A stretch of 24,766 nucleotides of DNA, taken from a virus. Position numbers and translations under genes: made by a program. The stretch lies in IMG/VR virus record IMGVR_UViG_3300042922_000953, positions 1 through 24,766 of that record; one strand, written 5' to 3'. Below are positions 1 through 24,766 of this stretch, one piece after another. How positions within the stretch are numbered: the first letter of the stretch is position 1; the number at the start of each line of letters is the position of its first letter. The notes under the pieces are model-generated. The model saw nothing but the letters and a program-made list of their open reading frames with translations. It had not been told where the DNA came from and ran no database searches.

Positions 1-1
1 A

Positions 2-1087
2 AAAGTGATATTGAATTCTGTTGAAGCAACTACTGTTGGAGTAACGATTGGTACTGATTTTACAGTTGAATATTCGACTGACGGTGAAAAAGTTATAGTT
101 AAAGCATTAACTGCAACCGTTGGAGCCAGCTTGGATTTAAGCTTTGATGAAATAGATATGACTAATGTTACTGGAACAACTATAATAGGCGGAACTGATG
201 CAAATGGTATTAGAACAGGTATTGATGCAATTGATTTAATATACCAGACATTCAACATGATACCTACAATCTTTGCAGCTCCAGGATGGTCACATATTGA
301 GGATGTAGATACAGCATTAAAGTCTAAGAGCCAAAAATTCAATGGACATTGGTTTGCATGGGTAAATTCTGATATTGACAGTGACACTACAACAACAATC
401 ACTGCAGCTAAAACTGCAAAAAATACAAATGGGTTCATCGGTGTTATGGAAAGTCCTTGTTGGCCGATGGCTTATAAAGGAGTAAGAAAGTTCCATATTT
501 CAACTTTGGCAACAGTTACAATGCAAATGGTAGATTTTCAAAATGATAATGTACCATATGAAACACCTTCAAACAAACCAGTTGATATAAGTGGGATGTG
601 CTTAAAAGATGGTTCGGTTATAGAAATTGACCAAACACAAGCTAATGACTTAAATAGCAAAGGGATTAGAACATTGACATTTTGGGGAGGCAGATGGATA
701 TTGTGGGGCTCTCATACCGGTGATTATGAATATGGTAAAGATATGGACAAGAGGAATGTATTTGATTCAAACATAAGAATGATTTATTATGTTGCAAATA
801 CTTTCCAAAGTAGATACGGTACGTTAGTCGATAAGCCAATGAATAGGGCATTAGTAGACACAATATTAAACGACTTCCAAGAGTGGTTTGATAATTTAGC
901 AGCTCAGGGAAGAATCTTATTTGGTGAAATTACCTTTACAGAAATTGATAATCCAATAACTGATGTTGTGGAAGGTGATTTTGATTTTAATATTGAAACA
1001 ACAACAACTCCACCTGGTAAGTCCTTAACTGCTAAGATATCATGGACAACACAAGGTATAAACGTATTATTTGGAGGTGAAGAATAA
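2..1087 (+). CDS. Phage tail sheath protein (gpFI-like), 5' partial
   Basis: This is the contractile tail sheath subunit that surrounds the tail tube and contracts to drive DNA delivery. The frame is open to the left edge, so the N-terminus is missing; the in-frame GTG at 5 is probably not the true start. About 360 residues are visible, against roughly 390-480 for complete P2-type sheaths. The C-terminal half has the typical sheath pattern: an aromatic GGRWILWGSHTG stretch, then DNIRMIYYV-like and DKPMNR-like segments, then a helix leading to a beta-rich end. It overlaps the tube gene by one base (TAATG). Order and overlap match the sheath-tube pair of P2-like phages. Family recognition is by pattern, not by search. 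Confidence 0.9.
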   Translation, partial: KVILNSVEATTVGVTIGTDFTVEYSTDGEKVIVKALTATVGASLDLSFDEIDMTNVTGTTIIGGTDANGIRTGIDAIDLIYQTFNMIPTIFAAPGWSHIEDVDTALKSKSQKFNGHWFAWVNSDIDSDTTTTITAAKTAKNTNGFIGVMESPCWPMAYKGVRKFHISTLATVTMQMVDFQNDNVPYETPSNKPVDISGMCLKDGSVIEIDQTQANDLNSKGIRTLTFWGGRWILWGSHTGDYEYGKDMDKRNVFDSNIRMIYYVANTFQSRYGTLVDKPMNRALVDTILNDFQEWFDNLAAQGRILFGEITFTEIDNPITDVVEGDFDFNIETTTTPPGKSLTAKISWTTQGINVLFGGEE

Positions 1088-1596
1088 TGTCAGTTATTTC
1101 AGGCAGCGTAATTGCTGATAAATTACTATCTGACGGCATGGAGATTGGTGACCATGTTTCATGTCAACTTCCTTCAATTGAGAAAGCTACTGCAGAAATG
1201 AAGGGCGCCGGCATAATGGGAACAATTGATATGCCAATGACAGGACAGTTTAACTCTATGGTTTTTGTAATTAATACTAGATCGATTAATAAGAACTCTG
1301 TTGAATTAATTAAACCGGGTCCACAGAGGTTAGAACTAAGGTTTTTAAGGGATGTGTTGCAGTCAGATGGCACAATGATTCCACAAGGAACTAAGATTTT
1401 TATAACAGGCATAAATAAAAAATATGATCCTGGTAAAGTGGAAAGAGCTACCACTATGGATGGTAGCACTGAATTTGAAGTCTTGAGATATAGACAAGTG
1501 ATTGAAGGCAGAGAAACATTGCTGATTGATAAATTAGCTAATGTATTCAAGGTTAATGGAAAAGATTATATGTCAGAAATAAGAGCTGCTCTTTAA
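1087..1596 (+). CDS. Major tail tube protein (gpFII-like)
   Basis: This 169-aa protein forms the inner tail tube through which DNA passes; P2 FII is about 172 aa. It has the usual FII composition: an N-terminal region that binds neighbouring subunits, then beta strands around a GTIDMPMTGQ-like segment and an ELRFLRDVL-like segment. The start ATG overlaps the sheath stop codon, so the two are translationally coupled. The 3' end forms the left arm of a terminator-like hairpin (1578-1613), which may lower transcription of the genes downstream of this abundant protein. Confidence 0.9.
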   Translation: MSVISGSVIADKLLSDGMEIGDHVSCQLPSIEKATAEMKGAGIMGTIDMPMTGQFNSMVFVINTRSINKNSVELIKPGPQRLELRFLRDVLQSDGTMIPQGTKIFITGINKKYDPGKVERATTMDGSTEFEVLRYRQVIEGRETLLIDKLANVFKVNGKDYMSEIRAAL

Positions 1597-1613
1597 GAGG
1601 GCTCTTATTTTTT
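1578..1613 (+). terminator. Terminator-like hairpin between tube and chaperone genes
   Basis: A perfect 9-bp inverted repeat, AATAAGAGC (1578-1586) and GCTCTTATT (1601-1609), is followed by a T run to 1613. The loop itself contains a CTCTT/AAGAG palindrome. The stem overlaps the tube stop codon. It has the form of an intrinsic terminator but lies inside the tail operon, so partial read-through is expected. Confidence 0.65.
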
Positions 1614-1624
1614 AGGAGGATATT

Positions 1625-1951
1625 ATGGAAAAAGAAAAAAATGTTTTAAAGTTAATTAAGCCTATAATGATTAATGGTGAAGAAGTTAAAGAATTAAAAT
1701 ATGATTTTGATAATATGACTGCACGAGATAAATTGGATGTTGGCAAGAGAATGAAGATGGACGGGAATAGTCCATCTGTAGAGGAAATAGATAATGACTA
1801 CCATTTTTATTTGTTTGCTGGAGCTGTTAGTAAAGCGGATTCATCTATTGATACATCAGATTTAATGAGATTAAGCGCAAGAGATGCTCAAAAGGGGTCA
1901 GGGTTAGCTAGAAGTTTTTTCTACGTGAATTCGGAATCACCGGAGGAATAG
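1625..1951 (+). CDS. Tail assembly chaperone, short form (gpE-like)
   Basis: This is the short (108 aa) product of the tail assembly chaperone gene, analogous to P2 gpE, which binds the tape measure protein before the tube polymerises around it. The N-terminus (LIKPIMINGEEVKEL) is typical of gpE-like proteins. The start has a strong AGGAGG site 7 bases upstream. A slippery heptamer near codon 97 lets some ribosomes enter the -1 frame and make a longer product (see 1625-2103). The position between tube and tape measure genes fits the family. Confidence 0.85.
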   Translation: MEKEKNVLKLIKPIMINGEEVKELKYDFDNMTARDKLDVGKRMKMDGNSPSVEEIDNDYHFYLFAGAVSKADSSIDTSDLMRLSARDAQKGSGLARSFFYVNSESPEE

Positions 1952-2103
1952 AATTTGATGAAATCATAAAGGAACGAATAGCAATAGTAACTCTTGATAC
2001 ATCTACAAGTGCAGAATATTGTTATAACATTCCTATTTTAGATTTCTTAGATTTCTATGACAGCTTAGTAAAAGTTGCTCAAAAAAGAAAAGAAAACAAA
2101 TAA
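1625..2103 (+). CDS. Tail assembly chaperone, -1 frameshift product (gpE+E'-like)
   Basis: If ribosomes slip -1 on T-TTT-TTC (1915-1921), the first 99 residues are joined to 60 more encoded by 1921-2100, ending at TAA 2101-2103, for a 159-aa fusion. The extension has coding character and ends in a charged helix (LDFYDSLVKVAQKRK), and no separate start with a ribosome binding site serves it. The frame fills exactly the gap before the tape measure gene. In P2, lambda and many tailed phages the same slip makes the long chaperone that bridges tube and tape measure. The frames and heptamer are seen directly; the slippage is inferred from the family. Confidence 0.8.
1915..1921 (+). promoter_or_regulatory. 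-1 ribosomal frameshift slippery site
   Basis: The heptamer T TTT TTC is in the correct phase relative to the zero frame (AGT TTT TTC). A G-rich, Shine-Dalgarno-like AGGGG lies about 15 bases upstream and might stimulate pausing. No convincing downstream stem was found by eye. Confidence 0.8.
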
Positions 2104-2124
2104 ACCTTCTGAAAGGAGGTTAAT

Positions 2125-3795
2125 ATGGCAACAAAAAAAGAATTAAGAGCATTAATTACACTTGCCGGAAAGGTAGATCCAAGTTTACAAAGTGCCATGC
2201 TTAAGGCAACTGGACAAACAAAAAAGTTATCTGAACACTATAAAGATTCAACAAAACATGCTAGTCGATTATCAGATATAATCAAAGGTAGTTTTGTTGG
2301 AAGCTTAGCTGCAAATGGCGTTTCATATTTAATAGGTCAAATAAGACAATTAGGTTCAGAAAGCATTGACCTGGCAAGCAGTTTAATAGAGGTTCAAAAC
2401 GTTGTTGACACAACATTTAGAAATAATTCAAATGCAATAAACAGGTTTGCTAAAACAGCTTTAGAAGATTTTGGACTTAGTGAATTACAGGCAAAACAGT
2501 TTTCTGGTACACTAGGAGCAATGTTTAAAAGCAGTGGAGTTGCCGATGCGGATTTAGTAAAATTATCAACTGATTTGGCTGGATTATCTGGAGATTTAGC
2601 TTCTTTCTACAATCTTGATATTGAAGAAGCTTTTACAAAAATCAGATCCGGCATTAGCGGTGAAACAGAACCACTTAAACAGCTTGGTATCAACATGTCA
2701 GTTGCAAATTTAGAAGCATTCGCTTTATCAAAAGGCATTAAAACCCAATACCAGAGCATGACTCAAGCAGAACAAGCACTTTTAAGATACAACTATTTAA
2801 TGGCGACAACTGCTGATCAGCAAGGAGACTTCGCAAAAACTAGCGGAGAATACGCAAACCAACAAAGGTTATTTGACACAAATTTAAAGCAAGCTAGTGC
2901 AACCATTGCATCAGCATTTTTGCCATATTTAAATAAAGCTTTGATAAAAGGTAATGAATTCTTTAAAAGTACTGATTTTAATGCAATGGCAATAAGCGTT
3001 GGTAAAGGTTTAGAGTTGGCCGGCAATGGATTTAAGTTCTTAGCTGATAATGGAGATGTTATTTTACCATTATTGGGTGGAGTATTTGGTTATTTTACAG
3101 CTATCAAAGCTATAAATTTTGCTGCTTCAATTGCAGGATTGACCAATCCAATAGGTTTAGCAGCATTAGTTATAGGTGGATTGGTAGCAGCTGGAGTTGC
3201 ATTATATCAGAACTGGGATGGAATTAAAGCAAGTGCTAAAGAATTTGCTGATATGATGAAAGTTTGGGGTACTTCCATAAGAGACAACGCTTCATATGCA
3301 TTTGAAGGTATGAAAGATAGGGTAACAACAAATTTTAACATTATGGTTAATGGACTTAAAAAGGCTTTTTCAGCATATGCGAATTTCTTCATTAATAGAT
3401 ATAACAGTCTTATTTCAGGATTAAATAAGTTTCAAGTTAAGGTTCCAGACTGGGTACCTAGTATTGGTGGTATGACATATGGATTTAATATTCCTACTAT
3501 ACCATTATTTGCGAGAGGTGGTATAGCTACAAGACCATCTATATTTGGTGAAGCAGGTCCTGAAGCGGCCATTCCATTAAAGAGAACTCCAAGAAGTTAT
3601 GATTTGTTATTTAAGACTGCAAATATCCTGGGGCTTAAGGAAGATAACAGGTCTGCAAAAAATAGCAATAGAGGTAATCTTACCATTCAAATTTACGAAA
3701 GCAATAACGCTAGAGAAACTGCAAGGGAAGTAATAGAAATAGTAAAAAATTATTTTGGTGATCCAGATGATGAAGGGAGGTTAGTACTTGGATAG
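2125..3795 (+). CDS. Tail tape measure protein
   Basis: This 556-aa protein sets tail length and is threaded through the tube lumen. It shows an alanine-rich helical N-terminal half, a hydrophobic stretch near residues 313-362 (probable membrane-interacting helices) and the conserved C-terminal ARGGI-GEAGPEAAIPL motif found in many phage tape measures. It is short compared with P2 gpT (about 815 aa), which predicts a shorter tail. AAGGAGG lies upstream of ATG, and the gene directly follows the frameshifted chaperone, as expected. The C-terminus overlaps the gpX start by 8 bases. Confidence 0.9.
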   Translation: MATKKELRALITLAGKVDPSLQSAMLKATGQTKKLSEHYKDSTKHASRLSDIIKGSFVGSLAANGVSYLIGQIRQLGSESIDLASSLIEVQNVVDTTFRNNSNAINRFAKTALEDFGLSELQAKQFSGTLGAMFKSSGVADADLVKLSTDLAGLSGDLASFYNLDIEEAFTKIRSGISGETEPLKQLGINMSVANLEAFALSKGIKTQYQSMTQAEQALLRYNYLMATTADQQGDFAKTSGEYANQQRLFDTNLKQASATIASAFLPYLNKALIKGNEFFKSTDFNAMAISVGKGLELAGNGFKFLADNGDVILPLLGGVFGYFTAIKAINFAASIAGLTNPIGLAALVIGGLVAAGVALYQNWDGIKASAKEFADMMKVWGTSIRDNASYAFEGMKDRVTTNFNIMVNGLKKAFSAYANFFINRYNSLISGLNKFQVKVPDWVPSIGGMTYGFNIPTIPLFARGGIATRPSIFGEAGPEAAIPLKRTPRSYDLLFKTANILGLKEDNRSAKNSNRGNLTIQIYESNNARETAREVIEIVKNYFGDPDDEGRLVLG

Positions 3796-3997
3796 TTATA
3801 TTGAATATGACACAGATGCCGGTGATACTTTTGATATATTGGCATTAAATTTTTATGATAATGAATTCAAATCTCATATAATTATGGAGGCTAACCCCCA
3901 ACATATTGACATGATTGTCTTGCCAGCTGGATTGAAATTAATAATACCAATTATCGATATAGATCCAGCTGAGACATTGCCACCATGGAAGAGGTGA
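3788..3997 (+). CDS. Tail protein X (LysM-like, gpX)
   Basis: This 69-aa protein resembles the P2 gpX family, a small LysM-like tail or baseplate component. It begins with a TTG codon preceded by a good GGGAGG site, which decides the start despite the 8-base overlap with the tape measure gene. The pattern GDTFDILALNFY, then a MEANP motif and a LPAGLKLIIP motif, is characteristic. It lies just upstream of the gpD hub gene, as in P2-like phages. Confidence 0.85.
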   Translation: MDSYIEYDTDAGDTFDILALNFYDNEFKSHIIMEANPQHIDMIVLPAGLKLIIPIIDIDPAETLPPWKR

Positions 3998-4001
3998 CAT
4001 A

Positions 4002-4916
4002 ATGAATTTCATATATGAAGGTAAAGACATTACAAATAACATTGATATAAATAAAGCTAACATAATTGAAAATTCAGGTACTTATATTGATAACATAATT
4101 GCACATGTTAATAATTCTGTTAATGAATGGAGCGAATGGAAGCCTAAGAAAAATGACAAATTAGAACTAAAGCAAGATGGATTTACTTCAGGTACCATGT
4201 TTATTGATGAGATTCTTCAGAAAAAAGCATTGGTAATACTTAAAGCACTTCCTATTAAGCAGCAAGACAAACAAACATACACTAAAACATGGGAAAATAT
4301 TAGGCTTAATGAATTGCTCAATGAATTTGCTTCAAAGCATGGGCTAACATTAAAAACATACAGTACTGAGAATTATTTATATTCAAAGCTAAATCAAATA
4401 AACCAGTCTGATTTTGCTTTTCTTTGTCAATGCTGTGCTATGGAAGGGTATGTACTTAAATTGTTAAATAACGAATTAATTGTTTACAATGAAAAATACA
4501 TGGAAAGCATTTCAAGTGGCATTGTTATTGATTCATCAGAGGTTAAAGATGGAGACTTTGAATATAAAGATAAGTCAGATGAAGTATATAGTGGTTGTAA
4601 TGTACTGGATGGAAATATAAATTATACTTTCACGGCACCGGGAGTTGTAGGACCTATACTAAATGTTAGAGATATAATGATTAATGATTTAGCTGAGGCT
4701 CAAAGATTTGCAAGAAACTTTCTAAGAAACAAGAATAAGTTTGAAAGAACATTGGTATTTCAGAAGAATTTAGATACTAACATTACAGCTGGGAACACTG
4801 TTGAAGTCAAGAATTTTGGTCTTGCTGATGGCAGATACTTTATTTATCAGGCAAAACATATGCTTGTCAATAATATAACTGAACTAAAGTTAAGAGGTGT
4901 TGTGGAGGGCTATTAA
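4002..4916 (+). CDS. Baseplate hub protein gpD-like (late control D / VgrG-Pvc8 family)
   Basis: This 304-aa protein matches P2 gpD and related hub proteins that link the tail tube to the spike. It begins with a short beta segment, has a central NELLNEFASKHGL stretch and a DFAFLCQCCAMEGY-like segment typical of the family, and ends with the beta-rich region that contacts the tube. GAGGTGA lies upstream. Its stop overlaps the next start (TAATG). The P2 name 'late control' is historical; the structural role is the established one. Confidence 0.85.
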   Translation: MNFIYEGKDITNNIDINKANIIENSGTYIDNIIAHVNNSVNEWSEWKPKKNDKLELKQDGFTSGTMFIDEILQKKALVILKALPIKQQDKQTYTKTWENIRLNELLNEFASKHGLTLKTYSTENYLYSKLNQINQSDFAFLCQCCAMEGYVLKLLNNELIVYNEKYMESISSGIVIDSSEVKDGDFEYKDKSDEVYSGCNVLDGNINYTFTAPGVVGPILNVRDIMINDLAEAQRFARNFLRNKNKFERTLVFQKNLDTNITAGNTVEVKNFGLADGRYFIYQAKHMLVNNITELKLRGVVEGY

Positions 4917-5110
4917 TGACTAAACAAGGAATAGTAACAAGTAAAAGCAATGGCAAATGCAGAGTCTTAATTAAAGATTTAAATTATGAAACAGGGCTAT
5001 TGCCTATTGCAACACACATTGATTATGAAACCCTGAACATTGATGATAATGTCGTTATAGCATTCTTTAATACTCAGCAAACTCAAGGTGCTGTAATAGC
5101 TAAAATTTAA
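4916..5110 (+). CDS. Small baseplate spike-like protein (gpV OB-fold type)
   Basis: This 64-aa protein is mostly beta strands (GIVTSKSNGKCRVLI, DNVVIAFFN, QGAVIAKI), consistent with a minimal OB-fold like the N-terminal part of gpV or gp5 spike proteins. It is coupled to the hub gene by a TAATG overlap, which supports a hub-spike pairing. It lacks the extended beta-helix needle of P2 gpV, so it may be only the adapter of the spike. The family is assigned from context and strand pattern only. Confidence 0.55.
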   Translation: MTKQGIVTSKSNGKCRVLIKDLNYETGLLPIATHIDYETLNIDDNVVIAFFNTQQTQGAVIAKI

Positions 5111-5123
5111 GGCAGGTGATTTT

Positions 5124-5723
5124 ATGTACATTGCTACATGGGGAAATAAGGGATTTACTGTCAGCTTAGAAAAAATAATAAGCTTTGACGACCTTGAAAT
5201 GACATCATCTATTAATACAGAAAAATTGGACAACGAAGGGAAAAAACCAAGCACATATAAAAAAGGAATCAATTTAGATACATTAACATTAAAAGTTACT
5301 ATAGATTCTAATTTTGGGACGACACCGGAAATACAGTATAATCAATGGATGGATGAATTAAAAAAACAAATACCATGGCCATTTTTAATAAAAGGCAAAC
5401 CACTAAACAATACAAAATACTTATTAACTAAAGTACAGCCTATAAACAATAAATATGATAACGCAGGTAATTGGCTAACTACAACGCTTTATCTTGAATT
5501 TGAAGAGTTTGTAGCAGAAGGAACACCAGCTGCAGAGACAAATAGCACAGGCCCGATTGCAACATCTTCAAGTCCAAGTAATGCACCAAGCACCAGCTCA
5601 GTTTATGAAGTATTAAAACCAAAAGACAAAGCTGCATTGAAAATTGAGTCAAAGGCTTCCAGAGATTATAGAACGTATAAAAGTCCTGTTATAGATTTTG
5701 CCAGGACTCAGTTAGGAGGTTAA
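5124..5723 (+). CDS. gpU-like tail protein with C-terminal extension
   Basis: This 199-aa protein has about 130 N-terminal residues resembling P2 gpU: a GNKGFTVSLEKIISFDDLE opening, a K(N)L-LTL strand pair, and a NAGNWLTTTLYLEFEEFV strand pair. After it comes a Ser/Thr/Pro/Ala-rich linker (about residues 132-160) and a short C-terminal region (KPKDKAALKI). In P2, gpU acts in tail completion. Here it sits between spike and gp25 genes, unlike in P2, so a baseplate role is also possible. The extension and linker are unusual for gpU. Confidence 0.55.
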   Translation: MYIATWGNKGFTVSLEKIISFDDLEMTSSINTEKLDNEGKKPSTYKKGINLDTLTLKVTIDSNFGTTPEIQYNQWMDELKKQIPWPFLIKGKPLNNTKYLLTKVQPINNKYDNAGNWLTTTLYLEFEEFVAEGTPAAETNSTGPIATSSSPSNAPSTSSVYEVLKPKDKAALKIESKASRDYRTYKSPVIDFARTQLGG

Positions 5724-5725
5724 TA

Positions 5726-6028
5726 ATGCAATATGTTATTAATACAAATAACGTTAATATAGACTGGAATGCAACTGGAGCTGAAAGAAAGTTACAAAAC
5801 ATTGCTAATTTAATAAATACTTTTCGATATGAAGTTGCATATGACAGAACAAAAGGTTTAAATCCGGAAATATTGGATAAGCCTGCTTTAGACTCAATAC
5901 CTTTATATACAGCTGAAATATATAGGATAATTGAAACTTATGAACCTGGAGTAAGACTTACAAGAGTTATTCCAACAAATATAGATGCTTACGGTCAAAT
6001 TAATTTTGAGGTGGTGGTGGAGATTTGA
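5726..6028 (+). CDS. Baseplate wedge protein (gpW / gp25-like)
   Basis: This 100-aa protein belongs by pattern to the gpW/gp25 family, a baseplate wedge component that helps start sheath assembly. Telling features are the NIANLINTFRYEVAYDRTKGL segment, with the helix and RYEV..R.G pattern of the family, and the terminal INFEVVVEI strand. AGGAGG is upstream of ATG. Its stop overlaps the TTG start of the baseplate J gene. The gp25-J-I order is conserved among contractile phages. Confidence 0.85.
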   Translation: MQYVINTNNVNIDWNATGAERKLQNIANLINTFRYEVAYDRTKGLNPEILDKPALDSIPLYTAEIYRIIETYEPGVRLTRVIPTNIDAYGQINFEVVVEI

Positions 6029-7140
6029 CAATTAATTTTGTAGAGACAGATCCTAAAAAAATATATGATGACATTATAATTAATTTTCAAAATGCATTAA
6101 AGAAGGTATTATACCCTGGCGATGAAAGAAGGATATTTTTAGAACAGGAAACAGCTGTGATTGTTTCATTATATAATGCAATTAATGAAAGTGCTAAACA
6201 AAACCTTTTAAGATTTGCTAAGGGAGAAATACTTGATGCAATCGGCGAAGATAGAGATACAGCAAGATTAGAAGCACAGAAAGCTACTGTAACTATAAGA
6301 TTTACACTTTCATCTGTAAGGTCTGAAAATATAGTAATTCCATCTGGAACGAAAGTCACACCAGATGGTTTATTGTTTTTTGAGACTACAGCTGAAAATA
6401 TCATATATCCAGGAAATACATATAAAGACATTGCGTGCACTGCAACTGTAGCAGGAACAAAGCATAATGATTTAATAGCTGGTCAAATAAATACTCTTAC
6501 AGAACCTATAGCATTTGTTTCTTCAGTATCTAACACAATAACTAGTAGTGGTGGAAGCGAGAGGGAATTAGATGATAATGGGATTGATGTGTGGAGTGGT
6601 TACAGATTAAGAATAAGATTAGCAAAAGCTAAAATATCAACGGCAGGTCATGAGCTAGGATATATATATTATGCTGAATCAGCTGATCCAAACATAGAGG
6701 ATGTTTCGGTAACTTCACCAAGCGCTAATGAAATACTTATTACAGTATTGATGAATGATGGAGAACTTCCAACCCAAGATATATTAGATAAGGTTTTAGC
6801 TGCATGTTCGCCTAAAAAAGTAAGGCCTTTAACAGATCATGTAACTGCAAGTGCTCCTACTGTTGTAAATTATAATATTACAGCAACATATTATATTAGT
6901 CCTGACAAAGCATCCGAAGTATCTAATATAACTTCAGCTGTGAATAATGCAGTTGAGGAATATAAAAAGTGGCAAGGAACAAAAATTGGAAGAGATATTA
7001 ATCCGGATGAATTAAGGAAACTAATGTTCAATGCAGGTGCAAGCATTGTAGATTTAACATATCCGGCATTTACCATTTTAAGCGATACGGAAGTAGCAAA
7101 AGTAGGAATAACAACAATAACATACGGCGGTCTTAAGTAG
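6025..7140 (+). CDS. Baseplate J protein (gpJ)
   Basis: This 371-aa wedge component connects the baseplate core to the tail fibres. It shows typical gpJ patterns: a helical N-terminus (LRFAKGEILDAIGEDRDTARLEA), a SGTKVTPDGLLFFET beta segment, an AGTKHNDLIAGQINTL segment, and a C-terminal KKVRPLTDHV segment. The start is TTG within TTGA, after a run of GGTGG repeats acting as the ribosome binding site. The length is normal for the family. Confidence 0.92.
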   Translation: MTINFVETDPKKIYDDIIINFQNALKKVLYPGDERRIFLEQETAVIVSLYNAINESAKQNLLRFAKGEILDAIGEDRDTARLEAQKATVTIRFTLSSVRSENIVIPSGTKVTPDGLLFFETTAENIIYPGNTYKDIACTATVAGTKHNDLIAGQINTLTEPIAFVSSVSNTITSSGGSERELDDNGIDVWSGYRLRIRLAKAKISTAGHELGYIYYAESADPNIEDVSVTSPSANEILITVLMNDGELPTQDILDKVLAACSPKKVRPLTDHVTASAPTVVNYNITATYYISPDKASEVSNITSAVNNAVEEYKKWQGTKIGRDINPDELRKLMFNAGASIVDLTYPAFTILSDTEVAKVGITTITYGGLK

Positions 7141-7149
7141 GTGAATATG

Positions 7150-7704
7150 ATGAAATTAAAAGAAATTGATTTATTAAAGATTCAGACATCCTATATGAGA
7201 ACTGATGAAACTACAATTGCACTATGCAAAACATTAAATGCCGAACTAAACAAAATAGATCCTAGCAAATGCTTAATAATGTATAACATTGACACATTAT
7301 CAGAGGAAATTTTAGATGAGATTGCTATCTCAGAGAATATTTTCTGGTATGACTCTCAAGCAACTATTGAAATCAAAAGGGAGATAATCAAGAATGCTGA
7401 TGAAGTGTTTACATATTTAGGAACTGCTTATTCTGTGGAAAGAGTTGTGGCAGACTACTTTGGAGATGGTGAAGTAGTTGAATGGTTTAACTATTCAGGA
7501 ACACCAGGTCATTTTAAAATATACACATCAAATACAGATGCTACAGCTGCAATGGTTGAACAATTTTACAGAGCTATAGCGTTAATTAAAAGGAAGAGTG
7601 CTGTATTAGATGAAGTCGTTGTAAACATGGTCGAAAATTACAACTTAATAAATGGATTCGCCTTACATATTGGTGATTCTATGACATTACAACAAGTGGG
7701 GTGA
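7150..7704 (+). CDS. Tail protein I (gpI-like)
   Basis: This protein of about 184 aa matches the P2 gpI family, a wedge protein that joins gpJ and the tail fibre. The LSEEILDEIAISENIFWYDS and KREIIKNADEVFTYLGTAYSVERVV segments and the GHFKIYTS strand are characteristic. In-frame starts are GTG 7141, ATG 7147 and ATG 7150; AGGTG at 7139-7143 is best spaced for ATG 7150. It overlaps the start region of the fibre gene. Confidence 0.88.
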   Translation: MKLKEIDLLKIQTSYMRTDETTIALCKTLNAELNKIDPSKCLIMYNIDTLSEEILDEIAISENIFWYDSQATIEIKREIIKNADEVFTYLGTAYSVERVVADYFGDGEVVEWFNYSGTPGHFKIYTSNTDATAAMVEQFYRAIALIKRKSAVLDEVVVNMVENYNLINGFALHIGDSMTLQQVG

Positions 7705-7709
7705 TATGT

Positions 7710-9440
7710 GTGAGTTTTAATAATATTAAATTTACAACTAAAGGTAGAAATCTTCATGCAAAGGCTCAGATAGGAGCTGCTTTAAATTTTACTAGAATAG
7801 CAATAGGTGATGGTGATAACGGTGGTGCTTCATCAGATGCTTATTCTGCTTTATTAAATCAGATTCACAGTATGAACATTACTAAATTAAAACCAACTAG
7901 TAATGGAACTGCAATAGTCGGAGGAGTATTTAATAACTCAGGTCTTCCGGCTTTCTATTTGCGAGAAATAGGTTTATTCGCAATGGATCCTGATTTGGGG
8001 GAAATTCTTTATTGTTATGGGAATGCCGGAGCAAATGCAGAACATATTCCTGAAGGTGGAGGCAGCACAATTCTTGAAAGAGAATTGAATATAATTGCAA
8101 CTGTTGGTAATGCCACTAGTCTTACAGCAAATATTGATTACAGTATGTACGCCACAATGGAATTTACTCAAAATGAAGTTGCAACACATGATACAAATGC
8201 CGAATCACACGCAGATATCAGGGAACGTATTATCTCTTTGGGAGCATACGCAGTAGCAAGCGGAACAAATACTTATATTGCTTCAATTGAAGGTATAACA
8301 GCATTAACAGAAGGTTTTGGAGTTAAAATTAAATTTACAAATGCAAACACTGGAGCAAGTACTCTAAATATTAATAATTTTGGAGCTAAACAAATTTTAA
8401 AGGGCAATGGTAGTGCTTTAACTAGTGGAAATATTAAAGCAGGACAAATATGCAACCTTGTTTATAATGGCCTAAATTTTCAGTTATTGGGTGAGGGAGG
8501 TGAATACGGAACAGCCCAAGCCCAACATGTCTTAGACAATTATACAATAGGAACTGAAAGCGGTTTGATTGAAGGTACCATGCCAAATAACGGACCAGCT
8601 GTGGCTGAAACAGTAAATCTTACAAATCATAATCAGGAATACACCATAGCACAAGGATCTCATTCCGGACTTAGAAAAATAAAAGCTGTTATAACTAATC
8701 TTGCTGCAGGGGTAATTAAAGCAGGAGTTACTGTCGGAGGCATCTTAGGAACTTTCACTTCTGATGCTACAGCAACAGCGGCTCAAATGTTAGCTGGTGC
8801 TAAGGCTTATGTTAATGGGGTTCTTGTAACTGGTACGATACCAAGCAAAGGAGCTCAGACATATACTCCAGGAACAACAAATCAGACAATATCCGCAGGG
8901 CAATATTTGAGTGGGATTCAAACTATTGCTGGTGATGCTGATTTAATTGCTGCTAATATTGCTGCAAACAAAAATATATTTAATGTTGTGGGTACATATA
9001 CAGGCATTAAGAGCATTCAAACCATGATAATACAAAGTGCTGGGGCAAAGACAATTACAGGTGTTGTACCTAATAATACCATAATAATTTATCAGGAGTA
9101 CAACCAACAAAATAATGATGAGTGGAACATAACCTTAACAAATTCAACAACTTTAACTGTTAGTGGTACACCTGCATATGGAATGGCTATAATAATAGAA
9201 TTTGAATATGGTGTAATAAAATCAAAACAGAGAGTCACTATTGGTTCGAGCGTGGCTTATAATGCAACTGTTACGATTTCATCTGTAGACCCTGAAAAAT
9301 GCATTGTATTACAAATGTCAGCACACCATGGTAGTATTTTATACAGTACAGTAGGAAAGGTTACTGCTGCAACGACATTGACTGTGTGGAGGTCACATTC
9401 TTCATGGGTAGACTACTTAGAAGTTATTGAATTTTATTAA
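7710..9440 (+). CDS. Tail fibre / collar fibre protein
   Basis: This protein of about 576 aa starts with a baseplate-binding domain of the tail-collar fibre type (FTTKGRNLHAKAQIGAALNFTRIAIGDG). It continues with repeat-like segments around residues 250-430 (AGVTVGGILGTFTSDATATA and AGAKAYVNGVLVTGTIPSKG) and ends in an Ig-like or lectin-like beta C-terminus. Fibre tips usually bind the host receptor. GTG 7710 is preferred over GTG 7701 because GGGGTGAT sits at proper spacing and gives the family-typical MSFNNIKFTTKG start. Repeat-rich shafts of this type are common in clostridial phages. Confidence 0.88.
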   Translation: MSFNNIKFTTKGRNLHAKAQIGAALNFTRIAIGDGDNGGASSDAYSALLNQIHSMNITKLKPTSNGTAIVGGVFNNSGLPAFYLREIGLFAMDPDLGEILYCYGNAGANAEHIPEGGGSTILERELNIIATVGNATSLTANIDYSMYATMEFTQNEVATHDTNAESHADIRERIISLGAYAVASGTNTYIASIEGITALTEGFGVKIKFTNANTGASTLNINNFGAKQILKGNGSALTSGNIKAGQICNLVYNGLNFQLLGEGGEYGTAQAQHVLDNYTIGTESGLIEGTMPNNGPAVAETVNLTNHNQEYTIAQGSHSGLRKIKAVITNLAAGVIKAGVTVGGILGTFTSDATATAAQMLAGAKAYVNGVLVTGTIPSKGAQTYTPGTTNQTISAGQYLSGIQTIAGDADLIAANIAANKNIFNVVGTYTGIKSIQTMIIQSAGAKTITGVVPNNTIIIYQEYNQQNNDEWNITLTNSTTLTVSGTPAYGMAIIIEFEYGVIKSKQRVTIGSSVAYNATVTISSVDPEKCIVLQMSAHHGSILYSTVGKVTAATTLTVWRSHSSWVDYLEVIEFY

Positions 9441-9455
9441 TAGGAGGTTACTAGT

Positions 9456-9746
9456 ATGAAATACTATATGTTTTTAGATATGAACAACAATGTTTTATAT
9501 CTACTTGAGACAAGCAATGAGACTCAAATGTCAGGTGGTATTGAGATATCTCAGGAAGATTATTTATTACTTACCCAACACATGAACAAATATAGATACC
9601 AATATATAGAGAATAAAATTGTGAATGTTGGTGAAGTGGTAATTGAAACACCTTTATCAGTAGAGGAACAAAAGCTTGTAGAAATAGCAGAAAGTATTAA
9701 TTTACTTGTAGAGTTACAAGCAGATTTAATTGGGGGTGCTATTTAA
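9456..9746 (+). CDS. Small phage protein downstream of tail fibre
   Basis: This 96-aa protein has a strong AGGAGG upstream of its ATG. It has an N-terminal beta region (YYMFLDMNNNVLYLL) and a helical C-terminus rich in Leu and Glu. Its place between the fibre and the peptidase/holin genes matches small tail-associated or fibre-accessory proteins in clostridial phages, but no specific family was recognised. It overlaps the next small gene by TAATG, so the two are probably translated together. Confidence 0.7.
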   Translation: MKYYMFLDMNNNVLYLLETSNETQMSGGIEISQEDYLLLTQHMNKYRYQYIENKIVNVGEVVIETPLSVEEQKLVEIAESINLLVELQADLIGGAI

Positions 9747-9889
9747 TGACCAAAATTCAAAAGAAAATATTGATAGCAGGTATAAAAATAAAGATGGAAA
9801 GAGGTGAGCTGCTGGAGGATATTTTAGCTTCGTATGTAAAATTGCCTGAGGATGAAAAACAAGAACTTAGAACAGAGTTGGAGGTGTAA
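9746..9889 (+). CDS. Small helical phage protein (47 aa)
   Basis: A 47-aa frame starts at the ATG overlapping the previous stop (TAATG) and ends one base before the next gene's ATG. It is charged and helical (IKMERGELLEDILASY, LPEDEKQELRTEL). Tiny proteins at this position, of the XkdX or CD1375 kind, are common between fibre and lysis genes in Firmicute phages, but the XkdX signature was not seen, so only the position supports that link. The tight overlaps argue that it is real. Confidence 0.6.
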   Translation: MTKIQKKILIAGIKIKMERGELLEDILASYVKLPEDEKQELRTELEV

Positions 9890-9890
9890 A

Positions 9891-10844
9891 ATGGCAACAT
9901 ATGTGGAACTACTTGAAAATGATTTTGCGAGGCAAATTGAATTTTTAAATATAAAAAAATATCATGAGCATGGCTTTAAAGGTAATGGAATCACAATATT
10001 AAACGCTGAATCTATAGGAGATCATAGAGAGATGACATCAAAAGTCATAAGAGACTTTGCCCCAGAAGTTACGCTGCTGGAAAGCTTGATATCAGCAAGA
10101 ACCAGCGGAGATAAGGTGCTAGAAGCAACTGTAACTATTAACGGAGAAAAACTTGACTTTGAAAAAGCTATTGATAAATATAATATCAAAATTGTTTCAA
10201 GATCATATTCCGGCTCATCTTCATCTGCATTTCTTAATTACTTGAAAGACATCCAAAAACGTAAGGGTGTTATTTTTTTCTGTTCTGCAGGAAACGAAGG
10301 AGTAGAAGGTGTAACAGGTGTATATGCAAAAGATGATACAGCTATTGCTGTTGGAGCTGCTAGGTTAAAAGAAAATGGCACAGTCGAAAGAATGTACTAT
10401 AGTGCAATTGGTGAAGAACTTGACTTTATGTGTTTCATGGCACGTGGAACAGGGACAAGCGCAGCAAGTCCGGCATTGGCAGCTATAACGGTATTACTAT
10501 TACAACGATATGGGGACTTTAACCAGGAAGAATGTATGGAGGTCTTAAAATATTGTTGTGTAGATTTAGGTGAACCTGGCGATGATAATTATTTCGGCTG
10601 GGGAATACCGGTATTACCATTGACAGATAAATTAGAAATTTTAGAAAAACTGAGAGGTGAGGAAATGCCACAATTTAAAGATGTTGAAGACACTAGATGG
10701 AGTAAAGAAGCGATTGATTGTTTGGTTGCACGTGGTGAATTAAAAGGATTTGAGGATGGTACCTTTAGACCTAGTGAACCACTAACAAGAGAACAATACG
10801 CTCAAGCAAGATATAATCAGTTAAAATTAGAAGGGAGAATATAA
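9891..10844 (+). CDS. S8 (subtilisin-like) peptidase with C-terminal SLH domain
   Basis: This 317-aa protein starts at ATG 9891 after GGAGGTG. Its S8 domain (about 25-245) has His45 (GDH), the oxyanion Asn135 (SAGNEG) and the nucleophile Ser190 (GTGTSAASPA). The strand that normally carries the catalytic Asp (V-x-D-T/S-G) reads ILNAES, so Asn38 or Glu40 stands there; activity is therefore uncertain. Residues 260-317 form an S-layer homology domain (FKDVEDTRWSKEAIDCLV, GFEDGTFRPSEPLTREQ). No signal peptide is visible. The gene lies between fibre and holin, so it may be a virion-associated or lysis protein acting at an S-layered surface, or may degrade S-layer protein. It overlaps the holin start by one base. 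Confidence 0.85.
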   Translation: MATYVELLENDFARQIEFLNIKKYHEHGFKGNGITILNAESIGDHREMTSKVIRDFAPEVTLLESLISARTSGDKVLEATVTINGEKLDFEKAIDKYNIKIVSRSYSGSSSSAFLNYLKDIQKRKGVIFFCSAGNEGVEGVTGVYAKDDTAIAVGAARLKENGTVERMYYSAIGEELDFMCFMARGTGTSAASPALAAITVLLLQRYGDFNQEECMEVLKYCCVDLGEPGDDNYFGWGIPVLPLTDKLEILEKLRGEEMPQFKDVEDTRWSKEAIDCLVARGELKGFEDGTFRPSEPLTREQYAQARYNQLKLEGRI

Positions 10845-11335
10845 TGGGAGACAACTTTAACGAAATAAAGACTACTTTAGTAGGTGTAATTGCCGTAATA
10901 TATGCTTTCTTAGCAAATATATTCGGAACTTTTACACCTTTGTTAATTATCACTTTGGTCGCTATGCTCGCGGATCTATTCACTAGAATTTACGCTGCAG
11001 CTGTAAGACCAGATGAACGACCAGAAAGTAAGAAAGTATTAATTGGTATATATAAAAAAATAGGAATGTGCATGCTTATTGTTTTGGCTTTAATGGTAGA
11101 CATAGCTTTATCTGTAATGGCTAATTTAATAGGTATAAATATTGTAAGCAAAATAATAGTTACAGCACTAGCCATGGCTTACATCCTTGTTAGAGAATTA
11201 ATTTCTAATGCAGAAAATCTGCAGCATGCCGGGATAGAATTGCCACCATTTATTGTGAAAATACTAGGAATTGCTAAAGAAAAGATTGATAATGCTGGGG
11301 ATGCAATTATAGGTGGTGGTGATACAAGTGATTAA
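10844..11335 (+). CDS. Phage holin (toxin secretion/phage lysis holin family)
   Basis: This 163-aa membrane protein has about three to four hydrophobic segments (roughly residues 11-28, 30-45, 73-91 and 97-114) and a charged C-terminus, matching the Holin_4 type common in Clostridia. It forms the timed membrane lesion that releases the endolysin. A TAATG overlap couples it to the upstream peptidase, and its 3' end overlaps the endolysin start, as in a compact lysis cassette. Confidence 0.88.
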   Translation: MGDNFNEIKTTLVGVIAVIYAFLANIFGTFTPLLIITLVAMLADLFTRIYAAAVRPDERPESKKVLIGIYKKIGMCMLIVLALMVDIALSVMANLIGINIVSKIIVTALAMAYILVRELISNAENLQHAGIELPPFIVKILGIAKEKIDNAGDAIIGGGDTSD

Positions 11336-11912
11336 ATTCAAGGTCAACCCTACCAGCAATCAACGTATAACATCAGAATTCGGCAAGAGAGAATTTGCAG
11401 GCATGCAATTTCATAGCGGAATAGACTTTGGGGCTAACGAACCTGGAGTAGAAGGTGACGAACTTTATGCTGTAGCAGATGGAACAGTAAGAATATCAAA
11501 AGTTGATAGCGGAAATATCAATGTTGGTTATGGTAATTACATAATTATAGAGCATGATGATTATTGCACATTGTATGCCCACTTACAGAATCTTGAAATC
11601 AAGGTTGGTGAGAATGTAAAAGCTGGACAAGTAATTGGTCATATGGGGAATACTGGAGAGTCTACTGCTACGCATCTACATTTTGAATTAAGAAACTGTG
11701 GATATTCAAATCCTTACTTTTGGACTAAAGGAAATTATAAAGGTCAGTTTCTGATGTGTATTAACCCTATTAATTATTTCATCAAACCACATTGGGCTGA
11801 AGAGCATAAGTTGAGTTTGGATGGCAAGGGAATTGTGATTAACGACACAAGATATGATGACTTCATGACGCGTGGAGAAGTGTTTGCATTATTAGATAGA
11901 ATTGTAAAGTAA
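11328..11912 (+). CDS. M23 endopeptidase endolysin with SLH-like C-terminus
   Basis: This 194-aa lysin cuts peptide cross-bridges of peptidoglycan. The LytM/M23 zinc site is complete: His29 and Asp33 (FHSGIDFG), His85 (YAHL), and His116-x-His118 (THLHFE). The C-terminal 40 residues (about 155-194), with TRGEVFALLDR, resemble the end of an SLH repeat and probably bind the wall. GTG 11328 is preferred, because GGTGGTGAT lies just upstream; GTGs at 11313 and 11316 are alternatives. There is no signal peptide, which fits holin-dependent release. Pieces of the 3' end of this gene recur at 15414-15536 and 16684-16716. Confidence 0.9.
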   Translation: MIKFKVNPTSNQRITSEFGKREFAGMQFHSGIDFGANEPGVEGDELYAVADGTVRISKVDSGNINVGYGNYIIIEHDDYCTLYAHLQNLEIKVGENVKAGQVIGHMGNTGESTATHLHFELRNCGYSNPYFWTKGNYKGQFLMCINPINYFIKPHWAEEHKLSLDGKGIVINDTRYDDFMTRGEVFALLDRIVK

Positions 11913-11940
11913 CCAGGTATATTTGCCTGGTCTTTTTTTT
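11912..11940 (+). terminator. Intrinsic terminator of the late operon
   Basis: ACCAGG (11912-11917) pairs with CCTGGT (11926-11931) and is followed by CTTTTTTTT. It starts at the last base of the endolysin stop codon. Related hairpins occur at 15535-15562 and 16711-16749. Confidence 0.9.
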
Positions 11941-11979
11941 ATTTCCATTAATAGATTTATAAGAGTATATAAATAGTAG

Positions 11980-12008
11980 TTGTAAATTGTAAAATATTGT
12001 CATATAAT
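11980..12008 (+). promoter_or_regulatory. Putative promoter of the three-gene cassette
   Basis: TTGTAA (11980-11985), a 17-base spacer and TATAAT (12003-12008) follow the late terminator. The -10 lies two bases from the GGAGGGG ribosome binding site, so transcription would start within that site. A second, weaker pair, TTTCCA-N18-TATATA beginning at 11942, would give a normal leader. The cassette thus probably has its own transcription in the lysogen, but which promoter is used is unclear. Confidence 0.5.
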
Positions 12009-12025
12009 TGGAGGGGATATATAAT

Positions 12026-12730
12026 ATGAATGTAGGTGAAAATATGGCTGCTCAAAGTATTTTAATGTACAAATTTAAGCTTTTGCAGATTAAACCAATA
12101 GATACAATAGTTTCAAAGATCGAAGAGTATTTTCAACAAGACGAGAAATTTATAATTGATTTTTATAATCAAAATCAAGTCGAGGGCGCTTATATATATT
12201 TAAATAATTATAGGGAAAATGTTTTCGATTATGATACAAATACTTTTAAGTTAGTTAATGTATCTAGTACTATTGTCACAAAATTCAATATAGATTTACT
12301 TAATAGTATTCTTTATATATGGGGAAGTAAAAAAACAGCATTAAGAATAACAGCAGCATTTTCATTAATATTTCAGAATAAAATAATTTTAGAACCAAAT
12401 GATATAATTTTTAAAAAGTGTTTAAAATTTCTAGAAGAAGAAAAGAACATAATTGTGTGTAATACAAAAATTGATGACATTATATTTGAAACTGATTTAG
12501 TTGCTACATGTACTATTAATCTTGCATTATACTCTAATCCATTTGAAATTTTAAACAAATATATTGATAAAATCTCTAAAGTTACTGTAATTTTAGGTCC
12601 TGATAGTGACAATGTTTCAATTAGTATTTACCAATCAGGTTCTATTGTAATTTATAAAAATCGAGAGCAATTGTCAGAAAAAGCATCAGCATTTGTAAAG
12701 GATTTACTAATTGCATCAAGGAGGGAATAA
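12026..12730 (+). CDS. Unrecognised cargo protein A (three-gene cassette)
   Basis: This 234-aa protein starts at ATG 12026 after GGAGGGG. No family was recognised. It is a mixed alpha/beta, Ile/Lys/Asn-rich soluble protein with no clear membrane segment or signal peptide. It has a central helical part (TALRITAAFSLIFQNKIIL) and a beta C-terminus (KVTVILGPDSDNVSISIYQSG). It is separated by two bases from the nuclease-like gene, which has its own AGGAGGG site, so they form one operon. By eye the cassette is more AT-rich than the tail genes, a sign of separate origin. It may be a sensor, inhibitor or partner of the nuclease; this is inference from the operon only. Confidence 0.75.
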   Translation: MNVGENMAAQSILMYKFKLLQIKPIDTIVSKIEEYFQQDEKFIIDFYNQNQVEGAYIYLNNYRENVFDYDTNTFKLVNVSSTIVTKFNIDLLNSILYIWGSKKTALRITAAFSLIFQNKIILEPNDIIFKKCLKFLEEEKNIIVCNTKIDDIIFETDLVATCTINLALYSNPFEILNKYIDKISKVTVILGPDSDNVSISIYQSGSIVIYKNREQLSEKASAFVKDLLIASRRE

Positions 12731-12732
12731 TA

Positions 12733-13692
12733 ATGGGAGAAAACGCGCCAAAAATAGGCAAAAAACTTGAATCATTTGGATGGAATTTGTTTGGTTTGTT
12801 TAATTGGAAATTAAAAATGAAGGATAAACAAATAAATTGTGTCAGAAGTGCTCATAAGAGTAAAGGTGATAAGGATAAAAAGACACATGGGGTAGACATT
12901 TATCTTGAATACGAAGATCCTTATATAAATAAGGTACAAGGTGTATTTATTGAATGTAAAAATAGACAATGGGTGTCTATAAATAGTTCTAATATTGAAG
13001 AATGGATAGATGAATTAATTAACACGATGGAATGTGCTATTTATGATCAAGAATTAAATGGGTATTATGCAGAAAATAGCGATAAGCATTGTGGCCTGCT
13101 CCTAATAAATACTAATGATGGTAAATTTAATAAAACTAAATTTTACAATTACATTGAAAATGTTACTTATAAAAATAAAAGAATGCCGATAAAGGTATTT
13201 ATTGCTGGAAATGACATGATAAACAAATGGTGGGCTATAGATAATATTAATGCCACTGATTATAATAGAAACTTACAATATATATATTTAAGTATTAATA
13301 ATTCTAGACCAGTTAAAAACAAATGCTTAAGCATAAACCATCTTTATTCTAAATATATTTTCTGTGAGTATGAGTATAAGAAGGAGAGTATTGAAGGGGA
13401 TGAGAAGGTAATACGTACAAGAAGGAAAATGGTAATATTTTGCTTTGATAAAATCTGTAGAGAAAGCTTCAATTATCTGTGGAGTATTTGTAGGTTTTAC
13501 CAATCTGAAAATAATTATAAGGAGTATGATATATGCTTTTTTCCAGAAAGCAGTATAGATACTACCATGGTTAAAGAAGATTTTATGAATATACTAAAAA
13601 CATATGAAAAAAGTATAGAGCCTGATATTTTAAAAAATATTAATGTAAAATTTCTGCAAAACAGAGATTTAGCGGTTGTAGAAAACCAATAG
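12733..13692 (+). CDS. PD-(D/E)XK nuclease-like cargo protein B
   Basis: This 319-aa protein has an N-terminal restriction-endonuclease-like core: a helix with Glu13, then HGVDIYL with Asp55, then VFIECKNR with Glu74-x-Lys76. The spacing fits the E/D-ExK site of Mrr-like and Holliday-junction-resolvase-like folds. A helix follows the core (about 86-103), as usual. The rest, about 110-319, matches no domain I recognise and may sense or bind a partner. The gene lies second in a three-gene operon inside a phage cargo hotspot, a typical place for defence or superinfection-exclusion genes. The fold call rests on the motif alone; target and activity are unknown. Confidence 0.65.
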   Translation: MGENAPKIGKKLESFGWNLFGLFNWKLKMKDKQINCVRSAHKSKGDKDKKTHGVDIYLEYEDPYINKVQGVFIECKNRQWVSINSSNIEEWIDELINTMECAIYDQELNGYYAENSDKHCGLLLINTNDGKFNKTKFYNYIENVTYKNKRMPIKVFIAGNDMINKWWAIDNINATDYNRNLQYIYLSINNSRPVKNKCLSINHLYSKYIFCEYEYKKESIEGDEKVIRTRRKMVIFCFDKICRESFNYLWSICRFYQSENNYKEYDICFFPESSIDTTMVKEDFMNILKTYEKSIEPDILKNINVKFLQNRDLAVVENQ

Positions 13693-13707
13693 TGGGGTAT
13701 AAATTAT

Positions 13708-14772
13708 ATGATAACAAAATATGTTGATAACAAAGAGTTAAAAAGAATTGTTGACGAAGGTAATTTAAAACTCTATAAAGTTAAAAGTGTGTTGAAAAAA
13801 AGAGGTGTATTACTAACTTCTACTAGTTCAAATATTGTAGCTGAACAAATGTATCCGATTTTATGGGGAATATTGGATATGTCAGAATTTAAAGATTCTA
13901 TAGATGATTCTAACAACTATATTAAATCATCATTAATAGAGATAAATTGTAAATCAGAGAACGAAATTATTGATACTGTTGAATCTGCTTTTACAATGTC
14001 TAACTATATGAAAAAGCAATATTCTTTTGACTCAATGTGTAGAGATAATAATAATTTAAGTATGAGATTAAAATACCCGAAAAGCAAAATAGGTAAGAAT
14101 GAATTAATGTCTATTCAAGATAAATACGTTGATATCTTTGTGAAAAAAATAAGTGAAAATAAAGCTATCTTTGATATAAGACAAGCATCTTCAAATGAAA
14201 TGAAAGATGTAAATAAATTTTTAAATGAAGTTTTAATTGAGAATAATGAGCTGAAAATGCGCCGTATAAATTTAGGTAACTTAACTAATGAAAATCGAAT
14301 AGATTTTTTTGATAAATTGAACCTTCACAACTTTAAAGAATGGACATTTTTAACAGTAACTAAAATGGAATTAAAGAAAAACGAAGCAAATGATGATGAA
14401 GAAGTAACCCTGGACGAAGATGAATCAAATGAACAAGCATTAGGAAATTTGAGGGGTATAACAAGTGCTATTGTTAATGGTACAAGTATTAGAACTAATT
14501 CTTTCGTACAAGAGTGTTTGAAAAATCAATTTTCAATAGCGACTATGGGATATAAATATCAACATAAAACGGAATTAGTTAAAGTAATTATTGAAATCAA
14601 CTTTAAATATGATGACATTAAAATTGATATTAGTAAAACCTATGAATATGATGATACTGAAAAAAAAGAAAAGGCTCACCCTTTAATGCTAAGCCGACAA
14701 GAAGATATAATTAAAAGCTTTCAAGATGTCGCTTATAATATATATGAAGAAATTATTAGTAACCAAAAATAA
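13708..14772 (+). CDS. Unrecognised cargo protein C (three-gene cassette)
   Basis: This 354-aa protein is the last gene of the cassette, 15 bases after the nuclease-like gene and with a weaker GGGGT site. It has no recognised family. The N-terminus (VLKKRGVLLTSTSSNIVAEQ) is compact; the middle is helical; an acidic, probably disordered linker (about 225-243) separates a C-terminal beta-rich domain (VKVIIEINFKYDDIKIDISKTY). No membrane segment or signal peptide is visible. Two terminators follow it (14787-14884). The two-domain form with an acidic linker would suit a binding or specificity subunit, but this is speculative. Confidence 0.75.
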   Translation: MITKYVDNKELKRIVDEGNLKLYKVKSVLKKRGVLLTSTSSNIVAEQMYPILWGILDMSEFKDSIDDSNNYIKSSLIEINCKSENEIIDTVESAFTMSNYMKKQYSFDSMCRDNNNLSMRLKYPKSKIGKNELMSIQDKYVDIFVKKISENKAIFDIRQASSNEMKDVNKFLNEVLIENNELKMRRINLGNLTNENRIDFFDKLNLHNFKEWTFLTVTKMELKKNEANDDEEVTLDEDESNEQALGNLRGITSAIVNGTSIRTNSFVQECLKNQFSIATMGYKYQHKTELVKVIIEINFKYDDIKIDISKTYEYDDTEKKEKAHPLMLSRQEDIIKSFQDVAYNIYEEIISNQK

Positions 14773-14786
14773 ATCATTAAATTAAT

Positions 14787-14826
14787 AGGGCAGACCATAC
14801 ACAAAGTGAAGGTATCTGCCCTTTTA
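14787..14826 (+). terminator. Terminator of the three-gene cassette (first)
   Basis: AGGGCAGA (14787-14794) pairs with TCTGCCCT (14815-14822), followed by TTTAATTT. It lies 14 bases after the stop of cargo protein C. Confidence 0.75.
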
Positions 14827-14852
14827 ATTTAACTTTATCCACAAAGGATTTC

Positions 14853-14884
14853 AGCCAGCGCTTTTGCGAGTGGCTTTTGTTTTA
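14853..14884 (+). terminator. Terminator (second, tandem)
   Basis: AGCCA-g-CGC, a TTTT loop, then GCG-ag-TGGCT, followed by TTTGTTTT. Together with 14787-14826 it isolates the cassette from what follows. Confidence 0.6.
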
Positions 14885-14916
14885 TTATATGCTTGTACTG
14901 TATATGCGTGACATAA

Positions 14917-14974
14917 TAAAAACTGGAGAAAGTACTCCAGCTTATTGGGGATTGGTTATCGGGGGAAGACAACC
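14917..14974 (-). ncRNA. Candidate small RNA (about 57 nt)
   Basis: Reading leftward, a promoter (14981-15009) predicts a start near 14974. The transcript would end at a hairpin CTGGAG (14940-14935) / CTCCAG (14928-14923) followed by a TTTTTATT tract. The short RNA has two C-rich unpaired stretches, CUUCCCCC and AAUCCCC, like the seed regions by which Gram-positive sRNAs bind Shine-Dalgarno sequences. No ORF with a ribosome binding site fits inside. The hairpin may also serve as terminator of the leftward gene 15018-15257. Confidence 0.4.
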
Positions 14975-14980
14975 TTTTAC

Positions 14981-15009
14981 ATTATAACAGTGTTGTAAAA
15001 GTTTGACAA
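14981..15009 (-). promoter_or_regulatory. Leftward sigma-A-type promoter
   Basis: On the minus strand TTGTCA (15009-15004), a 17-base spacer and TATAAT (14986-14981) make a near-consensus promoter. It sits directly after the stop of the leftward small ORF, so it can only serve the short stretch before the hairpin at 14923-14940. Confidence 0.6.
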
Positions 15010-15017
15010 GCTAAAAT

Positions 15018-15257
15018 CTACCACTTAAATAGATACCAAGTATTTTTCTTGATTTCATACTTCAATTCATAAATGTTGCATCCGTTATGCTGACATACAA
15101 ACATTAGGTTATTGCATCCAAAGTTCTTATCTTCGTATGTTTTTAAAATTCTTTGAACCATTATAATCTGATCTTCAAACCAGAGTTTCACCGGCTCGAT
15201 TTTGCCGTCTTTATTAAATATGGCCAAAACCTTTATAGGCTCATTTACTATTTTCAT
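15018..15257 (-). CDS. Small conserved protein (79 aa), intact copy
   Basis: ATG at 15257 follows AGGTGATG at good spacing; an earlier in-frame start is less likely. The 79-aa product (MKIVNEPIKVLAIFNK, ending WYLFKW) has alternating strands and helices and three Cys. I do not recognise a family. A second, inactivated copy lies at 16741-16977, and close similarity over the whole length, including the start context, shows this is a real gene. It is transcribed opposite to the cargo cassette and lies between it and the endolysin remnant. Confidence 0.75.
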   Translation of the reverse strand: MKIVNEPIKVLAIFNKDGKIEPVKLWFEDQIIMVQRILKTYEDKNFGCNNLMFVCQHNGCNIYELKYEIKKNTWYLFKW

Positions 15258-15312
15258 AATCATCACCTGATACTAGAATTTCTTGAAGCTTTTGAATAAA
15301 TTTAAATGAAAG

Positions 15313-15363
15313 TTATTTCGACTGCCTAGCGTTTATGCCTGTTGACTTTTCAATGAAATAACT
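15313..15363 (-). pseudogene. Remnant of the 3' end of an HTH regulator gene
   Basis: Minus-strand bases 15345-15313 encode STGINARQSK and a stop, matching the STGINTRTTK end of the intact HTH protein (17048-17269) in length and stop position. Upstream bases align for about 15 nt more with a small insertion, then similarity fades. As with the intact gene, it lies a short way (about 55 bp) beyond the start of the small ORF, so the pair small ORF-HTH was once present here too. Confidence 0.5.
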
Positions 15364-15413
15364 TGTGTAAACTTTAATTTCTTAACTAAACAGTACTTTA
15401 GAAACGAGTGCTA

Positions 15414-15536
15414 CACTGGGATGAAGAGTATAAGTTGAGTTTAGAAAGCCAGGATATCGTGATTAAAGATACCAGATATGAAGACTTCATGACACGTGGA
15501 GAACTATTTGCGTTATTAGATAGAATAGTAAAGTGA
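15414..15536 (+). pseudogene. Endolysin 3'-end remnant (copy B)
   Basis: Bases 15414-15536 encode 40 residues plus stop, matching the C-terminus of the M23 endolysin (residues 155-194) at 31 of 40 positions by eye, without frameshift. The difference is too large for a recent duplication, and many base changes are synonymous, so the piece probably came from a related phage's endolysin. There is no catalytic domain upstream. It is followed by the same type of terminator as the full gene. Confidence 0.85.
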
Positions 15537-15562
15537 CCAGGTAATTATGCCTGGTCTGTTTT
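15535..15562 (+). terminator. Terminator attached to endolysin remnant B
   Basis: GACCAGG (15535-15541) pairs with CCTGGTC (15550-15556), followed by TGTTTTAA. It is homologous to the terminator at 11912-11940. Confidence 0.75.
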
Positions 15563-15806
15563 AATGAAGTTTTTTAATATGAGTCTCATCATAATTACTT
15601 ATTATTTTTATTGTACGTGGGCTATGCTCTTGCATCTTAAGATAGTTCTTTTTTATTAATAGTTGTATATGGCAATATATCGTACTTACAGAATCTCTAT
15701 TTGTTAATGTTGCTATCTCCCTATATGTAGGAGGATAGCCGTAAGTTTTGGTGTAATTATCAATGCACTTCATAACTTCAAATTGAGCATTAGTTAAATA
15801 CTTCAA
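15561..15806 (-). CDS. LexA DNA-binding-domain-only regulator
   Basis: This 81-aa protein matches the winged-helix N-terminal domain of LexA: LTNAQFEVMKCIDNYT, then YGYPPTYREIA (Pro25-Pro26-Thr27), the recognition helix DSVSTIYCHIQLL, and the wing ending SPRTIKI. The S24 peptidase half with its Ser-Lys dyad is missing, so it cannot cleave itself in the way LexA does. The start is TTG with GGAGG 7 bases upstream. It is divergent from the Dam-type methylase, and a LexA-type palindrome lies within its own promoter, so it probably represses itself and perhaps the methylase. Confidence 0.8.
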   Translation of the reverse strand: MKYLTNAQFEVMKCIDNYTKTYGYPPTYREIATLTNRDSVSTIYCHIQLLIKKNYLKMQEHSPRTIKIISNYDETHIKKLH

Positions 15807-15839
15807 ATTATGTCCTCCAGAATTGTCAGCTATGACTAT

Positions 15840-15868
15840 ATTATATCAGAACAAATGTTCGAAGTAAA
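15840..15868 (-). promoter_or_regulatory. Promoter of the LexA-like gene with embedded SOS-type operator
   Basis: On the minus strand TTTACT (15868-15863), a 17-base spacer and TATAAT (15845-15840) form a promoter. The spacer holds the perfect palindrome GAACAAATGTTC (15849-15860), which fits the Gram-positive LexA box CGAAC-N4-GTTCG except for one outer base. A bound LexA-like protein would block RNA polymerase. Confidence 0.75.
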
Positions 15869-15880
15869 CACCTTTTTGCT

Positions 15881-15909
15881 ATTTTCAATATAAAAACAAG
15901 AGGATATAA
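15881..15909 (+). promoter_or_regulatory. Putative promoter of the methylase gene
   Basis: TTTTCA, a 17-base spacer and TATAAT lie just upstream of the GAGGTGATG ribosome binding site. The leader would be very short. The -35 is weak. The LexA-type palindrome lies about 20 bases upstream of it. Confidence 0.35.
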
Positions 15910-15927
15910 TTATATTGAGGTGATGAA

Positions 15928-16683
15928 ATGGACAGTTTTTTAAGTTGGATAGGAGGGAAAAAGCTATTAAGAAAAGAAATAGTTAATAGATTTCCTAACA
16001 AAATAGACAGGTATGTAGAAGTGTTTGGCGGGGCAGCATGGGTATTATTTTATAAAGATAGACATGCAAACTTTGAAGTATACAATGATTATAATTCAGA
16101 GCTGGTAAATATATTTAGATGTGTAAAATATCATAGAGAAGAATTGCAAAGAGAATTAAATTATTTTCTAAATTCTAGGGAAATGTTTCAAGACTATTTA
16201 ACCCAATATAAGACCAGAGGAATGACAGACATACAAAGAGCTGCAAGATATTTTATGTTAATTAAAACTTCATACGGAAGTAAAGCAAGTACATACGGAT
16301 GTGTAAAAAAAGATACATCAAAATATATCAATTATCTTTCAGATATACAAAATCGGCTAAGATCAGTTGTAATAGAAAACAGAGATTTTGAAAAAATTAT
16401 TACTACATATGATAGAGAAGGTACTTTGTTTTATTTAGATCCACCATACTATGGTACGGAAAACTATTATAAAGAGGTAGATTTCACTATTGATGATCAT
16501 GAAAGATTAAAGCAAGCATTAGACAATATTTGTGGTAAATTTATATTATCATATAATGATTGCCCAGAGATAAGAGAGTTATACAAGGATTACAAAATTG
16601 AAGAAATTAAAAGAAATAATAATTTGACTTCGAGATATAGCAATGCAGAAAAAGGGTTTAGTGAATTGGTAATTACTAATTAA
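15928..16683 (+). CDS. DNA adenine methyltransferase, D12 class (Dam/DpnM-like)
   Basis: This 251-aa enzyme transfers a methyl group from S-adenosylmethionine to N6 of adenine in DNA. The SAM-binding motif is the N-terminal FLSWIGGKKLL with VEVFGGAAWV following, and the catalytic motif is Asp171-Pro-Pro-Tyr174 (DPPYY). The length is a little short but complete. No restriction endonuclease is next to it, so it is an orphan; phages use such enzymes to hide their DNA from host restriction or to time gene expression. Its stop codon directly abuts the third endolysin remnant at 16684. Divergence from the LexA-like gene suggests DNA-damage or autorepressor control. Confidence 0.9.
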   Translation: MDSFLSWIGGKKLLRKEIVNRFPNKIDRYVEVFGGAAWVLFYKDRHANFEVYNDYNSELVNIFRCVKYHREELQRELNYFLNSREMFQDYLTQYKTRGMTDIQRAARYFMLIKTSYGSKASTYGCVKKDTSKYINYLSDIQNRLRSVVIENRDFEKIITTYDREGTLFYLDPPYYGTENYYKEVDFTIDDHERLKQALDNICGKFILSYNDCPEIRELYKDYKIEEIKRNNNLTSRYSNAEKGFSELVITN

Positions 16684-16716
16684 GTGTTTGCGTTGTTAGA
16701 TAAGATTGTTAATAAA
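16684..16716 (+). pseudogene. Endolysin 3'-end remnant (copy C)
   Basis: Bases from 16684 encode VFALLDKIVNK in the position of the endolysin's VFALLDRIVK; the stop codon has become AAA. It begins directly after the methylase stop codon and is followed by a matching terminator. Only about 11 codons remain. Because of the short length the relation rests mainly on the shared terminator next to it. Confidence 0.75.
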
Positions 16717-16749
16717 CCAGGCTTAATTTGCCTGGTTTATTTATTTTTT
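16711..16749 (+). terminator. Terminator attached to endolysin remnant C
   Basis: AATAAACCAGG (16711-16721) and CCTGGTTTATT (16731-16741) form a perfect 11-bp stem with a T-rich tail (TATTTTTT). It is related to 11912-11940 and 15535-15562 and now terminates the methylase gene. Confidence 0.85.
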
Positions 16750-16977
16750 GTACATGTACCAGATATTACTTTTAATTTCATATTTCGATTCGTAAATAGA
16801 GCTTCCCTTATGTTGGCACACAAACATCAAGTTATTGTTTCCAAAATTCTTATCTTCATAAATTCTCAATATCTTTTCTACAATGACCTGCTCATCCTCG
16901 TACTAAAACTTCACTGGCTCTATTTTTCCCTTTTCAAATATGGCCATAACCTTAATGGGTTCATTTAAAATTTTCAT
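16741..16977 (-). pseudogene. Inactivated copy of the small conserved ORF
   Basis: Minus-strand bases from ATG 16977 to TAA 16743-16741 read as the 79-aa protein at 15018-15257 throughout (MKILNEPIKVMAIFEK, then EDKNFG and LMFVCQH), with one residue fewer. Codon 25 is TAG (16905-16903) where the intact copy has the Trp codon TGG. No frameshift is present, so inactivation looks recent, unless a downstream start or read-through is used. The ribosome binding site (AGGTGATG) is kept. Confidence 0.8.
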
Positions 16978-17047
16978 ATCATCACCTAAAAACACAATAT
17001 CATAAATTTAGAAAAACACTAGCCTTTTAAATGCGTTTTAAGCAAAG

Positions 17048-17269
17048 CTATTTAGTTGTGCGAGTGTTTATACCTGTTGAGAATGACACGACTTCACCTA
17101 TATCAACATTTAAAAAATCACATACTTTTTCTAATGTATACAAACTTACTGATTTATCATTTCTTAATTTCACTCCCATGTCTGGACTTAATCCAGTGCC
17201 ATCAATTAATTTTTGCCATGTAATTTCTCTGTCTACTAATAATAATCTTAATTTTTTATAACTTATCAT
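17048..17269 (-). CDS. Small HTH (Cro/CI-type) regulator
   Basis: This 73-aa protein is nearly all helix-turn-helix: YKKLRLLLVDREITWQKLIDGTGLS, then a recognition region MGVKLRNDKSVSLYTLEKVCDFLNVDIGEVVSF. It resembles the small XRE proteins (HTH_26 type) of phages and conjugative elements. ATG 17269 has GGAGGTG eight bases upstream; the longer frame to 17302 has no such site. It is divergent from the FtsK-like operon, and palindromes lie in the space between, so it likely regulates that operon and itself. Confidence 0.85.
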   Translation of the reverse strand: MISYKKLRLLLVDREITWQKLIDGTGLSPDMGVKLRNDKSVSLYTLEKVCDFLNVDIGEVVSFSTGINTRTTK

Positions 17270-17308
17270 TTGTATAACACCTCCACAAACATCGTAACAC
17301 AAAATTGT

Positions 17309-17320
17309 ACAAGCACTTGT
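17309..17320. promoter_or_regulatory. Operator-like palindrome upstream of the small HTH gene
   Basis: ACAAG-CA-CTTGT is a dyad of two 5-base arms about 40 bp upstream of the HTH start. Its position in the leader or promoter of the HTH gene suggests autoregulation. No clean -35/-10 pair was found for this gene. Confidence 0.4.
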
Positions 17321-17385
17321 CGATTTTTATTTGCCGGACGTGCATTATTTAACTACATATCTCATATTATTTAATATCACTATAT

Positions 17386-17424
17386 TAAGCAATATAAAAA
17401 CAATTTGTCCAATGTAAGCAATAT
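17386..17424. repeat. Direct repeat TAAGCAATAT (two copies)
   Basis: The 10-mer TAAGCAATAT occurs at 17386-17395 and 17415-17424 in a very AT-rich stretch (about 17335-17435) between the divergent HTH and FtsK-like genes. It could be a regulator site or an iteron-like element; two copies alone do not decide. Confidence 0.45.
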
Positions 17425-17455
17425 CAATATTAGGGTACTCTTACAGGTAAGAGTA
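17405..17455 (+). promoter_or_regulatory. Putative promoter and 20-bp operator of the FtsK-like operon
   Basis: TTGTCC (17405-17410), a 17-base spacer and TATTAG (17428-17433) make a plausible promoter. Directly after it lies a dyad, TACTCTTACAGGTAAGAGTA (17436-17455), two perfect 9-base arms around AG. It covers the expected transcription start and could bind a repressor or fold at the 5' end of the message. Confidence 0.55.
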
Positions 17456-17472
17456 TGTCGTAGGAGGCAGTT

Positions 17473-18666
17473 ATGCTAACAACATTTTTATTATCAGCAG
17501 GACTAATAAGCTTGTCAGCTGTTATACCAATGCCAATATTTTTTACAATAGCAGGAGCTGCAGGATGTAGTTTCTCATCAGTAATCTATATTGATGAGAT
17601 GATCCGCGGGAATGAAGAAAAAATATTTACTAATTGTGGGTTGATAAATAAGGATAAAATTACTCCTAAAAAAATAGATAAAAGTATTTACAGCATACCT
17701 TCAGGATTAAGTTTTGAAGATGTTAAGAAAAAAGAAACTGAATTAAGTACAGCCTTTAAAATGCCTTTAAACGCAATTTATAACAACAATTACACATTTA
17801 CATTAGAAGAATTAAAAGAAGTTGAATATATAGACTTTATGCCGTCAGCATTAAAAACAAACGAACTAATGTTCTGCGAAAATGTAATAGTGGATATGAA
17901 TAAATTTCCCCACGTCCTAATCGGAGGCGACACAGGAACAGGTAAGTCAAGGGCGCTGCTTGCTATATTGACTCAACTCATTAATAAGCATGATGATGTT
18001 GATTTGCATTTATTGCAAGTCCGTAAAAACGATTTAGGCGTATTTAAAAACTGTAAACAGGTAAAAACCTTTAGCAAGACATTAGAGGACGTCCTTGATT
18101 GTCTAGTTGCCTTGGACGAGGAGTTACATCGACGGGAACTGCTCATTGATAACTTTAGAGGAATTTATAACATCGAGGACTATAACAAGCGATATCTGGA
18201 TAAAAAATTAAACTATGCTTATGTTGTTATAGACGAATTTAGCTTTTTAAATGTTAGTAGGGGCGATAATAAAGAAGAAAAGACTCTAAAACAAGCATGC
18301 CTTAAATATATTAAAAGTATCGTCAACGTTGGGCGCAGCTCCGGAGTATTTTTAATCACATCGTTACAAAAGCCCACAGCCGATAGCATACCAAGTGACA
18401 TAAAATCTCAGCTAGTAACAAGAGTATCGATGCGCATACAGGATACTCCAACTAGTTTAGTAATCATGGGTACAGATGAAGCTACTAGACTCAAGGATAG
18501 GCAGATGATAGTAAAAACTAACCTAACAAAATACGGATACAGTTACACTATAGAGCATAATATTGTAAAAAAATACATAAAAGACAGCGTTGTTTACAGA
18601 AGACCAAAGCCGCTCAAAAAAGAGCAAGTTGCCGTTAAATCGGATGTAAGGGTTGAGTTACTATGA
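17473..18666 (+). CDS. FtsK/SpoIIIE-like DNA translocase ATPase
   Basis: This 397-aa protein has an N-terminal hydrophobic region (about 1-40, one or two membrane helices), then a RecA-like motor with Walker A GGDTGTGKS (151-159) and Walker B VVIDEF (251-256), followed by NVGRSSGVFLITSLQKP typical of FtsK/TraB-like coupling proteins. It is much shorter than host FtsK and lacks a gamma domain. AGGAGG precedes ATG. It overlaps the next gene by 4 bases (ATGA). Such small FtsK proteins paired with Replic_Relax proteins occur on plasmids, conjugative elements and some prophages; the role may be DNA movement or plasmid-like maintenance. Confidence 0.88.
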   Translation: MLTTFLLSAGLISLSAVIPMPIFFTIAGAAGCSFSSVIYIDEMIRGNEEKIFTNCGLINKDKITPKKIDKSIYSIPSGLSFEDVKKKETELSTAFKMPLNAIYNNNYTFTLEELKEVEYIDFMPSALKTNELMFCENVIVDMNKFPHVLIGGDTGTGKSRALLAILTQLINKHDDVDLHLLQVRKNDLGVFKNCKQVKTFSKTLEDVLDCLVALDEELHRRELLIDNFRGIYNIEDYNKRYLDKKLNYAYVVIDEFSFLNVSRGDNKEEKTLKQACLKYIKSIVNVGRSSGVFLITSLQKPTADSIPSDIKSQLVTRVSMRIQDTPTSLVIMGTDEATRLKDRQMIVKTNLTKYGYSYTIEHNIVKKYIKDSVVYRRPKPLKKEQVAVKSDVRVELL

Positions 18667-19205
18667 TATTACAGGATAGAGATAATAAGATTATTGACTT
18701 CCTGCAGCTCTGTCCTGCTGACTCTGTTACAATACAAAAACTATATTTTACCGGGAAAAGAACATGTAATGAAAGACTAAAAAAATTAGCTGACTATGGC
18801 TATATAAAGCGTTGGAGAAGTAATGTTAATAGTAATTATATTTACTATGTCAAAAGAAAGCCAATGCAATTAGAACACTGCAACTATATAGCTAAGTCTT
18901 TTCTATGGATTCAAAATCAAGGGTATCAGATAGAGAAATTTAAAAGAGAGGTCAATATTGAGGATGTTAGAGCCGATGCACTGGCTAAAATTAATAATAA
19001 GGGTAAGGATGGGTATTTGATTTTGGAGGTGGAGTTATCAAATAATAATGCTGGCAAAAAAATAATGAAGTATGAAGATTTGTATTTGAGCCGGAAATAT
19101 AAAAAATATTTCGATGTGATGCCGAAGCTATTGTATGTAACAGACCAAAATATTAAATCAGATATTTTAAATGTTATAAATGTAAAATTAAAAGAGCTGC
19201 CATAA
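18663..19205 (+). CDS. Replication-relaxation (Replic_Relax)-like protein
   Basis: This 180-aa protein has an N-terminal winged helix (DNKIIDFLQLCPADSVTIQKLYF, then CNERLKKLADYGYIKRW) and a C-terminal half with DVRADALAKI and YLILEVELS, a PD-(D/E)XK-like D/ExE arrangement seen in the Replic_Relax family. It is translationally coupled to the FtsK-like gene, and this pairing supports the call. Members are linked to plasmid replication or mobilisation, but the molecular function is not settled. It ends just before the inverted repeat at 19220-19261. Confidence 0.7.
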   Translation: MILQDRDNKIIDFLQLCPADSVTIQKLYFTGKRTCNERLKKLADYGYIKRWRSNVNSNYIYYVKRKPMQLEHCNYIAKSFLWIQNQGYQIEKFKREVNIEDVRADALAKINNKGKDGYLILEVELSNNNAGKKIMKYEDLYLSRKYKKYFDVMPKLLYVTDQNIKSDILNVINVKLKELP

Positions 19206-19219
19206 TTACATTGTAATAA

Positions 19220-19261
19220 GGTAACATAGGAATAAACTTGTAGAATCGTTCCTATGTTACC
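19220..19261. other. Candidate attP site (perfect 13-bp inverted repeat)
   Basis: GGTAACATAGGAA (19220-19232) and TTCCTATGTTACC (19249-19261) flank a 16-base core. The centre falls between G 19240 and T 19241, giving a possible GT crossover dinucleotide. It lies immediately beyond the 3' end of the serine integrase gene, where phage att sites often lie, and its span of about 42-50 bp fits serine integrase attP sites. It lacks a U-tract on either strand, so it is a poor terminator, although a bidirectional terminator between convergent genes is the alternative. Confidence 0.5.
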
Positions 19262-19269
19262 TGTGAAAG

Positions 19270-20727
19270 TTACAAATTTAGAATGACTTCTAATTTGAAT
19301 AGGTCTATCCCTTTTTCTGTCTTTGAATAATTTGCATACTTAATAGCTTCGTGTAAGAATTTATTCTTATCTTCTGGATTACTATCCCAATATATATTTT
19401 GAATAAAATCTATAAAGTTTTCTATTCGCGGGATATTGTCTGCTTTGGTTACTAATAACTTAAAGTCATTCTGTTCCTTTTCGATATCAGCAAGGGTATT
19501 TTGTATAAGTGACATTTTTTCGGTTAAGAAATTCATTCTTTCTAAAAAAGTTTTATTATCATATATTCCTTGTTCAAGCAAGTCGAATAATTTATTTTTC
19601 TGTTCAATTGCTTTGTTTAACTCTTTTTCATTTGATGTTATTAAAGCAGAGTATTTATTCTTTTTATTAGAGGAAGGTCTTTTATACTGTAAGTCAGAAT
19701 ATATTTCTTGCAATTGAACATGAAGAATTTCTATTAATCTTTTTTCTATTATATCAACAGTGGTTCCCATATTTCCACATTTTATAGGGCAGCGTACAGT
19801 ATCAGGCTGAACCTTAGATGCCCTCAAAGACATTGTTCTGCCACAAGTACATTTAATAAGACCAGACAACGGATTGCGTGTTTTGTGGCTGTTTGTTACT
19901 CTAGGGATATATCTTTCCTTTGTTAAATCTTGAGCCTTATTATATAGTTCTACATCTAATATAGCTTCATGTTTCCCTTTATTTTGCGCATCTTTCCATC
20001 TAGTATTGCCTATATAGATGGGGTTTTTAATTATTTTCCGGACAGTAGTTTTATCCCATGTTTTATCAAGTTTAGTCTTAATACCGCGTTCTCTCATAAT
20101 ATCAGCTATTTTCATATCACCCATATCTTGATTTACATATAAATCAAATATCAGCTCAACAATTTCTGATTCATCTTTATTAACTTCAAGCATTTTAGTT
20201 AACTTATTATAATCATATCCGTAGGGTGGACAGCCTCCAATATAGCTACCTTCTTCAACACTCTTCATTCTACCACGATTTAATCTCTTCTTTATCATTT
20301 TAAGTTCTTTTCGCGCAAAAAAAGCATTGAAATCAGCCATTTCCTCATCCATATCATCATTGAGATCATATATTTTATCAGGAGTAATTATTTTAATCTC
20401 ATTTCTTTTGAAGGTATTTAATATTATACCCTGGTCCAACATGTCGCCTCTACCAAGACGGTCGAAATCTACAACCAGGACAGCATCATATAATCCATCT
20501 TCTATCTCTTCAAGCATTTCAAGGATTTGAGGTCTTTTCGACAAACTATCACCTGACACAACTTCCTTTTTTATACTTGCAATATTAATTTTATTTTCTT
20601 TAGCAAATGCTAATAATATTTTTTGGTGTCTTTCAAGTGTTACTTCAATAGGTTCATCGTGAGGACTGTCACGATCTTCTCTTGATTTTCTAAGATACAT
20701 ACAAACTCTTAATTCACTTAAATCCAT
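19270..20727 (-). CDS. Large serine recombinase (phage integrase)
   Basis: This 485-aa enzyme integrates and excises the phage at att sites. The resolvase domain starts with YLRKSREDRD (nucleophile Ser15) and has VDFDRLGRGD (about 86-95); a recombinase domain follows (PPYGYDYN, then IADIMRERGIKTK, and NPIYIGNTRW). The zinc ribbon is present with Cys293, Cys295, Cys313 and Cys317. A coiled-coil region (about 355-430) follows, as expected for the control of direction. The length is typical. It is the last gene of the leftward repressor-ImmA-integrase group; the start has AAAGGAATG upstream. Confidence 0.95.
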   Translation of the reverse strand: MDLSELRVCMYLRKSREDRDSPHDEPIEVTLERHQKILLAFAKENKINIASIKKEVVSGDSLSKRPQILEMLEEIEDGLYDAVLVVDFDRLGRGDMLDQGIILNTFKRNEIKIITPDKIYDLNDDMDEEMADFNAFFARKELKMIKKRLNRGRMKSVEEGSYIGGCPPYGYDYNKLTKMLEVNKDESEIVELIFDLYVNQDMGDMKIADIMRERGIKTKLDKTWDKTTVRKIIKNPIYIGNTRWKDAQNKGKHEAILDVELYNKAQDLTKERYIPRVTNSHKTRNPLSGLIKCTCGRTMSLRASKVQPDTVRCPIKCGNMGTTVDIIEKRLIEILHVQLQEIYSDLQYKRPSSNKKNKYSALITSNEKELNKAIEQKNKLFDLLEQGIYDNKTFLERMNFLTEKMSLIQNTLADIEKEQNDFKLLVTKADNIPRIENFIDFIQNIYWDSNPEDKNKFLHEAIKYANYSKTEKGIDLFKLEVILNL

Positions 20728-20739
20728 GGTTTCATTCCT

Positions 20740-21201
20740 TTACTTAAGATATTTCATTACATATAAATTAGGTGAAAAATATAATATATAATTATCTATT
20801 TTGACATAAATGCCGTATTTATTCTTATAATAATTCAGTGCATCCGATAGAAATTCTTCAGTAACATCTAAGAATTCAGCAATTTCTAATAAATTTTTAC
20901 ACCTATTTTCATAAGCATTAATGATACCTAGTAGTCCCACTTGTTCATTATATGCCCAAATTCTAGCTCGCAGCTCTTGTTTCCTATTATTGACACAGTT
21001 TTGATTAGTAATATCGCCAACGGATGTAAAATGATGCCCCAGCTCTTCTGTGAGGGTACACTTTTTTTCTGTATTATTTAGACTCTTACTTATTCCAATT
21101 CTTCTATTTTTATATAGTCCTTTTAATCCATCAGGAAAAGTTGTCTCTAGGTATTCTACTTTCTCGTTTTCAACAATCTGCATCATTTGTTCGTATGTCA
21201 T
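20740..21201 (-). CDS. ImmA/IrrE-family metalloprotease-like protein
   Basis: This 153-aa protein resembles ImmA, the anti-repressor protease that cleaves CI-like repressors on phages and ICEs. The motif is TEELGHHF (about 51-58): the first His of HExxH is Glu52, followed by Glu53 and His56-His57. Some Firmicute phage ImmA-like proteins have this EELGHH form, as far as I recall. It sits directly downstream of the repressor gene, the arrangement of ImmR-ImmA in ICEBs1. Whether zinc is bound in this variant is unclear. AGGGGGA precedes ATG. Confidence 0.8.
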   Translation of the reverse strand: MTYEQMMQIVENEKVEYLETTFPDGLKGLYKNRRIGISKSLNNTEKKCTLTEELGHHFTSVGDITNQNCVNNRKQELRARIWAYNEQVGLLGIINAYENRCKNLLEIAEFLDVTEEFLSDALNYYKNKYGIYVKIDNYILYFSPNLYVMKYLK

Positions 21202-21235
21202 AAATCCCCCTATAACGCAAAAACATATAATGATA

Positions 21236-22024
21236 TTAGAATTTATCTATAAAGTTTTTTACTTCCTCTGTTAGATCCCCATCAAGATGAGCTGCAACAG
21301 TTTCTAAATGCTCTGGAATCTCCTTTTCCTTTGGAAGGGATGTAATATTCGATTCTTTTATACCGTTTAAGTCTAGTGCTAATTTAATTAATTTCTTTGT
21401 TTTAAGTGGTGCATTTTCGTAAGCTTGAGCTATCTCAAGAGCTTCAGGAGAAAGCAGGCTTTGAGGATCGCCTGTTCCTAACAAATAATTTGCTGATATG
21501 TCAAGAGCATCACATATTAATTCTATTGTGTCAGGGTCAGGCTTGTTCTTGTCATTTTCCCAATCGCTAATTGAATTGTGTTTTGCTCCAATTTTTTCTG
21601 CAAGCTGTTTTTGCGTGAGTCGTTTTATCTTACGAGCTTTATTTAATTTATTTCCAAAAGTCATTTCAGGAGACAAGATTTGTTGTTTGTTCGTTTCAAG
21701 TTCTGAATTTTTATTTTGTAAAATTTCTAAATAAGCTTTGACTATTTCTAACTCAGGAGTGCCCTGCTCCTTAAAATGCTCCAAAAGATCTACTGGTAAA
21801 TAATTCAATATACCACTTTCATATCCCATGATAACTGCTGGTGAAATTTTTAAAACTTTAGCTAACGCTGCTATTCGACTTCTTTTCATGTTAGCTATAT
21901 TTCCTGATTCCCATCTCGATACCGTAGCTTCACTTACTCCAACAGCCTTTGCTACGTCTGCCATAGTTAGTCCTAATTCGATACGACGATTTTTTAAAAT
22001 CCCTTTTATATCTTCTATACTCAC
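21236..22024 (-). CDS. CI-like repressor with two HTH domains
   Basis: This protein of about 262 aa has two XRE-type helix-turn-helix domains: residues about 3-68 (LKNRRIELGLTMADVAKAVGVS) and about 122-185 (KARKIKRLTQKQLAEKIGA), joined by a helical linker, with an acidic C-terminus. No S24 peptidase domain is present, which fits control by an ImmA-type protease instead of RecA. The start is GTG 22024 with AGAGGTGAG upstream; the frame extends to 22075 but runs through the promoter and operator. Its operators lie at 22069-22413. It likely maintains lysogeny. Confidence 0.88.
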   Translation of the reverse strand: MSIEDIKGILKNRRIELGLTMADVAKAVGVSEATVSRWESGNIANMKRSRIAALAKVLKISPAVIMGYESGILNYLPVDLLEHFKEQGTPELEIVKAYLEILQNKNSELETNKQQILSPEMTFGNKLNKARKIKRLTQKQLAEKIGAKHNSISDWENDKNKPDPDTIELICDALDISANYLLGTGDPQSLLSPEALEIAQAYENAPLKTKKLIKLALDLNGIKESNITSLPKEKEIPEHLETVAAHLDGDLTEEVKNFIDKF

Positions 22025-22054
22025 TTTCTCACCTCTAATATGACTTATGCGTTT

Positions 22055-22084
22055 ATTATAAACCGTATCTTGCATTAATGCAAG
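22055..22084 (-). promoter_or_regulatory. Repressor promoter with operator O1
   Basis: On the minus strand TTGCAT (22083-22078), a 17-base spacer and TATAAT (22060-22055) drive the repressor gene. The fully symmetrical 16-mer CTTGCATTAATGCAAG (22069-22084) overlaps the -35, so the repressor or the Cro-like protein would shut this promoter off. Confidence 0.75.
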
Positions 22085-22110
22085 AAAAAGATTAAGGTTT
22101 TATAAAAAAA

Positions 22111-22172
22111 CTTGCGAATAAGTATTGACACATAAAAAACCTTGTGTTAATATAAACTTACGTAAACGCAAG
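22111..22172 (+). promoter_or_regulatory. Early rightward promoter with operators O2 and O3
   Basis: TTGACA (22125-22130), a 17-base spacer and TAATAT (22148-22153) form the early promoter. O2 (CTTGCGAATAAGTATT, 22111-22126) overlaps the -35 and keeps one clear half-site; O3 (CTTACGTAAACGCAAG, 22157-22172) lies just after the -10. A further half-site, CTTGTG, is at 22141. The shared CTTRCG arm links these to O1 and to the copy at 22398. Confidence 0.75.
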
Positions 22173-22190
22173 AAAGGAAGTGAATGATGA

Positions 22191-22406
22191 GTGTTTAATA
22201 AGGCAGAATTTAGAGCAAATGTAATAAAGGCGGGCTTTACTTTGGAAACTCTTGCAAAAGAAATAGGTATAAACCCAGCAACATTACACCGTAAAATGAA
22301 TGGAGAAAGTGATTTTACTAGAAAAGAAATCCAAGAAATAAGTAATCTACTTAATCTTAATATCACAAACATAAATGAAATTTTTTTCGCCGAACAACTT
22401 ACGTAA
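22191..22406 (+). CDS. Cro-like HTH regulator (DUF739 type)
   Basis: This 71-aa HTH protein, divergent from the repressor, is the first gene of the early rightward transcript. The helix-turn-helix is TLETLAKEIGINPATLHRKMNG. It resembles the DUF739 Cro-like proteins of Firmicute phages. The start is GTG 22191, with AAAGGAAG ten bases upstream; nearby ATGs at 22184 and 22187 are out of frame and stop at once. It probably competes for the same operators to favour lytic growth. Confidence 0.85.
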   Translation: MFNKAEFRANVIKAGFTLETLAKEIGINPATLHRKMNGESDFTRKEIQEISNLLNLNITNINEIFFAEQLT

Positions 22407-22413
22407 ACGCAAG
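22398..22413. promoter_or_regulatory. Operator O4, identical to O3
   Basis: CTTACGTAAACGCAAG is repeated exactly at the 3' end of the Cro-like gene, about 240 bp from O3. It could support looping by the repressor, act as a roadblock, or control a second early promoter before 22499. Confidence 0.7.
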
Positions 22414-22498
22414 TAAGTTATGTGGCGTTTTAAATGCTAACACAACTTGTGGTCTATTGTACAACCAGTATTGAATAAATTGTATTGAGGTGAAAAAT

Positions 22499-22714
22499 AT
22501 GTTTGTAGATAAAGATGGAGAAGTATTTGAACACACTTATACATCACCTGATGGAAGAGTCATAGTTCATCATCACGGTACTAAAAGATTAACATCAGAG
22601 CAAAATGAAAGATTTAGCGAAATAATATCGAGGGCGTGGGACAATCTGCCGGATGATAAAAAAGAAGAAATCAATAAAAAGATGAACCAAAAACGGAAAA
22701 CCAATATTGGATAG
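22499..22714 (+). CDS. Small early protein (71 aa), unrecognised
   Basis: ATG 22499 follows GAGGTG at good spacing. The 71-aa product is charged, with an N-terminal beta part (FVDKDGEVFEHTYTSPDGRVIVHHHG) containing three adjacent His and a helical, Lys-rich C-terminus (NLPDDKKEEINKKMNQK). No family was recognised. It lies downstream of O4, so its expression is probably repressor controlled. Confidence 0.65.
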   Translation: MFVDKDGEVFEHTYTSPDGRVIVHHHGTKRLTSEQNERFSEIISRAWDNLPDDKKEEINKKMNQKRKTNIG

Positions 22715-22791
22715 CAAAGATAATTCGGTAGTAATGGAATTATATAAGTACATAAGCAATGCAAATGTACTCTAATTTTCTAAAGACAAAG

Positions 22792-22812
22792 AAGAGCCCA
22801 AAGCTCTTTATA
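22792..22812. terminator. Hairpin with short A/T tails
   Basis: AAGAGC (22792-22797) pairs with GCTCTT (22803-22808) around a five-base loop. On the minus strand it is followed by CTTTGTCTTT, so it may terminate the leftward gene 22984-23361; on the plus strand the tail is TATAAAAA, which is poor. Confidence 0.4.
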
Positions 22813-22890
22813 AAAATCATTATATTAGACAATCCCTTAACCTACCAATATATGCATGTAGAGAAAATTTAGAACTAAGGAGGTGAGAAA

Positions 22891-23010
22891 ATGGAAGAAA
22901 AAATATTAATTGTACTTCAGGAAATAAAAAAAGAGCTCCAAGATATTCGCAGTATTTTAGAGCCCAAAGAAATAGAAGTTAAATTATGCATCGATAGAGA
23001 GATTTCCTAA
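22891..23010 (+). CDS. Tiny helical early protein (39 aa)
   Basis: AGGAGGTGAG lies directly upstream of ATG 22891, a very strong site. The 39-aa product is an amphipathic helix (LIVLQEIKKELQDIRSILEPKEIEVKL), possibly forming a coiled coil. Its end overlaps the convergent gene 22984-23361 by 27 bases. Function is unknown; the strong ribosome binding site is the main reason to call it. Confidence 0.55.
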   Translation: MEEKILIVLQEIKKELQDIRSILEPKEIEVKLCIDREIS

Positions 23011-23361
23011 GAAAATACCTGTAATTTGGTCATAAAAAACAGTTAATTGCGGCAAATTAATTATTATATTTGTACTAATATGACGCAGTTTAACATCTTG
23101 TAACATTATAAATCCGTCGTTTTCGGGTAACGGAGACTTAACTTCATATGTCTCTTTATACTCAGTAGTAAAATCTTCTGTAACATGTGCAAGTATATCA
23201 CTTGTCTTCTTAGTGTCATCTTCATCGGAATATTCATATATTTTTCCTGAAATTATTCCGGCTGGTGTTAGAAAATTAATATCATTATTTTCTAATCCTT
23301 CAACATTGGGAATAGCACACATTCTTGTTATCAGAAATTTTTTAATTGATGGTCTATCCAT
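22984..23361 (-). CDS. Leftward 125-aa protein in the early region, unrecognised
   Basis: GGAGGTGAT precedes ATG 23361, and a sigma-A-like promoter (23384-23412) lies just upstream. The product is beta-rich: NFLTPAGIISGKIYEY, an acidic loop, then GFIMLQDVKLRHI and LTVFYDQITGIFLGN. The spacing of strands recalls an Sm-like small barrel, but that is a weak visual guess. Its orientation, opposite to the surrounding early genes and with its own promoter, suggests expression in the lysogen, like a moron. Confidence 0.7.
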   Translation of the reverse strand: MDRPSIKKFLITRMCAIPNVEGLENNDINFLTPAGIISGKIYEYSDEDDTKKTSDILAHVTEDFTTEYKETYEVKSPLPENDGFIMLQDVKLRHISTNIIINLPQLTVFYDQITGIFLGNLSIDA

Positions 23362-23383
23362 ATAATCACCTCCTTTGAGGTTA

Positions 23384-23412
23384 ATTATAACACAAAAGTA
23401 AAAATTTGTAAA
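23384..23412 (-). promoter_or_regulatory. Promoter of the leftward 125-aa gene
   Basis: On the minus strand TTTACA (23412-23407), a 17-base spacer and TATAAT (23389-23384) stand 22 bases upstream of the ATG, with GGAGG between. This near-consensus form argues for constitutive expression. Confidence 0.7.
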
Positions 23413-23431
23413 AAAGGAAGGAGAATTTTAA

Positions 23432-24016
23432 GTGAAAAAACTGAAAATAGAAAGATTAGTATTTCTGGTTTGTCTGATAATTTGCTTCATTGCACTGATT
23501 ATAAGTGGCTTTGAAGTGGAAGCATTGGAAGAAAGTATTAAGGAATTAGAGTATCAAAATAAGAGCCAAGTTGCTCAGTTAAAAGATAAGGATCTACAGA
23601 TTCAAATACAGGACATGCTTTTAAATATGCAGGATGACATTATCAGCAATTACATAGTTGAAGACCAATCATATAAAGAAATTAATGCCGGCGATTATAC
23701 TGTAACAGCATATTGCGGATGTGAAGTATGTTGTGGTGAATGGGCTTTAAATAGGCCAAACGGAATTGTGTACGGAGCAGCCGGGATAGAACTTCAAGAA
23801 GGAGTTTCTGTTGCATCTCCTTTGCCGTTTGGAACAAGGTTGCTTATAAATGACCAAGAATACATAGTCCAAGACAGGACTGCACAATGGATTGAAGAAA
23901 AATATGATGACAAAATTATTGACATTTACTTTGATAATCATTTTGATGCAGAGGCATTTGGTAAGCAGATAGCAGACGTATATATATTGGAGGATAGTTA
24001 TGGCAAGAGTATTTGA
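23432..24016 (+). CDS. Membrane-anchored 3D-domain protein
   Basis: This 194-aa protein starts at GTG with AAGGAG upstream. It has an N-terminal membrane helix (about 9-28), a coiled coil (about 30-75), and a C-terminal 3D domain (double-psi beta-barrel as in MltA/YabE-type proteins): YTVTAYCGCEVCCG at about 90, ASPLPFGTRLLIN, VQDRT and IDIYFDNHFDAEAFG, holding the conserved Asp residues. Members are linked to peptidoglycan cleavage or wall remodelling. Finding one in the early region, away from the lysis genes, is notable although similar placements occur in clostridial phages. Its end overlaps the next small gene. Confidence 0.8.
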   Translation: MKKLKIERLVFLVCLIICFIALIISGFEVEALEESIKELEYQNKSQVAQLKDKDLQIQIQDMLLNMQDDIISNYIVEDQSYKEINAGDYTVTAYCGCEVCCGEWALNRPNGIVYGAAGIELQEGVSVASPLPFGTRLLINDQEYIVQDRTAQWIEEKYDDKIIDIYFDNHFDAEAFGKQIADVYILEDSYGKSI

Positions 24017-24179
24017 ACCAACTACATGTGAAAGAACAATTAGTCCAGTTTTAAGGACCATGACAGTTGGACAGGCTTCACACATATTCAATAAAGCCGG
24101 AATAGCAATAGAGGTGAACGAAGGAAGGGGAGTGAAGTTTGTTGAAGGTGGAAAGGATAAAGTGAACTATGGAGCCTAA
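24000..24179 (+). CDS. Small early protein (59 aa), unrecognised
   Basis: GGAGG lies 7 bases before ATG 24000, inside the end of the 3D-domain gene. The 59-aa product (MARVFEPTTCERTISPVLRT, ending GKDKVNYGA) has no recognised family. It overlaps the next small frame by 11 bases, giving a tightly packed early operon. Confidence 0.55.
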   Translation: MARVFEPTTCERTISPVLRTMTVGQASHIFNKAGIAIEVNEGRGVKFVEGGKDKVNYGA

Positions 24180-24327
24180 ACTAATTTTTCCGTTTGAATG
24201 CTTGCCATATAGTTTCTTTAATCCTAATCAGGAATGTCCCAGTAAAACTAAAAGAAAGGTTGCGCTACCACAAAAGAAAGCTAAAAGAAGGCAGAAGCAA
24301 TTTAGTCAAAGAAGAAATAGAGGTTAG
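24169..24327 (+). CDS. Small basic early protein (52 aa)
   Basis: ATG 24169 overlaps the end of the previous gene; GGATAAAGTG lies upstream as a weak site. The 52-aa product has an aromatic N-terminus (LIFPFECLPYSFFNPN) and a strongly basic C-terminus (KKAKRRQKQ), suggesting nucleic-acid contact. No family was recognised. Confidence 0.45.
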   Translation: MEPKLIFPFECLPYSFFNPNQECPSKTKRKVALPQKKAKRRQKQFSQRRNRG

Positions 24328-24329
24328 GG

Positions 24330-24766
24330 ATGATGTTTCAAATAGTTAGTTTTAGCGGTGGAATTGGCAGCTTCTGTGTATTAAAACGAGTTGTAAAAAT
24401 GTTTCCTATGGACCAAATCAAAGTTGTATTTATGGATACAAAATTTGAAGATGAAGACCTATATAGATTTAACAATGATGTATTTGGTTATCTAAGCAAG
24501 CATTATCCGGACATTGAAATTATACAGCTTTGTGATGGAAGAACACCCATTGATGTATCAAGAGAGCAGCACTTGGTGCTTAATAACCGGTTCCCAATAT
24601 GCAGTCAACAATTAAAATCAAGACTGTTTAAACATTGGCTTAAAGAACAGGATATAAAGTCAAACGAAGCAGTAATACATATCGGAATTGACAACGGCGA
24701 AACAAGACGATGCCATGGAATTACAAAGAATTATAAGCACAAAGTCAGGTATCTACTTATAGAAGA
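24330..24766 (+). CDS. PAPS reductase-like PP-loop enzyme, 3' partial
   Basis: The frame begins at ATG 24330 (or 24333) after GAGGTTAGGG and runs off the right edge; about 145 residues are visible. The N-terminus FQIVSFSGGIGSF holds the PP-loop (SGGxxS) of the adenine nucleotide alpha hydrolase superfamily. VVFMDTKFEDEDLYRF and CDGRTPIDVSREQ match the phage subfamily annotated as phosphoadenosine phosphosulfate reductase. The usual Lys-Asp of SGGKDS is Ile-Gly here, a form I recall in phage members, whose function is unknown. Sulfur chemistry on nucleic acid or nucleotides is possible but unproven. Confidence 0.85.
   Translation, partial: MMFQIVSFSGGIGSFCVLKRVVKMFPMDQIKVVFMDTKFEDEDLYRFNNDVFGYLSKHYPDIEIIQLCDGRTPIDVSREQHLVLNNRFPICSQQLKSRLFKHWLKEQDIKSNEAVIHIGIDNGETRRCHGITKNYKHKVRYLLIE

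Follow-up and report, generated by a model that had tools for sequence, protein, structure and literature searches.

Remnants of endolysin 3' ends probably mark stacked lysis-to-att segments in a temperate phage genome

Results

Three endolysin 3' ends lie among modules of cargo genes

The window, by which we mean the whole 24,766-nucleotide stretch of viral DNA that was analysed, carries three copies of the 3' end of an M23 endolysin gene, each with a hairpin terminator. We conclude that it probably contains three lysis-to-att segments of related temperate phages, stacked by off-register joining with the hairpins kept. Several relatives share a layout in which a lysis module is often followed by a cargo slot and then, close to the att end, by a conserved small ORF in antisense; one relative lies in Sedimentibacter. 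From left to right, the putative layers would comprise a GapS4-like cassette and small ORF 1 behind copy A, a LexA-like/Dam pair behind scar B, and small ORF 2 and an HTH gene behind scar C. The features are as follows.

11313..11912, plus strand: intact M23 endolysin of layer 1 (Pfam PF01551, E 2.4e-28)
11784-11912, plus strand: copy A, the C-terminal tail of the intact M23 endolysin
11912..11931, plus strand: hairpin terminator of copy A (terminator scan; fold -12.3 kcal/mol)
12008..14772, plus strand: three-gene cargo, with genes 2 and 3 resembling the GapS4a/GapS4b anti-phage proteins (NCBIfam)
15018..15266, minus strand: small ORF 1, right-hand anchor of layer 1 (56% to the small ORF of L009)
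15289..15391, minus strand: piece of an HTH-gene 3' end with flank, like the small-ORF flank of L070
15392-15413: joint between layers 1 and 2, directly after the HTH 3'-end piece
15413..15562, plus strand: scar B, 40 in-frame endolysin codons and hairpin, opening the L004-like block
15561..15806, minus strand: protein with a LexA-type DNA-binding domain, convergent on the scar B hairpin (PF01726, E 2.5e-13)
15849..15860, no strand assigned: site GAACAAATGTTC resembling a LexA box, in the spacer that separates the LexA-like gene from dam
15928..16683, plus strand: D12-class adenine DNA methyltransferase, Dam-like (PF02086, E 8.6e-32)
16682..16749, plus strand: scar C, 11 endolysin codons (former stop included) and a 12-pair palindromic hairpin
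16741..16980, minus strand: small ORF 2, with an in-frame stop
17048..17302, minus strand: HTH_26 protein (PF13443, E 1.7e-11; 50% to the HTH protein of L009)

A self-BLAST of the whole window returned only three pairs of repeats below E 1e-8: copies A and B (84% over 150 nt, E 1.3e-42), copies A and C (79%, E 9.5e-11), and the two small ORFs. Both endolysin pairs are in the same orientation, as a preliminary description of this DNA had stated. That description had also claimed a 40-codon in-frame remnant at B, which we find, with 9 of the 40 residues differing from copy A and the frame kept, and an 11-codon remnant at C, which holds if the former stop is counted. This stop is now a sense codon (GTA AAG TAA in A, GTT AAT AAA in C); despite its loss, the hairpin of C is the strongest of the three window copies. 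The terminator scan called the hairpin of scar B on both strands. The longest exact runs are 14 nt between A and B, 11 nt between A and C, and 8 nt between B and C. With only 14 identical nucleotides in a row between A and B, an assembly artefact joined at the repeat is unlikely.

Scar B opens a block shared with a related phage

In the relative L004, an intact M23 endolysin runs straight into the same LexA-like/Dam pair. The preliminary description had suggested looking for phages in which the shared cargo immediately follows a complete endolysin gene, and L004 is one. Positions 15414-16682 of the window align to L004 as one 1,269-nt block of 88.7% identity whose left edge lies inside the L004 endolysin; the lysis region upstream of it reaches 72.4%. 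By part, nucleotide identity to L004 is 93.1% for the LexA-like gene, 89.0% for Dam, 84.2% for the non-coding spacer, and 83.3% for the codons of scar B, which thus diverge at the rate of the spacer. A LexA-box-like site matching that of the window lies in the same spacer in L004, L056, and L033. The same description would have taken a remnant that matches a complete phage better than copy A as support. The terminator of B does so (28/31 to L004 and 25/32 to A), and the continuous block to L004 also counts in favour; the tail codons of B do not match L004 better (103/124 to L004 and 104/124 to A).

Are the codons of scar B still under selection? Their dN to functional tails is 0.104 for A, 0.086 for L004, and 0.121 for L005, and the values among these three tails are lower (0.053-0.059). 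The L006 tail is as distant as B (0.105-0.117 to A, L004, and L005), and 40 codons are too few for firmness. These comparisons weakly suggest that the codons of B are unconstrained. Scar B contains an ORF of 42 codons.

A small ORF with an HTH gene probably lies near the att end

The small ORFs of the window are 74% alike over 235 nt in the self-BLAST, which confirms the small-ORF counterpart reported before the second scar. The HTH counterpart reported there fared less well: the piece before B is real but weak, matching the HTH gene end at 17024-17113 at 64% over 90 nt (E 8e-4) and the same flank in L070 at 68% over 125 nt (E 2e-9). The in-frame stop in small ORF 2 was missed by the preliminary description.

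The small ORF had no match in Pfam, PHROGs, or NCBIfam. Chromosomal homologues lay directly 3' of a Y-family polymerase gene in all four loci viewed, and the small ORF is a homologue of a small gene found downstream of dinB-type polymerase genes. It stands to the right of cargo or lysis genes in the window and in L009, L056, L070, L072, L074, and L076. About 1.1 kb past it in L076 lies the start of a tRNA-synthetase gene of host type, so that relatives lend indirect support to the proposed position near attR. A profile search gave no support for small-ORF ends in the bases behind the hairpins of L004, L005, and L006; besides the window, L079 alone among the segments searched in this way held a small-ORF 3' remnant.

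Other phages carry scars of the same kind

L004 and L056 are viral contigs whose names are of metagenome type. Behind its dam gene, L004 has a scar of its own, from an Amidase_2-class endolysin: it matches the L079 endolysin at 79.8% over 208 nt, as against 73.2% over 153 nt for the M23 gene of L004 itself, and its linker peptide scores 118-130 to four Amidase_2 endolysins and 57 to two M23 enzymes. L056 encodes an Amidase_2 endolysin without this tail, and a short scar sits before its LexA/Dam genes. Identity at this scar is 89.7-91.5% to the window and 94.1% to L004 over 289 nt. L056 and G030:C165 are identical over 5,000 nt and were counted as one case.

Coding scars were found in three phages only (the window, L004, and L056). 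Of the records with an intact tail, seven extend 1 kb or more downstream of it. Two of these hold coding scars, four gave no second tail match better than E 6, and in the last, L006, the remnant is only hairpin-like and was missed by the tail profile.

The joints argue for off-register joining

The scars start at different points: that of L004 in the amidase linker, B at the first of the 40 tail codons, and those of C and L056 near codon 31, only a few bases apart. Every scar was found by searching with this one tail, so such clustering of breakpoints is partly ascertainment. The sequence to the left of the scars is not endolysin. Joint C, the sole one at which both presumed parents can be compared, has 1-3 nt in common. 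The preliminary description had attributed the joints to homologous exchange in the conserved endolysin end; the differing breakpoints, the short identity at joint C, and the lack of endolysin sequence left of the scars do not support that.

Might the LexA/Dam cassette instead have carried an endolysin tail and terminator as its own left homology arm, and have been inserted with it between small ORF 1 and scar C? In that case the layer on the left would not be newer. Tail B and everything up to the Dam stop form a single unit in both L004 and the window, and the A tail also occurs on the Amidase_2 endolysins of L009, L078, L079, and L080; being common at the DNA level to endolysins with different catalytic domains, the tail could serve as such an arm. 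However, insertion by homology predicts new cargo directly behind the intact endolysin and not behind a small ORF/HTH piece, and this piece resembles a small-ORF flank, not endolysin, to about 20 nt before B. We consider this account unlikely.

Modules might also have integrated site specifically into the endolysin 3' end, restoring it each time, like genomic islands at the 3' ends of tRNA genes. Direct repeats of the gene end do flank each module, and the near coincidence of the C and L056 scar starts would fit. However, no recombinase was found among the seven genes scanned (12008-17302, from copy A to the HTH gene), the scars vary in length, and the short exact runs leave no constant core at the joints. 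We reject this scheme as highly improbable.

Hairpins of the CCAGG type also stand at the small-ORF 3' end without tail codons in L070, L071, and L072, so the scar hairpins could be read as simply terminating whichever gene converges on them, small ORF or LexA-like, their link to the endolysin being incidental. A small-ORF terminator leaves the 40 in-frame codons of B and the roughly 10 of C unexplained; this idea is refuted for B and very improbable overall.

The phage might also have duplicated its own endolysin end in tandem and then received cargo by insertion. This would suit the likeness and shared orientation of A and B and the tail codons of B, which are as close to A as to L004, but the L004 scar is of Amidase_2 class behind an M23 endolysin, the L056 scar has no matching endolysin of its own, and B continues into an L004-like block, so that with the remnant not closest to the intact upstream gene in L004 and L056 we give duplication almost no credence. 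The same three loci bear out the earlier proposal that the remnants derive from endolysins of related phages and are not tandem copies.

We thus favor the stacking of lysis-to-att segments. As the joints suggest, a segment with its own endolysin and cargo would have been fused, out of register, to the 3' end of the resident endolysin gene, and this would have happened at least twice in the window lineage. The resident endolysin would have been cut away while its last codons, its terminator, and everything behind them stayed, so that the old cargo was kept beneath the new and the left layer would be the newest. The hairpins probably survive because they would end transcription both of the gene before them and of the convergent gene, LexA-like at B and small ORF 2 at C.

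The slot holds variable and possibly in part defence-like cargo

The gene content of the slot from the lysis module to the small ORF differs among the window, L009, L070, L072, and L076. In the cassette of layer 1, the matches to NCBIfam NF047933 (E 1.9e-17, 63.5 bits; cut-off 270) and NF047934 (E 1.5e-11, 43.7 bits; cut-off 300) do not reach the curated cut-offs for GapS4a and GapS4b, and genes 2 and 3 are likely to be distant GapS4 relatives only. Gene 1 could not be placed convincingly in any family with the libraries tried, which included Pfam, PHROGs, and NCBIfam. Relatives of gene 2 were found neither in phages nor, in a search sensitive to close relatives only, in viral contigs, and relatives of gene 3 were absent from 249 genomes of the order of G001, in a search run without a positive control. 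No parent phage with the three-gene cassette emerged from these searches, and the best matches listed for GapS4 in the open-access literature were unrelated.

The cargo of L004 includes a type I methyltransferase (1083 bits), and that of L006 gives a weak PD-T4-9_A match (3.7e-6); the small ORF was not found in either locus. For the cargo of L009, L070, L072, and L076, the libraries tried, which included NCBIfam and formed a wider set for L009 than for the other three, gave no match to a defence family. We conclude that the slot between the lysis genes and the conserved small ORF holds variable cargo that may in part be defence-like.

Discussion

The joints are visible in the window, the presumed arrangement before joining is present in at least one relative (L004), and the outcome is addition, not replacement. 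Tentatively, the endolysin 3' end with its near-palindromic terminator might be a preferred landing zone, at which temperate phages gain cargo, including defence systems, while keeping what they already carry. Joints would then survive because the hairpin isolates old from new, and the layers of remnants would record, in a form that can be dated, the phages that met and the sequence of their encounters. Layer boundaries and candidate defence genes could be located simply by looking for endolysin 3' ends that have a terminator but no endolysin attached. Among the best matches listed for the open-access literature, no title dealt with scars of endolysin 3' ends at the borders of cargo.

Several known systems are comparable. 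In the lysogenic-conversion (moron) region of phages of low-GC Gram-positive bacteria, additional genes occupy the interval from the endolysin to the right att end, as they probably do in the window; an example is a Lactococcus prophage with an abortive-infection gene between lysin and attR (PMC3757294). The window differs in that its boundaries bear endolysin 3'-end scars that show the addition of layers. In Streptococcus prophages, Paratox (prx) is a small conserved ORF at the prophage end that marks a recombination hot spot beside variable cargo (PMC6224593). The window and its relatives likewise have a small conserved att-proximal ORF beside cargo, as in prx-linked toxin cassettes. Points of difference are that this ORF is a homologue of a dinB-linked small gene, that the cargo may in part be defence-like, and that the visible joints are off register and additive, not clean replacements.

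P2/P4 hotspots hold variable genes, defence systems among them, between two conserved anchor genes (2022, PMC9122126); that paper leaves the recombination pathway of cargo turnover open. Variable content likewise lies between conserved flanking genes in the window, L009, L070, L072, and L076, but the window's anchors are the endolysin and the small ORF, and its cargo forms a stack whose scars can be traced. Phages exchange endolysin genes, and domain-level mosaicism is cited for mycobacteriophages (PMC9371310). Catalytic domains similarly change over a common tail in the window's group; in the window, however, the 3' end left behind marks the boundaries of cargo. We conclude that the proposed off-register joining with kept hairpins is a variant of phage mosaicism and cargo hotspots, both of which are already known.

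Endolysin 3' ends recur downstream of the intact gene

The preliminary description of this viral record of 24,766 bases held that the end of the endolysin gene recurs together with its terminator, and the copies proved real. Taking the tail and hairpin of the intact M23 endolysin as copy A, we found two orphan repeats: scar B, 84% identical over 150 nt (E 1.3e-42), and scar C, 79% identical (E 9.5e-11). When the whole window was compared with itself, only three pairs fell below E 1e-8, namely A/B, A/C and the two small antisense ORFs. The features are as follows.

11313-11912, intact M23 endolysin
12008-14772, three-gene cargo cassette
15018-15266, minus strand, small ORF 1
15413-15562, scar B
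15849-15860, LexA-box-like site between the LexA-like gene and Dam
16682-16749, scar C
16741-16980, minus strand, small ORF 2

Scar B keeps 40 in-frame codons, with 9 of 40 residues changed. Scar C keeps 11, including the former stop, which is now a sense codon; small ORF 2 contains an in-frame stop. Between endolysin A and scar B lie the three cargo genes, then small ORF 1 and a 3' fragment of an HTH gene. The LexA-like gene and then Dam separate scar B from scar C, and after C come small ORF 2 and an HTH gene. Farther on are an FtsK-like gene, one that matches Replic_Relax weakly, and a serine recombinase. We conclude that the scars are the remains of displaced endolysins and mark cargo layers; the layer order and the cause of hairpin retention we infer.

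Displaced endolysins in related records

The related record L004 has an intact M23 endolysin with the LexA-like/Dam pair directly downstream of it. Window 15414-16682 aligned to L004 10475-11741 as a single block (88.7%) whose left edge falls within the L004 endolysin gene; identity drops to 72.4% in the lysis region upstream. Identities inside the block were 93.1% for the LexA-like gene, 89.0% for Dam, 84.2% for the spacer and 83.3% for the tail codons; hence the codons of scar B behave as spacer does. Over the 124 tail positions alone, however, scar B matches copy A at 104 and L004 at 103, and the terminator alone sets it nearer L004 (28/31, versus 25/32 to A).

L004 also carries a second, frameshift-broken tail copy 3' of Dam. 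Together with its linker, this copy shares 79.8% identity across 208 nt with the L079 endolysin, an Amidase_2 enzyme, versus 73.2% across 153 nt with the M23 gene of L004 itself. The linker peptide likewise scored higher with four Amidase_2 endolysins (118-130) than with two M23 enzymes (57). The scar's endolysin class thus differs from that of the gene upstream of it. L056 has a Holin_LLH gene and an Amidase_2 endolysin that lacks this tail. Next come a small ORF, a scar that keeps about 10 codons, its stop and its hairpin, and lastly the LexA-like/Dam pair, its Dam incomplete because the contig ends within the gene. This stretch matches the window at 89.7-91.5% and L004 at 94.1% across 289 nt. 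A contig of G030, which belongs to the same family as genome G001, is identical to L056 across 5000 nt, and the two were entered as one case. L004 and L056 show displacement directly. The remnant in L006, 3' of the endolysin, resembles a hairpin and has no codons; it is 85% identical to copy A across 40 nt and 81% to the L004 scar across 47 nt, and the tail-profile matches did not include it.

Joints and hairpins

Were the layers added by homologous exchange in the conserved endolysin end, as had been proposed? Scar starts vary: the L004 scar begins in the amidase linker, B at tail codon 1 of 40, and C and the L056 scar at about codon 31. At the scar C joint, the Dam stop abuts endolysin codons, with 1-3 nt common to the presumed parents by eye. 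The similarity of the HTH piece 5' of scar B to the L070 small-ORF flank extends to 15391, leaving about 20 nt before B. No recombinase was found in the seven genes scanned from copy A to the HTH gene. The differing breakpoints, short overlap and lack of a recombinase in the genes scanned argue for off-register, non-homologous joints over homologous or site-specific exchange. Homologous exchange was thus not supported, and an illegitimate one is more likely. Scar C (16682) and the L056 scar (L056:7576) have starting points only a few bases apart, near codon 31 of 40, despite different contexts; this may be chance.

The terminator scan found 6 terminators, against 1.3 in shuffles, and called hairpin B on both strands and hairpin C on the plus strand only. 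Hairpin C, a 12-pair palindrome whose energies in the two directions are almost the same (-17.6 and -17.5), is the strongest of the window's three copies. B marks the 3' end of the LexA-like gene; C marks that of small ORF 2, which is convergent with Dam. A similar hairpin without tail codons lies at the small-ORF 3' end in L070, L071 and L072. The hairpin is probably retained because it would terminate both convergent genes.

Frequency of scars

Tail-bearing records were collected by endolysin queries and tail patterns. Nine distinct records in the close group have an intact tail (profile scores of at least 109 bits, duplicates merged); L009 and L016 (Sedimentibacter acidaminivorans) gave the same matches and are presumably one prophage. 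At least 1 kb lies behind the intact tail in seven of the nine (window, L004, L006, L009, L078, L079, L080). Coding scars occur in two of these, two in the window and one in L004, and L006 has its hairpin-like remnant; the other four gave no second tail match with an E value below 6. One further scar is that of L056, which has no intact tail. Searching 249 genomes from the order of G001 with the tail protein gave 22 matching sites, spread over 16 genomes, and the open frame was down to 75 residues at just one site. That search is blind to short scars: it missed the G030 scar, which a DNA query recovered among matches in 10 of the 249 genomes. Scars appear uncommon, in a view biased by all having been sought with this tail.

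The cargo slot and its neighbors

Differing genes lie between the lysis module and the small antisense ORF in L009, L070, L072 and L076; L074 has little in between. The L076 record has a Glu/Gln-type tRNA-synthetase gene, presumably the host's, starting about 1.1 kb past the small ORF, which places the slot near the att end there. L004 and L006, which have no small ORF, carry 3' of the endolysin a type I methyltransferase (1083 bits) and a weak PD-T4-9_A match (3.7e-6), respectively. In the window's cassette, genes 2 and 3 resemble the anti-phage proteins GapS4a (1.9e-17) and GapS4b (1.5e-11), both far under curated cut-offs, and are distant relatives; gene 2 has what we take, by eye, to be a PD-(D/E)XK-like motif. 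Gene 1 gave no convincing family, and the cargo of L009, L070, L072 and L076 no defense match in the libraries tried, which were fewer for the last three.

Modules also vary around the slot. L008 has an M23 endolysin ending in an SLH domain, with Dam directly behind. L079 9180-10684 aligns with window 10508-11953 in the upstream genes and tail/terminator, with a different catalytic domain (Amidase_2 versus M23), which reads as a domain swap above a common C-terminal tail. The tail genes of L070 (10014-12732) are 95.6% identical to window 6210-8928, yet its endolysin is Amidase_3 and its cargo different, indicating recent module swapping. L033 (4341-5434 and 12070-12186), from genome G010, has a more distant LexA-like/Dam pair (49% and 44%) with the same divergent layout; an endolysin whose tail is related lies about 7 kb upstream of the pair.

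The phage small ORF belongs to a family with chromosomal members: at all four chromosomal loci viewed (L105-L108), a homologue lay directly downstream of a Y-family (dinB-type) polymerase gene. The family matched in 83 of the 249 genomes. L079 keeps a small-ORF 3' remnant (about 12419-12505, minus strand) 1.8 kb 3' of its endolysin, so 3'-end remnants occur beyond endolysins. In mononucleotide shuffles, LexA-box-like sites are expected by chance about twice per window. Such sites separate the LexA-like gene from Dam in 4/4 records checked (window, L004, L056, L033), precede the small ORF in 4/8 relatives checked (L009, L072, L075, L076) and occur near the polymerase gene start at 3/4 chromosomal loci. 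These motifs suggest SOS-linked control.

Comparison with known systems

The nearest known counterparts of the window's stack are the lysin-attR conversion region (PMC3757294), the paratox hot spot (PMC6224593) and defense hotspots between anchors (PMC9122126). What is new relative to these is a cargo stack with traceable scars.

Follow-up and report, generated by a model that had tools for sequence, protein, structure and literature searches.

The locus examined here raises the question of whether three tightly spaced phage genes encode an undescribed system, as the initial annotation proposed, or a distant version of a system that is already known. The window, by which we mean the whole stretch of DNA analysed, is a virus record of 24,766 bases whose left part carries tail, baseplate and lysis genes and whose right part carries FtsK-like, replication, serine-recombinase and repressor genes. 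On the basis of this gene content, the record most likely represents a temperate phage. No close record of the whole phage was found in INPHARED, and the window yields no Rfam matches. The genes of interest (A, B and C) and the signals around them are listed below.

11912-11931: terminator of the lysin gene
11980-12025, + strand: candidate promoters TTGTAA-17-TATAAT (ending at 12008) and TTGTCA-17-TATAAT (ending at 12025), from a consensus scan
12026-12730, + strand: gene A, Hp3-like subunit of 234 amino acids, assigned from the Hp3 HMM and the fold of relatives
12733-13692, + strand: gene B, predicted Hp1/GapS4a-like PD-(D/E)XK nuclease of 319 amino acids, assigned from GapS4a, phrog_7059 and Hp1 matches
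13708-14772, + strand: gene C, Hp2/GapS4b-like subunit of 354 amino acids, assigned from the GapS4b and Hp2 HMMs and the fold of relatives
14788-14825, + strand: terminator 1 after C, a hairpin of -15.0 kcal/mol (z -3.4) followed by a T-run
14853-14880, + strand: terminator 2 after C, a hairpin of -11.4 kcal/mol (z -2.3) followed by a T-run

All three genes are present and co-directional on the + strand as originally described, with gaps of 2 nucleotides between A and B and 15 nucleotides between B and C. Candidate start codons for A are located at 12026, 12044 or 12065. The GC contents of A, B and C (0.25, 0.28 and 0.26) fall below the values of 0.30-0.37 for the structural and lysis genes upstream (to the left), and thus the cassette is indeed richer in AT than these genes. 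The further proposal that the cassette has its own promoter and tandem terminators holds for the terminators, as evident by the two hairpins with T-runs that follow C. The promoter claim is weak: sigma-70 matches of 11/12 (ending at 12025, directly 5′ of the first ATG) and 10/12 (ending at 12008) precede A, but 36 matches of such quality were observed in the region against 28.1 +/- 5.3 expected, which is not clearly above chance.

Profile searches with the window proteins are largely uninformative. Neither A nor C gives a significant match in Pfam, PADLOC or PHROGs, and a PADLOC scan of the window proteins, B included, returns no match. The sole significant match of B across these three collections is phrog_7059 in PHROGs (E 2.8e-13). 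With NCBIfam, B resembles GapS4a (NF047933; E 1.9e-17, 63.5 bits relative to a curated cut-off of 270 bits) and C resembles GapS4b (NF047934; E 1.5e-11, 43.7 bits relative to a curated cut-off of 300 bits). The impression that the partners of B match no family is therefore accurate for Pfam, PADLOC and PHROGs profile searches, but it does not extend to NCBIfam, where C has its GapS4b match below the cut-off, nor does it survive the collection of homologues of the window proteins. Pfam matches to TBP (A), PS_Dcarbxylase (B) and RbcX (C) fell below the cut-off and were discarded, and the weak TBP match of A agrees with the later fold result. Sequence-profile searches of the PDB were empty or gave chance matches.

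Direct searches of viral contigs with window A, B and C, and of genome contigs with B, recovered nothing, and a search with profile A4 was likewise empty. A tblastn search with B located weak relatives on three plasmids (two haloarchaeal and one from Vibrio), on a filamentous Pseudomonas phage and in a gut element, each of which carries all three genes together, arranged either as A-B-C or as B-C-A. The only profile that opened up the family was one built from proteobacterial B proteins, which retrieved 80 viral and 80 genome loci. When models of A, B and C were scanned over 173 loci (the window's own stretch included), the gene order was B-C-A in 157, A-B-C in 4 and incomplete in 12, and every incomplete locus stops at a contig edge or at the end of the available sequence. 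All three genes are thus found together in 161 of the 161 loci long enough to show them, which argues that this is an obligately three-gene unit as far as is visible. Because the homologues adjoin each other in 160 other loci as well as in the window, we conclude that A, B and C are real genes. These results support the earlier view of a three-gene, phage-borne unit, and they show that its members also occur together in other genomes. The family is likewise present on plasmids and chromosomes, and no natural fusions of two of the genes were found among the homologues. The window proteins are only about 10-26% identical in sequence to their relatives. A Pf-like filamentous Pseudomonas phage (OR621021.1, positions 485-3252) carries a complete Hp1-Hp2-Hp3 system, the third gene of which was annotated by the depositors as an 'RdgC-like exonuclease', a label consistent with the fold result given below.

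To which family these genes belong is best seen with HMMs built solely from the proteobacterial members of B-C-A order, leaving out the members of A-B-C order. The Hp3 model matches window A (E 8.6e-11, model positions 2-221 of 227), the Hp1 model matches B (E 1.6e-21), the Hp2 model matches C (E 1.9e-18), and nothing else in the window is significant. Since models made solely from B-C-A members recover all three proteins, the window cassette belongs to the Hp1-Hp2-Hp3 family. An E. coli relative, which is carried by a P2-like element between the portal gene gpQ and gpA, at the hotspot that Rousset et al. describe, matches the PADLOC Hp1, Hp2 and Hp3 models (PDLC03004-3006) over their full lengths (E 1e-239, 3e-248 and 2e-157). 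A three-gene system from the P2 hotspot, with genes lacking a clear predicted domain, protects E. coli against P1 (Rousset et al., 2022, PMC9122126), and the authors of DefenseFinder place Rst_3HP among the systems found mainly in prophages (PMC9090908). From location, gene count and these matches, we infer that the PADLOC Hp1-Hp2-Hp3 models, Rst_3HP and the system of Rousset et al. are the same. The E. coli system is rare, being present in 18 of 5,426 complete genomes, and in some genomes one of its proteins bears the RefSeq label 'PD-(D/E)XK nuclease domain-containing protein'.

The window cassette shares with Rst_3HP the homology of all three genes, the constant presence of the partners, its status as mobile-element cargo and the same predicted nuclease residues. 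It differs in gene order (the adjacent, co-directional window genes run Hp3-Hp1-Hp2, an order also seen in loci L002, L004 and L005, rather than Hp1-Hp2-Hp3), in its low identity (10-25%), in lying beyond the reach of PADLOC, and in the type of phage that carries it. In a tree of B proteins, 29 members of B-C-A order form a supported group (100/99), whereas the four members of A-B-C order (the window, the gut element and the two haloarchaea) lie outside this group on long branches. Judging from sequence, the cassette is very probably a deep-branching, order-permuted member of the Rst_3HP family with a predicted role in defence. The proposal of an anti-phage or exclusion system is supported accordingly by its relatives, but 'undescribed' no longer applies, since the cassette matches an already described defence system at the family level, one that is related to GAPS4. 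The reach of a prophage defence system first described in E. coli thereby widens to include archaeal plasmids and a distant phage, and current defence-system models miss members such as the window copy.

The predicted catalytic component is protein B, for which the following codons are of interest.

12739-12741, + strand: codon of E3 in B, a putative helix-1 acidic residue (E in 167 of 168 homologues)
12895-12897, + strand: codon of D55, the putative catalytic Asp of the PD-(D/E)XK core (D in 168 of 168 homologues)
12952-12960, + strand: codons of E74-C75-K76, the (D/E)xK motif (D/E and K each in 168 of 168 homologues)

The GVD...ECK core noted originally comprises D55 (GVD) and E74 and K76 (ECK), at columns that hold D, D/E and K throughout the alignment. 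Such conservation is typical of a catalytic PD-(D/E)XK site. Residues H52, Y60, P63 and C101 of B are also almost or fully invariant among the 168 aligned homologues.

The NCBIfam matches suggest another way to read the cassette, namely as GAPS4 plus an extra gene, in which GapS4a and GapS4b (B and C) would constitute the defence unit and A would be accessory or regulatory. GAPS4 was reportedly first described in Gamma-Mobile-Trio islands. Proteins B and C do match GapS4a and GapS4b better than they match other curated families, and window B scores better against GapS4a than do the Hp1 proteins of Vibrio, E. coli or the Pf phage. Proteins B and C are distant homologues of GapS4a and GapS4b, which are also recovered by the Hp1 and Hp2 models with E values of 1e-11 to 7e-4. 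However, gene A is present in every one of the 161 informative loci but is missing at the canonical GAPS4 loci that were inspected: no A-like gene occurs within the 8-13 kb available at four Vibrionaceae loci with GapS4a and GapS4b (L185-L188; GapS4a exceeds the NCBIfam cut-off in three of them, and its gene is broken in the fourth), and the Hp3 model has no match at canonical GAPS4 loci. In the tree of B proteins, GAPS4 forms a separate clade (100/100) on a long branch, whereas the window has a weakly supported place among the other loci of A-B-C order (89/14). Where the three-gene proteins have D or E in the (D/E)xK motif, canonical GapS4a has serine (SxK), and its active site may be rearranged. 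We consequently regard the reading as GAPS4 with an added gene as improbable. GAPS4 is a two-gene cousin, with kin of Hp1 and Hp2 and without Hp3, that is distinct from the three-gene unit, and Hp3 is the subunit that sets Hp1-Hp2-Hp3 apart from it.

What A and C might contribute to the three-gene unit can be approached through their folds. Structure predictions were made on E. coli-type relatives of Hp3 and Hp2, from which the folds of window A and C are predicted by homology. The AlphaFold2 model of Hp3 has a pLDDT of 97.3, and Foldseek searches of the PDB rank E. coli RdgC (2owl) first (E 2e-6, probability 1.00, TM 0.52), in agreement with the RdgC centre/base fold, followed by Iml3 and its kinetochore complex (E 1e-5, TM about 0.4), all with TM-scores that are modest. 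In the viral library, the best matches of this model include phage proteins annotated as RdgC. The model of Hp2 (pLDDT 91.6) comprises an N-terminal helical domain and a core that best matches Chl4 from yeast and CENP-N from human (E 1e-4 to 7e-4), again with modest TM-scores of 0.22-0.28. The heterodimer Iml3-Chl4 has the RdgC fold and grips DNA, and the prophage exclusion protein RexA of phage lambda has this same fold (PMC11077077; PMC4080450). A channel for DNA, lined with positive charge, is formed by human CENP-LN (PMC9463443). With Hp3 resembling Iml3/CENP-L and Hp2 resembling Chl4/CENP-N, the two partners independently point to the two halves of one DNA-clasping pair.

An RdgC/Iml3-CENP-L-type fold, with an RdgC-like DNA-binding role, thus fits A better than the role of inhibitor that the initial annotation had considered, which is unlikely given the fold predicted for its relatives. 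RdgC and RexA are DNA-binding dimers to which A is likened by this predicted fold, and RexA offers the additional parallel of acting in prophage exclusion (PMC11077077). Differences are also apparent, in that A has no detectable sequence similarity to either protein and is encoded together with a nuclease and a second subunit, and in that RexA is absent among the fold-search matches listed. Likewise, Iml3-Chl4 and CENP-L-CENP-N form a DNA-clasping heterodimer, as may A and C, but this kinetochore pair is eukaryotic and has no nuclease, and the likeness lies at the level of fold. Profiles of Hp2 and Hp3 show no sequence-level similarity to the Pfam RdgC or CENP families, and since sequence profiles detect no similarity between Hp2 and Hp3 themselves, we make no claim of their origin by duplication. 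Hp2 and Hp3 might be prokaryotic homologues of CENP-N/Chl4 and CENP-L/Iml3, forming a nuclease-arming DNA clamp against foreign DNA that shares ancestry with the centromere-binding module, an idea that we offer tentatively and hold to be possible albeit doubtful. Should the likeness to kinetochore proteins stem from a shared ancestor, it would bear on the origin of the CENP-L/N module. The haloarchaeal C proteins (L004 6972-8273 and L005 6959-8260) carry an extra C-terminal helix-hairpin-helix domain, which in L004 matches Pfam HHH_5 (E 1.3e-5) and is a further hint of DNA binding.

In the literature searched, we found no published mechanism for the Hp1-Hp2-Hp3 system. With a predicted PD-(D/E)XK nuclease and two predicted RdgC/CENP-L-N-type DNA-clasping subunits, the system gains a concrete mechanism that can be tested. 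Proteins A and C would together form a clamp, either a U or a ring in shape, that fits around double-stranded DNA, by analogy with RdgC homodimers and Iml3-Chl4/CENP-L-N heterodimers. The clamp would recognise some feature of incoming or replicating foreign DNA, such as ends, branched or recombining DNA, or the lack of host proteins, and would position or activate nuclease B, which would then cut the foreign DNA and leave the lysogen protected from other phages. We consider that this series of steps, from the pairing of A with C and DNA binding through the trigger to cutting, has close to an even chance of being correct, though somewhat short of it.

Several nuclease defence systems act abortively. 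Protein B might similarly be a host-killing nuclease that is restrained by A or C and freed on infection, in the manner of a toxin-antitoxin unit, and the constant linkage of the three genes would suit such an arrangement. This alternative overlaps with the clamp-and-nuclease mechanism on family and defence role and differs in the target of the nuclease. However, neither A nor C bears an antitoxin mark in sequence or fold, and both look like DNA-binding folds, so we judge an abortive unit to be unlikely.

The genomic setting of the clamp-and-nuclease candidate bears on its function as well. The following repeats flank the cassette.

11789-11938, + strand: left direct repeat, the 3′ end of the lysin (M23 peptidase) gene with its terminator (150 nucleotides, 84% identical to 15413-15562)
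15413-15562, + strand: right direct repeat, a truncated lysin gene end with its terminator, at the distal edge of the inserted cargo

A close relative (L189), whose lysin and methylase are 82% and 92% identical to those of the window, has 390 bases between these two genes and no cassette, and both repeat copies of the window match one stretch there. Other relatives (L191 and L194) carry different genes at the cassette site. The locus is a true cargo site, as the term 'phage cargo hotspot' had implied, and the cassette is best explained as exchangeable cargo of a temperate phage. A shorter third copy of the lysin-gene end lies beyond the methylase of the window (16682-16748), and in L189 the lysin-gene 3′ end and terminator are repeated (9475-9622 and 10851-11002), with one copy located beyond the methylase. 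Because lysin-gene ends recur after each module in both the window and L189, the cargo modules appear to be bounded by them, and it is possible that these repeats would allow cargo to be exchanged by recombination.

This setting is also relevant to the idea that the cassette serves phage replication, as a recombination or anti-recombination module, and not defence. The RdgC-like fold predicted for A, the existence of RdgC proteins in phages, the predicted nuclease and the phage location would all be in keeping with such a function. A replication role is nevertheless difficult to reconcile with a cassette that is dispensable cargo, as evident by the empty site in L189, that is found on plasmids and chromosomes as well, and whose E. 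coli family member protects against P1 (PMC9122126). We therefore consider it highly improbable, and favour defence as the role of this cargo.

Other genes near the cassette deserve mention. A small minus-strand ORF of 82 amino acids lies beside it (window 15018-15287), with homologues in L194 and L198, and a second, apparently decayed copy follows the methylase (16757-17006) with stretches that are 71-83% identical. The methylase itself (15928-16683), which adjoins the cassette, is an orphan D12-class adenine methyltransferase (Pfam E 8.6e-32) that is 92% identical in L189 and that could be independent cargo for self-protection or anti-restriction. Among the lysis genes, a subtilase-like protein (9852-10844) seemingly has a terminal SLH-type domain, as read from its sequence, and the lysin (11313-11912) ends in a motif similar to this SLH-type end.
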